Below, in pieces: positions 1-64,000 of a stretch of DNA of 64,000 nucleotides. Each line of letters starts with the position of its first letter. Within the stretch, counting starts at the first letter, position 1. The DNA is from a virus: positions 1 through 64,000 of IMG/VR virus record IMGVR_UViG_3300020469_000036; one strand, written 5' to 3'. The notes under the pieces are model-generated. The model worked only from the letters and a program-made list of their open reading frames with translations. It was not told the origin of the DNA and made no database searches. Both the position numbers and the translations under genes were made by a program.

Positions 1-331
1 CTTTACCTTTATCGTTCTTAACGTAAACAAAGTATTTCTTTTTACCGCCTCGCTTGGGGGTATCCAACTCAACCTCTTTTCCTTTATATTTTGCTTCGGC
101 AATAAAGGGATGGTCGAGTGGAACTTCTTCTCCTTCGTAAATACCAAACTCGCCAATGTCTGTTGAGAGCAAATGGCGATCAAAGGAGGTAAGATCAAGA
201 TCTTCTTTTAACGAACGGGCTGCGCGAAAAAGAGCGTAATAATTTTCTGTGTGAGGACGGAAAATGTTTTCCGAAATTGGAATGTTATTGTCCTTGTGAA
301 ATTGTAATGCCTGCTCTATTTCTTGGTTCAT
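1..331 (-). CDS. Partial conserved hypothetical protein (C-terminus beyond window)
   Basis: The frame opens with ATG at 329-331 and stays open to the left edge, so only the N-terminal 110 or so residues are visible. The first half is charged and helical (starts MNQEIEQALQF). The visible end is rich in Gly and Lys and reads GGKKKYFVYVKNDKGK. From memory, a similar Lys-rich segment occurs near the end of several uncharacterised marine T4-like phage proteins, but I cannot name a function. It follows the 364-residue gene by six bases, so it may be read from that gene's late promoter. No catalytic motif is visible in this part. Confidence 0.7.
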   Translation of the reverse strand, partial: MNQEIEQALQFHKDNNIPISENIFRPHTENYYALFRAARSLKEDLDLTSFDRHLLSTDIGEFGIYEGEEVPLDHPFIAEAKYKGKEVELDTPKRGGKKKYFVYVKNDKGK

Positions 332-337
332 GATTTC

Positions 338-1432
338 TCACTTAATTGTAGTAAAATCACACATCATACGAGTCGGGTATCCATCTTTACCTTGGGTATC
401 TCTAATGTTGATTTTAAATTTATATGAAGCTGATTTGAATTCTACATCAACGCGTTTACCTCGACCGGTTTTACCACCATAATAAACTGTAACGCCACCA
501 GCGATCTTTGCTGCTTTCTTCATTGCAGATTGATTCATTTCTTTTGAAAGAATTCCCTTTGACATTTTGTGGATGATGTGATAGTTATAACCTATTCCTG
601 ATTGCAACAACTTTTCTATTTTGTTGGAATCCACCTTTGCTCTAGTATCAACACTACCCTTACTGGTACCATTAAATACTTCTGAAAATTTGACAGGGTC
701 AATGCCAAAGATGCTAAGGAGATTTAAGCCGTCTTTATTAGTAATCTTACTGGATTTAATCTGATCTGGAGTTAGAATCCTTCTTACACCCACGTTGAAG
801 AATGTAGTAGTTGTACCTAACTTAAGGCTGAGATAAATTTCGCGATTATCAGTAACTAGTGTAACATCTGTAACTGATTTACCAATATCGAATCCAGATC
901 CTTTTGGGTTATCTAAAATAATGGTTGGACCAAACTTAAGAGGGCGTTTGGTGTTTTCACCACCAACAACATTAACATCTAGCTTACTTGAATCACTAAG
1001 CTTATATGTTTTATCAAGGTCTTTAATAGCGGCAAGCATACTTTTATTTTCAACTTCTTCGCCGTTCCACCATGTAGTTATGGCATTTGCAAACGCGCCT
1101 TCAAATATATTACCACGATTATTTACACCGCGATTACCGGATGATCCATTACCGAACTTGAGCTTAATTTTTTTAATACCAGCTCCAGAAACAATATCAG
1201 ATATCTCGGTTTCCGATTGAAGTTCGCGTGTAACATTAACGTTATTCTGTTTCTTTTTATCAATATTGATAGGAGTATAAACGCTTGGATACTTTGTCCT
1301 AAGGAAAGTAAACAGCGCTTTAATTTCATTTTGGCTATCAGTAGAAAAATCCTTTAACTCAGTTTCTATTTCTTCGACCGATTTTGGAAAGAAAGAATAA
1401 GCTTCTGATAAAAATTCCTTAAATCTTTTCAT
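338..1432 (-). CDS. Late protein with capsid-targeting-like N-terminus; possible packaged nuclease
   Basis: This 364-residue protein is not a family I can name. Its first residues, MKRFKEFLSEA, closely resemble the capsid-targeting sequence of T4 internal proteins (MKTYQEFIAEA), which the gp21 protease cuts after the Glu. That suggests a protein packaged in the head and injected. Around residues 182-204 there is an Asp (D182/D189), then E198 and YLSLK ending at K204, with F110-E111 upstream. This is loosely like a PD-(D/E)XK nuclease core, but the usual acidic residue of the last motif is Ser, so nuclease function is weak inference. A perfect late promoter (TATAAATA) lies 5 bases before the ATG, which fits virion protein timing. 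Confidence 0.75.
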   Translation of the reverse strand: MKRFKEFLSEAYSFFPKSVEEIETELKDFSTDSQNEIKALFTFLRTKYPSVYTPINIDKKKQNNVNVTRELQSETEISDIVSGAGIKKIKLKFGNGSSGNRGVNNRGNIFEGAFANAITTWWNGEEVENKSMLAAIKDLDKTYKLSDSSKLDVNVVGGENTKRPLKFGPTIILDNPKGSGFDIGKSVTDVTLVTDNREIYLSLKLGTTTTFFNVGVRRILTPDQIKSSKITNKDGLNLLSIFGIDPVKFSEVFNGTSKGSVDTRAKVDSNKIEKLLQSGIGYNYHIIHKMSKGILSKEMNQSAMKKAAKIAGGVTVYYGGKTGRGKRVDVEFKSASYKFKINIRDTQGKDGYPTRMMCDFTTIK

Positions 1433-1437
1433 AATAC

Positions 1438-1445
1438 TATTTATA
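1438..1445 (-). promoter_or_regulatory. Late promoter TATAAATA
   Basis: Exact T4-type late promoter on the minus strand, five bases upstream of the ATG of the 364-residue gene. With the usual T4 late start about 6 bases downstream, transcription would begin at or next to the start codon. Confidence 0.75.
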
Positions 1446-1890
1446 CTTTATTGTTATTTTTATGCACCTTGAATTCTTCGTATAAAACCGTCTCCAGTCG
1501 GGTTGCTTCCTTTTCCCATGGCAGGGATTCATAAGCTGCACCGTGGTAATACTTTTTACCACACCAAGTATCAATCTTGTGACCGAATTTAAGTTCTCTA
1601 CGGCAGAATTGTTTTACGTGAACAAATTCATGAGCCAAGGTTGTAAGAGTTTGCTTTTTAGAAAGGTCTGCGTCGACCAATATTTCAAAACAGTTTGGTT
1701 CATCAAGGTGCCAACACTCCCCGTATGTTCCGCTGTTCTTGATAAGATTCTTTCTTCTTTTAACAGCAATGTGAAGTATCCTTTTTCGAGGAATCAGCTT
1801 GTTAATGAAAAACTTAGACGCTTCACGAATATCGTCTCTCAGGTCTGGCTTGTCTTTGCAGCCATATATTCGTAAAGTTTTGTCTATCAT
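1441..1890 (-). CDS. Small zinc metallopeptidase-like protein (SprT/gluzincin-like)
   Basis: A 149-residue protein with a clear zinc-peptidase core. HEFVHVKQ (about residues 87-94) gives the HExxH motif, and LPWEKEA about 35 residues later supplies a plausible third Glu ligand. The spacing and small size resemble SprT-like or other minimal gluzincin domains often seen in phages. There is no signal peptide or membrane segment, so it should act in the cytoplasm or virion. The substrate is unknown. It has its own early promoter at 1905-1933, with a leader of only about 8-10 bases, which separates it from the late genes on both sides. Confidence 0.75.
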   Translation of the reverse strand: MIDKTLRIYGCKDKPDLRDDIREASKFFINKLIPRKRILHIAVKRRKNLIKNSGTYGECWHLDEPNCFEILVDADLSKKQTLTTLAHEFVHVKQFCRRELKFGHKIDTWCGKKYYHGAAYESLPWEKEATRLETVLYEEFKVHKNNNKV

Positions 1891-1904
1891 TTTTACTATT
1901 AATT

Positions 1905-1933
1905 ATTATAAACTATTTTATGATAAATGTAAA
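1905..1933 (-). promoter_or_regulatory. Early sigma70-type promoter
   Basis: TTTACA (1933-1928), 17-bp spacer, TATAAT (1910-1905) on the minus strand, upstream of the metallopeptidase gene whose ATG begins at 1890. Confidence 0.85.
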
Positions 1934-1979
1934 TAATATAATCAAAAAGAAGGGTTTTAATCCTCCTTTTTCCACTTAA

Positions 1980-3533
1980 TTACGCGTAAGTTTCAATCAT
2001 TCGCCGGAGATCACCGTCTTTTACAGCAACCCCAGCAGAAAGAGCACCTGCAGCCATATTCAGTCCCCGGCTGAGTTTACGAAGGTTTGGTTCTTGCTTG
2101 CTCTTACCTTTACGAAGAAGATCCACAACCTTTTTCCTTTTTGTCAAATCAAGGGTCAGACCGTCTTCTAATTTAATCTTATCAACAATCTGATCCATAA
2201 AGTCATAAATCTCTGCTTCAGTTGGATCAATGTCAATGATGTATGCGCGTGTTCTTAGCGCACCGTCTGGATCCAGCTTTTGCATTTTAAGGTTGGTAAT
2301 AAAAATGATCTTACCAGTAAACTCAAAATAACGAGGAATGAGATTTTGGTCAAGCATTTCTTCGTCCGTGATATCCTCTTCAGGATCAACAACGTTTTTA
2401 CCCATTTTGTTCCAAACGAGCTTCCGAATCTTTTTGGTATCAGTTGCAGCCTTGAGAAGGTTTCTACTTTCCTGATCCTTAAAGGCATCGTCACTATCAT
2501 CAAAAAGAATGATATCGTTCTTGTAACGAAAGAGTAGAGAATACATACCTGCAGCAGTTGTACTACCAGTGTTCTTAAAGTATCCTGATCCGTCTCGCAG
2601 ACCCATGTCAGCAAGAACCTTTTCGGTTGTGTGTGTTTTACCAACACCACCTCGACCAGCAATAAAGATTGCATTGGCTGCGCCGTTAACAGTTAGTTTG
2701 AGAAGGTTTTCTAAATCTTCAAGTTGCTTCTCAAAGCTGATGCGGTCACGATCTGCCATAAGAGCATCGGCGTTACTGTTATCAGCATATTTTTCACCAG
2801 CAGATCCACGCTTAACAGTTCCTTTTGTACAACCGATTGTAAGTAGAATATCATCTTTTGAATTCTTAACCTTAGCAAGGTCTGCAGGTTTACCTACAAA
2901 CTTAAATGCGGTTCCTTTCTTTTGCATGAGCTTCGGATGTAAACCGACAATCGCATCAAAAACCTTAACCCCAGCACTTTTGTATGTTTTATAAACCATC
3001 CCCTTTGAAAAGCCAGAGTCGGTCATCATTTCAACAATGTCGTCAAACATTCCACCAACGTCGCCTATAGCAGCCTTGGCCTCGTTAAGATGAACAAACC
3101 TGAAGGATGGCTCCATGTGTTCATTAAGTGATACCCCATCGGGTAAAGTATAAACGGTTTTATTGGTTGGGCCGCCAGCATTAATAATGTTGGCAACAAG
3201 TGGAATGGTTTTTACTAGACCAGTTGTTTTCTCAAACTCGAGATAAAAAGGCTGCTTATTATTGAGCCAAATGTCAATAGAAGAAAGGCTTGATGCAGTA
3301 GGACCACTGGATTTCCAGTTGAATCGAATACTAATATTACCTTTGCCAGAAAACAATCGAATACCAGATCCACCACCTGATGAACCACCTGAAAATTTCT
3401 CTATGCCTGGAAGCTGGAAAAATGAATATCCAGTTTTACGTTTGAGATATTTTGCAATTAAGAAGGTGGCTTTATCAAGTGAACCTGTTGAAATATCTTC
3501 TTTAATGAAATCTTTAAAGTTGCTTGTGCTCAT
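1980..3533 (-). CDS. AAA-family ATPase, late, with capsid-targeting-like N-terminus
   Basis: A 517-residue protein with an N-terminal region of unknown fold (1-270) and a C-terminal P-loop ATPase. Walker A GRGGVGKT is at 293-300, Walker B IILFDDSDD at 341-349, a sensor-1-like FITN at 411-414, and candidate arginine fingers at R427 and R429. The N-terminus, MSTSNFKDFIKED, has the FI-x-E pattern of T4 capsid-targeting peptides, so the protein may be packaged and trimmed by gp21. A Gly/Ser-rich stretch (48-57) looks flexible. A TATAAATA late promoter lies 6 bases before the ATG. The target of the ATPase is unknown. It could instead be a late DNA-processing or assembly factor that stays in the cell. 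Confidence 0.75.
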   Translation of the reverse strand: MSTSNFKDFIKEDISTGSLDKATFLIAKYLKRKTGYSFFQLPGIEKFSGGSSGGGSGIRLFSGKGNISIRFNWKSSGPTASSLSSIDIWLNNKQPFYLEFEKTTGLVKTIPLVANIINAGGPTNKTVYTLPDGVSLNEHMEPSFRFVHLNEAKAAIGDVGGMFDDIVEMMTDSGFSKGMVYKTYKSAGVKVFDAIVGLHPKLMQKKGTAFKFVGKPADLAKVKNSKDDILLTIGCTKGTVKRGSAGEKYADNSNADALMADRDRISFEKQLEDLENLLKLTVNGAANAIFIAGRGGVGKTHTTEKVLADMGLRDGSGYFKNTGSTTAAGMYSLLFRYKNDIILFDDSDDAFKDQESRNLLKAATDTKKIRKLVWNKMGKNVVDPEEDITDEEMLDQNLIPRYFEFTGKIIFITNLKMQKLDPDGALRTRAYIIDIDPTEAEIYDFMDQIVDKIKLEDGLTLDLTKRKKVVDLLRKGKSKQEPNLRKLSRGLNMAAGALSAGVAVKDGDLRRMIETYA

Positions 3534-3539
3534 GGATAG

Positions 3540-3547
3540 TATTTATA
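3540..3547 (-). promoter_or_regulatory. Late promoter TATAAATA
   Basis: Exact T4-type late promoter sequence on the minus strand, six bases before the ATG of the 517-residue AAA ATPase gene. Confidence 0.7.
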
Positions 3548-3582
3548 GACATTACTATTTATATTTTTTATCCACTTAACAC

Positions 3583-4977
3583 TTATTCCACCTTAAAATC
3601 ACTAAAGTCTGAAGAACTTCGCCCGCTACTAAATGGCTTGTCTGGAACAGGGGCAACAGGACCAGAGCTTTGTATAATATTCGCAGTAGGATCAGCAATA
3701 TCGTAAAGTCGCATTTTGGAACGATCAACTCCAACCGTAAATCTTTTATTTGCGGCAAGATCATTGTAACGATTCTTAAGCTGCTTAATCATAAGTTGAC
3801 CCATGCCCTCAAGCTTTTCGTTAGAGATAAGAGCAATCATTAAGTCGGCTGTTGCCGGTAATCCAAAACTTTCAGAAGTATCGGTAAGCTCAACATCGCT
3901 GTTATTAAATCCTGTTCTTGTTACTTGTGTAGCACTCCAGATAGGAACATTGGTTTCTACTGCAAGGCCGCGAAGTTCTTCAGCAATAGCCTTAATAAGA
4001 GAGTAAGTATTAATTCCACCGCTAAGACCTTTGATACGGGATGATGCACAAATGTTTAGATAATCAATATAAACCACGTCAGGAACAAAATCCTTTTTCA
4101 TTTTAAGCTCGGTAAGAAGAGCCCGAAAGTGTCCAACATGAGCACTAGCCGTGGGATATTCTTTTACTACAAGCTTACCTTTTGTCTTACTTGCAATAGC
4201 TTCAACCTTTGACGTAAAGCGATCATTGGTCATATCTTTTAACTGATCAATACGAACATCAAAAAGGTTTGCATCAATACGTTCGGCAATGCGTTCTTCC
4301 GCCATCTCCAGCGTGATATAAAGAACATTCTTACCTTGTGAAAGAGCTGCAGAAGCAAGGTGACACATGGCCAAACTTTTACCAACTCCAGTTCCAGCAA
4401 GAATAATATTCAGCGTTTTGTTTGGTACACCACCGTTGGTAATGGTATTCATCATGTCAAGATCAAATGCCATCTTATCTTCATGAGTATTGTAAAAGTC
4501 AAATCGAGCTTGAGCATTTTCAATATAATCATGACCGACATTGGTATCAAAAGTTACGCCCAGAGCTTTACTTAAGATATCTGGTATCGCACCTTCTACT
4601 TTATCTTCGCTCTTACCGTCAATAATATTAATAGCTTCCATAACCGCAAGATGAACCGCGCGGTCTTTACACCATTTTTCAGTTGTGCTAATCAGCCACG
4701 AATCATCTGCTTTAGCAGGAGACTCAAAAGAGTTAATAGTTTGCAGGATTTCATTCACATTAGAACGAGAAGAATAATCAGAGCTCTGCAACTCAATAGA
4801 AAGAACTTTAGAATTAGGGAGCTTGTTATACTTACCAACAAACTTTAATATCAGATCGTATACCGCTCTATCTGAACCTTCAAAATATTCAGGGCGAAGG
4901 TGTGGCATTGCCTTACGACAATAAGTTTCATTATGTACTAAATTATTTAATATGATGTCTTCAATTTTCTGGGTCAT
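3583..4977 (-). CDS. 41: Replicative DNA helicase, T4 gp41-like (DnaB family)
   Basis: Hexameric 5'-3' replicative helicase that unwinds the lagging strand template. The N-terminal helical domain (about 1-140) is followed by a RecA-type motor. Walker A AGTGVGKS lies near residues 194-201, followed by the DnaB-like LYITLEMAEERIAERIDAN stretch and a VYIDYLNIC Walker B. I chose ATG at 4977 because the longer frame would begin with TTG at 4986. The start overlaps the end of the preceding small gene by 17 bases, so the two are probably translated together in the uvsX transcript. Length (464) is close to T4 gp41 (475). The primase partner gp61 is not seen in this window. Confidence 0.93.
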   Translation of the reverse strand: MTQKIEDIILNNLVHNETYCRKAMPHLRPEYFEGSDRAVYDLILKFVGKYNKLPNSKVLSIELQSSDYSSRSNVNEILQTINSFESPAKADDSWLISTTEKWCKDRAVHLAVMEAINIIDGKSEDKVEGAIPDILSKALGVTFDTNVGHDYIENAQARFDFYNTHEDKMAFDLDMMNTITNGGVPNKTLNIILAGTGVGKSLAMCHLASAALSQGKNVLYITLEMAEERIAERIDANLFDVRIDQLKDMTNDRFTSKVEAIASKTKGKLVVKEYPTASAHVGHFRALLTELKMKKDFVPDVVYIDYLNICASSRIKGLSGGINTYSLIKAIAEELRGLAVETNVPIWSATQVTRTGFNNSDVELTDTSESFGLPATADLMIALISNEKLEGMGQLMIKQLKNRYNDLAANKRFTVGVDRSKMRLYDIADPTANIIQSSGPVAPVPDKPFSSGRSSSDFSDFKVE

Positions 4978-5272
4978 TCTGTCCAATCTTAAATTCGTTT
5001 TCTGTTATAATAGACTCAAGAACTTGTCCAACGTGCCGTTGGAAATCGGAGTTTGAGTCAAGCTCTTCTTTGGTGTATTCTTCGTTTCCTTCTTCAACTT
5101 CGTAAAGAAAACTTAACCGCCCTACCATCTCTCCGTTCACTTCTTCTTCGGTGAGGTTTACATTTCCGTATGCATAAACTACACCGCTGTATAATCCACT
5201 TGTCAGTTTTATTGAAAAGCGGGCGGCATGGCGATCACTGTTGATTAACCTATAATCAAATTCTTCTTTCAT
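4961..5272 (-). CDS. Small conserved hypothetical protein between uvsX and gp41
   Basis: A 103-residue acidic protein starting at ATG 5270-5272 (MKEEFDYRLIN). It has alternating beta-like segments (ARFSIKLTSGLYSGVVYAYGN) and an acidic C-terminal half. An in-frame upstream extension would run through the strong hairpin at 5281-5315, so the downstream ATG is preferred. It sits between uvsX and gp41 in one early transcript, which suggests a replication or recombination role, but I recognise no domain. Its leader is the conserved hairpin described separately. Confidence 0.7.
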   Translation of the reverse strand: MKEEFDYRLINSDRHAARFSIKLTSGLYSGVVYAYGNVNLTEEEVNGEMVGRLSFLYEVEEGNEEYTKEELDSNSDFQRHVGQVLESIITENEFKIGQNDPEN

Positions 5273-5280
5273 AAGAGATG

Positions 5281-5315
5281 AAGAGGCTGGGCGCCACCAC
5301 AACACCCAGCCTCTT
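5281..5315 (-). ncRNA. Conserved RNA hairpin (copy 1), uvsX-ORF103 junction
   Basis: An 11-bp perfect stem (5281-5291 with 5305-5315) closes a 13-base loop. The minus-strand RNA contains the loop core UUGUGGUGG. It starts 8 bases after the uvsX stop and ends 8 bases before the next ATG. A second copy at 24590-24622 has the same loop core and compensatory stem changes. It lacks a U-run, so it is not a standard terminator. A role in attenuation, RNA processing or protein binding is inference. Confidence 0.65.
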
Positions 5316-5323
5316 TTAAGGTT

Positions 5324-6406
5324 CTACTTTTCAGTTGAAGAGCTCTCACCTGCAGAACCAGATTCGGAGTCGACAGAATCGTCTCCTAGTAACGAACGGT
5401 GAGCAACTTTAAAATTATTTTCAATAGCTGATGCGAAGTCAGTCTTCTCAAAAAGGGTTTTCCAGAACTCGGCTTTAAGCGTATCTTTCATACGAACATT
5501 GCCAGTAAGTTCTTCTTTTGTCTCTGGATTAACGGCCATGTACCATCCGTTCTTCGGCTTGACAACATACCCTAAATCAATAGCAACTTCGGTGAATCCA
5601 GACCAGCGTTCGATTCCGCCTTCCCATGAAACAGAGATTGGGATCTTGCTTTTCTCTTTAACAAATCTGGACTTCTCAATGTTAACAACAAAGTCGTATC
5701 CAATAACCTCTGTTCCCTTCTTATCTTGACGCCGGCCGATAATCCAAACGTTATCAGCACTATACATAACACCAGTACCGCCACTAACAATCGCCTTTGG
5801 AAACAAGCCTATCTCTTGATAAGTATGGTTGATTGCAATCAAAGGGATGTCATTGATTGTAAGGAATGGAGTAACCATTCTAAACAGACCCTTAAGTGCC
5901 TTGGCTCTAGTCATGTCGGCCACCGACTTTTCATTCATGGCATCTTCAACTTCTTTCTTTGAAGCAATGTTACCAACCGAGTCAATGATTACAATAACCT
6001 TGTCTTTTCGTGTGATCTCTTTGAATTGGTTTACAATATCAAACTTAAGTTCTTCAATGTTTGTAATAGGACAGTGAAGGACTCGGCTCGTGTCAATGTC
6101 AAAGGATTCAAAGTATGCTTGAGGAGAACCAAACTCTGTATCGTAAAAGATCAGCGCTGCGTCTTTATGCTTTTTAAGATAAGCTCCAGCCATAAGAAGA
6201 GCGAAGCTTGTCTTAAAGTGTTTACTTGGCCCTGCCAGTACCGTAAGGCCGCTTGCAAGTCCGCCGTCAATGCTGCCGCTTAGCGCGACGTTAACCATTC
6301 CTACTGGTGTTGAAGTAAGATCCTTTTCAGAAAAGAATTTAGAATCAGAGAGAATATCCGCACCCGCAACACGAGTGGTTTTCATTAGTTTATCAAGTAA
6401 TGCCAT
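5324..6406 (-). CDS. uvsX: UvsX recombinase (RecA family)
   Basis: T4 UvsX-like strand-exchange protein that forms filaments on single-stranded DNA for recombination-dependent replication and repair. The Walker A, GPSKHFKT at 59-66, matches the UvsX type rather than cellular RecA. VIVIIDSVGN is the Walker B, followed by a RecA-like core and an acidic Ser/Glu-rich tail (last 15 residues), as is usual for UvsX. Length (360) is close to T4 UvsX (391). It has its own early promoter (6433-6461) with a roughly 20-base leader. UvsY and UvsW are encoded at 34.4-34.9 kb. Confidence 0.94.
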   Translation of the reverse strand: MALLDKLMKTTRVAGADILSDSKFFSEKDLTSTPVGMVNVALSGSIDGGLASGLTVLAGPSKHFKTSFALLMAGAYLKKHKDAALIFYDTEFGSPQAYFESFDIDTSRVLHCPITNIEELKFDIVNQFKEITRKDKVIVIIDSVGNIASKKEVEDAMNEKSVADMTRAKALKGLFRMVTPFLTINDIPLIAINHTYQEIGLFPKAIVSGGTGVMYSADNVWIIGRRQDKKGTEVIGYDFVVNIEKSRFVKEKSKIPISVSWEGGIERWSGFTEVAIDLGYVVKPKNGWYMAVNPETKEELTGNVRMKDTLKAEFWKTLFEKTDFASAIENNFKVAHRSLLGDDSVDSESGSAGESSSTEK

Positions 6407-6432
6407 ATGTTTTGTTGTATTTGTTCTTTTAT

Positions 6433-6461
6433 ATTATAAACTATATTCCTATGAATGTAAA
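6433..6461 (-). promoter_or_regulatory. Early sigma70-type promoter of uvsX
   Basis: TTTACA (6461-6456), 17-bp spacer, TATAAT (6438-6433). The -35 side overlaps the last codons of the methyltransferase gene. Confidence 0.88.
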
Positions 6462-7699
6462 TTAAAAAATGCGTCTAATTCTAAAGTATTTGATACTTCA
6501 CAACCGTCTGCAGTTTCAACATCTTGCTTTTTATTGTTTTGTCTTACAAGTGGAGTAGGAGCAAATTCAGTGTTGCCTTCCAAGTAAAGTAAAATACCTT
6601 TCATCATATCTTCAGCAGTTGTAGCAGGAACGTTCTGACAAATATGATTTACTTTAGAACGAAAGTTTTCACCGACCAAATTAAAATCTTCAGGCATCTT
6701 CATAATACGAAGGCAATCACGAATACTAATCCAGTTATCAGTATAAGGATTTAACAACGCTTGAGGCATTGCTCCAATTAAAGATGGTATTTCATTTCCC
6801 CGAGGAATGGTAATACCGTGAGCCCAATACCCTTTCCCTTGATCGAGTTTTACTTGCATGGCGCGAGCCCTTCCTCCAACCTTATCATGGCCGTTTGCTT
6901 CCATCCAATCAGCTACATCTAGCAAGCTTTTATCATATCCTCCATCCGAGTGAACAATAAGATTCTGGGTTTTGGTAAACGTCTGTTGAAGTTCAGCAAT
7001 TGTTTTTGTTCCCGTAGCAGCAAGTTGATATTGAAGCCATGAATTGTCGTAAGGGGAATTTTGATTTGCGGTGATATTCATTGGGTCATCCTTAATTGGA
7101 TCTTGACTAAGAATATCCTCAATGCTTTCCTGAGGCTTGCGATACCATGGAAAGATTGGTGCTGTTTTAGAATCGGTAAAGAAGTAAAACGTGCGAGGGC
7201 GCTTTTGCGATAAACCGTGTAAACGACTTTCGGTATAATACAAGTTAAGGCTGTAGCCATGTTCTTTACCAATCTCGGCCAACTTATCAGCAACAGGAGC
7301 TCCTTTTTTTGTGAATAAGCGAGGCGCATTCTCACCCCAGAATACTCGAGGCTTGACCTTTCCAAGAACGTAGTTTGCTGTTAAGTACATCCAGTCGTTC
7401 GCCCCAGCATCAACACTGCTGTTTACATTTAAGCTTGAAAGACCAGCACAAGGGCAAACTGTATTAACAACGTCAACCTTTTCAGGAACATAATCTTCTT
7501 TACCTTCTTCATCTAAATAGGTATACTCGCCAGTGTATCCTTTACCTCGAATGTAATCAACAAAGTGTTCATCATTTGCGGTAAAAGGTTTATAGGACAG
7601 AACCCATTCAGGCAGTTGACCATCCAGCGCATTCATTACACCAATGCTTTCTCCACCAATTAAAGGAACTATAGTTCCGTATGTAGTTTTACTTTTCAT
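6449..7699 (-). CDS. DNA (cytosine-5) methyltransferase
   Basis: A 416-residue C5-methyltransferase. Motif IV is VCPCAGLS (nucleophile C84), motif VI is ENAP (123-126), and motif VIII is QKRPRTFYF (Q165, R167, R169). A variable region and a C-terminal AdoMet-binding return (about 290-340) follow. The N-terminus has a shortened motif I (PLIGGESIG instead of the usual FAGxGG), so it belongs to a divergent phage group. No restriction enzyme gene is adjacent, so it probably protects phage DNA or acts with the modification genes downstream in coordinate (7.7-12.4 kb). Target specificity cannot be read from sequence. Confidence 0.85.
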   Translation of the reverse strand: MKSKTTYGTIVPLIGGESIGVMNALDGQLPEWVLSYKPFTANDEHFVDYIRGKGYTGEYTYLDEEGKEDYVPEKVDVVNTVCPCAGLSSLNVNSSVDAGANDWMYLTANYVLGKVKPRVFWGENAPRLFTKKGAPVADKLAEIGKEHGYSLNLYYTESRLHGLSQKRPRTFYFFTDSKTAPIFPWYRKPQESIEDILSQDPIKDDPMNITANQNSPYDNSWLQYQLAATGTKTIAELQQTFTKTQNLIVHSDGGYDKSLLDVADWMEANGHDKVGGRARAMQVKLDQGKGYWAHGITIPRGNEIPSLIGAMPQALLNPYTDNWISIRDCLRIMKMPEDFNLVGENFRSKVNHICQNVPATTAEDMMKGILLYLEGNTEFAPTPLVRQNNKKQDVETADGCEVSNTLELDAFFNLHS

Positions 7700-7710
7700 A
7701 GTTATCTGAT

Positions 7711-9213
7711 TTAATTATTCAACTGATTTTTAACAATTCTTAACATTCTCCACTGTCTTTCAGGATCATCGTAATGCAAAGGAATGCACGTTGCAAGTAA
7801 AAGAATGCCGCCGTTTAGAATTAATTCAACGGGCAACTTATACTCACAAAGCTTTTCAATAAACACCTTCTTTACAGTTTCGTTTTGAGAGGTGTTGGAA
7901 ACAATAGCACTGTATCCATAGTAAACATCATGGGCGAGCTTACACCAGTCATAAAGGCTATCTCCAATGCAACCAATTTCTCCGCCGTAATTACCTCTTG
8001 GATCAATGAATTTAAACTGATTTGTGTAATGATTGTAAAGTATATTACCAAAATGAAAATCACCATGATGAACCGCTACACCAGTAACGCTATCCTGAAT
8101 GGTAGATGCTATATTCATTAGTGTGGTTACTTCTTTAGGTTTAAGCGCCACATCAGCAAGACGGTCTTCAGCCTTTTTAATCCAAATGTTTTTAGAAAGA
8201 TTTTGAAAGCGATCAGTTGTATCTTTATCTTCAGAAATAGGAGAGGAAAAGTAATTAAACTTAATCCTAAACAACTTGTCCATAATAAAAGACCAGTTGG
8301 CTTCTGAAAGATTTTCATATTGCATGAGATCTGAAAGCAGTGAACCAGATTCATATGACATGATTAAATCCGTTTTATGCGGAAGGATTCTAGGAACAAA
8401 CATGCTTTGCTCTGGCGTGATTGAGTTGTACCACAACCGCTCAGCATTTAAAGTTTCTACACTATGATTGGATTTATAATCAGGAGTCTTGGTAACGGTA
8501 CCTAGATCATCGTTAAACGCAATGTTATTAAACGCACGACTTTTAAGTTTAAGAAGCTTAGCACAAGTTTCGTGATAAACACTTAGAGTACCAATGTCAT
8601 ACCACTCAGAAGTTTGATGATTTGCAAATACAAAATCGTTACTAAGTTTTTCGTATCCTTTAAGAGCGTTAGAGATATCATAGTCATCCGACTCGTCAAA
8701 TGCTTGAGCGGCCAATTTACCATTCTTAAAGGAATACAAACCAACCAACGCCATTGCCTTTTCAATGTTTTTCTCAGGCTTATCAAAATAATCACTACCG
8801 TTCCACATGCACCAAGAAGAATGGTTATCAACCTGTTTGCATAGCAGAAAGTCTGAACCAAGAGGCATGTTTTCGGTTAAGATGATTGCATCACCCAGCC
8901 ATACAACTGTGGGTCGGGAAACTTCAATTTCACCAAAGCCAAGAGCAATGGCAGGGCGGGGACCGTTAAGAGTCTTTTGCTTTACGAACTTAATGTCTGG
9001 ATATTTCTTAGAGCAATACTCGCGAACATCATCAAACTTACCGTCAACAATAACAACCTCTTGGATATCTGCGTGCTTTCTTGCATGCTCTATAATGTAA
9101 TCAAGGCAGGGTTTACCGTTAACCCTTACCATGATTTTAGACATGTTGTTTGAAAGTGGCTTTAAGCGAGTTGCCTCCCCCGCCGCAGGGATAATAAGAT
9201 TAATCTTCTTCAT
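7711..9213 (-). CDS. Nucleotidyltransferase fused to APH-like small-molecule kinase
   Basis: A 500-residue two-domain enzyme. The N-terminal half is a sugar-phosphate-type nucleotidyltransferase: PAAGEATRLKPLSNNMSK near the start, then VWLGDAI and a GLYSF segment. The C-terminal half is an aminoglycoside-phosphotransferase-fold kinase with Brenner motif HHGDFHFGN and the metal motif FIDPRG. Together they could phosphorylate and then NDP-activate a small molecule, as LicA and LicC do for choline. The actual substrate is unknown. I chose the internal ATG at 9213 (MKKINLIIPAAG) as the natural start of the nucleotidyltransferase fold. It overlaps the HAD gene end by 14 bases, indicating coupling. 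Confidence 0.82.
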   Translation of the reverse strand: MKKINLIIPAAGEATRLKPLSNNMSKIMVRVNGKPCLDYIIEHARKHADIQEVVIVDGKFDDVREYCSKKYPDIKFVKQKTLNGPRPAIALGFGEIEVSRPTVVWLGDAIILTENMPLGSDFLLCKQVDNHSSWCMWNGSDYFDKPEKNIEKAMALVGLYSFKNGKLAAQAFDESDDYDISNALKGYEKLSNDFVFANHQTSEWYDIGTLSVYHETCAKLLKLKSRAFNNIAFNDDLGTVTKTPDYKSNHSVETLNAERLWYNSITPEQSMFVPRILPHKTDLIMSYESGSLLSDLMQYENLSEANWSFIMDKLFRIKFNYFSSPISEDKDTTDRFQNLSKNIWIKKAEDRLADVALKPKEVTTLMNIASTIQDSVTGVAVHHGDFHFGNILYNHYTNQFKFIDPRGNYGGEIGCIGDSLYDWCKLAHDVYYGYSAIVSNTSQNETVKKVFIEKLCEYKLPVELILNGGILLLATCIPLHYDDPERQWRMLRIVKNQLNN

Positions 9214-9568
9214 TGTAATTCCAATCTTTAAATTGGTCAAGCGTCATTGACTTATCATCAACATAATATGTACTAGCATAAGGTTTACCAAAATGAATTT
9301 CATTATAAGGAACGTCATGACGAGATAACCAAGAAGTAGTTATAATGCCAATATCTGCGATGATCTTTTCAACATCTCCGTTATGCGTTAGCATTCTTCT
9401 AGCAGAAGAAAGAGTAATGTACCAACCATCATCAGCCATCTGCTGCATCTTTTCAATAAGAGGAAGGTTGGGTTTGGCTAACCCATACTTTTCATAGCTA
9501 TCTTTTTTAGAATGATCAGGAAAACAGATTGTGTCGTCAATATCAAAAACGATTGATTTTTCTTTCAT
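9200..9568 (-). CDS. HAD-family phosphatase, capsule-biosynthesis type
   Basis: A 122-residue minimal HAD phosphatase. FDIDDT near residues 8-13 is motif I with the nucleophilic and acid/base Asp, SSARR supplies motif II, K and YYVDDK the later motifs. Small HADs of this kind occur in capsule and sugar-nucleotide loci and remove a phosphate from a sugar-phosphate intermediate. It overlaps the kinase-nucleotidyltransferase gene and follows the glycosyltransferase gene by 4 bases, forming a compact set. The ATG at 9568 (MKEKSIVFD) fits the domain start; an ATG six codons upstream would overlap the glycosyltransferase end. Confidence 0.82.
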   Translation of the reverse strand: MKEKSIVFDIDDTICFPDHSKKDSYEKYGLAKPNLPLIEKMQQMADDGWYITLSSARRMLTHNGDVEKIIADIGIITTSWLSRHDVPYNEIHFGKPYASTYYVDDKSMTLDQFKDWNYNEED

Positions 9569-9572
9569 TATA

Positions 9573-10853
9573 TTACTTGATTGCAATTTCTTTAAGGCCT
9601 TTAAGCAGAGTTGTATTCATGTATGTACCGTCATAGTACTCATCTTTAAGAGCTTTATCAATAGCGTCCTTTAATTGATTGTATGCATCTGGGTTTTCTT
9701 CAAGAAACTCAATCTTATCAAAAAGATCTTTTGAATCTGTTACACGAAGAAAGGCAGGAACATTTAAGTGCTTTTGCTCATCGTAAGTTGGATGCAAGAA
9801 TGGGATTATTCCATAATGGGCCATCTCCCAAAACTTAGCTGTAACCCATCCCTTTTTTATCGGAATACAAAAGGTATACTTAACTCGAGGAAGCATACTT
9901 TGCAATTCATTAAACTTCTTAGGTCCTTTAAATCTGTTATCGTCTCCAATGGTATCGGGATTCCATTTGCCATAGATATCAACATCCTTTACGTGGTCAA
10001 GTATATACTTTTTTAAATCAGGATAACGGGACTTTGGTAATCCTTCATTACACACAACCATAAAGTTAATATCCTTTACGTTATCTTCTACCTCTTCAGG
10101 CGCATCAGAGAAAAACGAATCAAGAGAACCTTCCTGTTGCACTATAGCTTCCCCGCGCCTTTTACCAATAAGGAATATTGTTTCCATTGCTTTATACTCT
10201 TGGGGAATCTTTGTTGTGATGTCCTTTACCGAGTCGTATTCTTCTGGAGCGGTGTGTTCACAAATCTGATTGTATTGCGAATAAATCTTTTTAGGCGGAT
10301 TCATCAAGTCACGCATCTTCCCAGGGTAAAGACGAGGATCATTTAAAACCATAATCCACGGAAGGTCTTTATAGGTATTTAAATAGTGAATGACTGGACC
10401 TGCATACAACTTCTGAGCATCAAGAGGAGTCGCAAGCTGAGATCGATTCTTTCTCTGCCTAGCCCATCCTGTAACATTAGAAGTTGCGACCAACCCCTGC
10501 AACATGATAGCAGCATCAACTTTTAAGTCAGGGTTGGTAAGAATAAATTCCTCCATAAATGCTTGGTTACCGTCAGGGCGAACCACGCCATCCCTTGCCA
10601 TAAAAACGTCCGTCTTCCATTTCCCGAGTCCAGTCCATACGTCAATAAAGTTACGATGTTCGTTTATGCGTTCTTTATCTGCAAGAGGCAATCGAGAATA
10701 ATCACTTTGACCCAGCATAATAAAAGTGTGCTGAGGATTATTACGAATAAGGTTTTCATACAAGATTGGAGCTTCATTATCTCCACCTACTGCTCCCCAG
10801 CTTTCGCTGTTAAACAATACTGACCTTCCAATTTTTCCGATACCAATTTTCAT
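9573..10853 (-). CDS. Putative GT-B fold glycosyltransferase
   Basis: A 426-residue protein with a two-lobe layout. The N-terminal lobe begins with a Gly-rich segment (GGDNEAPILYENLI, 23-36). The C-terminal lobe has VDIYGKW (291-297) and AKFWEMAHYGIIPFLHP (339-355), resembling the donor-binding end of GT-B enzymes where a conserved Glu (E343) contacts the nucleotide sugar. No membrane segment is seen. The context with a cytosine methyltransferase, a hydroxymethylase-like enzyme and sugar-activating genes makes DNA-base glycosylation possible, as in T4, but a surface-glycan target is equally possible. The family assignment rests on motif reading only. Confidence 0.6.
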   Translation of the reverse strand: MKIGIGKIGRSVLFNSESWGAVGGDNEAPILYENLIRNNPQHTFIMLGQSDYSRLPLADKERINEHRNFIDVWTGLGKWKTDVFMARDGVVRPDGNQAFMEEFILTNPDLKVDAAIMLQGLVATSNVTGWARQRKNRSQLATPLDAQKLYAGPVIHYLNTYKDLPWIMVLNDPRLYPGKMRDLMNPPKKIYSQYNQICEHTAPEEYDSVKDITTKIPQEYKAMETIFLIGKRRGEAIVQQEGSLDSFFSDAPEEVEDNVKDINFMVVCNEGLPKSRYPDLKKYILDHVKDVDIYGKWNPDTIGDDNRFKGPKKFNELQSMLPRVKYTFCIPIKKGWVTAKFWEMAHYGIIPFLHPTYDEQKHLNVPAFLRVTDSKDLFDKIEFLEENPDAYNQLKDAIDKALKDEYYDGTYMNTTLLKGLKEIAIK

Positions 10854-11293
10854 TGATCTATATATGTGGTTTTAACACCAGCTTCAAGGAAGAACCTTTC
10901 GGCCAATGAACACGACTCATTCCAACGGTTATCCTTTGTTTCATTGCTCATCACCACCCCTTTAATTCCAACTTGAATAATGGCCTTGGCGCATTCGTGG
11001 CAAATAGGTAATCCGTAAACATAGATAGTTGATCCATAAAGTGAAACACCGGTACGAGATGCGTTGTAAATAGCATTCATCTCTGCGTGTGAAATCCTTT
11101 TGTATTTCATTTCACGGTCAGCATAAAGCTCATCCAAGTCGCTGAGTCCGCGTGGGAATCCGTTGTATCCTTGTGCAAGAACCTGACCGCTTTCTCCAAC
11201 AATAACAGCACCGCATTGTGTTGAAGGATCTTTCGACCAAGAAGCAATTTCTTTAGCTAAAGATATGTACCTAGCATTCCAATCTGTAAACAT
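10850..11293 (-). CDS. cd: dCMP deaminase
   Basis: A 147-residue zinc-dependent deoxycytidylate deaminase (ComEB/T4 Cd family) converting dCMP to dUMP. The zinc site is HAEMNA (H69, E71) and PICHEC (C98, C101). CGAVIV and NGFPRG are the usual dCMP-deaminase landmarks. It overlaps the glycosyltransferase start by 4 bases. With the thymidylate-synthase-family gene nearby, it balances pyrimidine pools for phage DNA. T4 Cd has an extra regulatory zinc site; I do not see an obvious second site here. Confidence 0.92.
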   Translation of the reverse strand: MFTDWNARYISLAKEIASWSKDPSTQCGAVIVGESGQVLAQGYNGFPRGLSDLDELYADREMKYKRISHAEMNAIYNASRTGVSLYGSTIYVYGLPICHECAKAIIQVGIKGVVMSNETKDNRWNESCSLAERFFLEAGVKTTYIDQ

Positions 11294-11297
11294 AAAC

Positions 11298-11654
11298 TTA
11301 GTCCTCTGTATCTGAAGGCTTGACGCGATTTAAAAAGTCACGGTCTGGGCACTGGCCATCAACACTACCTCGGATAAAAGATACCGCAAAGCTTGCATAA
11401 TTAATCATGTCTTTAAATGAATCTTCAACCGACTCAAAGTTTGGCTCGTAAGTAGGATCGAGTTCCATTGCTTCAACAACGCTTTGAGCACGCAGCACTT
11501 TGGCGTAAATGATTTCAAGGATTGTCTTTACTCCGCTTGGGTAGTAATCGGATTGACGAATTCTTGACTTGGGATTTTGATAGTCGTTTGACTTTTTGAG
11601 TTGGAGCTCAGCGCATTCTTTTAAAACGCGAAGGCTTTCTTTATCGTTATTCAT
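11298..11654 (-). CDS. DUF1599-like (nucleotide-modification-associated) protein
   Basis: A 118-residue helical protein with the pattern KKSNDYQNP, R..DYYPSGV, a long helix ILEIIYAKVLRAQ, and a second helical region SVEDSFKDMINYASF. This resembles the DUF1599 / Nmad1 family, which others have linked to phage nucleotide modification because it often neighbours thymidylate-synthase-like genes. That is the case here: the next gene upstream in transcription is such an enzyme. It has its own early promoter with the ATG only 5 bases after the -10 box. Its biochemical role is not established. Confidence 0.68.
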   Translation of the reverse strand: MNNDKESLRVLKECAELQLKKSNDYQNPKSRIRQSDYYPSGVKTILEIIYAKVLRAQSVVEAMELDPTYEPNFESVEDSFKDMINYASFAVSFIRGSVDGQCPDRDFLNRVKPSDTED

Positions 11655-11659
11655 ATTCT

Positions 11660-11688
11660 ATTATACACTATATCAGGGTGAATGTAAA
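11660..11688 (-). promoter_or_regulatory. Early promoter, predicted leaderless transcript
   Basis: TTTACA (11688-11683), 17 bp, TATAAT (11665-11660). The ATG of the DUF1599-like gene (11654) begins 5 bases after the -10 box. Confidence 0.88.
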
Positions 11689-11691
11689 TAC

Positions 11692-12357
11692 TTATTTTAC
11701 GAACTTGAAGTGGCGTTCGTATACGTGAAGTGAACCAACTTGCCAAGTAATATCGCCTACGCTGTAATCAGCAGTGGCAAGACGGTTAATATCGGCAACA
11801 AGATTTTGCAGAACGTGTAGCTGCCAAGCATAGTCATTACGATAACCAAAGATAACATCATTGCTTCGCATTTGAACAACTGCGTTTACTTGGTTTCCTC
11901 GAATAAGATATTGAACTGCGTTGGTGCAGATAAAATCAGACATGCCGTCAACCGAAAAGTCTTCGTGCATTGTCGGCCGTTGGTAAATCATTACCGCTCG
12001 GCGTGTTTGTCGATCAACAAGCAGTTGTGTTAAAACGCTTTGGTATTGATTGAAGTTTTCATCGCTGCTGATTAGATATCCGTAGTTGGAGTTGATCATA
12101 CCACTATCAGATGAAATGCTTTTCCAGATGGCTGGAGTTTCACCAGGGATATCTTTAACGTTTAAGCTTTGGCTTTCATACCAAGCAATTTCACGAGAGA
12201 TGTATTCTTCATTAGGTGTGCCGAAGATTGCAGGAGCATCAGCAAGAAAGCTCGCACCAACAAGGTCAAGTGTTTTGACGCCGGTTTTATCTTCTACGTA
12301 TTCTTCATTCTCAAGTGCAGAAATGAAGTAAGAACGTATGTCTTTTATTGTTTGCAT
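11692..12357 (-). CDS. Thymidylate-synthase-family enzyme, likely dCMP hydroxymethylase
   Basis: A 221-residue member of the ThyA / pyrimidine hydroxymethylase family. The nucleophile is C144 (FICTNAVQY), the phosphate-binding loop is QMRSNDVIFG (R164, S165, D167), and NSNYGYLI lies upstream. The residue aligned with Asn177 of E. coli thymidylate synthase, which selects dUMP, is Asp here (D175 in GYRNDYAWQ). An Asp there is the hallmark of T4 gp42-type dCMP hydroxymethylases. I therefore favour hydroxymethylation of dCMP, though other phage enzymes with this motif are annotated as thymidylate synthases. It is shorter than T4 gp42 (246). A leaderless early promoter precedes it. Confidence 0.75.
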   Translation of the reverse strand: MQTIKDIRSYFISALENEEYVEDKTGVKTLDLVGASFLADAPAIFGTPNEEYISREIAWYESQSLNVKDIPGETPAIWKSISSDSGMINSNYGYLISSDENFNQYQSVLTQLLVDRQTRRAVMIYQRPTMHEDFSVDGMSDFICTNAVQYLIRGNQVNAVVQMRSNDVIFGYRNDYAWQLHVLQNLVADINRLATADYSVGDITWQVGSLHVYERHFKFVK

Positions 12358-12363
12358 AAATCT

Positions 12364-12392
12364 ATTATATCAAAAATGCGATAAAATGTAAA
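12364..12392 (-). promoter_or_regulatory. Early promoter, predicted leaderless transcript
   Basis: TTTACA (12392-12387), 17 bp, TATAAT (12369-12364). The ATG of the thymidylate-synthase-family gene (12357) begins 6 bases after the -10 box. Confidence 0.9.
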
Positions 12393-12397
12393 TACAA

Positions 12398-12547
12398 TTA
12401 TTCGCAACAAAGCTCGTGTAAAAGCCAACTTAAGGATCGCCTTACGTCCTCAATAGCGTATCCTTCTTCAATCAAGTTCATGATTTGTCTGTCTATCTGA
12501 CTTAAACAAATTTCCCAGTGCTCTAATTCTCTATCGCCTTCGTTCAT
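12398..12547 (-). CDS. Very small acidic hypothetical protein (49 aa)
   Basis: ATG at 12545-12547 opens a 49-codon frame (MNEGDRELEHWEIC..., ending LLHELCCE) that stops at 12398, just before the next promoter. It is predicted to be mostly helical, with a C-terminal CysCys. It fits tightly between its neighbours: the preceding gene stops one base away and the next promoter begins six bases after its stop. I recognise no family. Confidence 0.55.
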   Translation of the reverse strand: MNEGDRELEHWEICLSQIDRQIMNLIEEGYAIEDVRRSLSWLLHELCCE

Positions 12548-12548
12548 A

Positions 12549-12701
12549 TTATTTTGTTATGGCCATCCAAAGGCCTACATTGCTAAGTGCATACGCGGCA
12601 TAGGTAATGCCCATTGGTACGTTGTGTCTCCAAAACTGATCCACACTAACAATGGTGTAGATTGTTCCAGTTATTACAATAAGCCAACCGCTGTTAATCA
12701 T
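12549..12701 (-). CDS. Small membrane protein (50 aa)
   Basis: ATG at 12699-12701 starts a 50-residue protein (MINSGWLIVITGTIY...) with two hydrophobic segments, about residues 4-19 and 31-48, joined by a charged loop (DQFWRHN). It is therefore probably a two-span inner-membrane protein. Its start overlaps the stop of the 54-residue gene by 4 bases, typical of coupled phage genes. Function is unknown. Confidence 0.6.
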   Translation of the reverse strand: MINSGWLIVITGTIYTIVSVDQFWRHNVPMGITYAAYALSNVGLWMAITK

Positions 12702-12862
12702 CTGATAGGATCAAGTCTTTCGAGTTGGACATCGTGTTCTCCTCCAATGCGGTCAATGCAAAAGTAATAACCGGTGTCAGGATCAATCTCCTCAACAATG
12801 GCCCATGCGATTCCGTCAATAAGAACTTCTGAACCGCGTTCGATTTCTTCTTTATTTTTCAT
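12698..12862 (-). CDS. Small hypothetical protein (54 aa)
   Basis: ATG at 12862 (MKNKEEIERGSEVL...) starts a 54-residue protein with a compact beta-rich pattern (SEVLIDGIAWAIVEEIDPDTGYY split by turns), resembling a small SH3-like barrel. A longer in-frame opening to 13063 exists but would run over the neighbouring 78-residue gene in another frame, so it is rejected. The gene lies in a run of six small early genes of unknown function. Confidence 0.6.
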   Translation of the reverse strand: MKNKEEIERGSEVLIDGIAWAIVEEIDPDTGYYFCIDRIGGEHDVQLERLDPIR

Positions 12863-12872
12863 AATGCAAATT

Positions 12873-13109
12873 CTATTTAAGAGATCTGAGAATCCAGTCA
12901 ACCGATGTATCCAACTCATCAGCTTCGCGAAGTGTTTTAACCTCTTCCCATGCGTGGGTTGTGTGATTGAGTACTCGTTCCTTAACCATGCCGCCTTGGA
13001 TAAAGAGATCATCGCTCCAGCCGAACTCCTTGCAGAGATATTCCAAAGCGATTTGTTTTTCATCTTCAGGTGAGATGGTGATGCTGACTTGTCCTGTTAC
13101 TGTTTTCAT
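12873..13109 (-). CDS. Small hypothetical protein (78 aa)
   Basis: A 78-residue acidic protein. It starts with a short beta strand (GQVSITISPEDEKQ) and continues as amphipathic helix (IALEYLCKEFGW), ending TSVDWILRSLK. No motif or family is recognised. It is 10 bases from the next small gene and 28 bases from the one before, in the same direction, so it is part of the small-gene cluster between the leaderless promoters at 12364 and 13781. Confidence 0.65.
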   Translation of the reverse strand: MKTVTGQVSITISPEDEKQIALEYLCKEFGWSDDLFIQGGMVKERVLNHTTHAWEEVKTLREADELDTSVDWILRSLK

Positions 13110-13137
13110 AGGGTAGTGAATTTGTGGTTGGGGGTTT

Positions 13138-13470
13138 TTACATTGACCAGTAGGTCTCGGAAGCGGGGCTGGAGCAAGACGGGGTGTTTGCCGCCTCGAG
13201 GTATTTTTTGCCGGTCATGATGTTGGTACGCTCGATCATTTTGACCTCACCGTTTTCATAGTGAGGACAAATACCGTTGACGTATTCTTCGACGGAGCAA
13301 ACAGCTGCGATGTCGTGTTCGTAGCCGGAAAGCTCGTTGAAGCGATTGGCGCAACGTGTTGCTGGACCTTTGGACTGGTAAAAGGCTTGGTCCAAACTTC
13401 CTGGGCTCTTGCGGACTGCGTGTCCGGTTGAAATGAGGTAAACGACGTGTGTTGTTTTTTGTGGTATCAT
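13138..13470 (-). CDS. Conserved hypothetical protein ending ETYWSM (110 aa)
   Basis: The likely start is the ATG at 13470 (MIPQKTTHVVYLISTG). A longer frame to 13653 would overlap the next gene, so it is not used. The protein is basic at the N-terminus (GHAVRKSPGS) and ends SPASETYWSM. From memory, small proteins of T4-like cyanophages share this C-terminal ending, but none has a known role. Three or four Cys residues (C101, C112-like region) might bind metal, though spacing is not typical of a zinc finger. Confidence 0.65.
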   Translation of the reverse strand: MIPQKTTHVVYLISTGHAVRKSPGSLDQAFYQSKGPATRCANRFNELSGYEHDIAAVCSVEEYVNGICPHYENGEVKMIERTNIMTGKKYLEAANTPSCSSPASETYWSM

Positions 13471-13510
13471 AATATAAAGAAAAGTCAAAGTGAAGAATTG
13501 GGGGGTTGGA

Positions 13511-13774
13511 TTAAAGCTTGTTCTGTGCGAAGAGCTCGTCTGCTGTTGGCAGAGTGTCAGCATATTGCTGAAGATCGTAAATGATATCGTCAAGGATTTC
13601 ACGATAGTGCTGATGGGTATCCCATTCACAGTTATTAGCGACCGTGGTAACAATCATGTCCTTGATTGTCTGATGAAGGTTTGGGTCCTCCATGGCCTTG
13701 GCTTTGGCCTGTTGAATATGGGATTTCGCGACTCCGGTGAGGATTATTCGTGGTGTTGTGGTAGTATTGCTCAT
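13511..13774 (-). CDS. Small hypothetical protein (87 aa), leaderless
   Basis: An 87-residue, mostly helical, acidic protein (starts MSNTTTTPRIILTG). It has no recognised motif. It is the first gene after an early promoter at 13781-13809 whose -10 box ends 6 bases before the ATG, so it probably heads the transcript that continues through the small genes to 12398. The promoter sequence is duplicated almost exactly at 28836-28884. Confidence 0.65.
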   Translation of the reverse strand: MSNTTTTPRIILTGVAKSHIQQAKAKAMEDPNLHQTIKDMIVTTVANNCEWDTHQHYREILDDIIYDLQQYADTLPTADELFAQNKL

Positions 13775-13778
13775 GAGT

Positions 13779-13827
13779 ATATTCTACCACATTTCCGCAA
13801 AAATGTAAATACTAAAATGCTAAAAAA
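13779..13827. repeat. Duplicated promoter module (copy 1 of 2)
   Basis: 49 bp, identical to 28836-28884 except one base (C at 13790, T at 28847). It spans the whole early promoter plus the adjoining AAAATGCT arm of an A/T-rich hairpin on its upstream side. Confidence 0.9.
13781..13809 (-). promoter_or_regulatory. Early promoter (TAGAAT variant), predicted leaderless
   Basis: TTTACA (13809-13804), 17 bp, TAGAAT (13786-13781). The ATG (13774) begins 6 bases after the -10 box. Confidence 0.82.
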
Positions 13828-13879
13828 ATGCACTTTTTTCCTATTTTGCTGAAAATGATACAAATATTGCACCTTTTGG

Positions 13880-15133
13880 CTATTTTACGGTATGGCCGTA
13901 AGGAAGATTTTCTGGCAGGGGAAATAGGGAATCCATGGCCGAAAACAGATCAGAGAATTTGTCCTCAAAAACATCACCAATGAGCAAATCGGTTAGGGTG
14001 CCTTTCAGCTCGCCATTTGCCTTTATCAAATCAGCGAAGTTAAAGGTAGGATGGTAAAAGGCATAAACGATTTTTCTCATTCGTTCAATGGCATCGCATA
14101 ACGACTTTCCATATTCAGTAAAGCATTCAGCTTCTGACTTTGGCGTGGTAAGATAGGCGTGAATTGAATCGGCGGCGAGTTCAGCTGATTTAAGAGCAAG
14201 AAAAACTCCTGATGAAAAGACAGGATCGAGAAAGGCAAAGGCATCTCCCACAAGAACTATGCCAGGTGTTGAGCAATGGGTAGCACGATAACTGTAATCC
14301 CCGGTGGCCCATGTTTGACCAACCTGTTCTGCTGTGGCAAGTGAGTCCTTTACCCATAAGTTGTTTTCAATCTCTCGTTCAAGGATCTTCTTGGGATCTT
14401 GTGTATCAGAAAAAAGATAATCCCGCTCAGCAACAATGCCCACCGAAACACGGTCGCCTTGTTGAGGAATATGCCAGAACCAACCTTTATTGGGTAGTGC
14501 AGCAATGGTCGTTGAACCTTCGTCAATACCACAGTTTCTTTTACCGCCTTTGTAATAAGTCCAAATGGCTACCTTGTTTAGGTTTGGATCGCGCTGTCTC
14601 CATTTTGACTTACCCGAATAAAAACAGTCACGACCCGATGCATCAACTATTTGTTTACAATGGAAAGAGCGTAAAGTGCCTTTGTGTTTGGCAACAAGTC
14701 CTGTGATCCTCGCTCGATCTTCATCGTAAGTGGTAGAAAGAACTTTGGTTTCGTCCGCAAACGTGGCTCCGTTACTCACTGCCTTTTCAATCAGCATTTG
14801 ATCAAAGTCGGCTCTCTCAACTTGCCATGTAATTGAAGAAGGATGGTCTTTATGTTCAAAGAAGTAAAACGGACTGCTTACCTTTCCTTCTTCAGACGCA
14901 AACTGAACACTGTGCTTTTTCTGAAAACCAATTTCATCCATTCGGGAAACCAGTCCAAGTCGGTCAAGTGTGTACCAACAAAAAGGCATCAGGCTTTCGC
15001 CAACGTGATACCTTGGAAACTTTTCCTTTTCCAATACAAGAACACTATGTCCTTGTTCGGCAAGCAGCGCTGCAGTGGTACTTCCAGCAGGGCCGCCACC
15101 AATTACAATAACATCCCATGTATCTTTAATCAT
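13880..15133 (-). CDS. Flavin-dependent halogenase (VirX1-like)
   Basis: A 417-residue FAD enzyme. It has the Rossmann motif GGGPAGST (12-19), then PRYHVGES (40-47), VDASGR (163-168) and GDAFAF (296-301). Two signatures that separate halogenases from ordinary monooxygenases are present: WxWxIP (W218, W220, I222, P223) and FxxPxxSxG (F301, P304, S307, G309). A Lys at 72 or 73 after GFQ could be the catalytic lysine that forms the haloamine. A cyanophage halogenase, VirX1, has been shown to halogenate and prefers iodide, so a viral halogenase has precedent. The substrate is unknown. The gene needs reduced flavin from the host because no reductase is nearby. Confidence 0.82.
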   Translation of the reverse strand: MIKDTWDVIVIGGGPAGSTTAALLAEQGHSVLVLEKEKFPRYHVGESLMPFCWYTLDRLGLVSRMDEIGFQKKHSVQFASEEGKVSSPFYFFEHKDHPSSITWQVERADFDQMLIEKAVSNGATFADETKVLSTTYDEDRARITGLVAKHKGTLRSFHCKQIVDASGRDCFYSGKSKWRQRDPNLNKVAIWTYYKGGKRNCGIDEGSTTIAALPNKGWFWHIPQQGDRVSVGIVAERDYLFSDTQDPKKILEREIENNLWVKDSLATAEQVGQTWATGDYSYRATHCSTPGIVLVGDAFAFLDPVFSSGVFLALKSAELAADSIHAYLTTPKSEAECFTEYGKSLCDAIERMRKIVYAFYHPTFNFADLIKANGELKGTLTDLLIGDVFEDKFSDLFSAMDSLFPLPENLPYGHTVK

Positions 15134-15339
15134 TAAAGCAAAAACTTTCCAATAATGCCAACCGCGGTCATTGCTCCGTTGGTGAAGATGATTGGCTTGT
15201 CCTTCATTCTAATACCTGCGGCAAGCCAAATAAGACCGCCAAGGATTTGAAGATACCAACCTGTAGAAACACCTGCACTGAATAAGCCAAAGCCACAAAT
15301 AAGAATGGCTGTTGCCGCCCATTTCAAAACACTGGTCAT
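15133..15339 (-). CDS. Small membrane protein (68 aa)
   Basis: A 68-residue hydrophobic protein with two or three membrane spans (about 8-24, 27-43 and 54-66) and a short charged loop RMKDKP. The stop overlaps the halogenase start, suggesting translational coupling. No family is recognised. It might anchor a neighbour or act in the host membrane, but there is no direct evidence for either. Confidence 0.65.
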   Translation of the reverse strand: MTSVLKWAATAILICGFGLFSAGVSTGWYLQILGGLIWLAAGIRMKDKPIIFTNGAMTAVGIIGKFLL

Positions 15340-15344
15340 TAGAT

Positions 15345-15629
15345 TTACTTGATAATACCAACAGCTTTCAGCTTACCTTTACCCCAGTCTTGTCCCAGCC
15401 TTTTAATATCTGCAGGGGTAAGGTCTTCAACGATATATGTTTTACGTCCAAGTTTTACTTCTGTTTTTGCGGGTGTTTCTTCAACAGGTTCTTCTTCGAT
15501 AATAATATCTTGCTCGCCGCCCAGCGGTGCTTCATCTTCATCACTCGTGAATTGAGGAGCAACTGGTTGTTGGTTTATAAGGGCATCTTGGCCGCTGTTC
15601 CATCCAAAGATTCTTTTAAGTAGTCTCAT
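15345..15629 (-). CDS. Acidic hypothetical protein (94 aa), late
   Basis: A 94-residue protein with a basic N-terminus (MRLLKRIFGW), an acidic low-complexity middle (EDIIIEEEPVEE-like, about 30-55), and a C-terminal segment LTPADIKRLGQDWGKGKLKAVG that looks like a small folded domain. A late promoter variant (GATAAATA) lies 6 bases before the ATG, so it may be expressed late although it sits in the replication region. Function is unknown. Confidence 0.6.
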   Translation of the reverse strand: MRLLKRIFGWNSGQDALINQQPVAPQFTSDEDEAPLGGEQDIIIEEEPVEETPAKTEVKLGRKTYIVEDLTPADIKRLGQDWGKGKLKAVGIIK

Positions 15630-15635
15630 AGCTTT

Positions 15636-15643
15636 TATTTATC
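15636..15643 (-). promoter_or_regulatory. Late promoter variant GATAAATA
   Basis: One-base variant of TATAAATA, six bases before the ATG of the 94-residue acidic protein gene. Confidence 0.5.
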
Positions 15644-16580
15644 ATGTGTTTTGTAATGCCCATTCAATTGCGCGGGAAGCTTCTTTTTTAAATGGTCGGT
15701 TCTTATACCATTCTCCAGTTTCATTATCAATCTCTTTTGATAAAGATTCGATTTGTTGAGGAGTAATTGGGTAACCTTTTTTAATTGCGCTTACAGCAAT
15801 AGAGCTCATGATAGCATACATCTTAGCATACCAACCTGTTTCTGAAATGCACCTGTATTCACTTACAAGCGTTTGATTAACAAAAGGACAGTCGTGATAA
15901 GAAGACCATTGATAACTTGTATTGTTAAGTTGATCTCTTTTATACGCCATTAGCTTTTCTTGCATTTCAGCACTTAGCTTGGACTTAAATGAAGAAGAAT
16001 TGGGCTCTGCAAAAGGATGCTTTTTCAAGAGATCCTCGCAGTTAAGGAATGGCGCATCACGATGAAACTCAATGAACTGATAAGAATTAGGATACTGCGC
16101 GGGTACGTAATACATGCGTGAAAGATCCTTTGTTTGCGGATCACCTAGTTCGTTGTATTCTTTATTAAGAGCAAACCAAAAGTGCTTTATCTTATCAGCA
16201 GCAATGGGCTTGTCGCATGGAATAACAATACGAAACTTTGGATTCTCTTTTGTGCTGCTTGCCGATGAATAACAAATATGACGAATACCTTTAAAACTTT
16301 CCAGTGCTTCTTCAAAGGTACATTCATAATCATCAATGTCAAGAGCAGCCCATCCGCCCCAGCCCAATACATTTACATTACGCCGCTTTTCACCAGGCTT
16401 ATATACAGCTGGGCTAATAAGAGGAGAGCTTTTTCCGCGCTCACCTTTCTTAGGCTTATACCCAGGCTGCTGACTCAACCCTTGCAGGAGAGACTCAAAT
16501 TCTTCCCACGTCTTGAACGCCATTCTACGATGTGTAGAATTGTCAAAGATTGAGTTGAATATTGTAAGAGAGTATTCCAT
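15642..16580 (-). CDS. Putative primase-polymerase-like protein (AEP/BT4734-like)
   Basis: A 312-residue protein. ALDIDDY (79-85) provides a paired-Asp motif, followed by YSSASSTKENPKFRIVIP (104-121) and DLSRMYYVP (152-160). This order resembles archaeo-eukaryotic primase-polymerase-like replication proteins, in which the middle motif carries a Ser-His. Here the His is absent (SAS), so activity is uncertain. It lies directly downstream of gp43 polymerase and the MazG-like gene in the same transcript. Because no T4 gp61 TOPRIM primase is seen in this window, it could supply primers for gp41/gp43. The remote-homology call was made by eye. Confidence 0.55.
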   Translation of the reverse strand: MEYSLTIFNSIFDNSTHRRMAFKTWEEFESLLQGLSQQPGYKPKKGERGKSSPLISPAVYKPGEKRRNVNVLGWGGWAALDIDDYECTFEEALESFKGIRHICYSSASSTKENPKFRIVIPCDKPIAADKIKHFWFALNKEYNELGDPQTKDLSRMYYVPAQYPNSYQFIEFHRDAPFLNCEDLLKKHPFAEPNSSSFKSKLSAEMQEKLMAYKRDQLNNTSYQWSSYHDCPFVNQTLVSEYRCISETGWYAKMYAIMSSIAVSAIKKGYPITPQQIESLSKEIDNETGEWYKNRPFKKEASRAIEWALQNT

Positions 16581-16582
16581 TC

Positions 16583-16990
16583 TTATACGCCAGTAAGCGT
16601 ACCGTGGTTACCTTCATGGCTAGGGTTTTCCCATTCTTCTGGCTTCACGAGATCTGGGAGCCCAAGAGGATTGGGCCGTTCTTCTTTGATACCAACTTCT
16701 TTTGACATGTTTGCCTTATGAACTGCATCCCATGCTTTATAAGCGTCAACGCCAAAGGCATCAAGGGTTCCGATTGCGACAACGCACAAGTCAATCAACC
16801 CATCCACTACTTCTTCTGCATCAACATCATAAACCGCAGCGGACTTTGTTTCATCAAGTTCTTCATCAAGAAACCTTAACCTGAACTCAAGAAACTCTCT
16901 TAGCTTCTTTTTATCAAAGTCTTTAATAGCTTCGTGTACACCGAACTTACGGTGCATATCATTTATGTCTTTTACCCAGTCTTTACTCAT
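16583..16990 (-). CDS. mazG: MazG-like all-alpha NTP pyrophosphohydrolase
   Basis: A 135-residue helical protein with the acidic metal site of the MazG/dUTPase all-alpha superfamily: LDEELDE (41-47), then EEVVDGLIDLC (59-69). Its C-terminal helix carries AVHKANMSKEVG (89-100), including the Asn-Lys region typical of the family. It should hydrolyse NTPs or dNTPs to monophosphates. Marine phages often carry MazG-type genes; a role in lowering ppGpp has been proposed for them but is not settled. The gene is 19 bases downstream of gp43 and 2 bases upstream of the primase-like gene. Confidence 0.78.
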   Translation of the reverse strand: MSKDWVKDINDMHRKFGVHEAIKDFDKKKLREFLEFRLRFLDEELDETKSAAVYDVDAEEVVDGLIDLCVVAIGTLDAFGVDAYKAWDAVHKANMSKEVGIKEERPNPLGLPDLVKPEEWENPSHEGNHGTLTGV

Positions 16991-17009
16991 AGTTGTTATA
17001 TAGATTTAA

Positions 17010-19487
17010 TTATCCAAAAAATTGTTCAAGGTCGGCCACAGGTTCTGCGTGCCAGCCAATTGCGTCGAGAATCATCTTAATAGGATCAACAAACGTTTTA
17101 TTAAACTGCAGATCATAATCAATGTAACGATCAAGTTCAAGCTCAGTTGGAAGGTGATCGGGAAATGATATCACGTTCTGCTGAATAGGGTTCGGCTTTT
17201 TGAGATATATAAACTTAATCTTATCCCCACTTTGAATAAGTGGAAACTGTTTGTTTAAGCCGCGATCTTTAATAGCTTTGTTATACAGTAACGAACCTCG
17301 AACATGAATAGGAGTACCCTTTTCAAAAATTGTACTGGCGTTGGCCCATTTGCGAATAGCATTAACTCCACGAGGAAAGGCAACCTTATCAGCAGACAGT
17401 ACACTAAAATGCGATTTGAAAAGTTGAATTGCTTCTTGTGTTTTACCTTCATCACCAGTCATGATTATCTTGAACATTGCGTTCATGGCTTCACGACAGA
17501 CTTGAGGAGTTGAACTTTTGATAGCTTCAATACCCATGATCTTGATCTTAGGTTCTGCATACTGAACACCTTCATTGTTATGAACGTTAAGAATGTATCG
17601 TTTCTTTGCAGTCCAGATTCCACGATCAGCAATGGCCTCTCGCTTCATTACCATACGGTTGCAATATGCAGATGAATCTTCAGCGAATTTATCAAAGGCT
17701 TCTGCCAACATTGGCTCGATAGCTTTACTGCCAAACTCGTCAAGAAAGGCAACAGGATCTTTTGGCTTGAACTTGTCAATCACATCTTTCACGCCAATGT
17801 ATAAAGAGTCGGTATCAATCGCAATAACCCTATCCTTCTTTTCTTTAAGAAAGTCATCGAGAAAGTCGTTAACTTTTTCTTCAGCATACTTGATAACAGC
17901 TTGGCCGGTAAGAGTGATTCCAGACGCAATGCGAAGATCAAAGTAGCGAAAGTACTTGTTACCACACGCACCGTATAATGAGTTAAGAAGAATCTTTACC
18001 GCCGTTTGAGAAGTATCAAGTCTTGCCACATCACTTTCTGCCGCCTTTCTTGCCGCTCGATCCGACTTGGAAACTTTCTCCAGGCTGCGTTTTGCGGCAA
18101 TCATTTCATCTTTAATGTCGACCCTTTTATCGTAAAGCTCTTCAACAATCGCTGGGATGATACCCTTTTTAGCTGTACTAAATACTGCACCATTTGATGC
18201 CTTTGCACCAATAGGATCTTTCATCTGCAGCAGTGTTTCGGGCGACATGTTATATTGAACAATAAGATTGGGATACAAGGAGTTAAGGTCAAACGACATA
18301 ACCCAGTCATGCATACCAACGTGAGGTTCCTTTACAAAACCGCCAGGGAATGTTTCGGAATAGTTTTCTTTACTTGGAGTTACGGCAATCTTTTTCTTTG
18401 CCAACCGCCGAAAGATAATGCTGTCCCATATCGCAGTGGTGCCAAGCGTGTCGGTGTAATTCACTCCACCTAGATAAGCCATGGTTAAAACCAATGTGAT
18501 AAGACCTAGCTTTTCTTCCATGCGATCTACCAGCTCAACGTCCTTGATATTATAATCAACAAACATTTGATAGTCGGCATCATAAAGATCTCGGAGTGTA
18601 CCAATCTCTGAGTAGTCAAGTTTCTTCTCGCCAAGAACCACACTCGCAATATGATTAAGTGAATAAGACTCTTGGTTACCATAAGTGTAAGCAAACTTTT
18701 TAAAGAGTTCCATATAGTCCAGTGACTGAACTCCGCTTATATCAAAAGTAACCTGTGTCTTACCCATGATAGTAATCTCTCGGCGATCAATCTTACCCCA
18801 AGGAGAAAAGCTTTTAGCAATATCCTCGCCAAGTAAAACGGCAGAGCGAGAAACAAGATAAGGAATATCAAAGAACCTTGTATTCCAACCAGTGATAACA
18901 TCTGGAGTGTATTCAGGTTGGGACCAATGATCAATAAAGTCGTGAAGCATCTCAGCCTCAGATTCAAACTGGCGATATTCGATTTGCAAGTGAGTTAGTT
19001 TGGAGGCGGCAACATCATAAGGCTTTATACCCCATACACGATACCGATCTTCACGACTTGACTTGTAAGCGATTGTGAGGATCTCGTTTGTAGGATTATC
19101 AACCTCGGGAAAACCATCGCCGTAACTTGTCTCAATGTCAAGAGAGGCAACGTCAATGTTTGCGCGAGAGTAATTTATCTCATCGGGAAACTGACTTTGA
19201 ATAAAGGCAGGAATGTGGCGAGTGTTGCCATAAAGCTTAAAGTCGGCTACCCCGTCGTAAGTCTTTTCAAACTGACGTACTTCAGACATTGACTCGAACC
19301 GCATGGGCTCAACTGGAGTACCATCAAGGGCCTTCCATTCCGTGACATCGTTTTTGGACTGAAGGAAAAGCTGGGGGCGATACCTAATCTTGTGTCTTAC
19401 TTTATTTCCCTGATCGTCATAACCTCGGTAAAGCAGTTGATTACCAAAGCGGTCGACACAAGTATAAAAACCTTCTATTGTAAGCAT
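17010..19487 (-). CDS. 43: DNA polymerase, family B (T4 gp43-like)
   Basis: An 825-residue replicative polymerase with proofreading. Exonuclease motif I is LDIET (D117, E119), motif II is GWNTRFFDIPYL (200-211), and Exo III is in VDYNIKDVELVDRM. The polymerase motifs are DLNSLYPNL (motif A), KILLNSLYGACGN (motif B) and AIDTDSLYIG (motif C). Its C-terminal residues, LEQFFG, resemble a sliding-clamp-binding peptide. Slightly shorter than T4 gp43 (898). It is first in an early transcript, with the -10 box 6 bases before the ATG. Confidence 0.97.
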   Translation of the reverse strand: MLTIEGFYTCVDRFGNQLLYRGYDDQGNKVRHKIRYRPQLFLQSKNDVTEWKALDGTPVEPMRFESMSEVRQFEKTYDGVADFKLYGNTRHIPAFIQSQFPDEINYSRANIDVASLDIETSYGDGFPEVDNPTNEILTIAYKSSREDRYRVWGIKPYDVAASKLTHLQIEYRQFESEAEMLHDFIDHWSQPEYTPDVITGWNTRFFDIPYLVSRSAVLLGEDIAKSFSPWGKIDRREITIMGKTQVTFDISGVQSLDYMELFKKFAYTYGNQESYSLNHIASVVLGEKKLDYSEIGTLRDLYDADYQMFVDYNIKDVELVDRMEEKLGLITLVLTMAYLGGVNYTDTLGTTAIWDSIIFRRLAKKKIAVTPSKENYSETFPGGFVKEPHVGMHDWVMSFDLNSLYPNLIVQYNMSPETLLQMKDPIGAKASNGAVFSTAKKGIIPAIVEELYDKRVDIKDEMIAAKRSLEKVSKSDRAARKAAESDVARLDTSQTAVKILLNSLYGACGNKYFRYFDLRIASGITLTGQAVIKYAEEKVNDFLDDFLKEKKDRVIAIDTDSLYIGVKDVIDKFKPKDPVAFLDEFGSKAIEPMLAEAFDKFAEDSSAYCNRMVMKREAIADRGIWTAKKRYILNVHNNEGVQYAEPKIKIMGIEAIKSSTPQVCREAMNAMFKIIMTGDEGKTQEAIQLFKSHFSVLSADKVAFPRGVNAIRKWANASTIFEKGTPIHVRGSLLYNKAIKDRGLNKQFPLIQSGDKIKFIYLKKPNPIQQNVISFPDHLPTELELDRYIDYDLQFNKTFVDPIKMILDAIGWHAEPVADLEQFFG

Positions 19488-19493
19488 AATATA

Positions 19494-19522
19494 ATTATAT
19501 CAAAATTCTAGGAAAAAGTAAA
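19494..19522 (-). promoter_or_regulatory. Early promoter of gp43, predicted leaderless
   Basis: TTTACT (19522-19517), 17 bp, TATAAT (19499-19494). The gp43 ATG (19487) begins 6 bases after the -10 box. Confidence 0.88.
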
Positions 19523-19547
19523 TCCTAAAATGTATATAAACTAAAAA

Positions 19548-19742
19548 TTATTGGTTCGCTTCTACTGCAAACCGTTTGGCTCTTTTTGCCAAGTATACTA
19601 TAAAGCCGAAGAACGACATTAAAACTCCCGTTAAAACAAGTAAGAGTAGAAAGATAGCAGCATTGGATGCAATCAGCTCTTGACCTTCTGCCCCACTCAA
19701 GCACATAGGACACGCTAAAAATACTTTGCTGGAAATAACCAT
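19548..19742 (-). CDS. Small membrane protein with CPMC motif (64 aa)
   Basis: A 64-residue protein with an N-terminal hydrophobic start (MVISSKVFLACPMC), a CxxC pair (C11, C14) followed by Gly-Ala, one strong membrane span (about 29-51), and a basic tail KRAKRFAVEANQ. From memory this resembles small cysteine-containing membrane proteins encoded beside cytochrome oxidase genes in some bacteria, including Verrucomicrobiota, but I cannot confirm that. A competing frame (19525-19755) lacks such order. It starts 13 bases after the terminator at 19751-19785, so its promoter is unclear. Confidence 0.55.
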   Translation of the reverse strand: MVISSKVFLACPMCLSGAEGQELIASNAAIFLLLLVLTGVLMSFFGFIVYLAKRAKRFAVEANQ

Positions 19743-19750
19743 TTGCTGTA

Positions 19751-19785
19751 AACAAAAGCCCGTCAGGGGTTGCCCAACGGGCTTT
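19751..19785 (-). terminator. Intrinsic terminator after hsp20
   Basis: An 8-bp G/C-rich stem (19755-19762 with 19778-19785) is followed on the minus strand by TTTTGTTT-like sequence. It lies 11 bases after the Hsp20 stop. Confidence 0.85.
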
Positions 19786-19796
19786 ATTATGTTTGT

Positions 19797-20225
19797 CTAT
19801 TCGGACAGAAATTCTTTTTCTGTTTTACCGTTAATTGTAAATACCTTTGGTTGAAGTTCTTCAGGTATTTCTCTTTCAAGTTTGATCGAAAGGACTCCAT
19901 TTGCCAGTATCACACCTTTGATTTGGACGTGCTCGGCAAGGTCAAATACCTTATCAAACTTTCTTGTTCCGATACCTTTATGCAGGTACTGAACGTCTTG
20001 ACTTGAAGATTCTTCACCTTCAATTTTAAGCTGACTTTTTTCGAGAGTAACCTTTAGGTCTTCCTCTTTAAAGCCTGCTACTGCGATCGCGATTTCAAAT
20101 GCGTTATCCGAATGTTTAATAACATTATGCGGAGGATACGTTTGGTTGGTTTGCGATGATTCAATTCGATCAAAGAACTGATCGAACCCTACTGTCCACG
20201 AACGTGGGATACTATATGCTGTCAT
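19797..20225 (-). CDS. Hsp20 small heat-shock protein
   Basis: A 142-residue alpha-crystallin-domain chaperone (IbpA-like) that binds unfolding proteins. The domain spans about 35-128, with AFEIAIAVAGFKEEDLKVTL, a short L57-loop region, the conserved FDLAEHV and the G-x-L motif NGVLSIKL. The C-terminal LQPKVFTI provides an I/V-x-I-type anchor. Marine T4-like phages often carry hsp20. Unusually for this window, it has a textbook Shine-Dalgarno (AAGGAG, 6 bases before the ATG), and it ends at a strong terminator. This suggests high, SD-driven translation. Confidence 0.93.
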   Translation of the reverse strand: MTAYSIPRSWTVGFDQFFDRIESSQTNQTYPPHNVIKHSDNAFEIAIAVAGFKEEDLKVTLEKSQLKIEGEESSSQDVQYLHKGIGTRKFDKVFDLAEHVQIKGVILANGVLSIKLEREIPEELQPKVFTINGKTEKEFLSE

Positions 20226-20321
20226 GTTTTTCTCCTTGTATTAAGCGAGTTTATGTTGGTCGGAACCCCGAAGGCATTCCTATTGACTGACCTTCTTGGC
20301 CAATCAAAATTGTGTTACGCG
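20226..20321 (-). promoter_or_regulatory. hsp20 leader with Shine-Dalgarno AAGGAG
   Basis: The 96-base gap before hsp20 holds AAGGAG just upstream of the ATG, and farther up a UUCG-loop hairpin-like segment (around 20258-20276). No early or late promoter match is seen, so hsp20 may be read from upstream. Confidence 0.5.
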
Positions 20322-20621
20322 TTAAGCGTAAAATCCAGTCTTTGTGAAGAGTACGTCGTTTGATCCGTTATCTCCGTCAAGATCATCGGTTGCGTATATC
20401 TCTTCATCGTAATCTTTACGAACCAAAACACTTTTATTACCTTGTATAGCAAATACAAAATCCACAGAAGAATCATATCCTGAAGAACCGTTAGGTTGAA
20501 TATGAATGTACCTTACTTGGGACTGGGTATTTTGAACAAGTACCTGCTGGGCTTCTTCGAGCGTTGTAGCAGATGATTGTCCTTCAGCAAAGGTAATTAA
20601 ACCAAGCGGCTGAATCTTCAT
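20322..20621 (-). CDS. Small duplicated protein, copy B (99 aa)
   Basis: A 99-residue beta-rich protein that is a clear paralogue of the next gene (20627-20914). Both share QQVLVQNT, RYIH, SVLVRKDYD-EI-A, and an identical C-terminus DVLFTKTGFYA. There is no signal peptide or catalytic motif. From memory, similar short proteins occur in T4-like cyanophages and look structural, but that is not proven. It follows copy A by 5 bases and would share its triple late promoter. Confidence 0.72.
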   Translation of the reverse strand: MKIQPLGLITFAEGQSSATTLEEAQQVLVQNTQSQVRYIHIQPNGSSGYDSSVDFVFAIQGNKSVLVRKDYDEEIYATDDLDGDNGSNDVLFTKTGFYA

Positions 20622-20626
20622 TTGCG

Positions 20627-20914
20627 TTATGCGTAAAAACCAGTTTTTGTGAAGAGCACGTCAGTTGCTGCACCTGTTCCAGAGGAAGCGGTTGAAGCAA
20701 AGATTTCATCATCGTAATCTTTACGAACCAAAACACTTTGATTTGGCTGCAAGTAAAATGATGCAATACGAGTTCCCGTACTACCTTGTTCAACATGAAT
20801 GTAACGCCCACTTGAAGATGTGTTTTGAACAAGCACTTGTTGCGAGTCGTCAACAGTGGAAGCATTTGCTGTGAGAGATGCAGCGGCGGCGATATTTAAT
20901 GGATTAACTTTCAT
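20627..20914 (-). CDS. Small duplicated protein, copy A (95 aa)
   Basis: A 95-residue beta-rich protein. The N-terminus MKVNPLNIAAAASLTANAS is followed by the shared core (QQVLVQNTSSSGRYIH, SVLVRKDYDDEIFA) and the DVLFTKTGFYA end. Its paralogue lies immediately downstream. Three overlapping or adjacent TATAAATA boxes (20937-20961) lie upstream, implying strong late expression, which fits an abundant virion component such as a decoration or fibre-associated protein. The function is inference only. Confidence 0.75.
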   Translation of the reverse strand: MKVNPLNIAAAASLTANASTVDDSQQVLVQNTSSSGRYIHVEQGSTGTRIASFYLQPNQSVLVRKDYDDEIFASTASSGTGAATDVLFTKTGFYA

Positions 20915-20936
20915 AAGTAAAGTACTATTGTTATTC

Positions 20937-20961
20937 TATTTATATTTATAGACTATTTATA
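20937..20961 (-). promoter_or_regulatory. Triple late promoter TATAAATA
   Basis: Three exact TATAAATA boxes on the minus strand at 20937-20944, 20943-20950 and 20954-20961, upstream of the duplicated small-protein pair and just after the regA stop. Confidence 0.75.
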
Positions 20962-21390
20962 CTGTTTCTTAACATTACCAATTGTATATTTTTCTTTAAG
21001 TACCCAATTAGACTTTTCTTTAAACGAAATAATCTTAATCTTTTTCAGATCAGTTGTTTCGGTTATCTGGTCGCGTTGGGCCAAGCGAATCAGTCCCCAG
21101 TCGGAAAGTAAAATTGAAATAGTATTCCTTCGTCTAAGATCATCAAGAGTAAAGTCAGCAGGCTTTCCATCAAGCATAAACAATTCTTTGAAGTGAAGAA
21201 TAAAGTAACGTCCTTGCTTGTGTAGAATATGACAGCTTTGGAAAAGAGTGTTGCCATCTCGATTTGAAGCAACCCCAATTCTGGAAAGTGTTTCCTTCAC
21301 CTTTAAAAAATCGTCAGGTTCATTCAAATGGACTTCGAGCATATTCTCGGGTGTCCATTCAACATAATCATTTTGAAAATTATCATTCAT
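20953..21390 (-). CDS. regA: RegA translational repressor
   Basis: A 145-residue homologue of T4 RegA, which binds the start regions of early mRNAs and blocks their translation. The family signature FLKVKETLSRIGVAS and the conserved CHILHKQGRYFILHFKELF region are present, and length (145) is close to T4 (122) plus an extended C-terminus. It follows gp62 as in T4. A TATAAATA box sits exactly 5 bases before its ATG, so it may also be made late. That is notable because several predicted early targets here are leaderless, leaving RegA only coding sequence to bind. Confidence 0.93.
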   Translation of the reverse strand: MNDNFQNDYVEWTPENMLEVHLNEPDDFLKVKETLSRIGVASNRDGNTLFQSCHILHKQGRYFILHFKELFMLDGKPADFTLDDLRRRNTISILLSDWGLIRLAQRDQITETTDLKKIKIISFKEKSNWVLKEKYTIGNVKKQYK

Positions 21391-21395
21391 AATCT

Positions 21396-21403
21396 TATTT
21401 ATA
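21396..21403 (-). promoter_or_regulatory. Late promoter TATAAATA of regA
   Basis: Exact late box five bases before the regA ATG, in the short gap after gp62. Confidence 0.7.
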
Positions 21404-21409
21404 TTCTTA

Positions 21410-21847
21410 TTAGCGGCCTCCTTTATCCCTTAGCTTATGCAGCTCGGTTAATGCGGATTGGGTAAACAACGGAAGTACTTCTCTTGCCTTTTCAGAGCTA
21501 TACCCATAGTGTTCTTTAATAACTTCAATATCTTTATCATCAGGCACAGCTTTAAACCACTTACTAAACCGTCGGCGGGGACGAATAGTATTTCGCAAAA
21601 AGTCATACTGCATACGGGCTGGTAAGCTTGCGTATTGATTCATCTCATTGGCAAACAAAACAGTATCCTGAAAGTAAGACATGGCTCGGTTAATCATAAA
21701 TGGAACATAAGCCTTTTCAGGTGAGTCAACCGCTACCGCTTCATCACTATATGCGGTTGCATCTTCTAAAATGTCTTTTGAGTTAGGTCCACTATTGATG
21801 TTTGTTACCACATCAAAGAAAGAAAGCTTCTTTTCTTTTTTAGCCAT
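21410..21847 (-). CDS. 62: Clamp loader small subunit (T4 gp62-like)
   Basis: A 145-residue partner of gp44 in the ATP-driven complex that loads the gp45 clamp onto primer ends. It has no ATPase motif, as expected. Conserved segments include EKAYVPFMINRAMSYFQDT and ARMQYDFLRNTIRPRRRFSKW. It starts one base after the gp44 stop, matching the T4 order 45-44-62-regA. It is shorter than T4 gp62 (187), as in marine relatives. Confidence 0.92.
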   Translation of the reverse strand: MAKKEKKLSFFDVVTNINSGPNSKDILEDATAYSDEAVAVDSPEKAYVPFMINRAMSYFQDTVLFANEMNQYASLPARMQYDFLRNTIRPRRRFSKWFKAVPDDKDIEVIKEHYGYSSEKAREVLPLFTQSALTELHKLRDKGGR

Positions 21848-21848
21848 C

Positions 21849-22793
21849 TTACTTCTTCCAAGCTACGTTAGCCATAAGTTCGGTAAGGCAAGCAACCATG
21901 TTTAACTCTCTGTCAGCTACAAATGCCGACTTATATTGATAATCCGCAAGAATAAGAACGGCAGAAGGAACACCAGTTGCATCAGCGTGATCATTCAAGA
22001 CATCATATATCTTTCGGAAAATAGCAGAAGTATCCAATGCTGCGTTGTTTGCTACCCACGATCGCATACTCTTAAAGTCCTTTGACTTGAGATGCGTAAT
22101 TACCTCGGCAACACTTTCATCGCTGTTACCAATAAGAATGGCTGCTGGGATCTCTCCAGTGCTGCTGTATCTCTGACACTCGCCAATAACCCTACGCCAA
22201 TCTGGCGCATGGCGAATAATAAGTTCGGCAATAACCTTTTCGTTATAAGTGATACCTTCCTTGTCAAGAATATCCTTGAGCCGACCCATGAACTTACTTG
22301 CAAGTCCGGCAAGTTGTTTCTTGTTTGTATTAAACTCAACAACTGCGCACCTGCTATGAAGAGGTTCAATAAGGCGATTCTTAAAGTTGCACGTAAGAAT
22401 AAACCGACAGTTATTACTAAACTCTTCAATGAATCCGCGAAGCGCGGGCTGTGTACTTTGTGCGTTTAAGTAATCGGCCTCGTCAAGAATGATAACTTTA
22501 ATTCCGCCAGTTAGACTTACAGTACTAGCAAACTGTTTAATCTTATTTCTAAGAACGTCGATTCCGCTTTCTTCCGATCCGTTGATCAGCATCCAGTCCA
22601 AACCCAGTTCATTACACAATGCTTTGGCAATGGTTGTCTTACCTGTGCCGGCGGTTCCAGCGAGAAGCATGTTGTGCAGCTCACCGCTTTTTACGATTGC
22701 ATTAAAGGTGTCTTTAAGATCCTTGTCAAGAATGCATTCATTAATAGTTTGGGGTCTATATTTTTCGACCCACAGGAATTCACTTTTATTCAT
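21849..22793 (-). CDS. 44: Clamp loader ATPase subunit (T4 gp44-like)
   Basis: A 314-residue AAA+ ATPase of the clamp loader. Walker A is GTAGTGKT (46-53), Walker B is VIILDEADYL (about 101-110), and the SRC motif with arginine finger is in PLHSRCAVVEF. The C-terminal collar helices follow. Length is near T4 gp44 (319). It is first in its transcript, with the ATG 6 bases after the -10 box at 22800, then gp62 and regA follow. Confidence 0.96.
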   Translation of the reverse strand: MNKSEFLWVEKYRPQTINECILDKDLKDTFNAIVKSGELHNMLLAGTAGTGKTTIAKALCNELGLDWMLINGSEESGIDVLRNKIKQFASTVSLTGGIKVIILDEADYLNAQSTQPALRGFIEEFSNNCRFILTCNFKNRLIEPLHSRCAVVEFNTNKKQLAGLASKFMGRLKDILDKEGITYNEKVIAELIIRHAPDWRRVIGECQRYSSTGEIPAAILIGNSDESVAEVITHLKSKDFKSMRSWVANNAALDTSAIFRKIYDVLNDHADATGVPSAVLILADYQYKSAFVADRELNMVACLTELMANVAWKK

Positions 22794-22799
22794 AATAAT

Positions 22800-22828
22800 A
22801 TTATAACATATTTAAAGGTATATGTAAA
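22800..22828 (-). promoter_or_regulatory. Early promoter of gp44, predicted leaderless
   Basis: TTTACA (22828-22823), 17 bp, TATAAT (22805-22800). The gp44 ATG (22793) begins 6 bases after the -10 box. Confidence 0.92.
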
Positions 22829-22844
22829 CCATAAAGGTTAATAC

Positions 22845-22931
22845 TTAAGGACTGGTAAGATCAATAAGCGCATAAGCGCAAATCAATACCATTGCAATTC
22901 CTGCAAAGCCAAAAAGTATTTGCTCATTCAT
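22845..22931 (-). CDS. Tiny membrane protein (28 aa)
   Basis: ATG at 22929-22931 starts a 28-residue protein (MNEQILFGFAGIAMVL...) that is one hydrophobic span ending DLTSP. It lies 7 bases after the stop of the 97-residue gene and ends 16 bases before the gp44 promoter. Single-span miniproteins are common in phages. Function is unknown and the call rests on position and hydrophobicity. Confidence 0.45.
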   Translation of the reverse strand: MNEQILFGFAGIAMVLICAYALIDLTSP

Positions 22932-22938
22932 GACGCAT

Positions 22939-23232
22939 TCACTCTCCTCCTAAAGTCCTAAACCCTTGAAAAAGTTTGGCAAAAATACCTTTGGCTGGGA
23001 CTTCAATAATCTTTGGAGCGGAAGGAACAGGATCAACAAAATTAATTGGGATAATGTCCTCTGGATTTTTTTCAGCACGCTTGGCTGCGTTGGTCAGTTC
23101 AGACGCAGTAAACAAAAGAGGCTTGCTGTCTTCAATAAACACTTGAAAGTATTCACTTGAAGCCGAGGTCCTAGCCTTACGATTTGGCACTTTACAAACA
23201 TACGCGCGTTTTTGTGTAGGAAGATCTTTCAA
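22939..23232 (-). CDS. Hypothetical protein (97 aa)
   Basis: A 97-residue protein: basic N-terminus (MKDLPTQKRAYVCKV), a beta segment (EYFQVFIEDSKPLLFTAS), helix (LTNAAKRAEKNPEDI), then a Pro-rich link and a final hydrophobic helix (GIFAKLFQGFRTL). The layout suggests a small folded domain with a C-terminal interaction helix. It follows the lipoprotein gene by 2 bases. I recognise no family. Confidence 0.65.
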   Translation of the reverse strand: MKDLPTQKRAYVCKVPNRKARTSASSEYFQVFIEDSKPLLFTASELTNAAKRAEKNPEDIIPINFVDPVPSAPKIIEVPAKGIFAKLFQGFRTLGGE

Positions 23233-23234
23233 AA

Positions 23235-23537
23235 TTAATAATTGTAATAAGGTGAGCGGGGATAACTATAACTAGGCCGGGGATGATTATAAGGTGGCCG
23301 TGGATAATTGTAATAAGGTTGCGGTTGGCGGTTGCGATAAGCTCGGTTCTTAGTGAGTTCTGATCCAGCCACTGCGCCTACGGCACCGCCGATAAGAGCT
23401 CCTGTGCTATCACCAATTAGGGCACCAACACCAGCACCTACGGCACCACCAGCAACAGCACCGCGTTCGCCGGGTGTACAGGAAGAGCCAAGAAAGGCAG
23501 TTACCCCAAGAAGAGAAAGTAAGATTGTTTTTTTCAT
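23235..23537 (-). CDS. Glycine-zipper lipoprotein, outer-membrane type
   Basis: A 100-residue secreted lipoprotein. MKKTILLSLLGVTAFLGSSC is a signal peptide with a lipobox ending at C20. A glycine-zipper domain (GAVAGGAVGAGVGALIG and a second copy, about 25-55) follows, then a Pro/Tyr/Asn-rich tail with repeated YPRPPY-type units. Such lipoproteins (17-kDa antigen, OsmB, SlyB types) are host envelope proteins, so this is probably acquired from a Gram-negative host. It may alter the envelope or block superinfection. I chose the ATG at 23537 because the longer frame would run through the tRNA gene. Confidence 0.8.
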   Translation of the reverse strand: MKKTILLSLLGVTAFLGSSCTPGERGAVAGGAVGAGVGALIGDSTGALIGGAVGAVAGSELTKNRAYRNRQPQPYYNYPRPPYNHPRPSYSYPRSPYYNY

Positions 23538-23550
23538 AATCAATTTAAAA

Positions 23551-23623
23551 TGGAGGCACGGAGATTTGAACTCCGGACCGCCTGCTTGCAAAGCAGGTGC
23601 TCTACCAACTGAGCTATACCCCC
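23551..23623 (-). tRNA. tRNA-Ala (anticodon TGC)
   Basis: A 73-base cloverleaf with 7-bp acceptor, GCTC/GAGC D-arm, CCTGC/GCAGG anticodon stem and the T-arm loop TTCAAAT. The anticodon is TGC at positions 34-36. The acceptor carries the G3-U70 pair that identifies tRNA-Ala. The discriminator base is A, and the 3' CCA is not encoded. It sits between the lipoprotein gene and the 75-residue gene, in the same direction, and reads codon GCA and, by wobble, others. Confidence 0.96.
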
Positions 23624-23629
23624 TTATTC

Positions 23630-23857
23630 TTATTCAGCAAAGTTGAACTCAAGCTGTTCAGCTGATACTTCTTCTTCTTCCTCTTCTTCGGGAGGTGAAG
23701 GAAGATGCACGACAAGTCGTTTAAAAAGATCACCAACAACGCTTAGTTCTTCAGCCTTAAACGCTCCTCGCTTTGAGCAAATGTCAATAAGTTGTGCCGT
23801 GGTTGCAACGTCAGCAAGCAGCACAGGAACGGTAGATGTGGATTGTTCTTCTGTCAT
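23630..23857 (-). CDS. Small acidic conserved hypothetical protein (75 aa)
   Basis: A 75-residue protein with an N-terminal helical core (VLLADVATTAQLIDIC, GAFKAEELSVVGDLFKRL), a Pro link and a run of seven Glu, ending SAEQLEFNFAE. The core resembles, from memory, a small protein conserved beside gp45 in T4-like cyanophages. The hydrophobic-acidic end QLEFNF is reminiscent of a clamp-binding peptide, and gp45 is the next gene upstream in transcription. Function is unknown. Confidence 0.7.
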   Translation of the reverse strand: MTEEQSTSTVPVLLADVATTAQLIDICSKRGAFKAEELSVVGDLFKRLVVHLPSPPEEEEEEEVSAEQLEFNFAE

Positions 23858-23867
23858 GTTTTATATA

Positions 23868-24542
23868 TTAAGCAGTAAACGTTGAGGATTTTTCAAGAGC
23901 AATAAAGTACTCGATGGGAGCTGCAGTATTTTCCCAGCGAGAGATAAACTTGGAGCTAACAGCAACATTATAATCACCACCAATTACACGAATGTTTGAG
24001 ATGAGAAACTGAAAGTCAAACTCAGACTTACAATCATTGTCTTCATCAACCACCATGTCAAATGTATTGGCGGAAGAGTTTTTATTATCGGTAACACTAA
24101 GGCTAACAGCACCTTCTTTACCAACAATCGAAACAACCGAGTGGCCAAGAACAGCAGCTGCTTTACGAACTTGAGAAAGTTGATCGGCAGTAACCGTTAC
24201 GCTTACATCGGCAGCGGGCATGTTGATTTGGCTCGTTGGAGCTGTAAGAATATTGGCATCAGCAAAACGATAAGAAGCTTTACTCCGGCCGTTCTTAAGC
24301 AAAACAGATTCATCACTAAACTCAAGAGTAGGATCGCCAACAAGGTTCACCACGTTAATGAATTCATTTAAATCGTAAATGCCAAAGTCGCTTTTAAAAG
24401 GATCCGGAATGGTTGCCTTTGCGAATACGTTCTTTGCTTCTGCGATAGTCGAGAGAGGCTCACCGGCCTTCACAACAAGGTTAGGATTAATACTTGCGAA
24501 GTTCTTAAGTACTTCAAGTGTTTCAGTAGATAGATTTGTCAT
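23868..24542 (-). CDS. 45: Sliding clamp (T4 gp45-like)
   Basis: A 224-residue processivity clamp that tethers gp43 to DNA and, in T4, also activates late transcription with gp55 and gp33. The sequence has the two-domain beta-alpha pattern of gp45 (start MTNLSTETLEVLKNFASINPN; length 224 versus 228 in T4). I chose ATG at 24540-24542: a longer frame would cross the promoter. The -10 box ends 6 bases before this ATG. The clamp loader genes are 1.7 kb away, downstream in transcription. Confidence 0.93.
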   Translation of the reverse strand: MTNLSTETLEVLKNFASINPNLVVKAGEPLSTIAEAKNVFAKATIPDPFKSDFGIYDLNEFINVVNLVGDPTLEFSDESVLLKNGRSKASYRFADANILTAPTSQINMPAADVSVTVTADQLSQVRKAAAVLGHSVVSIVGKEGAVSLSVTDNKNSSANTFDMVVDEDNDCKSEFDFQFLISNIRVIGGDYNVAVSSKFISRWENTAAPIEYFIALEKSSTFTA

Positions 24543-24548
24543 GGTTCT

Positions 24549-24577
24549 ATTATATAATAAATTCAGGGAAATGTAAA
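24549..24577 (-). promoter_or_regulatory. Early promoter of gp45, predicted leaderless
   Basis: TTTACA (24577-24572), 17 bp, TATAAT (24554-24549). The gp45 ATG (24542) begins 6 bases after the -10 box. Confidence 0.92.
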
Positions 24578-24589
24578 TAAAAAAGTAAT

Positions 24590-24622
24590 GGTGGCTGGGC
24601 ACCACCACAATACCCAGCCACC
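24590..24622 (-). ncRNA. Conserved RNA hairpin (copy 2), upstream of gp45 promoter
   Basis: A 10-bp stem (24590-24599 with 24613-24622) closes a 13-base loop with core UUGUGGUGG on the minus strand. It matches copy 1 at 5281-5315 in loop length and core, with paired stem changes. Minus-strand sequence after it reads ATTACTTTTTTATTT, so this copy could act as a terminator for the CobS-to-HTH transcript. Confidence 0.65.
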
Positions 24623-24638
24623 CTTCTAATTAGCACTA

Positions 24639-24896
24639 CTAGGAGTGCTGCTTAGGTGTACCCAAACGGTAGCGGCTAACACGAGAGCCGCGAGAGTCGT
24701 ATCGGTTATTAAGATAAATTGGCGCACCTTGCTCGTAGCGTAGTGTATTCACGACGCGATAAGGATCGGTTACACCAGCTGCTTTGAGGTCAGCGGGTGA
24801 AGGCTCGTATCCTGCTTCAAGTGCTGTCATCACAGCTTCTTTTTGTGTCTTAACAAGAACAAGTTTTGTCAATCGGTTGATTTGTCTTTTAGTCAT
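24639..24896 (-). CDS. Small winged-helix-like protein (85 aa)
   Basis: An 85-residue basic protein: helix (KTQKEAVMTALEAG), a second helix with DLKAAGVTDPYRVVNTLR that reads as a recognition helix, and a wing-like APIYLNNRYDSRGSRVSRYRLG ending. This pattern is common in small phage DNA-binding proteins. It is 71 bases after the CobS-like gene in the same direction and is followed by the hairpin at 24590-24622. Possible transcription regulator; targets unknown. Confidence 0.7.
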   Translation of the reverse strand: MTKRQINRLTKLVLVKTQKEAVMTALEAGYEPSPADLKAAGVTDPYRVVNTLRYEQGAPIYLNNRYDSRGSRVSRYRLGTPKQHS

Positions 24897-24967
24897 ATTA
24901 TGTTTTATTACTTTGTGTTTTGGCCTGTAGTGTTGTTAATTGGCGAAGGCCACGCCAAATTGTTAAA

Positions 24968-26152
24968 TTAGAATGGGACTGGACCGTCTTTGTCGAGTAG
25001 TTCAGCAGCTGGGGTTTCCTCGGCATCAGGATCAATTTCTCCTGCGTCAATCTTAGTATAAAGATCAAGAAAGGCATCTCGTGTTTCGGTTTCAAAGCGA
25101 GAGATACACATCTTGATTGCGGTAAGGCGGTTACCAAAGATAGAATAGGCTTTAGCAATATGGCAGAGTCGGCGAGTAGAAACCACTTCATCAACACCGT
25201 CATCATCAAAGGTCTTTCGAATGATCTTGCTCCAAGCAACCAATTTGGTAATAAATTCCGAATCCTCTACGTCGTAACTGTTCATGTGCTTTCCAACAAT
25301 CTTGGATTCAATAGGGGATGATGGAAAGGACTGTTCAATGTTAGCAACGAAACGTTCAAGAAAGGCTTCATCAATAACCTGAGCTGCAACAAATCGACCA
25401 TCATCACTGCCTTGACCTTTTGTATTTGCAGTGGCAATAATGTTAAATCCATTTGCAGGAGATACCGTTTCCCCTGTCTTTTTAATCAAAACAGGGTTAC
25501 CTTCAAGAACACCTTGCAAGCACATTATCTTGTTTGATCCTCTGTCGATTTCGTCGATAAGAAGAATGGCTCCTGCTTCCATGGCCTTGATAACAGGGCC
25601 TTTCTGAAAAACCGTTTCTCCGTTAATAAGACGAAAGCCACCGATCAAATCATCTTCATCCGTCTCAGGTGAGATCTGGACTCGAACATATTCGCGCTTG
25701 GTTTTAGCACACGCTTGCTCGACCATCATGGTCTTGCCGTTGCCGCTCAGGCCTGAGATATAAACTGGGAAGAACCTTTGTGAATCAATAATCTTCTTGA
25801 TGTTCTTGTACTCGCCCCATTGAACAAAGTTTTTATTAACGGCTGGAACATAAACCTCTTCACTGTGAACGCTGCGAACGGAACCACTGGACATTTGAAA
25901 TGCAGTGTTTGTAGTTGGTGCTGGAGCAGGAACCGGAACCGAGATTGGCGCTTGACCGTTTTCAAAGGCTTCAAGGTTCCAAACCCCTCTCTTGCCTGCA
26001 GAGGCTGAAGGAATAAGGAAAGTTGATTTGGCACTGTTGTAACTATGGCCATTCTTTCGAGCGGCGGTGTATACGTCAGAAGTCTTGGCAACAGGAAATT
26101 TGCCCATTGCTTTTAGTTCATTTATGGTGTTAATCACGTTATCGTTTTTCAT
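24968..26152 (-). CDS. cobS: CobS/MoxR-like AAA+ ATPase
   Basis: A 394-residue AAA+ ATPase of the CobS/MoxR type. An N-terminal helical DNA- or partner-binding part (1-60) and a Pro-rich link (71-82) lead to Walker A GLSGNGKT (134-141), Walker B ILLIDEIDRG (197-204) and sensor-1 ATANTKGQG. T4-like cyanophages carry a gene annotated cobS, after the cobaltochelatase ATPase. The adjacent gene encodes a VWA protein, as in MoxR-VWA chaperone pairs and CobS-CobT. No CobN is present, so cobalt insertion is not supported. A 24-base-plus leader follows its early promoter. Confidence 0.88.
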   Translation of the reverse strand: MKNDNVINTINELKAMGKFPVAKTSDVYTAARKNGHSYNSAKSTFLIPSASAGKRGVWNLEAFENGQAPISVPVPAPAPTTNTAFQMSSGSVRSVHSEEVYVPAVNKNFVQWGEYKNIKKIIDSQRFFPVYISGLSGNGKTMMVEQACAKTKREYVRVQISPETDEDDLIGGFRLINGETVFQKGPVIKAMEAGAILLIDEIDRGSNKIMCLQGVLEGNPVLIKKTGETVSPANGFNIIATANTKGQGSDDGRFVAAQVIDEAFLERFVANIEQSFPSSPIESKIVGKHMNSYDVEDSEFITKLVAWSKIIRKTFDDDGVDEVVSTRRLCHIAKAYSIFGNRLTAIKMCISRFETETRDAFLDLYTKIDAGEIDPDAEETPAAELLDKDGPVPF

Positions 26153-26184
26153 AATGTAGTGGAGTGTAGTTTGGTTACTAGTAT

Positions 26185-26213
26185 ATTATACCACAGTTTT
26201 CGGTAAATGTAAA
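26185..26213 (-). promoter_or_regulatory. Early promoter of cobS-like gene
   Basis: TTTACA (26213-26208), 17 bp, TATAAT (26190-26185). The leader to the ATG at 26152 is about 25 bases. Confidence 0.9.
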
Positions 26214-26228
26214 TAATAAAGTTACCCT

Positions 26229-28532
26229 TTATGATATAAGATCGCTAAATTTGGATAGAAACACACGGGATGTCCGCTTGTCTCTGTTCTGAGTGGAAAA
26301 CTTTTTAGCAAGTTTGTTGACATCAGCTGCTTTACTATAATCAAGATCTTCTTCTACTTCAAGCTCAGTGTTTTCAATCCTCACCCTACTTGTTTCAATA
26401 ATAAAGTATCCGTCATATCCTAAGCCGTCCTCAATAAAGAGGGTCCTGCTTTTGTCTTTTACACACTTCTTTCGCAACTCCCTGTATTCCTCTGTACCTT
26501 GATACCAATCGGTCGCCTTAAATTTAGATGAATGAGTTATTGCAGTAATCCCTGCGCTCTTGGCGTCACGGCATTCTCCAAGAAAGAAGCAAATCGCGGA
26601 AGAACCCGTCATCTTTTTAAAGTTAAGAACAAGCTGCCTATAAGTTGACTGCCGGTGACGAGCTCTAAAGGCATCAGGCCCAATTAAAGTATTACCCCAA
26701 CGAACATATTCCTTTCTAGCTGAGTAAGAGTAATAGCCTTTAGGTGCATCGCCATTGGCCACCATAGGTTTTTCAAACTTTTCGTTTTCATCATCAGAAA
26801 TATAATTTAAAGCGCTTGACTCGCCATCAGTAAGAAACATGGTGTGGAGCTTTTGAACTTTGTGCTGAGCTCGAAACTTATTTACAATTTCCGCAGCGAT
26901 GAACACGGTATCAAAAAGAGGGGTTCCTCCTAAAGACTCAAGGTCGCTCTGAAACGTATTGCCCCATGATCGCGATCCAACAAACAATTCCTTACACGCA
27001 TCTTCAAATTCTCTTTTGCAAATACTTGAGTTTAACAGCTCAAAGACGTGGGTTCCTGATAAGGATACCGTAGTGCCAACTTGGTCGGCAAGAATCTCTT
27101 TCTCTTGGCGCCAATTTCTTCCAGTTGTAAAACCGTAAACCTCGAAAGGTATGCCAATTGCTTTACAAAAGAAAGCCAATTGAAGGGCTTGTTCGATCAC
27201 ATCGTGAAGTACTCTACTCATACTCCCGCTCCAGTCAATAAAGAAGACCATTCCGTGATCCTTTGAAGTAGCCAATTTGGTAACCGACTTAAAGATCTGC
27301 TCTTCATACTTGTAAGAATGAAGTTTGTTTGGGTCAATGGCTCCGGTAGAGGAGCTCTGTGCTCGAGAGTATTCGTAAGCAGACTTTTTACGCTCAAATT
27401 CTCTGACAAGAAGAGCAACACTCTTTTTAGAATCTTTCTTGAATGCTGTCCACGAATGATCCTCATTCAGATCTGTCATCAGATTATTGTATAATGAAAG
27501 ATTCACCCTTCTTCCCGCTCGGACTTTATCAAGAGGGCAAATGCATTTCTCTATCTGCTCACGACTAGGAGCATCGGCGTAAATTGTTCCGTCCCAGTCT
27601 TCTTGGGAGTTTTCCAGTTCTTCATCAAAGGCGCGCTGGGTTTCTGAAATGGCATCGGAATAGTCATAGTCATCATCACCTTCACTGCCGACGGAATTTT
27701 CTTTTCTCAATGATTCTTCAGCTTCTTCGTCTTTATTAAGAGTGTCGGCTGTTTGATCAGATTCATCTTTATCATTTTCGTTTTGATCTTGGTCAGAAAT
27801 AGAATCATTTTTATCACCGTCTTCTTCATTCATTGAAGGGTCAGGCGTGTTTCCACGAATGTCAATGTCTAGACTATCATCATCTCCACCATCCTCTCCA
27901 GAATCTTTCCCAGGGTTGAACGGTTCTTCTTGTGTCGAAGGATTATCTTTTGGAAGCTTAGAAATAATCTCTCCGCAAATATCAAGTACCTCTTCGTAGG
28001 TTTCAGCCTTTAAGCAGCGGTTGTAAATCTCTGTTTCCCATTCGTCAAACTGCACATTAATAAGATGGCGGAGTTTACCTTTAAGGTTAAGACGATCAAT
28101 AAAGTTAAGTTCATTGACGTCCCGTCCTCTTATTTTAAAGAAGTCATTATTAAGAAGATGGGTATAGCCTTTTGTAAATGCTCTTACCAAGCCAGGGAAT
28201 GCAGCAAGAATCTTACGTTCAATACGAATGTCCTCAACAACATTGGCGATATCAAATGGAGCCTCTTTACCAAATCGCTCGTGGTATAATTTAATACCAT
28301 CTTGCGGTGTCCAATGCGCGTGTCCTACTTCGTGTCCGACAAGAAGGTCGGAGACATCCTTTGATTCAAGGTTCCAAGTGGGAAGACCTAGTACACGCTT
28401 CTTAACATCAAAGAAAGCGGTTTTGTAATTCCCTTGGCGGACTCGGATGTTCTCTTTAGCAAGAAGCTTGGCGAGTTGCCGCTGATGCTCAAAGCTAATG
28501 TTATGCTGTGGCTGATCAAGTGTATCTAACAT
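26229..28532 (-). CDS. Metallopeptidase-like VWA-domain protein (CobT-like)
   Basis: A 767-residue protein with an unusual pairing. Near the N-terminus is a zinc motif HEVGH (67-71) followed by NVVEDIRIER with E100 as a likely third ligand, i.e. a peptidase-like fold. The middle (about 205-300) is a long Asp/Glu-rich region. The C-terminal part is a von Willebrand A domain with MIDAS DWSGSMS (around residue 430) and LTDGESS later. CobT has the same acidic-plus-VWA layout, and the MoxR/CobS ATPase is the next gene. The pair probably remodels or matures a protein complex. Confidence 0.82.
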   Translation of the reverse strand: MLDTLDQPQHNISFEHQRQLAKLLAKENIRVRQGNYKTAFFDVKKRVLGLPTWNLESKDVSDLLVGHEVGHAHWTPQDGIKLYHERFGKEAPFDIANVVEDIRIERKILAAFPGLVRAFTKGYTHLLNNDFFKIRGRDVNELNFIDRLNLKGKLRHLINVQFDEWETEIYNRCLKAETYEEVLDICGEIISKLPKDNPSTQEEPFNPGKDSGEDGGDDDSLDIDIRGNTPDPSMNEEDGDKNDSISDQDQNENDKDESDQTADTLNKDEEAEESLRKENSVGSEGDDDYDYSDAISETQRAFDEELENSQEDWDGTIYADAPSREQIEKCICPLDKVRAGRRVNLSLYNNLMTDLNEDHSWTAFKKDSKKSVALLVREFERKKSAYEYSRAQSSSTGAIDPNKLHSYKYEEQIFKSVTKLATSKDHGMVFFIDWSGSMSRVLHDVIEQALQLAFFCKAIGIPFEVYGFTTGRNWRQEKEILADQVGTTVSLSGTHVFELLNSSICKREFEDACKELFVGSRSWGNTFQSDLESLGGTPLFDTVFIAAEIVNKFRAQHKVQKLHTMFLTDGESSALNYISDDENEKFEKPMVANGDAPKGYYSYSARKEYVRWGNTLIGPDAFRARHRQSTYRQLVLNFKKMTGSSAICFFLGECRDAKSAGITAITHSSKFKATDWYQGTEEYRELRKKCVKDKSRTLFIEDGLGYDGYFIIETSRVRIENTELEVEEDLDYSKAADVNKLAKKFSTQNRDKRTSRVFLSKFSDLIS

Positions 28533-28556
28533 AATATAAAAAGTTGGATATTAACC

Positions 28557-28796
28557 TTAAAGGAAGTTGTAGATTTTAGCGTTTTTCCTTGCCACCTTTA
28601 TGCAGGTGGTGGCATCCTCCGATCCAGCCTCGAATTGCTCCGAGTAAACCAGCTTGGAGACGGGAGCCTCCTTACGGAATTCCTCCAGTTTAGCTGAGCC
28701 GTCAGCAAATTCCGAATAACAGGTATAAGTCCCATGCAGGGCGTTAATGTGATAGGAGGAATTTAAGAGGCGTGTTGGGTTAGCGGCTTGAGTCAT
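28557..28796 (-). CDS. Small hypothetical protein (79 aa)
   Basis: A 79-residue protein starting at ATG 28794-28796 (MTQAANPTRLLNSSYHIN). A longer frame would cross the promoter at 28838. It is mixed beta (GTYTCYSEFADGS) and helix, with basic C-terminus (KVARKNAKIYNFL) and two Cys. It is served by an early promoter almost identical to the one before the 87-residue gene at 13.5 kb, although the two proteins show no clear similarity. Function is unknown. Confidence 0.65.
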   Translation of the reverse strand: MTQAANPTRLLNSSYHINALHGTYTCYSEFADGSAKLEEFRKEAPVSKLVYSEQFEAGSEDATTCIKVARKNAKIYNFL

Positions 28797-28835
28797 AATA
28801 TAGTAGGTGGTGGGGATTGTAGTACCGTTACAGAT

Positions 28836-28884
28836 ATATTCTACCATATTTCCGCAAAAATGTAAATACTAAAATGCTAAAAAA
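28836..28884. repeat. Duplicated promoter module (copy 2 of 2)
   Basis: 48 of 49 bases are identical to 13779-13827. It covers the early promoter and the first arm of the flanking A/T-rich hairpin. Confidence 0.9.
28838..28866 (-). promoter_or_regulatory. Early promoter (TAGAAT variant)
   Basis: TTTACA (28866-28861), 17 bp, TAGAAT (28843-28838), upstream of the 79-residue gene with a leader of about 35 bases. Confidence 0.82.
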
Positions 28885-28893
28885 GAGCATTTT
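28871..28893. terminator. A/T-rich hairpin next to promoter
   Basis: AAAATGCT (28871-28878) pairs with AGCATTTT (28886-28893) around a 7-base loop, with a T-run on the plus-strand side. It could stop transcription arriving from the gp46 operon or from the opposite direction. Confidence 0.5.
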
Positions 28894-29063
28894 TTTCACA
28901 ATCCCCCAGAATACGGGGGTTCGAAGACCAGTTTCCTAGTAAATCACGAGAAATGGGTAGTTAATATCTAAAAGCAGTATAATTTACCTACTAATCCAAA
29001 ACGAGCCACTTTTCACAGATTTCACAATTGTAACTCGTTAATAACAATAGAGTTACAATCTTA
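28894..29063. other. Intergenic spacer after gp46
   Basis: This 170-base spacer holds no open frame of note. It contains a CCCCC/GGGGG hairpin (28903-28907 with 28915-28919) and the 10-bp hairpin at 29027-29059. The rest shows nothing I can assign. Confidence 0.6.
29027..29059 (-). terminator. Hairpin terminator candidate after gp46
   Basis: A perfect 10-bp inverted repeat (29027-29036 with 29050-29059), 13-base loop, beginning five bases after the gp46 stop. It lacks a strong U-run, so termination or 3'-end protection are both possible. Confidence 0.55.
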
Positions 29064-30785
29064 CTATGTAATGGATTTCACGTTTGTAAAGTTTTGGCGG
29101 CGTTCAAACTCGATCTTTCGCTCGAACTTTCCTTCAAGAAGATCCTGCTTGTGGCTAATAACGCATACCCGTGTTTCTTCATCAAGGGTATTCATAATCT
29201 TCAAGAGATTGTCAATTCCATCAATATCAAGGCTTGCATCAAATACCTCATCAAGCATAAGCAAGTTTGTATTTGCGGAGTTCTTCATTTTGGCGATTTG
29301 TCTCCAAGCAAACAACAAGCTTAAATCTATCCTCTGCTTTTCACCTTCAGAAAAAGATGAATATGAAAACGCATCGCGGTGTCGAGACTTGATTGTTTCA
29401 GTAAAGTTTTCGTCAAGCTCAAAGCTAACAAAGAAGTCAAGTACTTGAAGGTAGTTGTTAATCAGCTTGTTCATTACTGGAAGGTATTGCTGAATAATCT
29501 TAGTCTTGATTCCGGTATCCTTTAACAGTTCAGAAAGAACTTCATTATAATGTCTTTCCTCAATCAGAGCAGACTTATCGTTACTGATTGTTTCACGTGA
29601 TTCTCTAAGATCGTCAAGATCGGCCTTTGCGGTTTCCAAGTCTTTATCCGAGGATATTGAACCTTTTTGCTTTTTAAGTTCATCTGCTCTTTTATTGAAT
29701 TGAGCAATCAGAGACTGGTTGGTAGTTAGCGTATGATTAAGCTGGAGAATACGATTAAGCTCTTCTTGACTATCTTTAAGATCGGAGGTAGCCTTAGTAA
29801 GATGCTGTTGAAGAGCGGCTTTACCGTCCACGAGTTTACCTCTCCACTTTTTACTTTTCTCAATCTTGTTTTCGCAAAAAGCTTCGCTCAATTGCTGCTG
29901 ACAGGTCGGGCAAGAACGGTTATCAGTATAAAACTTAATGTCATTATCAACCGTACTAATGTTTGTTGCAATTCCTTTATCACTATCGCTGATGCTTGCA
30001 ATTGATTCATTAAGCTTGTCGACCTTTGCTTTAGCAACAGGATACTTTTCCTGATACTCTTCAAGCAGCTGCTGATTACTTTTAATGTATACGTCAATCT
30101 GCTCTTCAACTTCTTTCAGTTCTTCATCATATTTTGCGTCGTTACTTTCGCCAATCTTTACCAATTTGTCAATGTGTTTATTTTGCATTGCCACTTTAGA
30201 CTTGACCAACTCCAGATCGTGTTCGGCTTCAGTTAACTTATCCTTAAGCTTACCACTCGATTCCTTTAGCACTTGGTTCATCTTCGAGAAAATACTAATA
30301 TCAAGAAGATCTTCAATTACCGCCCGTCTTTGATAAGTAGGCAGCTGCATAAACGGAACAAAGTTTGAACTACCAAGAACCACAACCTGGTGAAAGCTTT
30401 TATGATTAAGCTTGAGGATGTTTGTTTCAAGTAGCTTTTGATAATCCCGTGAATGTGATTCTTGGTTAATCATTTCACCGTCAACCCAGATCTCAAAGAT
30501 GTTAGGTTTAATACCACGAACAATCTTGTATTCCTTTGTGCCGATACTAAACTCAACTGTTACTTCGCACTTCTTTCCGTTGATACTATTAACAAGTTGA
30601 GGCTTATTAATTGCTCTATGGGGTTTACCGAAAAGTCCAAAGCTTAACGCATCAAGCATAAGACTCTTACCCGAACCATTATGTCCAACGATCAGCGTTG
30701 AACGAGAATCCATGAAGTTAATCTTAATTGGGTTTGATCCCACACTAAGAAAGTTTTTATATTCCACTGTCTTAAAATTAATCAT
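29064..30785 (-). CDS. 46: Recombination nuclease ATPase subunit (T4 gp46, SbcC/Rad50-like)
   Basis: A 573-residue SMC-like ATPase. Walker A is GHNGSGKS (34-41), there is a long coiled coil with a zinc hook SCPTC at its middle, an ABC signature SFSEGEKQRI, and Walker B LLMLDEVFD. With gp47 it resects DNA ends for recombination-dependent replication and degrades host DNA in T4. The start overlaps the gp47 stop by 4 bases. It is the last gene of the gp55-gp47-gp46 operon and is followed by a hairpin. Confidence 0.95.
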   Translation of the reverse strand: MINFKTVEYKNFLSVGSNPIKINFMDSRSTLIVGHNGSGKSLMLDALSFGLFGKPHRAINKPQLVNSINGKKCEVTVEFSIGTKEYKIVRGIKPNIFEIWVDGEMINQESHSRDYQKLLETNILKLNHKSFHQVVVLGSSNFVPFMQLPTYQRRAVIEDLLDISIFSKMNQVLKESSGKLKDKLTEAEHDLELVKSKVAMQNKHIDKLVKIGESNDAKYDEELKEVEEQIDVYIKSNQQLLEEYQEKYPVAKAKVDKLNESIASISDSDKGIATNISTVDNDIKFYTDNRSCPTCQQQLSEAFCENKIEKSKKWRGKLVDGKAALQQHLTKATSDLKDSQEELNRILQLNHTLTTNQSLIAQFNKRADELKKQKGSISSDKDLETAKADLDDLRESRETISNDKSALIEERHYNEVLSELLKDTGIKTKIIQQYLPVMNKLINNYLQVLDFFVSFELDENFTETIKSRHRDAFSYSSFSEGEKQRIDLSLLFAWRQIAKMKNSANTNLLMLDEVFDASLDIDGIDNLLKIMNTLDEETRVCVISHKQDLLEGKFERKIEFERRQNFTNVKSIT

Positions 30786-31867
30786 AGTGCATCTAGGGTT
30801 TGAGCTTCGACGTAAAGCTCTTGAAGTTTATTTTTAATGCGATCTCGATTCAAGTCAGTTTGAACCGAATCCACATATGTATTTAAAAGGGTGATTGTAT
30901 CAGTTAACTCAAGCGCAGTTTCATCTACGTTTTCGGAAAGGTATTCGTCAAAGTTTTCAACAATCTTTAAATCAAATGGATTCCTAGCAACAATTTCATC
31001 AATGTATTTGTCAAAAAGAAACGGGTTCTTCTTGTTAACCACAACCACTTTAATGTATGATCCACTTACCACATCAAAGTTAATCTTTTTCAGCTCCGCC
31101 GCAACATCATCGGTTGAGTTAATGTCGTCATATCGCATTCGGTTGTAAATCGTAATCTTATTTCTAACCGGAGTAAGCTCCCGTGTTTCGGTATCAATTA
31201 CGTGAAAGTATTTTGGATCATCGCAGTCAGCCCAAGTAAGCTCATAAGGAGTACCCAGATAATGAACGTTACCCTTTGTACTTTTTGTATGATAGTGACC
31301 GCTCATCACGGTTTCAAATCTGGAAAAGATATCCGATGCCATTCCATGGCTAGAAGACTGAACGCCTTTCATCATATCAAATCCTGCAAGCTCAAGGTGG
31401 CCACCAAGAAACGGTGCCTTTACTGTTTTGATAAAGTCAATACACTCTTCGTAATTTTCTTCATTGATCCAAGGTAGTAAACCAATATCCAAGCCATCAT
31501 AACTGACTACCGTTGGATCCATGTGAAGGTTAATTACGTCATCGTAATGACTAAGAATTTCTGTTAAGCTATTTAAATCATTTGTGTTTTTGTAGAAAAC
31601 ATCGTGGTTGCCTGGGATCAAATCCATGGTCATACCTTCTTCTCTAAGGCGATCAATGAACATACTTCTGTTACGGGCAAGTACCTTGATATTGGCAAAC
31701 CGCCGATGATCAAAGTAATCACCAAGGTGAAGAATCTGTGTGATACCGTTCTTCTTGCAGTAAGGAAAGAATACTTCTTCGTAAAACCTTTCTGCGTAAT
31801 TTAAGAAGATCTCACTGCCGTTCTTAACACCGGTATGTGTATCTGTAATTACTACTATCTTACTCAT
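30782..31867 (-). CDS. 47: Recombination nuclease subunit (T4 gp47, SbcD/Mre11-like)
   Basis: A 361-residue calcineurin-like nuclease. All metal-binding motifs are visible: ITDTHTG (7-13), LGDYFDHR (about 47-54), PGNHD (about 84-88), GHLELAG and SGHYHT. It acts with gp46 in end resection. Length is near T4 gp47 (339). It overlaps gp55 by 8 bases at its start and gp46 by 4 at its end, so the three proteins are translated in series from the gp55 promoter. Confidence 0.95.
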   Translation of the reverse strand: MSKIVVITDTHTGVKNGSEIFLNYAERFYEEVFFPYCKKNGITQILHLGDYFDHRRFANIKVLARNRSMFIDRLREEGMTMDLIPGNHDVFYKNTNDLNSLTEILSHYDDVINLHMDPTVVSYDGLDIGLLPWINEENYEECIDFIKTVKAPFLGGHLELAGFDMMKGVQSSSHGMASDIFSRFETVMSGHYHTKSTKGNVHYLGTPYELTWADCDDPKYFHVIDTETRELTPVRNKITIYNRMRYDDINSTDDVAAELKKINFDVVSGSYIKVVVVNKKNPFLFDKYIDEIVARNPFDLKIVENFDEYLSENVDETALELTDTITLLNTYVDSVQTDLNRDRIKNKLQELYVEAQTLDAL

Positions 31868-32495
31868 CTTCTTTAAAGAATTCGTTTAAAGGACCGTTGG
31901 TGACAGCCTTTTTTGCAGGACGTCCACGTTTCTTTTTCTTTGGTGGTGGTTTGTCCTCGTCTTGATCGACCCAGCAATCATCGTCCCACATGCCATTGCG
32001 GTGACGCATTCTTTCAACGATTGATTCACCAATGGCGTTAATATCGTCGGTACCAAATTCGGCAAAGGCATCAATAGAAGTGTTGTCGATAATCCTTTGC
32101 TTGATTTCGGTTTGTCGCTTTTCCTTTGCGATTCGACGAAGAAAGCAAAAGTAACTGATTTGAGTAAAGTAACTAAAAGCGTTTGGAACACCGGTACGGG
32201 TTGGCTTATCAATATCAAAATTGTTAATCACCTTAACGCAGTTTTCTACAGCATCCATAACCATATCCTCTCTGTAGGTATAGTTAATAAAGTTGGGGCT
32301 ACGGGATAAACCATTTGCGATTTTATAAAGACATAAACCAACATAATCGGTTATTGGTCTCGTCTCTTCGCCTTTGGCTTCGTCTTCTTTTACTCCTCGG
32401 ACATGCGCCGCTACAGCTTCTCCGAATTCTTTGTTATTAACGTAGTCAACAGAGTCCTTTCTCCGCCTAGTACGTTTCTTACTTGGATTTGGCAT
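31860..32495 (-). CDS. 55: Late sigma factor (T4 gp55-like) with AT-hook
   Basis: A 211-residue sigma factor for late promoters. The region SPNFINYTYREDMVMDAVENC and FSYFTQISYFCFLRRIAKEKR match the sigma-region-2 part of gp55. The end PLNEFFKEDE resembles the hydrophobic-acidic tail by which T4 gp55 binds the gp45 clamp. Compared with T4 gp55 (185 residues) there is an extra basic insert, KKKKRGRPAKK (186-196), containing the AT-hook core RGRP. It fits the many TATAAATA late promoters in this window. Its own early promoter is predicted to be leaderless. Confidence 0.93.
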   Translation of the reverse strand: MPNPSKKRTRRRKDSVDYVNNKEFGEAVAAHVRGVKEDEAKGEETRPITDYVGLCLYKIANGLSRSPNFINYTYREDMVMDAVENCVKVINNFDIDKPTRTGVPNAFSYFTQISYFCFLRRIAKEKRQTEIKQRIIDNTSIDAFAEFGTDDINAIGESIVERMRHRNGMWDDDCWVDQDEDKPPPKKKKRGRPAKKAVTNGPLNEFFKEDE

Positions 32496-32501
32496 ATTCT
32501 A

Positions 32502-32530
32502 ATTATATCAATAAACAGGACTTATGTAAA
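32502..32530 (-). promoter_or_regulatory. Early promoter of gp55 operon, predicted leaderless
   Basis: TTTACA (32530-32525), 17 bp, TATAAT (32507-32502). The gp55 ATG (32495) begins 6 bases after the -10 box. A divergent plus-strand promoter starts 44 bases away. Confidence 0.92.
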
Positions 32531-32573
32531 TAAAAATCAGCTAAAACTTTTTTAACTTTTCTTACTTTTATCC

Positions 32574-32602
32574 TTTACATGTTTATCGAATTTTGGTATA
32601 AT
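32574..32602 (+). promoter_or_regulatory. Plus-strand early-type promoter (antisense)
   Basis: TTTACA (32574-32579), exactly 17 bp, TATAAT (32597-32602), on the plus strand in the gp55-ORF103 gap. Transcription would start near 32609 and run antisense to ORF103 and uvsW. No plus-strand open frame follows. Confidence 0.75.
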
Positions 32603-32634
32603 AATCTTATCGAGATTTAAAACACTGCTGAAGT

Positions 32635-32946
32635 TTAATCCAGAGTTTCATCCTCGAACATCTTGATTCTATAGTCAGTATACTGATCATAATACTGTTT
32701 CTTCAAGGCAATTCCTGCAGCCATCTCTGATTCAATTCGTTCGTCAAGAATCAGGAAAGGAACATTAAAGCTAAAAGGATAAAGTGGTTCAACCGCGAAA
32801 GGTTCAAATACAAACGCATTAATCAGGAACAAACCATGTTCATCGCTGCTATGGTATTCACCAACAATGCATCGACCAGCGGTAGTTGTGATTGCGCGGA
32901 TATCGACATTGTTAAGGTAGTTAAGGTAATCGTCACTTGGTATCAT
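32635..32946 (-). CDS. Conserved hypothetical protein after uvsW (103 aa)
   Basis: A 103-residue protein starting MIPSDDYLNYLNN. The middle is beta-rich (IRAITTTAGRCIVGEYHS, GLFLINAFVFEP), resembling a small barrel, and the C-terminal helix is charged (MAAGIALKKQYYDQYTDYRIKMFEDE). It overlaps the end of uvsW by 14 bases, so it belongs to the uvsY-uvsW transcript. From memory, a similar gene sits beside uvsW in T4-like cyanophages. Function is unknown. The plus-strand promoter at 32574 reads against it. Confidence 0.72.
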   Translation of the reverse strand: MIPSDDYLNYLNNVDIRAITTTAGRCIVGEYHSSDEHGLFLINAFVFEPFAVEPLYPFSFNVPFLILDERIESEMAAGIALKKQYYDQYTDYRIKMFEDETLD

Positions 32947-34444
32947 CAGGCATATTCATTTGAATTTCAAAAACTTTGTAATTGAAACCTTCTCTAGTAT
33001 ATATCTCAATTCTTTCCTGCGCATGTTTCATTGTATAGTTCTTTCTTTTGCGCCATGAAAGGTTGTCGGATATATCGTAAATGGTAGTACCCTGGCCGTC
33101 ATCTGACTTTCTTAGTCCTCGACCAATACTTTGCAGAACTCTGATTTGACTTTTTGTTGGCGCTGCAAATACAATGTTGTGAAGGTTTTTAATGTTAATG
33201 CCTGTACTAAAAGTTCCTGCAGAAGCAACAATAATCGCATCCTTTTCCGATTCGGTAATTTCACGAATCGTTTCTCTTTCAGTGGCGTTAACTTCTCCAC
33301 TAACATAAAAGATTTTTCTGTCATCGTCAGCCATTTCTTTTATCATATTATAAAGTGGCTTACCGTGTTTCTTGACAAGATTGAATATCACCAAGCTGTT
33401 TCCTTTTTGGCTTAGTGCCAACTTTGATATAAACTCGTTGCGCAGCGGATGCTCTACAATGGTTGCAATCTCCGCCTGATAATCCATCTTAGCGGCAGCC
33501 TTTCTCAACACGTCATCATGCTTTAAAACAATACATTGAATCTTAAGATTGGCGAGTGTGTCGTTATCAATAAGGTTCTTTGTAGTAATCACTTTGTGTA
33601 TAGGACCAAAGTTTCCAATAAGAACAAGTTCATTACACTGGCTTCCATCTAAAGTACCTGTTGTACCAATTCTATATCCAGCACCTGACAAATTGTTCAT
33701 GATAGAATTAAGGCTTTTAGCTTTGAACAAATGTGCTTCATCCCCTATCACCATACCGTATTGAGTGAACCATCCTTTACCACACTTAATAGCGCTTTGC
33801 CAAGTAGTGATAACAACATTAGCTTCAAAGTTGTGCTTCTCCTTTCCTGAATAAATTTGGTGGCACAACACATCAGCATCAAAGGTTGGGTCGTGCGAAC
33901 TATAATCAGCAAAGTCCTTTTTCATTTGCTCTACCAAGGAAGTTGTTGGAACAATAATCAGAGCTCGGTTCTTGTAATTTGCTAAGAAGTATCTAATCAT
34001 TAAATAAATGATAAGACTTTTTCCTGAACCCGTTGGACTAATAATAAGTGACCGCCGTTGTACTATAGATCTAATAAACGCTTCAACTTGGTAATCCCTT
34101 GGCTCAATCTTTTTACCACCAGTTCTAATATCAAGCGAGTTGATAAACTCTAAAAGCTCTTCCTGTTCTGGCACGTCTTTCGGCTTTAAATCGGGATCAA
34201 GTTTAACTTCATAGCCACGTTCGGATATAAACTGCAAAGACTTGTAAAGCAAGCCATAAGGAAGGGTTCTTCGCCGAGCATCGTAAAGACGAATCTTACC
34301 GTCCCAAATTTTGTTGCGATACGCGGGCATAAATTTATACCCGTCCACGTAGAAAGTAAACGCCTCGGCCAAATCCATTAGTGCGCCACTGTCGTCGCTG
34401 TCTAACCGAATAACCGATTCATCTATCTTTTCTACAGTAAACAT
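32933..34444 (-). CDS. uvsW: UvsW RNA-DNA/DNA helicase
   Basis: A 503-residue SF2 helicase that in T4 unwinds R-loops and branched DNA and ends origin-dependent replication. Walker A is SPTGSGKS, the DEAH-type motif II is IGDEAHLF, motif III-like is GTTGTLDG, and motif VI is QSIGRGLRKS. The N-terminal DNA-binding part begins MFTVEKIDESVIRLD. I chose ATG at 34444, which is immediately after the uvsY stop, as the longer frame adds 11 residues overlapping uvsY. Length equals T4 UvsW (about 500). Confidence 0.94.
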   Translation of the reverse strand: MFTVEKIDESVIRLDSDDSGALMDLAEAFTFYVDGYKFMPAYRNKIWDGKIRLYDARRRTLPYGLLYKSLQFISERGYEVKLDPDLKPKDVPEQEELLEFINSLDIRTGGKKIEPRDYQVEAFIRSIVQRRSLIISPTGSGKSLIIYLMIRYFLANYKNRALIIVPTTSLVEQMKKDFADYSSHDPTFDADVLCHQIYSGKEKHNFEANVVITTWQSAIKCGKGWFTQYGMVIGDEAHLFKAKSLNSIMNNLSGAGYRIGTTGTLDGSQCNELVLIGNFGPIHKVITTKNLIDNDTLANLKIQCIVLKHDDVLRKAAAKMDYQAEIATIVEHPLRNEFISKLALSQKGNSLVIFNLVKKHGKPLYNMIKEMADDDRKIFYVSGEVNATERETIREITESEKDAIIVASAGTFSTGINIKNLHNIVFAAPTKSQIRVLQSIGRGLRKSDDGQGTTIYDISDNLSWRKRKNYTMKHAQERIEIYTREGFNYKVFEIQMNMPDDTK

Positions 34445-34445
34445 A

Positions 34446-34892
34446 TTAAGCTCCAGATTGAAACCTTCTCCAGTCAATTATGTTTTTAATCTGGGTGTGT
34501 CTCCACTTAATGTTATCAAGTATTTCCTTACACACCTCAACATAAGTTTTCTGATATTCAATTTGCATACTTGCTTCCATAATATCTTTATCAGAATCGT
34601 AGAATTGCTGAAGGTCTGTTTTAAGTGGTTTGTTCATTCCGTTAAATGGATCATAAGGCCAACCGTGCTTGTCCATATCCTCTTTTTCCATCTTCCCGTT
34701 AAACCACAACCACTTGTCCTTTTTAAGAATGGAAAGATCTTGTTCTTTCTTCTTTAATCTTAACTTAGCTACTGAATGAAGCTCTAAGTATTTACTGTGA
34801 AGTGATGCTCCACGAATGGTTGTATCATCAAGATTTTGCTCGTCAATTTTGGAGTCATCACCCCACATCTCTAAAAGATCTTCAATATTCAT
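34446..34892 (-). CDS. uvsY: UvsY recombination mediator
   Basis: A 148-residue helical protein homologous to T4 UvsY (137), which helps UvsX replace single-strand-binding protein. The C-terminal signature KWRHTQIKNIIDWRRFQSG is typical, with a long helical middle (HSKYLELHSVAKLRLKK). It precedes uvsW by one base. The upstream gap contains TATAATTTATATATAG-type sequence, but no clean promoter match. Confidence 0.9.
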   Translation of the reverse strand: MNIEDLLEMWGDDSKIDEQNLDDTTIRGASLHSKYLELHSVAKLRLKKKEQDLSILKKDKWLWFNGKMEKEDMDKHGWPYDPFNGMNKPLKTDLQQFYDSDKDIMEASMQIEYQKTYVEVCKEILDNIKWRHTQIKNIIDWRRFQSGA

Positions 34893-34918
34893 AAACTATA
34901 ATTTATATATAGCTTACT

Positions 34919-35380
34919 TTAATCTAGAAAAATAAATTCATCAAATCTAAAGCTGATGTCAAAAGTGGCAAAACTAATATCAGCACCTTGCGCATCAAAG
35001 TCAACAGATCCAATGCTTGTTGGAAATGCGTTTGTGCATCTTACTTCTCGTGAGATATTGTTATGGCTTGTTAGCAGGTTAATTGTGATATCATCAGTTT
35101 GATGTGTGGCTGTTCTGGTGTTGGTTTTCATCCAGCCATAAAGCTCGTCATAAAGCTTCATTTTTTCATCACACATAAATCGCATTGAAAGCGCATCATA
35201 ATTTAATGTTTCAGAAGGTGTAAACCCAGGCTCATTTCTATATGGTGTAGAAACGTCTGCGTTGGATATCCCAGGAAGGGTAAGACCAATTGCAAACGTA
35301 TTTAGTCTTGGGTATTCAGTAGTTCCACCAATAAGAACTTTAAATCCATTTGTTGGTAATAAGTTGTTGTCAACACTCAT
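34919..35380 (-). CDS. Tail-tube-family structural protein (gp19-like paralogue)
   Basis: A 153-residue beta-rich protein resembling tail-tube proteins: NGFKVLIGG near the start, a central loop with LPGISNADVSTPYRNE, and a C-terminal hairpin DISFATFDISFRFDEF. It is a different gene from the gp19 tube protein at 41.8 kb, so it may be a tube-initiator or baseplate-hub protein of the same fold, comparable with T4 gp48 or gp54. That is inference. A TATAAATA box lies exactly 5 bases before the ATG. Confidence 0.65.
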   Translation of the reverse strand: MSVDNNLLPTNGFKVLIGGTTEYPRLNTFAIGLTLPGISNADVSTPYRNEPGFTPSETLNYDALSMRFMCDEKMKLYDELYGWMKTNTRTATHQTDDITINLLTSHNNISREVRCTNAFPTSIGSVDFDAQGADISFATFDISFRFDEFIFLD

Positions 35381-35385
35381 GTTTT

Positions 35386-35393
35386 TATTTATA
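35386..35393 (-). promoter_or_regulatory. Late promoter TATAAATA
   Basis: Exact late box five bases before the ATG of the tail-tube-like gene and directly after the gp23 terminator. Confidence 0.8.
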
Positions 35394-35395
35394 AA

Positions 35396-35428
35396 GAAAA
35401 AAGGGGGTTACCCTTTCGAGTAACCCCC
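35396..35428 (-). terminator. Intrinsic terminator of gp23
   Basis: A 9-bp stem GGGGGTTAC (35403-35411) with its complement (35420-35428), 8-base loop, followed on the minus strand by six T. This ends the capsid transcript. Confidence 0.93.
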
Positions 35429-35477
35429 AGTGGTGTCGTCCTAATCTAAGGTAGTGGACAACGTTTAGCTATTAATA

Positions 35478-36725
35478 TTAGCTGTGCTCAACATTCATTC
35501 CTGTAACGAGGAAACGACGGAAGTAAGGGTTGCTATCAGCACCAGTTCCACCAGTAGAAACGGCGGTGGAGCTAACAAGCGGGTTACTCACAAGACCGTA
35601 GCGAGTCTTGAAACCGATTTTCGGCTGGAATGTATTTTCAGCAACTGCACGCACCATCGTGAGAGGAACGTAAGGGCAGTAGAAAATACCAGCATCGTAA
35701 GCATTCGAACCTTTGTAACCAACAGTAGCATAGTCAGTACTCTGGAAAGGATCGACGTAAACCTTAAGGCGTCCGTTGATAAGACCTGCGAAGGTATTAC
35801 CAGTGTCGTCCACGTTAAGATCAGTACTAAGAGCAGGTGTGTAATCAAGAACACCAGCAGCTGCAAGAGCAGAAGCAACGTTACTTGTTACAAGCACGTA
35901 GTTACCTTTACCGCGGCGAGTTCCCTTAGCGATGTTGTTCGCTTCGAGTTCGATCTGGAAGAGAAGAGACTTGAACTTCTCAACTGCCCACCGTCCATCG
36001 GCGTCAGTGTCAAGATCGAATGTACCAGGAGTTGCACCTTGAGCAGCACCGTGGATAGCCTCGGAGTTGATCTTAGCGATAACTTCGCGGTTGATCTCAG
36101 CAAGAATCTCAGTAGAGAGAATGTTTGCGAGTTCAGCTTCAGCATCAAGACCGTGAACGGACTTAAGATCCTGCGCGAGTTCCATTGTGTACTCAGCTTG
36201 GAGTTGGCGAGTCTTAGCTTCAACCGTTTGCTTCTCGATGGTGAAACCCATATCGGCAATGGAGGTAGAAGCTTCAGCAGTTGCAGTAGCAATACCTGTA
36301 CCGGATCCAGCAGATCCTGCACCAGAGTGGTTATCAAGAATTGTGTCAAACAAAGCTTCGTCGTCATCAGTGTCGATAACAGCATTGTCTGGGGAATCCT
36401 GACCACCGTAACGAGCCTTCATCGCAAAGATGAGACCAGTAGGACCGGTCATTGGCTGAACACCAGCGATGTCATAAGCAACGAGGCTTGGCATTGCACG
36501 GCGAACGAGGGAAACCAGTACGGGATCCCACTTAGCAACAGCACCAGTAAGCGTTTGGTCCTCTGTGAGGAAGTTAGCTTGGGCAGCACTTTCGCGAGCA
36601 GCGATTTCTTGGTTTTCAAGGAGGACTGCAGTTACCGACTTACGATAGTTGTCGACAAAAGCAGGTGCGTCGGCAGACTCCAAAATGGGCTGCCACTTCT
36701 TTTCTAATTCTTCTGATTTAAACAT
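35478..36725 (-). CDS. 23: Major capsid protein (T4 gp23-like)
   Basis: A 415-residue HK97-fold capsid protein. It is recognised by its N-terminal pro-region (MFKSEELEKKWQPILE), the conserved WDPVLVSLVRRAMPSLVAYDIAGVQPMTGPTGLIFAM segment, and its place next to gp22 and gp21. The pro-region should be removed by gp21 during maturation. It is shorter than T4 gp23 (521), as in marine relatives without a large insertion domain. No gp24-like vertex paralogue is seen in the window. It is followed by a strong terminator. Confidence 0.96.
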   Translation of the reverse strand: MFKSEELEKKWQPILESADAPAFVDNYRKSVTAVLLENQEIAARESAAQANFLTEDQTLTGAVAKWDPVLVSLVRRAMPSLVAYDIAGVQPMTGPTGLIFAMKARYGGQDSPDNAVIDTDDDEALFDTILDNHSGAGSAGSGTGIATATAEASTSIADMGFTIEKQTVEAKTRQLQAEYTMELAQDLKSVHGLDAEAELANILSTEILAEINREVIAKINSEAIHGAAQGATPGTFDLDTDADGRWAVEKFKSLLFQIELEANNIAKGTRRGKGNYVLVTSNVASALAAAGVLDYTPALSTDLNVDDTGNTFAGLINGRLKVYVDPFQSTDYATVGYKGSNAYDAGIFYCPYVPLTMVRAVAENTFQPKIGFKTRYGLVSNPLVSSTAVSTGGTGADSNPYFRRFLVTGMNVEHS

Positions 36726-36765
36726 TTTTTTATATGATGTTATAAGTTATTGTTGGGAAATTTAA

Positions 36766-38076
36766 TTAGGTAGCACTCTTTTCGAGGCGCCCAAGTGTTT
36801 CCATGTAAGAGGCCATTGTTTTGTCAACAGGAGCGTCGGAAGTCTCTTCCTCAACATCTGCGCCTTCAACAATGGTTTCAACAGCTTCGTCTTCAGTTTC
36901 CTGAGACTCTTCTGCAATAGTTTTGCTGGAACCACTGAAGTAAAACTTCTTGAGGGTCTCCACGTTCTTCGTGAATTCCTCGTCAAAATCAACTCCTTCT
37001 GCCAACTTAATAAGTTTAGCAGACTGTGTTTCAGCAAGATCTTTAGTAGCTTCAGCAAGAATCTTCTCTCGGCTAAGATCGTCAATACGATCAGCAAGAG
37101 AATCAGCAATGCTATTAGCCTTGGCAAGATCTTCCCTAAGTGTTGCGGTTTCTTCTTCGAGAGTATCAAAGAGATTCACCTTGCTCTCAGGAACTTCAAC
37201 GTAGTTCTCGACGAACAGAGCTTTAAGAGAAGTCATGAAGTTTTCTGCAATAGAAGTACGAAGTGAAGTTTCAATAGCAACTTCATTTTCGTTAATCCAT
37301 TCTTCAACAGCATAGGTCAGATAAGCGTCAACCTGATTAGTGAGTGTCTCATTAATCGTTTCAACTTCTTCGCTAAGCTTAGCTTCATATTCAGACTCGA
37401 GGCGATCTTTTGATTCTTCAACTTTGGTACGAACCTCAGCTTCAAAAATAAGAGCAGCCTTTGCCTTGAATTCTGGTGTTAAACCTTCTTCCTCTTCAAC
37501 AAGACGAGTAAGGTCTTCAGATGAAATGGTTTCTTCAACCACTTCTTCAGTTGCTTCAACTTCTTCAGTTGCTTCAACCACTTCTTCAGCAGTCTCAACT
37601 TCTTCAGTTGCTTCAACAACTTCTTCAGTTGTTTCAACTTCAGTATCTTCTTTCACACCCTTACCTGTTTCCAGATCCTGCTTTTCAACAGCACCCTTTT
37701 CGCCCTTCCGCTTTTCACGGCGAGCTTTAAGGTAAGAATCAGCTTCATCACCTTCTTCGGAATGCTTGTCAGCATTAACCATTTCAGGTTCTTCTTCTTT
37801 GTGTGCATCTTCTGTTACAGCTTCAGCATCTTCATCTTCATCTTCTTCAGAAGGACTGTCATCACCAGCGGCGACTTCTTCCTCATCTTCATGAGCACCT
37901 TCAGTGGCTTTCGCCTTTTTCAATTCAGAAGCTTCAGCAGCAACTTTCTCTTTGCCTTCTTCAATCTCTTCTACGTTTTCTGAGACGGATTCCTCCACCT
38001 CTCCTTGTTCAAGAGAAAGCAAGTCGGACTCAACGATATCCTCGATAATGTCTTCTTGGTTATCTATGTTTTCCAT
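36766..38076 (-). CDS. 22: Prohead scaffold protein (T4 gp22-like), acidic and repetitive
   Basis: A 436-residue scaffold core, placed between gp21 and gp23 as in T4. The C-terminal half (about 190-436) is helical, with coiled-coil segments. The N-terminal part is highly acidic and holds an imperfect VEATEEV-type repeat (about 145-180). It is much longer than T4 gp22 (269), mainly through the acidic region. The protein should be degraded by gp21 during maturation. It is followed by gp23 after 40 bases. Confidence 0.85.
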   Translation of the reverse strand: MENIDNQEDIIEDIVESDLLSLEQGEVEESVSENVEEIEEGKEKVAAEASELKKAKATEGAHEDEEEVAAGDDSPSEEDEDEDAEAVTEDAHKEEEPEMVNADKHSEEGDEADSYLKARREKRKGEKGAVEKQDLETGKGVKEDTEVETTEEVVEATEEVETAEEVVEATEEVEATEEVVEETISSEDLTRLVEEEEGLTPEFKAKAALIFEAEVRTKVEESKDRLESEYEAKLSEEVETINETLTNQVDAYLTYAVEEWINENEVAIETSLRTSIAENFMTSLKALFVENYVEVPESKVNLFDTLEEETATLREDLAKANSIADSLADRIDDLSREKILAEATKDLAETQSAKLIKLAEGVDFDEEFTKNVETLKKFYFSGSSKTIAEESQETEDEAVETIVEGADVEEETSDAPVDKTMASYMETLGRLEKSAT

Positions 38077-38178
38077 GTTTGTTTTCTATTATGTTTGGAG
38101 AGGGGTATGTTACCCAGTCTCATATTAGTCAGTAATTTCCCATGCTATAATCAAAACATCCATAATGTAAAAAATTCT

Positions 38179-38823
38179 TTACGATATCTTCTTCAGAAAA
38201 TCTGTAAACAAGCTTTCCTGTAAAGAAGTTAGTTTGGCGGCAGTAAGCCTTTCCATTTCAGCTTTGGCTTCTTCAGCCGCGCGGGAAACAATTTCGTTTC
38301 CTTCAAAAAAGTATTCAACACCTTCCATGATACCGTCAACAAAGGCGGACGGAGCACTGGGGTCTTGAACGATATCCACTGTTGCAAGAATAAAGTCTTT
38401 ATTAACAGTTGTTACACCAGCTTTATTTGATACCGATCCCATGCCTCGTGAACTAACACCAAGTTGGCATCCACCTTCAAGAAGACCTTTCGTAATGCTT
38501 CCCATTGGAGTATCAAGAATAAGTGCTTTACCCATAACATCAGATCCGTTCCAATTAAGTTCAGTAATGCGGTGGGATACTTTATCAAGATTAATTGTAG
38601 GTCCTTCGGGATGGTTGAGTTCCCCAACAGCGCGACCCGTTTTCACGTAATCTTTATCATAGCGCATAACAGCAGCTTCTAGTGTTGCCTTTGGATAAAC
38701 CCTTTTATTACGGTTTACTTTATCAGCCTGCATAAAGATACCTTCAATAAAGGTTTCTTTTTTACCATTTGTTTCTTCGGTGATATATTGTAGATCTTCT
38801 AAATGTTCGGTAATAAGTTTCAT
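38179..38823 (-). CDS. 21: Prohead protease (T4 gp21-like)
   Basis: A 214-residue serine protease that cuts scaffold and capsid precursors. A core with NRNKRVYPKATLE, the catalytic-His segment VGELNHPEGPTI and the Ser-containing LGVSSRGMG match the U9/S78 prohead protease family. It lies between the core proteins and gp22. Its presence supports the proposed capsid-targeting cleavage in the 1-3.5 kb genes. Confidence 0.93.
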   Translation of the reverse strand: MKLITEHLEDLQYITEETNGKKETFIEGIFMQADKVNRNKRVYPKATLEAAVMRYDKDYVKTGRAVGELNHPEGPTINLDKVSHRITELNWNGSDVMGKALILDTPMGSITKGLLEGGCQLGVSSRGMGSVSNKAGVTTVNKDFILATVDIVQDPSAPSAFVDGIMEGVEYFFEGNEIVSRAAEEAKAEMERLTAAKLTSLQESLFTDFLKKIS

Positions 38824-38857
38824 AGTGGTGTTTCGTAATTAACTTCTTCTTTAACGA

Positions 38858-39274
38858 TTAACGCAACAGCTCTGGAAAAAGATCTTTAATATCTTCATCT
38901 TCCATTCCGTAATCATCTGTTTGTAAGAATGCAATGATGTCTTTCTTTTCACCAGTGATGTCAGCTGTTGATCTACTAGTTGGTTTAATCTTAAGTTTAA
39001 ACTTGCGCTGAGAAACGTTTGTAAAATAACTGTCACCAATATAATCTACATCAACTGTTGTTTTACCGCTGCCAGCACGAAGCCTTTCAGTCAGTATATT
39101 TGCAAGATCCAAAGAAATGGTAACTTCAGCAGATTCTTCAATCGTTTCTTCAACTCCTTCAACTTCTTCAACTTCTTCAGCAGATTCAATTACTTCGGCT
39201 TCTTCTTCTTTACGATTAAATATCGCTTCAGCAGCTTGAGCTAAACTGTCATAGGATTTATGGAAATCACTCAT
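38858..39274 (-). CDS. Prohead core-associated protein (gp68 position)
   Basis: A 138-residue protein with an acidic middle (EEEAEVIESAEEVEEVEG, about 23-48) and a folded C-terminal half (TVDVDYIGDSYFTNV, KFKLKIKPT, ADITGEKKDIIAFL). It occupies the place of T4 gp68 (141 residues) between the gp20 side and gp21. I see no sequence signature, so identity is by position and size. The charge pattern suits a core component. Confidence 0.55.
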   Translation of the reverse strand: MSDFHKSYDSLAQAAEAIFNRKEEEAEVIESAEEVEEVEGVEETIEESAEVTISLDLANILTERLRAGSGKTTVDVDYIGDSYFTNVSQRKFKLKIKPTSRSTADITGEKKDIIAFLQTDDYGMEDEDIKDLFPELLR

Positions 39275-39305
39275 TTGTTTTTGATTTGGTTTTAAATTTT
39301 AATTG

Positions 39306-40151
39306 TTAAGAAGAAGCGTCAGCATCATCTTTCTTTTCAGAATCAGCGGCAGCATCTTTCTTTGCCTTTTCCTTTTCTTCCTCAGCTTCCTTTTCCTGCT
39401 TTTCCTTTTCAGCAGCAGCGGCGGCAGCTTCCTTTTCCTTCTTTGCCTTTTCAGCGGCAGCTTCCTTTTCCTTCTTTGCCTTTTCAGCGGCAGCTTCCTT
39501 TTCCTTCTTTGCCTTTTCAGCATTGTCTGAAGAATCGCCGCCATCTGCTTTCTTAGCCTTTGCAATGGCCTTTTTATATACAATTTCTGGGTCTTCAATT
39601 CCAGCGTCTTGATAACCTCTTGGGACAGGTTTACCTGCTCGCTTGGCCGCTTTTTGAGCTTTACGAAGAGCCTTCTGAGCTTTCATCGTAGCCTTAGCCT
39701 TCATTAGTTTTGCACGATCAGCAATCTTTTTCTCACCCTTCTCTGCCTTTTTCGCAGCACGATCAGCGCGACCTGAAACGGTAACACGAGATGCAATTCC
39801 TTTACCAATCTTTTTAAGCAAGCTGTCCTTTTCGCTCAATGTATTAAACCTATCCTCAAGAATCTTTTCGATTTCTTCATCAGACATCTCAGAGATATTA
39901 ATGGTTTCATCTTCGAGAATACCGTCAATCGCGTATTCGTAAAGAGCATCTTCAGTTGCTTCTTCGGAAAGCTCAGTGCTTTCGTTAACACTGGTTTCTT
40001 CTTTGTTATTATAAACCTTATCAGCAACTTCCACCGTTTTGGTATCAACAGCGCTTTTAACTTTATTTTGCATTAAGTCGTTAAAGGTTGAAGCAACTTC
40101 ATCTTTATCGCCCAACGCAAGTGACGTGATTAATTTTTTAATATCGGTCAT
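39306..40151 (-). CDS. Prohead core protein candidate with Lys/Glu/Ala repeats
   Basis: A 281-residue protein located between gp20 and gp21, where T4 has gp67/gp68. The N-terminal 120 residues are folded and acidic (ITSLALGDKDEVASTFNDLM), the middle is very basic (RADRAAKKAEKGEKK, KAQKALRKAQKAAKR), and the last third is EKAKKEKEAAA repeats encoded by three exact 33-bp units. A highly charged, helical protein at this site is probably scaffold. A TATAAATA box is 5 bases before the ATG. Confidence 0.6.
   Translation of the reverse strand: MTDIKKLITSLALGDKDEVASTFNDLMQNKVKSAVDTKTVEVADKVYNNKEETSVNESTELSEEATEDALYEYAIDGILEDETINISEMSDEEIEKILEDRFNTLSEKDSLLKKIGKGIASRVTVSGRADRAAKKAEKGEKKIADRAKLMKAKATMKAQKALRKAQKAAKRAGKPVPRGYQDAGIEDPEIVYKKAIAKAKKADGGDSSDNAEKAKKEKEAAAEKAKKEKEAAAEKAKKEKEAAAAAAEKEKQEKEAEEEKEKAKKDAAADSEKKDDADASS
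39421..39519. repeat. Three exact 33-bp tandem repeats
   Basis: Units at 39421-39453, 39454-39486 and 39487-39519 are identical in the + strand reading and encode an 11-residue Lys/Glu/Ala unit of the core protein in frame. The array is likely to vary in copy number between relatives. Confidence 0.95.
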
Positions 40152-40156
40152 GTTGT

Positions 40157-40164
40157 TATTTATA
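40157..40164 (-). promoter_or_regulatory. Late promoter TATAAATA
   Basis: Exact late box five bases before the ATG of the core-protein candidate gene. Confidence 0.8.
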
Positions 40165-40207
40165 TTGTTTTAAGTCTTAAGTATTTAAAGTGTTACATAT
40201 TTTCTAT

Positions 40208-41707
40208 TTAAAACAGATCGTCTTCCTCTTCTTCAGGTTCATCAGAGATCTCTGCTTCCATTCTTTCAACGTCTTCTTCAGACATATTAAGAACGTTACT
40301 TCTTACCCACTTATTTGAGTAATATTTTCCAATATGAGGTTGAATTTGATCAAGCATGTTAAGGCGCTCGCCAAGGATCTCAAAGTCCTTGAGTTCGGAA
40401 AAGAAGTTATCCTCAATATAGTCAACAGAGATTGACTCACGAATGTCAGGCCATTCAGATTCGGTACAAATGTTTTTCAGCAGGCATTGAACCTTAAGCA
40501 TTTCGATAAACAGTGCAGAGAACTTCTTCCTTAAACGGTTAATAAACTTTTGGAATTTAACTTCCTCTCTGCTAATCTCACTTGCTCGGCCAACACTAAA
40601 CTGAGCGCCTTCAACATCAAGACGACCAACAGGAACGTTCAGTGAGCGATAAAGTTTCTTTTGAAAGAATACAACGTCATCAATCTGACTAAGGTTTTCA
40701 CCACCAGGAAGGGTAGTAATTTCCGTTCCTCGTCCACCTTCTCGCCGTGGCAACCAAAAGTCTTCCAGCATACTCATGGCTTTGCGGTCATCTTTAACTT
40801 CACCGCTTGTTGCATCGTAAACAAGTTTGTTTCGATACTTACTCATGATACCCTGAACATATTGTTCTGCCTTACCTTTTGGAAGGTTACCAATATCAAT
40901 GTAAAAGATTCGTCGTTCAGGGGCTCGTGAGATACGGTAAATAACCAACGCATCTTCCATGATACGAAGTTGGTTTACAAGTTTAACACTTTTGTGAAGG
41001 TAAGAAACCGCGTACTTACCAGCATCATCTAGGTTACCACTTGGAACATAAACAATACTTGTTGGATCAATTTTAATTGCGTTCGTATTTGATCCTAAAT
41101 TGTCGCTGTAAAGAAAGTATTCTCTTGCAACGTAATGAGTTTTAACCTGACTGTCAGGATCGGTTTTACTTTTAATCTCTTTAATCTTTTTAATCTTAAG
41201 AGGATCAATCATTCTTACTTCCTGAATACCCTTTTTGATATTCTCAGGATCAATAAGAAGGTGATAATAAAGTTTACCGTCAATGTACCACCGGCGGAAA
41301 ATATCGTGGCCGTTGAAGTTAAAAGAAAGAAGTTTACAAACGTTTTGAAATTCTTCTCGAATCAAATCTTTAACATTATCAGGAACGTCGAGCGCATCGG
41401 TATCGAGATTAACTGGGGTACCTGAGTTATCAGCAACAATTGCTCCGTTAATAATATCGGAAATAGCGTTATCACATTCGGGTTGGGATGCTGCTTGGCG
41501 ATATTTAAGAATAGCGTCGCGTTCGTTACCAACGCTTACATCGTCAAGGTCAAGTGTTTGTCCGTAGTAACCACTTGTGCTATTCCCTGAAATGACCTGA
41601 CTTCCGTCCGTTTCAATAGGAGGAGCAAAAGACGATATCTTTTTTTCTTCTTCGCTATCGTCGATTTCTTTTATTCTGCGTGAAATGTCAAGTCCGAATA
41701 TTTTCAT
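40208..41707 (-). CDS. 20: Portal protein (T4 gp20-like)
   Basis: A 499-residue dodecameric portal at the packaging vertex. Conserved segments include YRQAASQPECDNAISDIINGAIV, RRWYIDGKLYYHLL and RAPERRIFYIDIGNLPKGKAEQY, with FWLPRREGGRGTEITTLPGG further on. Length is close to T4 gp20 (524). It precedes the core and protease genes, as in T4. The upstream gap holds TATAAATT two bases before the ATG and the gp19 terminator. Confidence 0.96.
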   Translation of the reverse strand: MKIFGLDISRRIKEIDDSEEEKKISSFAPPIETDGSQVISGNSTSGYYGQTLDLDDVSVGNERDAILKYRQAASQPECDNAISDIINGAIVADNSGTPVNLDTDALDVPDNVKDLIREEFQNVCKLLSFNFNGHDIFRRWYIDGKLYYHLLIDPENIKKGIQEVRMIDPLKIKKIKEIKSKTDPDSQVKTHYVAREYFLYSDNLGSNTNAIKIDPTSIVYVPSGNLDDAGKYAVSYLHKSVKLVNQLRIMEDALVIYRISRAPERRIFYIDIGNLPKGKAEQYVQGIMSKYRNKLVYDATSGEVKDDRKAMSMLEDFWLPRREGGRGTEITTLPGGENLSQIDDVVFFQKKLYRSLNVPVGRLDVEGAQFSVGRASEISREEVKFQKFINRLRKKFSALFIEMLKVQCLLKNICTESEWPDIRESISVDYIEDNFFSELKDFEILGERLNMLDQIQPHIGKYYSNKWVRSNVLNMSEEDVERMEAEISDEPEEEEDDLF

Positions 41708-41723
41708 ACAATTTATATATACA

Positions 41724-41760
41724 TTAAATTATCTCGGGAGGAATACACCCCCCGAGATAA
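41724..41760 (-). terminator. Intrinsic terminator after gp19
   Basis: A 10-bp stem TTATCTCGGG (41729-41738) with its complement (41751-41760), then TTTAAT on the minus strand. It lies between gp19 and gp20. Confidence 0.85.
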
Positions 41761-41791
41761 CTGTTTTTAATTTTTACACTGAATAATTTAA

Positions 41792-42349
41792 TTAAGAAGT
41801 AACTCCTTCAGCTGTCCAGTATTGATACTGGAAGTCAACTGTAAACTCCTCAATCGCGTCATTCGAGTCAGCAGCAAGTGCAATAGCGCTTACGTTTGTT
41901 GGAAACGCGTCAACGAAGGTGTATGTTTTAATACCATTTTCGTCACCGTCTCGGTCAAGTTGAACCATTTCCATGTTTCGCATGTAGCCCAAGTGTTGCC
42001 CGAAAATAGCGTCATCACTAACGTTAGCTTCGTGGTTATTAATACGATTTACCCAACCTTCAAACGCATCGCGAAGGTTAAAGTCAACGTCGTTAATAAC
42101 AGTAATCTGCCAAGCTTCAGCAAAAGTCATATCACCAGCAATTTTAAGATTTCTTCCTCTAAAGGGAATTTCAATCTGTCCAATAGCGCTAGTAGGGATA
42201 CCGCTTGTTGCTTTAATCAAAAATCGAGATTGCTCTCTAAGAGCCTGATTGTTGTCAGGGAATGTAACCCTGCACTCAAACAGGTTGGGTCGAGCGCCAC
42301 CTTGAAAGTTTGATTTGAATTTTGAAATACCTGTGTTGGTAGTAGCCAT
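41792..42349 (-). CDS. 19: Tail tube protein (T4 gp19-like)
   Basis: A 185-residue inner tube subunit. The family pattern is clear: RPNLFECRVTFP near the start, IGQIEIPFRGRNLKIAGDMTF in the middle and the tail FTVDFQYQYW. Length is near T4 gp19 (163). It follows gp18 in the transcript and is separated from gp20 by a terminator. A late promoter lies 27 bases upstream, and AGGA in the leader may help ribosome binding. Confidence 0.94.
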   Translation of the reverse strand: MATTNTGISKFKSNFQGGARPNLFECRVTFPDNNQALREQSRFLIKATSGIPTSAIGQIEIPFRGRNLKIAGDMTFAEAWQITVINDVDFNLRDAFEGWVNRINNHEANVSDDAIFGQHLGYMRNMEMVQLDRDGDENGIKTYTFVDAFPTNVSAIALAADSNDAIEEFTVDFQYQYWTAEGVTS

Positions 42350-42376
42350 AATTTTTTTATCCTAACTATTTGTTAT

Positions 42377-42384
42377 TATTTATA
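42377..42384 (-). promoter_or_regulatory. Late promoter TATAAATA of gp19
   Basis: Exact late box 27 bases before the gp19 ATG. The leader is about 20 bases and holds TTAGGATAA. Confidence 0.75.
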
Positions 42385-42394
42385 TCCTTATTGC

Positions 42395-44128
42395 TTATCT
42401 TCCGATTAATTCCTCGAATGATATACCAGTTCTAGTAGCAACGAAATTCAACGTTACAAAGTTAATCGAACGTGTAGGCTTGATAAAGATATCTGCCACA
42501 AAACGATTTGCGTCAACTACCGCACTGCCATTATTGGTTTCGTCGCAAACAACGCGAAAGTCAGTAATACCTCTCCGGCCTTGAACATCCCGAAGGAATG
42601 GCTCAATAGCGTTACGGAAAGTAGAGCGGGTAAACGTGTCGTTAAGTTCAAACAGTTGAAACTTACTTGCAGTAGCAATCGCTTTCTCGATAGTAATAAA
42701 GAGACGGCGAACGTTAATGCGATCAAACGCACTAGGCTTGGTTAAAGCAGTCTTGTCACCAAAGAGAACCGTGCCTTGCCCAGGTAGGGTAACAACAGGG
42801 TTGATTCGCTTTTGGTAAAGCTCATCACGATCCGCTTTCTTAGGGTTATACGCAAGACGTGTAACACCTCGAAGTTGACCACGATTAAGACCAGCAGGAG
42901 AGAACCAAGTATCGGCGGCATCGTCAGTAGCAGCACAAAGACCAGCAATGTGGCCATGAAGCTGAATAAATGCGAATGCGTCGCGATACTTATTATAAAC
43001 ATAAGCTGGAGTACTGTCAAACACAATATAGCTGCTAGAACTAATAGCATCAAAGTGTGTTGTGATTGAGGTCTTCTTAGAAGAATCTGATGTTAAATCC
43101 TTAATTGCAAGAGGAGCAGAGATAAATCCAACAAGATCTTTACGGCTATCAGCAATAGTTTTAATCTTAGCATCAGTTTCACCACCGCTATCTTCAAAAG
43201 CGAAGAGCAGGTTAACCTCTACGGTTTCCGAATCTTCAAGCAATTCAAGCGCGGTTACAACAGTAGCATTCGTGTAAGTGGATGCATCAGCACCACCTGC
43301 AAGCTCTACGTATGTTTCGCCGGGGCTATCGTCTCCAAGCCAGGAAATTGCTCCAAGGTCAGTAGAAACTGAAGTAATCTCTGGATCAGTTGATGTATCC
43401 TTAACACCAAAGATAAGTGAGGAATTAGTATTAACAAAATCTGCCCAGTAGTTCGATTCGCCAAATTGGTTTTTAGCATTACGTGCAATGGAAAGACCTT
43501 CGTGAACTTCAAGAATTTCTCCTTTAACTCCCGAGAATAGGCCGCCATTATCAACAACTACAACGGATACTTCGTCGTTAATAACAGTTCCTCCCGTGAG
43601 ATCCAAAGCAAAATCGCTTGTCCCAGGTTTAAACTGTAATGATCCTCGAACGCTTGCGGGTTGAGAGTCATAGTTTTCTTCATTAACAACGTGAACCCTG
43701 AGTGAGTTACCAAGAACACCAGCATAGCGAGCAACAACGTGTGCGCCAAGCGTATTAAGAGCGGCTTGATTACTTTCGAGTTCTGTTACAGTACTAATAG
43801 TAAATCCGGCCGATTCAGGAGAATCATCTCCGTGGCTAGAATACGAGTTAAGTGCTGTAGCTGCGTTTGCCCGGACGACTTTCAAGTTGTTGCTGTATTT
43901 CAAGAATGCAGCAGCTTCTAAAAAGCTCCGTTCGAGTGTGGCGTCTTCTGATGAGGGGGCTCCAAAAATTCTTGCGAGTTCCTTCTCCGAACTGACGGTT
44001 ACGACTTCTCCAATCGGTCCCCATCTGAAGTGACCAGCGTATCCACCAATAGAGGTAGACTGTGCCGGAATGATGTCTGTAAGGTCGATTTCTTTGACCT
44101 CGACACCTGGTGATACTAAAAATCCCAT
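42395..44128 (-). CDS. 18: Tail sheath protein (T4 gp18-like)
   Basis: A 577-residue contractile sheath subunit. The N-terminus MGFLVSPGVEVKEIDLT and the C-terminal domain with LNRGQLRGVTRLAYNPKKADRDELYQKRINPVVTLPGQGTVLFGDKT (broken by turns) are diagnostic, as is the final FISFEELIGR-type end. T4 gp18 is 659. The start has an AAAGGA Shine-Dalgarno 7 bases upstream and a TATAAATT late box near 44151-44158, so this gene has a normal leader. Confidence 0.96.
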   Translation of the reverse strand: MGFLVSPGVEVKEIDLTDIIPAQSTSIGGYAGHFRWGPIGEVVTVSSEKELARIFGAPSSEDATLERSFLEAAAFLKYSNNLKVVRANAATALNSYSSHGDDSPESAGFTISTVTELESNQAALNTLGAHVVARYAGVLGNSLRVHVVNEENYDSQPASVRGSLQFKPGTSDFALDLTGGTVINDEVSVVVVDNGGLFSGVKGEILEVHEGLSIARNAKNQFGESNYWADFVNTNSSLIFGVKDTSTDPEITSVSTDLGAISWLGDDSPGETYVELAGGADASTYTNATVVTALELLEDSETVEVNLLFAFEDSGGETDAKIKTIADSRKDLVGFISAPLAIKDLTSDSSKKTSITTHFDAISSSSYIVFDSTPAYVYNKYRDAFAFIQLHGHIAGLCAATDDAADTWFSPAGLNRGQLRGVTRLAYNPKKADRDELYQKRINPVVTLPGQGTVLFGDKTALTKPSAFDRINVRRLFITIEKAIATASKFQLFELNDTFTRSTFRNAIEPFLRDVQGRRGITDFRVVCDETNNGSAVVDANRFVADIFIKPTRSINFVTLNFVATRTGISFEELIGR

Positions 44129-44150
44129 GTGTTATCCTTTCAGTGTAATT

Positions 44151-44158
44151 AATTTATA
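44151..44158 (-). promoter_or_regulatory. Late promoter variant TATAAATT of gp18
   Basis: One-base variant of the late box, 22 bases before the gp18 ATG, followed by AAAGGA ahead of the start. Confidence 0.5.
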
Positions 44159-44214
44159 AGTGTTAAGAATCATTATAAGGTTATTTCAATAATACTATTT
44201 ATTATTTTTAAGTT

Positions 44215-45804
44215 TTAGAGAGACCTCCAACGTTCCATCTCTTGAATGATATCCTGATAATGATCGAGTGACTCTGGTGTTTCATTACCAGAATCAACAA
44301 AACCAAAGGGTGGCAAATCCTCTTCCATCTCCAGTAGCTTTTCCTGATAAAGAAGATCTTTAAGTTGCACGTTACTCATGCTTTCAAATATATCGGTACT
44401 AACAAACCACGCAAAGAGGACAAAGTTCATTACTGAGTCATCATGTGTACCATCTTTACCGGCATAACTTTCACCTTTGGGCTCAAACGAACTCAACTCT
44501 GAAATGGTTTCAGGGTCTACTATATGAAGCTTTGAATCTTCAATAAGGTCTTTTAAGTTAGAGCAACCAATCCTTTTAACTTTACGCGACATGGTAACAC
44601 CGATACCGTTACTCTTAACGGTACTTGTGGTAAAGGTATTTTCGTATTCGTGATCATAGTAAACGGAGTTACAAACAACCATACCAGCATCATTGTTTTC
44701 GATAATTACCAGTGCTTCATTATAAACCTTGGCAGCACGAATAATTATGTTGGGAAAGAGCAGTGGAGAGATTGTGTTATTCCGATAAGTACAAACTTGC
44801 TTAAATGGATTTTGAGAGATATCAATTACAGAGAATGTACTGTAATCCTGTCCTCTTCCCTTTGATACATCTGCACAAAGAATGTATTCATGACCTTCAA
44901 TAGGTTCTTGATAATAGCTAATCTCGTGCTGGGTCTTTATCGGAGATTGCGCTTGCATTCCAAGTAACACGTCGGAATCAATAAGGGTTTGAGAACTGCC
45001 TATAAAGCTACATTCAAATTCTTGTTTAAACTGCAGCTCACTTGTGTTAGAAATGGTTTCTTGTTTCCATTTTTCATCCCGCCCAGGCACGTCACGCCAC
45101 TTAATGGTAAAAGGTTTAAATTCGTTTGCACCTTGAGTTGCACCTTCCCATATTTTGTAAAACATATTACCTACCCCGTTTGGAGTACTGGTGATAATAA
45201 CCTTTGTGTCTTTACCACTTGAAATAACGGGATAAGTTGAAGTATAAAATTCATTTGCTTTATTAACGAATCCAAACTCATCAAGGAAAATACAGTTAAG
45301 TGAAAGGCCTCGAATTGAATCACCACTTGTTGCAGAAGCGATAATCTCAGAGTTGTTACTAAACTTGATACTACCTTTGTTAAGAACTTTACATCCTGGC
45401 TGTAAAAAGAACGGAAGGTTTTCTAGCATCAGTGTTAAACGTCCCAGCATCTCCCTTGCAGTTGCACCTTTGTTGGCCAAAACACCTACCTTTTTATCAG
45501 CATTGAATATAACATAGTGAAGAAGCCACGCAACTGATGTAATACTTTTACCACTTTGGCGGCAGGCTAAGATGATAGCAAAACGGTTATCGTTAAAGTG
45601 CTCAACCATTTTCTTTTGATAACCCCGCAGAACAAATGGTGTCAGGCCTGTATCAAGACTAATAACCTTTACATAGTTCTCACAGAAATAAGCTACATCT
45701 TTACTGCACCGAATGTATTCATTGATCTCGTGCTTAGTAAATTGTTCTTGAACGCCGTCAGCCTTTACATGAGGGTTTCCATTATATGACAGCGGACTAG
45801 ACAT
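44215..45804 (-). CDS. 17: Terminase large subunit (T4 gp17-like)
   Basis: A 529-residue packaging motor and nuclease. The ATPase has Walker A-like ACRQSGKS, Walker B CIFLDEFGF and coupling ITSTPNG. The C-terminal RNase-H-fold nuclease has CADVSKGRGQDYS, ENNDAG and HDDSVMNF. Slightly shorter than T4 gp17 (610). It lies next to gp16 with a 68-base gap that contains a plus-strand promoter running away from gp17. Confidence 0.97.
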   Translation of the reverse strand: MSSPLSYNGNPHVKADGVQEQFTKHEINEYIRCSKDVAYFCENYVKVISLDTGLTPFVLRGYQKKMVEHFNDNRFAIILACRQSGKSITSVAWLLHYVIFNADKKVGVLANKGATAREMLGRLTLMLENLPFFLQPGCKVLNKGSIKFSNNSEIIASATSGDSIRGLSLNCIFLDEFGFVNKANEFYTSTYPVISSGKDTKVIITSTPNGVGNMFYKIWEGATQGANEFKPFTIKWRDVPGRDEKWKQETISNTSELQFKQEFECSFIGSSQTLIDSDVLLGMQAQSPIKTQHEISYYQEPIEGHEYILCADVSKGRGQDYSTFSVIDISQNPFKQVCTYRNNTISPLLFPNIIIRAAKVYNEALVIIENNDAGMVVCNSVYYDHEYENTFTTSTVKSNGIGVTMSRKVKRIGCSNLKDLIEDSKLHIVDPETISELSSFEPKGESYAGKDGTHDDSVMNFVLFAWFVSTDIFESMSNVQLKDLLYQEKLLEMEEDLPPFGFVDSGNETPESLDHYQDIIQEMERWRSL

Positions 45805-45820
45805 TATTTTTCTTTTTTCC

Positions 45821-45849
45821 TTTACAAGCCTTTTGCGTTTTGATATAAT
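45821..45849 (+). promoter_or_regulatory. Plus-strand early-type promoter (antisense to gp16)
   Basis: TTTACA (45821-45826), exactly 17 bp, TATAAT (45844-45849) on the plus strand in the gp17-gp16 gap. Start near 45856, then TCCCGAAGGGA forms a small hairpin. Transcription runs antisense to gp16, and no plus-strand gene follows. Confidence 0.75.
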
Positions 45850-45872
45850 TAATTCCCGAAGGGATCAAAGGA

Positions 45873-46322
45873 TTAAACATCAATAGGCTCGCTATCCGAT
45901 CCTTTAAGGAACTTCTGGAGTTCAGAAGTGGTTCCAACAAAGATAGCGTTATTAGTGGTTGATCCACCTTCATTACCTTTTAGATCATCCGATTTAACAA
46001 GAGTCTTACGTTGCTTTTGAAGATCCAAAAGTTGTTGGTTCATTTCCGCAGCTTGTTTGATAAGGGTACCAAGAACTTCAAATGCTCGCGGATGTTCGGC
46101 ATCAGCAGCAAGACACGACATGGAATCAATAGCAATCTCAGAAGTTTCAATAAGCTTTTTTATTCGATCCCGTGCGTAACGATAATCCTCTTCTGTTTCA
46201 TCCACAAGCTGAGCATCAGAAGGACCAATCAAAGAATCAATCGTAGCAAGATCGTCGGAAGTCTTTTTTACCTCGTCCAGATTCTTCTGTAACGCGGCGA
46301 CCATCGCATCCTTCTTACTCAT
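45873..46322 (-). CDS. 16: Terminase small subunit (T4 gp16-like)
   Basis: A 149-residue helical protein homologous to gp16, which recognises DNA and stimulates gp17. The conserved stretch DYRYARDRIKKLIETSEIAIDSM and HPRAFEVLGTLIKQAAEMNQQLLDLQKQR match the family, with the coiled-coil centre. Length is near T4 gp16 (164). A GATAAATA box lies 9 bases before the ATG. Confidence 0.92.
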   Translation of the reverse strand: MSKKDAMVAALQKNLDEVKKTSDDLATIDSLIGPSDAQLVDETEEDYRYARDRIKKLIETSEIAIDSMSCLAADAEHPRAFEVLGTLIKQAAEMNQQLLDLQKQRKTLVKSDDLKGNEGGSTTNNAIFVGTTSELQKFLKGSDSEPIDV

Positions 46323-46331
46323 AATTAATTT

Positions 46332-46339
46332 TATTTATC
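46332..46339 (-). promoter_or_regulatory. Late promoter variant GATAAATA of gp16
   Basis: One-base variant of TATAAATA nine bases before the gp16 ATG. Confidence 0.5.
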
Positions 46340-46356
46340 AGAATATTTTCCAGCCG

Positions 46357-47133
46357 TTATGGGGAATCATCCCATATTACGTTTGGATCAGGAGGGCCAC
46401 CAATTTCAATCACAACAGTGTTGGATTCGGGTGTATCGGTACTTGAACCCGTTCTTACCCTAACACCAGCATCGGTATAACGTTTCGAAGTATCAAAGTC
46501 ATTAAAGAAAGTATCCACGGACTTGATAAGACCGGTGGTTTGAGGGTTACTCGTGAACTTGGTTTTAACGCTAAAGGTTAGTGTGTAAACTATAAGACGT
46601 CGAGAAGATTCAAAGTCTCCTTCATACGCATCTTCTGCGCTTACGCCTGATAACGTTATTGGTACATCTGTTATACTTTCAGGACCTTCAAGACCTTTAA
46701 CGCTTAAAGTATAATTAGGATTAAAATGCGGAACAATTTGCTCAAGTATCTGAAGAGCTTCATCCTGTCCTCTTGACATAATGTTCAGTGAAAAATCAAG
46801 AGTGTATGGTACGCATTGATTTACTTTAACTTTATTTCCTTCACTGTCAGTTTGAACATTTCGGTTTAAACGATTTAACTTGGTGGATTGGTCAAAGCTC
46901 AATCCTGTCATTTCAAACGACATGCGGGGTAGTCTAAGTGCAACGTCCCGCTCCGCCCGAGCTTCAACTCTGACCAGATATTTTTCCTTTGGAGCATAAG
47001 CAAGTGGAACCCGCCTTGCGCCAATTAATTTACCAGCATCAAGCTGCGCTATTTGAATGTCATTAAACATTTGACCAAAAGCAGCAACCATATTCTTTAT
47101 GGTTCCATTGTAAAAGTATTCGTGTCCAAGCAT
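46357..47133 (-). CDS. 15: Tail sheath terminator, gp15-like copy 2
   Basis: A 258-residue homologue of T4 gp15, the hexameric ring that locks the sheath top and joins the neck. The typical start (MLGHEYFYNGTIKNMV), the segment RRVPLAYAPKEKYLVRV and KTKFTSNPQTTGLIKSVDTFFNDFD are present. A second, clearly related full-length copy lies directly upstream in transcription (47142-47870). The two share most of their length, including MSRGQDEALQI-EQI-PHF and YEGDFESSRRLIVYTLTFS. One may have taken another role such as T4 gp3-like tube termination. Which is the true gp15 is unclear. Confidence 0.85.
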   Translation of the reverse strand: MLGHEYFYNGTIKNMVAAFGQMFNDIQIAQLDAGKLIGARRVPLAYAPKEKYLVRVEARAERDVALRLPRMSFEMTGLSFDQSTKLNRLNRNVQTDSEGNKVKVNQCVPYTLDFSLNIMSRGQDEALQILEQIVPHFNPNYTLSVKGLEGPESITDVPITLSGVSAEDAYEGDFESSRRLIVYTLTFSVKTKFTSNPQTTGLIKSVDTFFNDFDTSKRYTDAGVRVRTGSSTDTPESNTVVIEIGGPPDPNVIWDDSP

Positions 47134-47141
47134 AATCTTAA

Positions 47142-47870
47142 TTAGGTTCCAGGCTTAGTTCCAATAACCGTACTGGTTTCAGTTACTCTTACTCCAGCAT
47201 CAACATACACGCCGTTGGTGTCAAAGTCGTGGAAGAAAGTATCAACCGTTTCTATAAGGCCAACTGACGACGGGTAAAACGCAAACTTTGTTTTAAGTGA
47301 GAATGTTAGAGTATAAACTATAAGTCGGCGAGAAGATTCAAAGTCTCCTTCATATGCGTCTTCAAAGTTAACACCTACAAGACTAATAGGAACATCAGTT
47401 TTACTTTCAGGACCTTCAAGACCTTTAACAGTAAGAGAATAATGTGGACTAAAGTGCGGTAGTATTTGTTCTACTATTTGCAAAGCTTCATCCTGTCCTC
47501 TTGACATGATATTCAAATCAAATCCCAACTCATAAGGAGCGGGTTGCCATACTTTAACTTTACTTTCTGGACTACTTGTAGCATCAGTTTGAATTGTTCT
47601 GTTTAAACGATTCAGCTTTGTGGTTTCATCATAAGAGATGTCTGTCATTTCAAATGACATGCGGGGAAGCTTGAGCGCAACGTCCCGCTCCGTTTCTTCT
47701 TTAACTCTCGCTAAATATTTTTCTTTCGGCGCATATGCAAGAGGTACCCGTTTAACACCAACCATCTTCCCTCCACTAATATTGGCCACTTCAAGGTCAT
47801 TGAAGATTGTGCCAAAAATAGACACAATCTTCTTTAGTGTTTCATTATAAAAGTATTCGTTACCTAACAT
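47142..47870 (-). CDS. 15: Tail sheath terminator, gp15-like copy 1
   Basis: A 242-residue gp15 homologue (MLGNEYFYNETLKKIVSIFG) with the same motifs as copy 2. It is next to gp14 (2 bases apart), which is the usual gp15 position, so I regard this as the orthologue by order. Differences from copy 2 concentrate in the middle insert and the last 30 residues. The tandem pair shows no frameshift, so both should be functional. Confidence 0.85.
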   Translation of the reverse strand: MLGNEYFYNETLKKIVSIFGTIFNDLEVANISGGKMVGVKRVPLAYAPKEKYLARVKEETERDVALKLPRMSFEMTDISYDETTKLNRLNRTIQTDATSSPESKVKVWQPAPYELGFDLNIMSRGQDEALQIVEQILPHFSPHYSLTVKGLEGPESKTDVPISLVGVNFEDAYEGDFESSRRLIVYTLTFSLKTKFAFYPSSVGLIETVDTFFHDFDTNGVYVDAGVRVTETSTVIGTKPGT

Positions 47871-47872
47871 AC

Positions 47873-48817
47873 TTAGAAGTTAAAAGGTTCTCCAAACGGA
47901 TTCTCTTCGCTAAAGTCAAGAAAGTCGCCAACGTTAACAGCCTGACTAAAGGTCGAGTTTTGAGCTCCGTGATCATTTCCAAAAAGCTCGTCATCATCAG
48001 CAGTTCCATCACTTATCAGATTAATATTGCTAGCGGTTACACTTGCTCCAGATGTTTGGCCGGTGAGTACTGTTCCCGTTACCAACGTGTGATACTTCCC
48101 ATCGTTAAAGGTAGGAGGACTTACGTGAATCCTTTGCAGCTGCGGAGAGTCGGTTGTAGTACTGTACTTAAAGAACTCGCACGAACCTGTAACCCCACTC
48201 GGAAGAGTAAAGTTGAGTGTTTCAAATTCTTGTAGTAACTGCTCAGGCGAGTCATTGTTGGTATACTCTAAAATCTGAGAATCACCAGCCACAGCTTGTA
48301 TGTTATCAACTTCCCTTATGCCGGTATCAATCTCTTGGCTTTCGTATTCGAACAACTCACAAGAAAGTCTAAAAATAGGCAAGTCTTTAAGTTGAGCAAA
48401 AGGTTTCTTATCCTCAACAAATTTGATTTCAAACAATCCTTTGGTCAAGGGGAAGTATATAAGGTCTCCTTCAAGCGGACGAGTACTGTTCTCTGAATAC
48501 CCGTGTCGACCTATAAGTTGATTCCAGCGAAGATTTGAAACAACCAAGTTAACGCTGTCTCGAATCTCAAGACCAAACTTAGAAAGTAATTGCCCATCAC
48601 CTTCAAAGCCGTCAACGCTTTCAACGTACATCTCAATCTGATAAGCCTTTTCAAACGCGCTTATAAGATCTTCGTTAAGAATAAGATCCCGCTTAACAAT
48701 TTTACGAGGAATGTAAAAACAATCTTGACCATATATTTGAATGGCCTCGATTATCAGCGACTCGTAAAGATCTTGCTCTTGCTTAGATCCGTTTTGAAAG
48801 TATTGATTAGTTGCCAT
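47873..48817 (-). CDS. 14: Neck protein (T4 gp14-like)
   Basis: A 314-residue head-completion and neck protein. The N-terminus (NQYFQNGSKQEQDLYESLIIEAIQIYGQDCFYIPR) and the segment LISAFEKAYQIEMYVESVDGFEGDGQLLSKFG are typical of gp14. Length is near T4 gp14 (256) plus an insert. It starts one base inside the gp13 stop, so the two are coupled, as in T4. The C-terminus ends in a short FGEPFNF motif. Confidence 0.93.
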   Translation of the reverse strand: MATNQYFQNGSKQEQDLYESLIIEAIQIYGQDCFYIPRKIVKRDLILNEDLISAFEKAYQIEMYVESVDGFEGDGQLLSKFGLEIRDSVNLVVSNLRWNQLIGRHGYSENSTRPLEGDLIYFPLTKGLFEIKFVEDKKPFAQLKDLPIFRLSCELFEYESQEIDTGIREVDNIQAVAGDSQILEYTNNDSPEQLLQEFETLNFTLPSGVTGSCEFFKYSTTTDSPQLQRIHVSPPTFNDGKYHTLVTGTVLTGQTSGASVTASNINLISDGTADDDELFGNDHGAQNSTFSQAVNVGDFLDFSEENPFGEPFNF

Positions 48818-49563
48818 TATCCGATAAATAGGTCAACGGGTTCTTCGTATTTAAGCTGCCACGTTTCTTTAAGCGCTTGAATATCAGCAGTAGCCTGTTC
48901 GTATATTGTAGCTCCACTGATTGTAACTCCTCCTGGAAGTTGCATACCTTCAAACTTACTAAGGTTCTGACCCCACTGCTTTTTAATAAGAAGCGTAAGA
49001 AGTTCTTTTAAACCCATGTCATCGAAAACATCTGTATAAGAAGCAGGATCTACGGTTTGATAGGTTTCAAAAATAATAAATTCGCCTTCTGCTACATGGT
49101 CTTTAATGTCCGCGTAAAACTTTACAGTATTCTTGTGACGGTTAAAAGCCATTTGTGTTCCATGCCCGTTGAGAATATCTTCAACCAAGCTCATGTATTG
49201 AGAAGTAAGCTCGTAGTTTAAAAGACCGCCGGGGTTTCTCATTCCAAAGAAGTCATTAAGATACATCTGATATTTCGCATTGAATAAAGATGCACTGGTA
49301 AAGTCTTCAAAACCAAGAACCCGAACAACAGCAATAACAGCATCGGGAACTTCAATTTCGTTACTCGTGAGTTCAGCTGCAGTTACCTGGTGTTTGATCA
49401 ATGTTTTGACGGTAGCATCGCTGTGATACTCTTGCCAAAATTGAATCGCTTCATCAATACGATCTTCAATTTGATCGTCATCAATATTGATTTCAACCAC
49501 AGGAGCTCCAAGCGCTCTTAAACAGTAGTCAGCTAATTCGGTTCTAGTTGTTGGTTTAGCCAT
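48817..49563 (-). CDS. 13: Neck protein (T4 gp13-like)
   Basis: A 248-residue neck protein that seals the filled head. Recognisable parts are TRTELADYCLRALGAPVVEINIDDDQIEDRIDEAIQFWQEYH and the C-terminal GLKELLTLLIKKQWGQNLSKFEGMQLPGGVTI. T4 gp13 is 309. A TATAAATA box is exactly 5 bases before the ATG, so it leads the long neck-terminase-tail transcript. Confidence 0.93.
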   Translation of the reverse strand: MAKPTTRTELADYCLRALGAPVVEINIDDDQIEDRIDEAIQFWQEYHSDATVKTLIKHQVTAAELTSNEIEVPDAVIAVVRVLGFEDFTSASLFNAKYQMYLNDFFGMRNPGGLLNYELTSQYMSLVEDILNGHGTQMAFNRHKNTVKFYADIKDHVAEGEFIIFETYQTVDPASYTDVFDDMGLKELLTLLIKKQWGQNLSKFEGMQLPGGVTISGATIYEQATADIQALKETWQLKYEEPVDLFIG

Positions 49564-49568
49564 ACAAC

Positions 49569-49576
49569 TATTTATA
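49569..49576 (-). promoter_or_regulatory. Late promoter TATAAATA of gp13
   Basis: Exact late box five bases before the gp13 ATG. Confidence 0.8.
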
Positions 49577-49590
49577 TAGTTTAATTCTTA

Positions 49591-49806
49591 TTACTTACAC
49601 CTTCTTCTACCAATTTGAGAAGACAGCAGAACGGTAATAAAGACCACAAGACCCATGAGAATATCATCAGTGGAATCCTTTAGCATTTGAGATGGCAGTT
49701 CAAGATCGTTAAACTTTTCTCTATACCAAACACAAGTTCCAAGTAAAGCTTTATATGAAAAGATACCAACGATTGAAAGCAAAAATATTCTAGTAAAGGT
49801 TTTCAT
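49591..49806 (-). CDS. Small membrane protein next to holin candidate (71 aa)
   Basis: A 71-residue protein with an N-terminal hydrophobic segment (5-22, signal-anchor like), a periplasmic-type loop with two charged turns (YREKFNDLELPSQMLKDSTDD), and a second span (about 48-64) followed by a basic QIGRRRCK tail. It follows the holin-like gene by 3 bases. It might be an antiholin or spanin part, but it has no lipobox and the call is by location only. Confidence 0.6.
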   Translation of the reverse strand: MKTFTRIFLLSIVGIFSYKALLGTCVWYREKFNDLELPSQMLKDSTDDILMGLVVFITVLLSSQIGRRRCK

Positions 49807-49809
49807 TAA

Positions 49810-50130
49810 TCATTTCCGAATAAATCGCGAAGGATTCTTTGCGATCCTTTTAGCCAAAGTAACAATGCCTTCAATTACTTCTGGTGATATAACACCAACA
49901 ATTCCATAAATCACAGCTTTATACAAACTATCAATTGATGTTTGCTCTAGTATGTACCACGCAATCCCACTTGATATAGCAGCGGCTGGAATCCGTTTAC
50001 AAAGAAGCTGAGCGGTAATACTTTCCTTTGAAGAAAGAATTCTTGCGATCATACCCGCCGCACCAATAAGTGGAACCAACCAACCTCCATCTAAGAAGGC
50101 CTGGATTAATGATTTTTGGGGCTCTTGCAT
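49810..50130 (-). CDS. Holin-like membrane protein
   Basis: A 106-residue protein with a short N-terminal helix, then hydrophobic segments at about 16-32 (WLVPLIGAAGMIARIL), 48-63 and 71-90, and a basic C-terminus KRIAKNPSRFIRK. This layout resembles LydA-type phage holins. It is not related to T4 holin t. No endolysin is next to it in the window. A TATAAATA box about 20 bases upstream supports late expression, as a lysis protein needs. Confidence 0.6.
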   Translation of the reverse strand: MQEPQKSLIQAFLDGGWLVPLIGAAGMIARILSSKESITAQLLCKRIPAAAISSGIAWYILEQTSIDSLYKAVIYGIVGVISPEVIEGIVTLAKRIAKNPSRFIRK

Positions 50131-50148
50131 ATTTGCGGTGGTATCAAG

Positions 50149-50156
50149 TATTTATA
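50149..50156 (-). promoter_or_regulatory. Late promoter TATAAATA of holin-like gene
   Basis: Exact late box 18 bases before the ATG of the holin-like gene. Confidence 0.75.
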
Positions 50157-50179
50157 CAAAGTCTTCTCTTAACATTGTA

Positions 50180-50935
50180 TTAAATATAGTTTTTTAACAA
50201 ATCATTAGCTTTCGTGTAAAGCCTTGGACACCTTACATTATCCTTACCCATGATTGTTTCTAAAATTGCTGACGCCGCGATAATTACAGAAAGCCTGTCA
50301 ACAAGTACTATTTCAAAGTTGTGAATTGCAGCTTCATAAATCTCTTTTGAATATTCTGCGTCCTGCCCTGTCACATAACACGCTCCCAACACATTTACCA
50401 TTGCTGCAGGCCATAATTTAATATCAGCAAAGGAATGTATCTTATTGAAAAAATTTAAAGCCTCGTTGACATTTCTTTCTTTTACATAGCAATGTGCCAG
50501 TGCAGTCCAAATTGAGGTGATCCAACGATAAGTAAATTTACGCCAATAAGGATCATTGAATTCTTTGAAACCTTGCAGGTCTTTATAAAGACTTTCCAGC
50601 TCATCAATAGATCCCATGTCGTCATAAATGTATCGATAAGCAAGTGTACAAAAAGACTGACTTACAACTTCAAATTTATCGGGATAGATCTGAGCTAAAA
50701 GAAAAGCCCGACATCTTTGGTACCCTGCCGGATCGTCGTTTCTACCTTTAAAGTTTCTTACAAACCTTTTGGGGTTATAACGAAGGCCTTCTAACATTCG
50801 GTTAAATTCATCAAGATCCAAACCCGGAATAATCAGATCATTATCAGGAAGGGATGAATAGTCAAACGAAAGCTTAGTATCCTTATAGGTTATAAAAACA
50901 CTATTTTCTTTCCAAGAAATATTAGGGACCATCAT
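50180..50935 (-). CDS. Helical repeat protein of unknown function
   Basis: About 251 residues from ATG 50935 (MMVPNISWKENSVFITY). A beta-rich start is followed by alternating helices with TPR-like spacing: RCRAFLLAQIYP, IDELESLYKDL, TALAHCYVKERNVNEALNFFNKI, NVLGACYVTGQDAEYSKEIYEAAI. TPR-like proteins often bind partners. It overlaps the sulfotransferase end by 14 bases, and so belongs to the glycan cassette. An upstream in-frame extension to 51013 overlaps the sulfotransferase more and is less likely. Confidence 0.6.
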   Translation of the reverse strand: MMVPNISWKENSVFITYKDTKLSFDYSSLPDNDLIIPGLDLDEFNRMLEGLRYNPKRFVRNFKGRNDDPAGYQRCRAFLLAQIYPDKFEVVSQSFCTLAYRYIYDDMGSIDELESLYKDLQGFKEFNDPYWRKFTYRWITSIWTALAHCYVKERNVNEALNFFNKIHSFADIKLWPAAMVNVLGACYVTGQDAEYSKEIYEAAIHNFEIVLVDRLSVIIAASAILETIMGKDNVRCPRLYTKANDLLKNYI

Positions 50936-51911
50936 TTTCGGAGGTATTATTAAGTTGATCTGAAAGTTCTTTAACCTTATCTTCAAGCTGGTCAATACGA
51001 CCCATGGCTTCAATAGAGAAGATGATTGCTTGGTCCACCAGTCTTTTGTAATCTTCTTCGCTTATCTTCCGTTCTTTAGGGGGCGGGTCATTTTGAAACG
51101 AGATAGATTCGTCTCTCAGAATCATCGCTAATCTTTCTATGTCTTTTAACGAAAAATAATTTTTTGAATACTCTTGAACGCTACCGTAGTTTACATACGT
51201 GTCAAACTTGTGAGGTGTGACGGGGTCTGAATACGTATTATTATAGATAGCTCTCGACAAAATTTCAGATGATGATGGAGTTTCATACGCTCGGATTCGT
51301 GGAAGGTCTAAGCCCGTAACCTCACAGAAGTCGTCAATAATATTTTCCCCTTCTTTATATTGTCTAATTTCAGCAATTTTTCTCCACCACTTCCAACTGT
51401 TATAAGTTCCAGCGCCAAATTCATGAAACCATCGACGTAAAGTCATTGAGCGTAAAATCTTTTCGTCCATCCTCCTTCGCCGCTCAAATATTTTGCCTTC
51501 AAGAACTTTATGTCTAAGACCCCACTGCTCCCATGCTGACTTTAGCCACTGCCCGGGCGCTCTAACATAAAGTATAATCTGAACATCAAGATCAGGTGAC
51601 CAGGTCGAAAGATGTCTAAGTAACTTAACAGCTTCTGGGGTATTGGATATTGCTTCGTTTGACCAAAAAACGTGATCACAGCCGGTCTTCTTTGAATGAG
51701 AGACAATAATCTTATACAATGCTTTGGTCTTTTCTGCGGTGTGCTGCGAAACTAACCACTCGTGATTCATTCGATTCCCATCGGGTAAAATTGGCCACAG
51801 CCTTCCCAGACCCGTTTTACCCGCCGTAAGATTTCCTTTATACTCTTGTAATGCAAACTGAATTGCACTTGTTCCGGTTTTACCTAAACCGATATGTGCT
51901 GTAAACTTCAT
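50922..51911 (-). CDS. Sulfotransferase
   Basis: A 329-residue PAPS-dependent sulfotransferase. The phosphosulfate loop is GLGKTGTSAIQ (8-18) and the 3'-phosphate site is RAPGQWLKS (117-125); W83-SNEAIS fits the acceptor part. It adds sulfate to a sugar, lipid or protein. The C-terminal helix (EDKVKELSDQLNN) is a short coiled coil. It overlaps the glycosyltransferase gene by 4 bases and the helical gene by 14, and lies after the tail-fibre genes. Its substrate could be a fibre glycan or a host surface glycan. Confidence 0.85.
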   Translation of the reverse strand: MKFTAHIGLGKTGTSAIQFALQEYKGNLTAGKTGLGRLWPILPDGNRMNHEWLVSQHTAEKTKALYKIIVSHSKKTGCDHVFWSNEAISNTPEAVKLLRHLSTWSPDLDVQIILYVRAPGQWLKSAWEQWGLRHKVLEGKIFERRRRMDEKILRSMTLRRWFHEFGAGTYNSWKWWRKIAEIRQYKEGENIIDDFCEVTGLDLPRIRAYETPSSSEILSRAIYNNTYSDPVTPHKFDTYVNYGSVQEYSKNYFSLKDIERLAMILRDESISFQNDPPPKERKISEEDYKRLVDQAIIFSIEAMGRIDQLEDKVKELSDQLNNTSENDGP

Positions 51912-53068
51912 CCAATTAATCTTTCTACCTTTTCATCCCAAACACTCTTAGAGAATTTTTCGTTAACTAGTTTTCTAGCAGAGTGAATTTTCGACCTACT
52001 TTGACCTGTTAGGTGGAAGTAAAGAAGTTCCGCGTATTTTTTTGCTTCATCCTCTATCTCAAAATCAATCAAATAGTTTAAAGGAACCAGTTCGCTTACA
52101 GCACCAACATTACTAACAGCCATTGGAACTGACCACTGCATTGCTTCAAAATATGTAAGAGGTATACCTTCGTCAACCGAAGGGCAAACAAGCGCACTGG
52201 CTCGTTTATAATACTCTTGCATTTGTTTATAATCAATACCTTTCTCAAATTGTATCCAGTGGCTAACTTTCAGTTTCGCTGCATGTTCTTTAATGTCTGT
52301 ATAAAGCGGGCCGTCTCCAACAAACTTAAAAACCGGCATATAAGCGGCAGGTAAAAGCTTAGCCAACTCTGCAGCAATATCACAAACAAACTTAGGACGT
52401 TTTTGAAAGTGAAAGCGGAAAGGACATAGTACGTACCTGGGATCTTTATCTGTTTTCCTTAAAGGCCAAGTCTTTTCTATCTCAGGAAACCCGAACCAAT
52501 AAAGGGTTTCAATCATTCTTTTATTTACGCCTTTTTCAATAAGTTCATTCTTAAGCTTATCCGAAACAGTTAGTACCAAATCAAAAGGAGTTCCTTTTTG
52601 AAGGCTTTTCTCAAAGTCCCAAGGTTCTTTTAAAATCATGTGAAACAAAGAAATTAACTTTGTATTTGGCGCAGCTTCTTTTATTGCCCAAGCTTGATCA
52701 TAAGCTTCATGCGAATTATTGACAACCGTGTAAACGGGTTGCAGCTTTCTAACGATTTCTATAACCTCACCGGCACAAATAACGTCGTCAGCAAGTTCGG
52801 TAAATGCAGATTCCCTTCGGCTTTCTTTATGCGGCATTATCCGCGTTGTTATAATGACGATTCTAAAGCCTCTGTTTTTATAATGCAGCATTAAATCCAA
52901 GCCGCATCTATCCGCTCCTCCGAGCGACATCCAAGGGATGATAAGACAAAAGACGGGCTTTTCTTCAGTGTGCTTTGACTGAGATTTTAGAATGACCGGT
53001 TTTTTACCAAGTGCATGGCGGGACGGTCGAGATGTTTGGCGTTCAGTTCTTTTGGACCTTCGGGACAT
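51908..53068 (-). CDS. Family-4-type glycosyltransferase
   Basis: A 386-residue GT-B enzyme of the GT4 type. The acceptor-lobe glycine loop is MSLGGADRCGLDL (47-59), VLCPFRFHFQKRPKF marks the donor lobe, and the E-x7-E motif is E300 and E308 (DEGIPLTYFEAMQ). A basic N-terminal tail (MSRRSKRTERQTSR) is unusual and could bind nucleic acid or membrane. It overlaps the sulfotransferase by 4 bases, so the two probably act on the same glycan. Confidence 0.87.
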   Translation of the reverse strand: MSRRSKRTERQTSRPSRHALGKKPVILKSQSKHTEEKPVFCLIIPWMSLGGADRCGLDLMLHYKNRGFRIVIITTRIMPHKESRRESAFTELADDVICAGEVIEIVRKLQPVYTVVNNSHEAYDQAWAIKEAAPNTKLISLFHMILKEPWDFEKSLQKGTPFDLVLTVSDKLKNELIEKGVNKRMIETLYWFGFPEIEKTWPLRKTDKDPRYVLCPFRFHFQKRPKFVCDIAAELAKLLPAAYMPVFKFVGDGPLYTDIKEHAAKLKVSHWIQFEKGIDYKQMQEYYKRASALVCPSVDEGIPLTYFEAMQWSVPMAVSNVGAVSELVPLNYLIDFEIEDEAKKYAELLYFHLTGQSRSKIHSARKLVNEKFSKSVWDEKVERLIG

Positions 53069-53084
53069 ATATTATATATATGCC

Positions 53085-54299
53085 TTAGTAATCAGCTGCA
53101 TCAAAGTAAAGACGAACTCGAAGGAAGCCACTAACAGAATCAAGTCCACTAGTACCAGATGGATCATTACTAGGATGGCCATTCTGGATAACCTTTATGT
53201 TAATGCCATCCCCGGCGGCAACTGCTACACTTACAGCACTGCTTGCTCCAGTGTAAATTTGTCCTCGGTGCGATCCAGTATCATGTGCAAGCGGGGTTGT
53301 TGGATTTCCGTCAACTGTCACCGTTGTTAAAGTTACAGCTGTTGGGCTATCATCAGGATCTCCCACAGTAATAGCAAACTCAGGATCGCCCTGATCTGAC
53401 GCGACAACTGCCCATGCTGGAATATCAATTTCTGCTTTACGGAATGTCATTGCAGTGTTAACACCCATAAAGAAAGCAGTCTCATTTACTTCCAATGGAT
53501 CCACGACATTAGCCGAAGATTTAAAATCGGAAACAGGCATATCCAACGAGTAAACATAAGGGCGAACACTAATAGCACCAGCGGCTCCAGTCGCGCCTTG
53601 AACACCTTGAGCACCAGTTGGTCCAATAGGACCTGCAAGACCTACACCAGTGGGCCCCGTAGGACCAGTGGGTCCAGTTGCGCCTTGACTTCCGGCAGGA
53701 CCCGTAGGACCAGTTAAACCTGTGGATCCTTGAGGACCAACTACACCAGCAATTGCGCCAAGGTCATCCCATTCTTCTGGAGAATTATCAGGCCCTTTAT
53801 ATGCAAAAAGGTGAGGGGTTCCACTTGCAAATTCATCACCTGGGGAATCAGATAAACTCCCTGGGCCAATCTTAACAATAAAACATGTACCTTCTTTTTG
53901 AAGCTCATCAGCAAGAGGATTAGGACTTGAATAAGAAACAGGAAGGTCATCACCATAGTCAACAACACCAGCAATCGCTACACCAACACCAGGGTCTCCT
54001 TTAACATTACCAATCACTTCTGTTGAAGAATCGGACTTGACCTTTGATACATTACCGTCAGAGTCAACAGTAATATCTGTAATAATAGCAATAGTATCAA
54101 GGTATTCATTTACTTCTCCAGCAACCTCACTTGTGATATTAAGGTTGTTTGTTACCAAATCACCATTTTCGTTAAGGAAAAAGATTTTTTGATCGGCGGC
54201 ATTAAACGCAATTTCACCGTCTCTTAGTGAATCGACATTCGGAGATTCTCCAGATGAAAAGGAGTGTTTTAAAATAATTCTTGTAGGTGTAGTAGCCAT
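53085..54299 (-). CDS. Collagen-repeat fibre protein
   Basis: A 404-residue structural protein. The N-terminus ([38 protein letters not shown]) matches the start of many tail-fibre-like proteins. Residues 188-242 are an 18-unit Gly-X-Y collagen repeat ([16 protein letters not shown]...). The C-terminal 160 residues form a beta-rich domain, probably the receptor-binding or trimer head. Such collagen triple helices are common in phage fibres. It follows the RCC1-like fibre by 18 bases. Confidence 0.85.
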
Positions 54300-54317
54300 G
54301 TTAGTAGTATATATATT

Positions 54318-57300
54318 TTATGAAGACAGAACCTGAGCCTCGATTGGATGCCAATCTGCTTTACCATCGACTTGCTGTCCTGAACCAGCTCCTAGGAAGT
54401 ATGTCGCGATGCCAGCTCCATAACTCCGGCCGGGTTTAGCCGCAAATTCTGCTTCGGTTTCTCCGACAACAGCGGTTTTAGCAATTGCGAACGATGCAAC
54501 ATAATTACCTCCACCGGATGAAACCAGCCTCGAGGTTTGTATTGCAACAATATTTTTAGGATCTTCTGGAAACGGAACTCTGATATAACGGCGTGTTGTC
54601 GAGTTAAAGTATTTACCTGTTCCTAATCGACCAGTAGTATTGCTTCCTCCAGCAAATAACGCATATTTACCTGCTTCACCTTTCGATTCAGCAACAATGA
54701 ATATACTTCCCGCATTGGAGCCATAGGCACCGGATGAAACAAAAACCTTTTCGACCCACCAATTAGCATCAATAGTAGTTGATAAAGTAAAGGCGGTATG
54801 GAGGGCCCGACTTGATAGACTACCATCTTCCCTGTCAGCTAAACCATTGTCTGCATCTCCGGCATGTCGAATAGAACGATTTCCGTCGGTATTTTCAGTG
54901 ATAACAAATGAGCTATCACTTGATGAAATTGCAATGATATCTACAGGGCGATCATCTGTTCCTAGAGAAACCACTCCAGGACTTCGAGTATTAACAGCAG
55001 CGCCTCGACCAAGCTGACCTCTGTCATTTTGACCCCAAGACATAACAGTTACGCCGCCAGTAATATCGGTTTCTGAAAGAGCATCTAGCTCGGTAGCGGA
55101 ATTTGGCGTATTAACTGTTCGTCTTGCTAAAACAAAGGCGCTAGAGTTTGTGCTTGTCGTCGCTCCAACTGAAATATCAAACATACCTTTTAATTTTGCA
55201 AGGTGACTTACAGTCCTGTTGCCAATAGAAGCATCAGGATAAGCACTAGTTGTTCCTCCTTCAGCAAGAGCGTTGTATGCGCGGGTTTCGTCAATAAACA
55301 ATCTAAAGTGAGATGAAAGGTTTGCGTTATTTTCGTCACCGCGGATAATGTAATAGAATCTATTATTAAATTTTAATCTTTCAAAGTCTTCAAATCCGTG
55401 ATCTACATTGGCTTCACCAGATCCGGTTCCAGCTGCTGATCGAAATACTTTATTACTAGTACCGGTAACCACTTGAAGGAATATCGCGCTATCCAATGTT
55501 GTTCCACTGTCCAAAGCAGGAACGTGTCTCATCACGAAGCTATCAGTGTCTCCATTTCCTCCCTGTCCTTGTCCGTTCCATCCGGCAAACCAAAGTTCGT
55601 TGTCGTTTTCATTACCAGGCTTCCCAATAATATGCCAAGAAGTAAAGGCATTAATAACAGATTTTTTAATGTAGTAAGAGTATTGATCAAATGTTTCCGA
55701 TCCAGTGAGACCAAGCTCGGTTTTCCATGCAGCAAGAGCCGTTGCATCATCAGTATCATCAAGGCCGCCTTTTAGAGTTGCGTTGCTCTTGTAATAATGG
55801 AATCGTTTGTTAACTTTTTCAACAGCATCAGAATCAAGGCTGCTAATACCTGCAGCTCGTTCTGTATCAGTTAATCCGAATGTAGCCCAAAGACCGCTTC
55901 CCGCACTATTAAGACCATACACCAAAGGGCCGGAAGCATCGTATGATGTCTTTGCTGTGGATCCAGTTCCTAATGTGCCGTAGGTGGCATTAGTTATTCC
56001 AATCACCCAACCGCGAGTATAAGGAACACCCGCACCGGCAACAGCAGCGCTGCTCGTTTCATATCGTTCTAAACCATTAAGGCGATTGCCACTAACGTAT
56101 TCGTTGCCAATACCGTCTTTGGTCTTGATAATAATTCCAGGCTGGCTCTCTTCATTTGTATAAGTTACCGTATCAACAGTAACAGCATTGGCAGGCCATG
56201 AACTCTTTTGAGGAAGCATGGCTGGGTTTGGAGTTTCAACCGCGGTATCGTTGTATGGCTGCTCCCCGAACGAATTAAACTCAGAGTAATAATCTATAAA
56301 ATCGTCTGCGGCTGTAGTGCCGCGGGATTGTTGACCAATCTCGCCGCTGATATTTCTTCCACTGCCATAAAGAACGTCATCTTCATCTATAAAGAAAAAG
56401 TTATAATGATTTGCAAATGAACGTTTAAAAATTGCTTCTTGATTCGTAATTGGTGAAATGGCAGCGAACCAACCATCAGGTTTATCATTGCGATATTGAC
56501 TCGTCCCATGCCGCTCCTGATTGTTTATACCAATAACTCGGCCTCTTCCATCTCTATCTACCATAGTTACTGTCATTTGGTTATCGAAATATGATTGGTG
56601 GCCATCGATAAGTTCTGCAAAGGACTTAACGCTATCCTCGTATACTCTAACTTTTGTAAGGGCGGAATCGACAAAGGCCTTTGTGGTAGCGTGAGCATCT
56701 TCGGTTGGAGTTGCCACAGAAAGTGTACCTGCAGAATCCCGTTTAGCAAGTGTATTAGCAGTTGCTGCAGTATCAATCTCTTCAACGAGCTCAAGTTTTC
56801 CACCTACACCAAATGCGAAATCATCGGTATTAATATTTAGTCCAATCTTTCCTCCCGTAATATCAAAGAAACCAACCTCAGCATTACTTGTATCAAAGAG
56901 GTTAATTCCCGAAGCACCAGCAACACCTGTAGTAGTTGAAACTGCAAACGATGTAGTGTCGTCACTCTTGTATTTAATAAGGTAAACAATTGCATTACCT
57001 CCAATAGGATCTTCTTCACCTGGTGACCCGATTGTATCAGGAAGTGTTGTACTTCCGTTAGGACTGTCAATACCTTCAAGTAATTCAATAAGCTCTTTAA
57101 ACTCAGTATCAATCGGGCTATTTTCTGTATCGTCAAAAGAAAGAGTTTGACCCGCGCAAGGGATCCAGCCTGGGACTGTATTTAAAATACCGTAGTTTTC
57201 AGGACTGCTTAATCCGTTTAAAGTTTCAGGCCAATTGTCAAGGATTCTTGCATCTACTGCAACCATTGTTCCAACCGGAATCAAAGTAACTGGAAGAGTA

Positions 57301-57965
57301 AAGTTAGACTGCTGCAGTGCTGCTATAACGTCTGCAAGAATACTAGTAGCAAAAGAACTTTGACCTAGCCATTCAAGTTGACTTCCAGTTCCGCTCCATT
57401 TTAAAAGAGACGGTGTAACGCCTGGTGATGTGGCAGGCAAGTCCCATTCATAGTTGTTAACACCAATCGTTGGTGAGGAACCTGCAAGAGCAAGCTTGTT
57501 GCCATCAGCAATTTCAAAAATACCTTCTCCAGCTCCAGAATAATCAAACTGAAGTTTTTCTGGTGTACCTGCGTTTTCAAATTTAAGAGATGCAACACTA
57601 GAAGTAGAAGAAGATTTTAAACCAATACCACTTGCCCCAATCACTTCAAATCCACTGCCCGTGGTAAAGGTGCCAGAATTAATCTGAAACGTTGGCGCAT
57701 TAATTATTCCGGTTGTTCCACCTAAAGTAAAGTTACCTGTACTCGTAATGGTTCCGGTGCTCGTAAAACCTCGCGTTAAAGTTGCGGATTGGGTAAATGA
57801 TTTCTGACCAGTGATTGTTTGGTTAGAAGCTAATGTCAGAAGCCCTTCTGAACTTGTAACAAAGTCAGTAGAGTTTAGACCATCAATGATCTCATTACAT
57901 TTATCCGCCCACTCTTTAAACGTGTCGGTGTTGTCAATTCGTGTTAGATTAAAGTCAAAGGCCAT
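54318..57965 (-). CDS. Large tail fibre with collar-like and RCC1-like repeats
   Basis: A 1,215-residue protein. The first 200 residues are Thr/Ser/Gly-rich fibre sequence. About 227-300 (VGTMVAVDARILDNWPE, WIPCAGQTLS) resemble a phage tail-collar domain. The rest contains scattered motifs with the RCC1 pattern: LYGSGRNISGEIG (about 531), WFAGWNGQGQGGNG (about 790), SWGQNDRGQLGRG (about 977), FAGGSNTTGRLGTG (about 1105). These point to one or more beta-propellers, possibly for host-surface binding. A GATAAATA box precedes it. Confidence 0.78.
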   Translation of the reverse strand: MAFDFNLTRIDNTDTFKEWADKCNEIIDGLNSTDFVTSSEGLLTLASNQTITGQKSFTQSATLTRGFTSTGTITSTGNFTLGGTTGIINAPTFQINSGTFTTGSGFEVIGASGIGLKSSSTSSVASLKFENAGTPEKLQFDYSGAGEGIFEIADGNKLALAGSSPTIGVNNYEWDLPATSPGVTPSLLKWSGTGSQLEWLGQSSFATSILADVIAALQQSNFTLPVTLIPVGTMVAVDARILDNWPETLNGLSSPENYGILNTVPGWIPCAGQTLSFDDTENSPIDTEFKELIELLEGIDSPNGSTTLPDTIGSPGEEDPIGGNAIVYLIKYKSDDTTSFAVSTTTGVAGASGINLFDTSNAEVGFFDITGGKIGLNINTDDFAFGVGGKLELVEEIDTAATANTLAKRDSAGTLSVATPTEDAHATTKAFVDSALTKVRVYEDSVKSFAELIDGHQSYFDNQMTVTMVDRDGRGRVIGINNQERHGTSQYRNDKPDGWFAAISPITNQEAIFKRSFANHYNFFFIDEDDVLYGSGRNISGEIGQQSRGTTAADDFIDYYSEFNSFGEQPYNDTAVETPNPAMLPQKSSWPANAVTVDTVTYTNEESQPGIIIKTKDGIGNEYVSGNRLNGLERYETSSAAVAGAGVPYTRGWVIGITNATYGTLGTGSTAKTSYDASGPLVYGLNSAGSGLWATFGLTDTERAAGISSLDSDAVEKVNKRFHYYKSNATLKGGLDDTDDATALAAWKTELGLTGSETFDQYSYYIKKSVINAFTSWHIIGKPGNENDNELWFAGWNGQGQGGNGDTDSFVMRHVPALDSGTTLDSAIFLQVVTGTSNKVFRSAAGTGSGEANVDHGFEDFERLKFNNRFYYIIRGDENNANLSSHFRLFIDETRAYNALAEGGTTSAYPDASIGNRTVSHLAKLKGMFDISVGATTSTNSSAFVLARRTVNTPNSATELDALSETDITGGVTVMSWGQNDRGQLGRGAAVNTRSPGVVSLGTDDRPVDIIAISSSDSSFVITENTDGNRSIRHAGDADNGLADREDGSLSSRALHTAFTLSTTIDANWWVEKVFVSSGAYGSNAGSIFIVAESKGEAGKYALFAGGSNTTGRLGTGKYFNSTTRRYIRVPFPEDPKNIVAIQTSRLVSSGGGNYVASFAIAKTAVVGETEAEFAAKPGRSYGAGIATYFLGAGSGQQVDGKADWHPIEAQVLSS

Positions 57966-57987
57966 AGATTAATTTCTTCTTGTAGAT

Positions 57988-58212
57988 CTATTTATCACTG
58001 TACATCACAGCTTCTAATTTAATAATTCTTTCTTTTAACTCGCAAACTTCGCGTTTAAGTTCTTTAATTTCCTTATTACGTTTCTTTCTGGCAAGAGCTG
58101 ATTTATAAGCATCTTGATCGGTATTAAGTACTACACCTGTTTCTAGATTTTTTACTAAATGCGGGTTATCAGCAACCTGTCTTTGTGATTCATCCATGTT
58201 AAACGGTTGCAA
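57988..58212 (-). CDS. Small coiled-coil protein (74 aa)
   Basis: A 74-residue protein. An N-terminal extended part (NLETGVVLNTDQDAY) leads to a basic-acidic coiled coil (ARKKRNKEIKELKREVCELKERIIKLE). It overlaps the end of the DUF4815 gene by 14 bases and is 22 bases before the fibre gene. Similar short proteins, from memory, follow DUF4815-type genes in cyanophages. It may be a fibre or baseplate linker or chaperone. Confidence 0.7.
   Translation of the reverse strand: MQPFNMDESQRQVADNPHLVKNLETGVVLNTDQDAYKSALARKKRNKEIKELKREVCELKERIIKLEAVMYSDK
57989..57996 (-). promoter_or_regulatory. Late promoter variant GATAAATA
   Basis: One-base variant of the late box, 23 bases before the ATG of the 1,215-residue fibre gene, overlapping the stop of the coiled-coil gene. 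Confidence 0.5.
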
Positions 58213-61200
58213 TTATTCTCAAGTCCTTAGAGAAAGGTGCATCACCGTAATTCTTTCCTCGCATGACAATTTTAATTATAAACGAACTAAACTCTACTGG
58301 TTCAGTATTAAGATTAAATCTCACTTCACTAAATCGACCTCTATTAATGTTAACTGGAATCGACGTAGGATTAATCGCACTAAGCGTATGAAAGTTGGTA
58401 TCTGTTTCAGTGCTACTAATGATAGCATTATTGGTATCTTTAAGCTGGGCAAATACCTCAATCTCAGATGTTGTAGAAGGACGATTAACGTCAAGATAAA
58501 CATCAATCTGATCACTGAGATTATCCAAAGCCATTTCACGTGTAATGTATTGAGAAGTATCTCCAGTTTCAGAGATAAAGTAATCTCTTGTTTCTAGTGA
58601 AAGATCTCGGTTAATAACCGGTGTAAGTCTTTCGTCTGTTGAACTGAAGAATGTTTGCAAGTTTGTTTTATCAATATTGGACGCTTGGATATTGTGATTT
58701 TGATTGGTGATATATTCTACCGGTAAGAGAGGCTCAACATCGTATTTGGTTTCTTCAAAGAATACTTCATTTCGGATTGAAGTTTTTCCACCCAAGTTAA
58801 TTGATTTTTGATTTAATGAGAATGCACCAACGTTATACCTGTTAAGGGTTCCTGTTATGGTTTCGGTTTTTGTACCATCAGTAATAGTTACGGTTGGCAC
58901 TTCAAGATAACCAAATCCCTTTCTTACAAGATTGATTTTACTGATTGAGCTGTCATCTGGATTAAACACTGGAGTAGCTGTAGTAGTAATCCCGCCGGAG
59001 ACTGCAACCTTAGTTGAGTTACCATCTGAATCAATTACCGTTGTGAATGGTGCTTCAACTGTAACAGTGCAGGTAAGTTCGTTCCAACCCGTATTGTTAG
59101 AAATTGTAGTAGAATCAATCTCACCAAGGTGAGTTCCAACTTGAGGGCCCGCCACAAACTGCGCGGTTTGATTGGTCGCAAAGGAACCTCTGCGTAAGGT
59201 AAATTTCAAATCCTTGTTTTGCATTGGCGTCCAAGTAGACTTATTGGAACTTGCAAAAAGCGATCCAAGTGCGGGCTGAGAAGTAATAACATGACCTGTT
59301 TGAAGATCGGTTTTATCTCCACCTTGTTCTGCAATATAAGCGGTGTACTCAGGACTTGTCGAGAAACAAACCGTTGCATATTCGGTATCAGCCGCAAGGT
59401 GAATCGGATGTGGAAATTCAAACGTGGTTGCAAGTGATGCATCCGTACTTGTTCTAACATCTTCCCAGTCAATAGAAATTTCACTGCCAGGAACAACTTC
59501 TCCTGTTGGATATCCGTTTGAGGTTGTTACGATATACGATTGAACAGGGACCTTCGTGTTTTCAGTTGCGGGTTTCCCTGCAAAGAACAAGTCGATTGAA
59601 GTAGCAAAGATACCAGTTGTATCAGTAACACTAAATGATTGTGCAAGAGGATCGTAAATGGTATTTGTACGTGTTTCAGTTCGCGTCTCACGTTGTAACC
59701 TCGGAAGAGTTGTACTGATGTTTAACGCTTGCTTGTTTATTTCAAGTCCATTTGAGATGAACCTTGCCGAAGCATTACTTGTAGATTCTTCCTTTAAGTT
59801 ACGCGGCGAATTTGTAATAGTAACTGTCTTTTCACCAGAAGAGAATCGCAAGGTATCGTTGTTTGGAATAATAAAGATTCCTTCCGCAACTCCGTCAGCA
59901 TCAGATATAATATCAGAAGTAGGAAACGCGGCTAAAAGAGTTGCTTCATCAGCTCCATCGTATTGACTTAAGCTTGACTGGTCGAAGCCAGGGAGCAGTG
60001 AGTTAATTTGTCGTGTCTTTTCTTCAGCACTGTTTGTGGTTGCGTTAATTGTATCAAGGATAGTTTTCACATAGCTCCAGTAACGCAATGCTGTATTTTG
60101 ATTAGCAACAGTGGTTGCAAATGATCTGTCAGAAGACTTTAAGTTATACCAACGTGTACCAAACCAAGTTGGAACCGTAAGATCATTTGTAAGGAACTTC
60201 TCAACTTCACCTTCGATTTGACTCGTAAGTATCGCGGTTTCGGTATGCTCGTGGCTATTGATAATCTCGCTTCGAGTTAAAAGGTGAGCGTTACTTGTAA
60301 CGTCAACTCCGTCAATAAAGAAGTAGAACTTCGAGCTTGGTTTAAGACCTTCAGCTCTGAAGTATAGCGCCTTTGATCTTGCGTATGGCCTGACCTTAAC
60401 GTCAGTAACAAACTCACCCAGCGCCTGTTCAATTCTTTCTTGAACAACTCGAGTTTCTGTAACTGTTCGGGTTTCTTCCCTTTCCCACCAAGGTCCGGTG
60501 CGGGTTGTATCGCGACGCCATCCACCGCCAAGCGCAGGATTGCCTTCACCAGGCCTCGCCGCACGCCAACCTGCGTTTGCTGAACCAATTCCGCTTGCAG
60601 CATTTGCTCGACCTGCTTGATTTTCAAGAACGTCGTTAAGAGTATCAAACAGGGTTGTTCCACCAAAGATATCAAAATCAATTTCTGGTGCGGTGATTGT
60701 ATCGTTCCACGTATCAACCTCGGGAGCAAGTATCATTTGACCTAGAGTTGCAACAAACTCATAAGGTTGAACACTCATGAATTGTGTAGCATAAGGCTGA
60801 GTAATATATGCAACTTGGTTATAAGGAAGTGTTAAAACTTCGTTATGAAGGCCGGACTCCGTGAATTCAGAATCCGCATCAATATCAATACCGTCAGTGG
60901 AAATTAATTCAAAAGGAATGCTGTATCCTTTAAATGCAGGATAAAGATGTCCGCGTTCTCTTTCATAATGGCAAAGGAAGTCAGAACTTCGAGCATTACC
61001 AATAGTAAAGTTTCTAAAGCCATCAACTACAAGACCATTTTTAAATCGTGCAGTACCGTCATCATCAAAAATACTTTTATCGTTTGCACCCTTTTCCAAA
61101 AGCGAGAGAGATGTGTAATACTCAAGGTTGGATACCCGTGTATCAATCTTACCAATATCGCGCATTGTATAGCGGCGATGGTTGTATTTCTCAACACCAA

Positions 61201-63643
61201 TGTTGGTTGCTTTAAACGTATAAGCAGGAACAAACAAGTCGAAAAGGACCAAGCCATTTGCTGAGTTAGTAGGAGGAACAGCAGTAAGACTTGGTGTTCC
61301 TTTTTCGATTGAGAAATCTCCGTTTGGTAAAATAGTTACTGAGTCAACACGGGGTAAGAAGTAATCAATCTTACCGGTAATTGCGCTATAAGGATCAAGC
61401 GCAAGAATATCTGTTGTGCTTGGGTAAGGTCTAATATCAAAGAAGTCTCCCAAACGTTTACCGTTGTAAAGAGGAATATCCTCAAGATCAGATTGACCGC
61501 CAGAAGAGTTTCTATAACTGTTTACCGTGTAATAGTTACCTCCGCTAAACTTCCAGTGCTTTACACTAATGGTAGATGCACCAGCTTTAAGGCATCGAAC
61601 TTTAGCAAGTTCGTATTCTGTTGACCTCTGACCGTCACTAACAAGTTCAAAGTTATCATCTTCAACGCTGATCAGGTGAAAGACATTCGGAACTTCAACA
61701 ATATCCCCAACGGCTGGCAGAGGACTGTTATTTAAAGTTATTGTTTCGGTGGTTTCGGTTTTAATACCAATGTTGGTAAGGTCATTTACTACTGTAGCAA
61801 TAATGCTAATAACATCTCCATCGGCCGCTGTTGGAATATCTAAAGTTAGCGAATCCGTGTCAGCGCTTGACACAACAGTAAATTGTGTTGGTAGTAAAAC
61901 CTTATCTTGAGTAGAGTTGTAAACAGTAATTGAAGAAGGACTCTTATCAAATGTTACTCCAGTAAGATCAAAGGTTACTTCGTTACCAGAAGCTACCGGC
62001 ATGTCAGCAGAGAGGTTAACTCTTTCAGTAACTTGAATTGAGTTAAACTTTCTAACCGCTATTCGAGAAAGTGGAAACAGCGTTGAATTAATTTGTGTAT
62101 CGTGTAACTTAACGCCGTTCCTTGCTTCAACATTAAAATGAAGTGTGCCATAATCGGTAACTGCGGCTCCTCTAATGGTTTCTACATTGTCAAATTTCTT
62201 TCCAGTATTAAGAGAAATATCGTGAAGAAACATACGATGCTTGGCGCCGTCAATAAGCTCAACTGAAAGAATTTTACAAGTACCAATTGTTGCATCACTT
62301 GCATCCAAAAGGTTATAAGTTCGACTGTAATTATCAAAGAAAGGTAAGCCTTCACCGTTACCTGTACCATATCCTGATTCGGGACTAGAGTCAGTTTCAG
62401 GACTAGCAAGAGGGGAAGCAAAGTTATCAACATTTCGAAGTTGACCTTCAACATAGTTACCCATATTGGCCACGGCTGAACTATCTTCCAATACTCCGCT
62501 TCGTAAATCGGCTGCGGATACCCGTGCTTTATCTCCTAAAAGCGTAAGCGGCGATTGCAGATCAACTCTTTTTCCACGAACATAAGCAACGGAAGGGGAA
62601 AGAGTAGCTGCATATTTTTTGTCCGCATCTGTTTGAGAAAGATTATTAGCAGCGGTGCTATTTTTATAACGTCCTGTGTATGAAGCAGCGTTTAAAACTT
62701 CTTGAATTTCAATACCAAAATTGTTTACCACATAGCTTCCGCTTTCTTCAAAAGTTCGTTGGGCAAGAATTTTTTCAAGAGTAGTACCACTGTTATCAAT
62801 CGCATTCTCAACAATAATAACCTTGTTATCTTTAATCTGTAAAAGAATTACATAATTGTTATCGTCCTCAAAGGCTGTAACCAAATCCAAAGTAAGAGTA
62901 ATTTGATAACGATCCGCGCCTGGTGCAGCAAAGTTTGGTTGCCCGTTTGCGTTATCAAACAACGTTGAATCCGCACCACTAGTAACTTGCTTTTCACCGA
63001 TTTTTAATACTGCATACCCGTCGAAAAGTTCATCTTCTCCAAGGGCTCGGCAGACAAACTGTTCTGTAGCGGAAGCTAAACAACCATTGACAAAGAAGAT
63101 ACCGTTTGGCAAAAACAAGCTAACAGCGTTACCGTTGTTAATCACGGTACCATTAATAACATTTTCCAGTGTATCTTCAATCGCCACCCCGCCTGCTGTA
63201 ATTTCATTTACAGTTCCGGTGGTATTAGCTTGACGATATTGAATATAAAGACGATACGTAAGATTCTGGAGTAACTCTCCTTTTACCAACGCTGCTGTAA
63301 TGGTGTCGTTAGATGTTACAGAAATACCTGTTGTGTCAGCAAGTAATTTAGCAAATGCATCTCCATCAGTTGTGTTTTCAAATGTAACATCAATAAAGCT
63401 TAACGTATTATCAAAGGTGGTGTCACCGCCAATAATAGGACTGTTTGGTTTAAACAAACTCTGGCCAAGACGATCAAGTTGCGCTTGAAGAAGCGACTGA
63501 GCCTGGTTAAGCTCCCTTGCCTGAACGGTTCGCCCCGGCTGGAATAAAATCCTTAAATAGTTTTTATCCAGAGGAGTTAAACCGGCAGTGTCCGGTGTGT
63601 TAATGTCGTCGTAATACTTTGATGTGTAAGCCGTGATTGCCAT
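58199..63643 (-). CDS. DUF4815-type baseplate/fibre structural protein (1,814 aa)
   Basis: The largest protein here. Its start (MAITAYTSKYYDDINTPDTAG...ILFQPGRTVQARELNQAQSLLQ) is the DUF4815 signature common in marine T4-like phages, where it is a virion structural protein. A central Gly/Arg-rich region (around 1030-1070) precedes TRTVTETRVVQERIEQALGEF and YARSKALYFRAEGLKPSSKFYFFIDGVDVTS. The C-terminal 600 residues are beta-rich. It is followed by the coiled-coil and fibre genes. Baseplate or fibre attachment is inference from position. Confidence 0.85.
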   Translation of the reverse strand: MAITAYTSKYYDDINTPDTAGLTPLDKNYLRILFQPGRTVQARELNQAQSLLQAQLDRLGQSLFKPNSPIIGGDTTFDNTLSFIDVTFENTTDGDAFAKLLADTTGISVTSNDTITAALVKGELLQNLTYRLYIQYRQANTTGTVNEITAGGVAIEDTLENVINGTVINNGNAVSLFLPNGIFFVNGCLASATEQFVCRALGEDELFDGYAVLKIGEKQVTSGADSTLFDNANGQPNFAAPGADRYQITLTLDLVTAFEDDNNYVILLQIKDNKVIIVENAIDNSGTTLEKILAQRTFEESGSYVVNNFGIEIQEVLNAASYTGRYKNSTAANNLSQTDADKKYAATLSPSVAYVRGKRVDLQSPLTLLGDKARVSAADLRSGVLEDSSAVANMGNYVEGQLRNVDNFASPLASPETDSSPESGYGTGNGEGLPFFDNYSRTYNLLDASDATIGTCKILSVELIDGAKHRMFLHDISLNTGKKFDNVETIRGAAVTDYGTLHFNVEARNGVKLHDTQINSTLFPLSRIAVRKFNSIQVTERVNLSADMPVASGNEVTFDLTGVTFDKSPSSITVYNSTQDKVLLPTQFTVVSSADTDSLTLDIPTAADGDVISIIATVVNDLTNIGIKTETTETITLNNSPLPAVGDIVEVPNVFHLISVEDDNFELVSDGQRSTEYELAKVRCLKAGASTISVKHWKFSGGNYYTVNSYRNSSGGQSDLEDIPLYNGKRLGDFFDIRPYPSTTDILALDPYSAITGKIDYFLPRVDSVTILPNGDFSIEKGTPSLTAVPPTNSANGLVLFDLFVPAYTFKATNIGVEKYNHRRYTMRDIGKIDTRVSNLEYYTSLSLLEKGANDKSIFDDDGTARFKNGLVVDGFRNFTIGNARSSDFLCHYERERGHLYPAFKGYSIPFELISTDGIDIDADSEFTESGLHNEVLTLPYNQVAYITQPYATQFMSVQPYEFVATLGQMILAPEVDTWNDTITAPEIDFDIFGGTTLFDTLNDVLENQAGRANAASGIGSANAGWRAARPGEGNPALGGGWRRDTTRTGPWWEREETRTVTETRVVQERIEQALGEFVTDVKVRPYARSKALYFRAEGLKPSSKFYFFIDGVDVTSNAHLLTRSEIINSHEHTETAILTSQIEGEVEKFLTNDLTVPTWFGTRWYNLKSSDRSFATTVANQNTALRYWSYVKTILDTINATTNSAEEKTRQINSLLPGFDQSSLSQYDGADEATLLAAFPTSDIISDADGVAEGIFIIPNNDTLRFSSGEKTVTITNSPRNLKEESTSNASARFISNGLEINKQALNISTTLPRLQRETRTETRTNTIYDPLAQSFSVTDTTGIFATSIDLFFAGKPATENTKVPVQSYIVTTSNGYPTGEVVPGSEISIDWEDVRTSTDASLATTFEFPHPIHLAADTEYATVCFSTSPEYTAYIAEQGGDKTDLQTGHVITSQPALGSLFASSNKSTWTPMQNKDLKFTLRRGSFATNQTAQFVAGPQVGTHLGEIDSTTISNNTGWNELTCTVTVEAPFTTVIDSDGNSTKVAVSGGITTTATPVFNPDDSSISKINLVRKGFGYLEVPTVTITDGTKTETITGTLNRYNVGAFSLNQKSINLGGKTSIRNEVFFEETKYDVEPLLPVEYITNQNHNIQASNIDKTNLQTFFSSTDERLTPVINRDLSLETRDYFISETGDTSQYITREMALDNLSDQIDVYLDVNRPSTTSEIEVFAQLKDTNNAIISSTETDTNFHTLSAINPTSIPVNINRGRFSEVRFNLNTEPVEFSSFIIKIVMRGKNYGDAPFSKDLRIIATV

Positions 63644-64000
63644 TATAGTTGGATGATAAGTTTAAGCTCTTCGTTTTGCCCTTCAGCTCGAGTAACTGTA
63701 GATCTGTTATCAATAAAGACCACGTCTCCAGTTCCTTTTTGGTATGTAGAAGTAAATTTAGCGTCGGGTGTCAAGCTGGTCGTAACGGTTGATGAACCAA
63801 GTGTGTCATCTTTAGGTGCCTCAAAAGTAATTGCAGAAGCTTCGCTAGTTTCACCTGATACAAGAATTGGCTCGTAACCATAGTAATGATCGGTGTAATA
63901 GTAGTATCTAAAAGTACTTAGTTCACTACCAGACTCTCGTGTTTGCACGTGAGAAATAACGCCAACCTTTTTACCATCTTGAACGATTTGCCACCCAGCA
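63643..64000 (-). CDS. Partial structural protein (N-terminus beyond window)
   Basis: The frame stays open from the stop at 63643 to the right edge, so the gene continues past the window. The visible part (about 119 residues) reads WQIVQDGKKVGVISHVQTRES, then RYYYYTDHYYGYEP and a beta-rich tail ending LKLIIQL. A GTG at 63946-63948 could be read as a start, but the open frame upstream makes that unlikely. Probably a fibre or baseplate component, given its neighbour, which starts one base into its stop. Confidence 0.75.
   Translation of the reverse strand, partial: AGWQIVQDGKKVGVISHVQTRESGSELSTFRYYYYTDHYYGYEPILVSGETSEASAITFEAPKDDTLGSSTVTTSLTPDAKFTSTYQKGTGDVVFIDNRSTVTRAEGQNEELKLIIQL

Follow-up and report, generated by a model that had tools for sequence, protein, structure and literature searches.

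Leader-bearing late proteins with nuclease-like and AAA+ folds as candidate packaged cargo of a marine T4-like phage

Results

The late genes and the prohead protease

The 64,000-nucleotide window analyzed here belongs to a marine T4-like phage whose IMG/VR contig measures 71.7 kb, and the genes, leaders, linker and promoters of the A-B locus and the gp21, gp22 and gp23 genes described below lie on the minus strand of the window. Protein A (364 aa, phrog_8438), with a restriction-endonuclease fold and a predicted removable leader, is encoded at 338..1432. Upstream of it lie a gene for a 149 aa HExxH metallopeptidase-like protein without a leader of its own (M, 1441..1890) and the gene for protein B (517 aa, 1980..3533), which comprises an N-terminal domain (residues ~13-138) and an AAA+ ATPase (~152-517). 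The genes for A and B adjoin gp41 and uvsX. A preliminary description of this locus had assigned late promoters to both genes, and the motif TATAAATA was found once before A (1438..1445, 5 nt from its ATG) and twice before B, at a proximal (3540..3547) and a distal (3556..3563) position, from which late expression is predicted for the two proteins.

The preliminary description had also noted a gp21 gene, which lies at 38179..38823 and encodes a prohead core protease (Peptidase_S77; PF03420, 4e-41), the processing enzyme proposed here. Adjoining it are the genes for the gp22 scaffold (T4_CASP, 36766..38076), the gp23 major capsid protein (35478..36725) and the portal; gp23 carries FLTE/D at residues 52-55, a site of the same type as in the leaders described below. 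Among 21 fragmentary contigs, 10 gave a gp21 match, which in one case scored under the family cut-off. In T4, gp21 cleaves proteins after L/I-X-E (PMC9026906). In the window, gp22 has 3.7 and gp21 has 2.8 [LI]xE per 100 aa, compared to 0.98 for 12 other proteins, which suggests that the gp21 consensus suits this phage.

Leader peptides of A and B

The N-termini of A and B are MKRFKEFLSEAYSFFPK and MSTSNFKDFIKEDISTGS, respectively. The start claimed earlier for A, MKRFKEFLSEA, is that of the ORF (MKRFKEFLSE/A); the leader MKRFKEFLSE spans 1403..1432, and leaderless orthologues and pLDDT values place the predicted gp21 cut at Glu10/Ala11. For B, the motif FKDFIKED is present as claimed, but it runs from residue 6 (MSTSN-FKDFIKE-D) and not from residue 1; its leader, MSTSNFKDFIKE (3498..3533), would be cut after Glu12. 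The T4 sequence brought in for comparison, MKTYQEFIAEA, was quoted correctly, as we read it for both ipII and ipIII in AF158101. The leaders of A and B both fit the pattern aromatic-x-x-aromatic-[L/I]-x-Glu, and these four fixed positions (aromatic, aromatic, Leu/Ile, Glu) correspond with identical spacing to the functional four of the T4 IPIII leader, where targeting depends on positions 4 and 7 and processing on positions 8 and 10 (PMC9026906). In the models of both proteins, the leader residues show the lowest or near-lowest pLDDT.

In a non-redundant set of three contigs (G000, G001 and G009), the motif M-x(1-5)-[FYL]-x2-[FYWH]-[LIVMTF]-x-E was found at the start of 10 of 401 genes versus 5 of 2353 internal windows (p = 6e-6). 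This count supersedes a first one (319/2155 genes) made on a redundant set.

The leader boundary in protein A and in a second family

Orthologues of A carry either short leaders (MKRFKEFLSE/AYSFFP, MLRFKGYLQE/AYSFFP and others), long leaders, mostly of 27-34 residues (for example FLHE/AYSFF, YLGE/AYTFF and PLGE/AYSFF), or none, in which case they begin M/AYDFFP, that is, at the predicted cut point. Irrespective of length (10, 13 or 27-34 residues), all the leaders have Glu before AY, nearly all of them within [LIV]xE. Leaderless homologues of A from cyanophages S-RSM4 and Sf-CH1b begin at the same boundary point, and the YKYDW family, another occupant of the gene slot described below, has the same boundary, with MLSFKTYITE/MSNLAGKELYKYDW at one locus (L099) versus leaderless MSNLAGKELYKYDW at two others (L125 and L128). 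In a phylogeny built from mature A, the leader state changes only about 2 times, so that few events underlie the coincidence of the boundaries and many independent gains of the leader are unsupported; the short and long forms change a few more times. For A, the AlphaFold model averages a pLDDT of 87, with values of ~32 at residues 1-10 and of ~80 and above from residue 11, consistent with a disordered leader followed by a confident fold. Both the sequences and the model thus indicate that the predicted propeptide ends at a gp21-consensus bond coinciding with the boundary of the mature protein.

A coupling between leader and late promoter was also considered and rejected: because leaderless orthologues of A have the late promoter as well, its presence does not depend on the leader and, judged from these sequences, is a general feature and no marker of packaging.

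The fold of protein A

The nuclease-like core that the preliminary description had found faint in A proved to be real at the fold level. When the A model was compared by VIA-align with the chains ranked by Foldseek, a scope that leaves room for other folds of A, it matched HinP1I (Z 9.7, 3.9 A over 197 residues; second match Z 9.2) and MspI (Z 8.3), with the top matches spanning 186-209 residues and Holliday junction resolvases ranking below (Z 5-5.6). Foldseek itself gave no match under E 0.001 for this model in the PDB and led to an S-CAM1 homologue in BFVD, and a Pfam search with A returned nothing above noise. Across 45 sequences of A, neither E111 nor the residues T188-D189...S202-x-K204 vary, and the acidic position of (D/E)xK is taken by Ser. 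The catalytic motif of HinP1I and MspI is (S/T)D...(Q/N)xK, with Q and N at that acidic position. A therefore shares with these enzymes the fold and a (S/T)D...xxK-type motif, whereas it is only 8% identical to them and has an extra N-terminal region. We regard it as a putative nuclease with a HinP1I/MspI-like PD-(D/E)XK core.

A PADLOC search for defense systems gave no match for A and a weak, non-significant one for B. A restriction-modification pair formed by A and a C5 methyltransferase (6449-7699) was considered and found to be weak, as the methyltransferase accompanies B (8 of 12 B contigs versus 2 of 9 contigs with A only).

Protein B and its additional protease-type sites

The leader of B is conserved in 31 orthologues (52-89% identity), with F at residue 6 in 28 of them and F/Y at residue 9, L/I at residue 10 and E at residue 12 in all 31, while positions 8 and 11 vary freely; two orthologues (L084 and L087) have one additional leader residue (FKDFVLTE). 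Residue 13 is Asp in B, where Ala would be the commonest residue. All 31 orthologues also conserve L136-x-E138 and [LI]149-x-E151-[A/S/G]. The linker peptide between these [LI]xE sites, LNE138 and LNE151/A (residues 139-151, 3081..3119), differs in length between orthologues and is otherwise unconserved, and in the model residues 139-155 are disordered (pLDDT < 50). Conserved sites flanking an unconserved, disordered linker suggest that B is probably processed into two parts. According to sequence and model, gp21 would probably excise the linker and so leave residues 13-138 as an N-domain and residues 152-517 as a separate ATPase.

The Walker motifs (GRGGVGKT and LFDDSDD), an invariant core and a fold matching AAA+ identify B as a predicted member of the AAA+ family. 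B matches phrog_1250 (3e-28) and its profile matches T4 NrdC.10 (4e-19), a member of that group whose AAA+ domain is homologous to the ATPase part of B, but which has neither a leader nor a B-type N-terminal domain. Structure matches to the whole B model cover only its AAA+ part.

An exchangeable gene slot

DNA identity between the window and contig L082 is 87% as far as the start codon of A, a stretch that takes in the late promoter, and 94% once the start codon of the following gene is reached. In L082, A is replaced by an unrelated 438 aa gene starting MQSFNNFIKEA behind the same late promoter, and the slot of L088 holds a 461 aa gene starting MNSFKQFITEG. Across ~50 B loci, the slot after B and M contains many unrelated genes, with the leader present in some and absent in others. 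This pattern of sequence replacement shows an exchangeable gene slot, which we read as one for cargo. The leaderless late orthologues of A and the leaderless slot genes suggest that packaging is dispensable in some lineages or follows other routes. A and B are mostly mutually exclusive across contigs, and among long contigs only this window has both.

Further families with the leader occur in these clusters, including NMNAT-like cytidylyltransferase, adenylate kinase, RNA-ligase-like and HAD-like proteins, and DUF6267, in which a ligase-like KWDG motif is present; the NMNAT-like and DUF6267 genes share a late cluster with A and B. Together with the nuclease-like and AAA+ proteins, and others, these families are the candidate enzymes of a modular locus. 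Among isolates, leader-bearing cargo genes are present in S-CREM2, S-SM2, S-SCSM1 and Phage C48C1, the DUF6267 protein of the last having the start MMLDFKNFITE.

Virion proteomes of related cyanophages

A search for a virion proteome of any A- or B-carrying phage found none; the data below come from related cyanophages. The virion proteome of S-CREM2 includes packaged enzymes, among them a Cas9 nuclease (PMC10665884). Its leader-type proteins gp6, 13, 14, 136 and 154 were all detected in virions (Table 3 of PMC10665884), with the starts MKDFDSFLEE (SAM hydrolase), MKDLHSFLTE, MKRFDAFLTE (kinase), MQTFSMFFSE and MKNFSSFLTE (NMNAT-like cytidylyltransferase), whereas two further motif carriers, gp30 and gp175, are absent from the virion list. 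The association, 5 of 7 motif carriers detected versus 47 of 212 (Fisher test; p = 0.009), is small and was obtained with a motif tightened after the data were seen, so that the pattern is partly post hoc.

In S-SM1, the cytidylyltransferase T4-GC190 was found in virions (PMC3037559), as was an NMNAT in S-SCSM1 (PMC9602691). The S-SCSM1 NMNAT has the leader MKSFLQFLKEA, and its neighbors 89, 90, 92 and 93 are annotated as virion proteins; S-SCSM1_90 was considered as a virion-detected homologue of A and rejected, as it gave no profile match. In the shallower proteome of S-SZBM1, likewise a small test, only 1 of 4 motif carriers was detected, the cytidylyltransferase; of the neighbors 140 and 141, the leader-bearing 140 was detected and the leaderless 141 was not. 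Most of these virion enzymes (SAM hydrolase, kinase, Cas9 and NMNAT-like protein in S-CREM2, NMNAT-like proteins in S-SCSM1 and S-SZBM1) bear an A/B-type leader, although they differ from A and B in enzyme type and their reports draw no link to a T4-type leader. A literature search, of non-exhaustive coverage, found no paper tying such a leader to cyanophage virion enzymes.

Discussion

The results support A and B as candidate packaged and injected proteins, and we consider it likely, with a probability of roughly 0.8, that both are late-made cargo of the T4 internal-protein type, with a leader cut by gp21, retained in the head and delivered with the DNA. From the sequences and models we infer their presence in virions, cleavage, injection and catalysis as follows. 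The first 10-12 residues would be a capsid-targeting propeptide that docks A and B onto the prohead core. During head maturation, gp21 would cut this leader after Glu, at E10/A11 in A and at E12/D13 in B, and would probably cut B again at E138 and E151, in the disordered linker. In T4 IPIII, replacement of this Glu by Asp is reported to abolish processing while targeting persists. The mature proteins would remain in the head and enter the host together with the DNA, where A, as a PD-(D/E)XK-type, HinP1I/MspI-like nuclease, would act at the moment of entry, perhaps on host DNA, competing DNA or a defense, and B would be an AAA+ remodeler or translocase.

Of the alternatives, the one that survives best is that A and B are packaged and not injected, being core or head components for assembly or DNA packaging instead of effectors in the next host. 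That T4 IPIII affects head assembly (PMC9026906) and that an assembly-chaperone function has been suggested for AAA+ proteins in jumbo phages (PMC7824862) would agree with such a role, but A and B are mostly mutually exclusive and the slot genes are many and unrelated, which fits accessory effectors better, and we consider this explanation unlikely. Less probable again is that the nuclease fold of A is inactive in catalysis, and that A is an internal protein that binds DNA or one that decoys or inhibits a restriction enzyme of the host. T4 Ip1-3 do inhibit type IV restriction enzymes (PMC12373910), and Ser replaces the acidic residue of (D/E)xK in A. However, the invariance of T188, D189, S202, K204 and E111 would be unusual for a dead site, and HinP1I and MspI themselves have Q or N at the substituted position. 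Finally, the leader could dock another late partner, such as the sliding clamp or the late transcription/terminase machinery, with A and B acting in the producing cell, for instance in late DNA processing, a role made plausible by the vicinity of gp41 and uvsX and by the late promoter of leaderless A orthologues, but improbable overall, since docking of a partner would require neither an invariant Glu exactly where the modules meet nor the two additional LxE sites in the linker of B, and leader-type proteins do occur in the virions of S-CREM2 and S-SCSM1.

As packaged cargo, A and B would resemble T4 IPI, IPII, IPIII and Alt in the spacing and residues of the leader, in the presence of gp21 in the genome, in late expression, and in that unrelated proteins have only the leader in common and are exchanged at a hot spot. 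On the other hand, T4 internal proteins II and III are of 100 and 193 aa, while A has an enzyme-sized nuclease fold and B is a two-domain AAA+ protein with two further conserved gp21-type sites. T4 Ip1-3 are injected inhibitors of type IV restriction enzymes that share only the leader (PMC12373910), whereas the cargo proposed here looks enzymatic. The preliminary description had called such a cargo not known for T4; this holds for T4 itself, but T4-like cyanophages were already known to package enzymes, including Cas9 (PMC10665884).

A broader proposal, whose chances we put at about even, is that T4-like phages of marine and fresh waters possess a modular locus of injected enzymes, in which unrelated enzymes share one short leader and one swap slot, and in which B would be a small polyprotein that gp21 splits in two within the head, both parts being delivered. 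If the packaged-cargo reading is true, a 10-residue motif readable from sequence would predict the particle-borne enzymes of T4-like environmental phages. It would also explain the NMNAT-like protein, SAM hydrolase and kinases of cyanophage virions, which proteome papers left open as possible contamination, and would provide a catalog of candidate first-minute effectors (nuclease, AAA+ and NAD/RNA enzymes) in many marine phages.

A gene that accompanies B, and another at the exchangeable slot

The gene for a C5-cytosine methyltransferase (window 6449-7699) goes with that for B, the leader-bearing AAA+ ATPase: it is present in eight of the 12 contigs that carry B, as against two of the nine with only A, the restriction-endonuclease-fold protein, and across contigs it usually lies 3-6 kb from B. 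At the exchangeable position that follows B in the late cluster, the gene MAAQQGFEYEKN...AGSDQPDLALVH (8921-9667 in L178 and 4121-4798 in L186, the latter P-SSM2_192) looks like a second nuclease family occupying the same place as other slot genes. The P-SSM2 protein, which is similar, has the cytidylyltransferase nearby.

Leader-like motifs in virion proteins

Cas9 of cyanophage S-CREM2, which was detected in the virion (L188 7704-10313), contains the leader-like sequence LRFASFMAEA at residues 17-26 and not at its annotated start. The virion protein SSCSM1_93 (L196 6808-7017) also carries a resemblance to the leader, TFKEFLEYIE, but at the wrong end, its C-terminus.

Structural genes and late promoters

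Among the head-tail genes, two adjoining genes (window 46357-47133 and 47142-47870) have very similar N-termini, ML.NEYFYN.T.K...F...FND, and are apparently a tandem duplication. On the strand opposite the gp23 gene, an open frame of 407 aa (window 35484-36707, + strand) probably results from nothing more than the codon usage of gp23.

The late promoter octamer TATAAATA is found in the window at 1438-1445, 21396-21403, 35386-35393, 40157-40164 and 49569-49576, as well as in L169 and other loci. It lies upstream of the ATG by exactly 5 nt in 6 of 14 cases in the window's contig, and across marine T4-like loci there is a sharp peak at 5-7 nt, made up of 89 cases. Of two control octamers, one gave no such peak and the other a weaker one. 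Given a T4-type start site, late mRNAs from promoters spaced in this way would have their 5' end at or beside the AUG, and would lack a ribosome-binding site.
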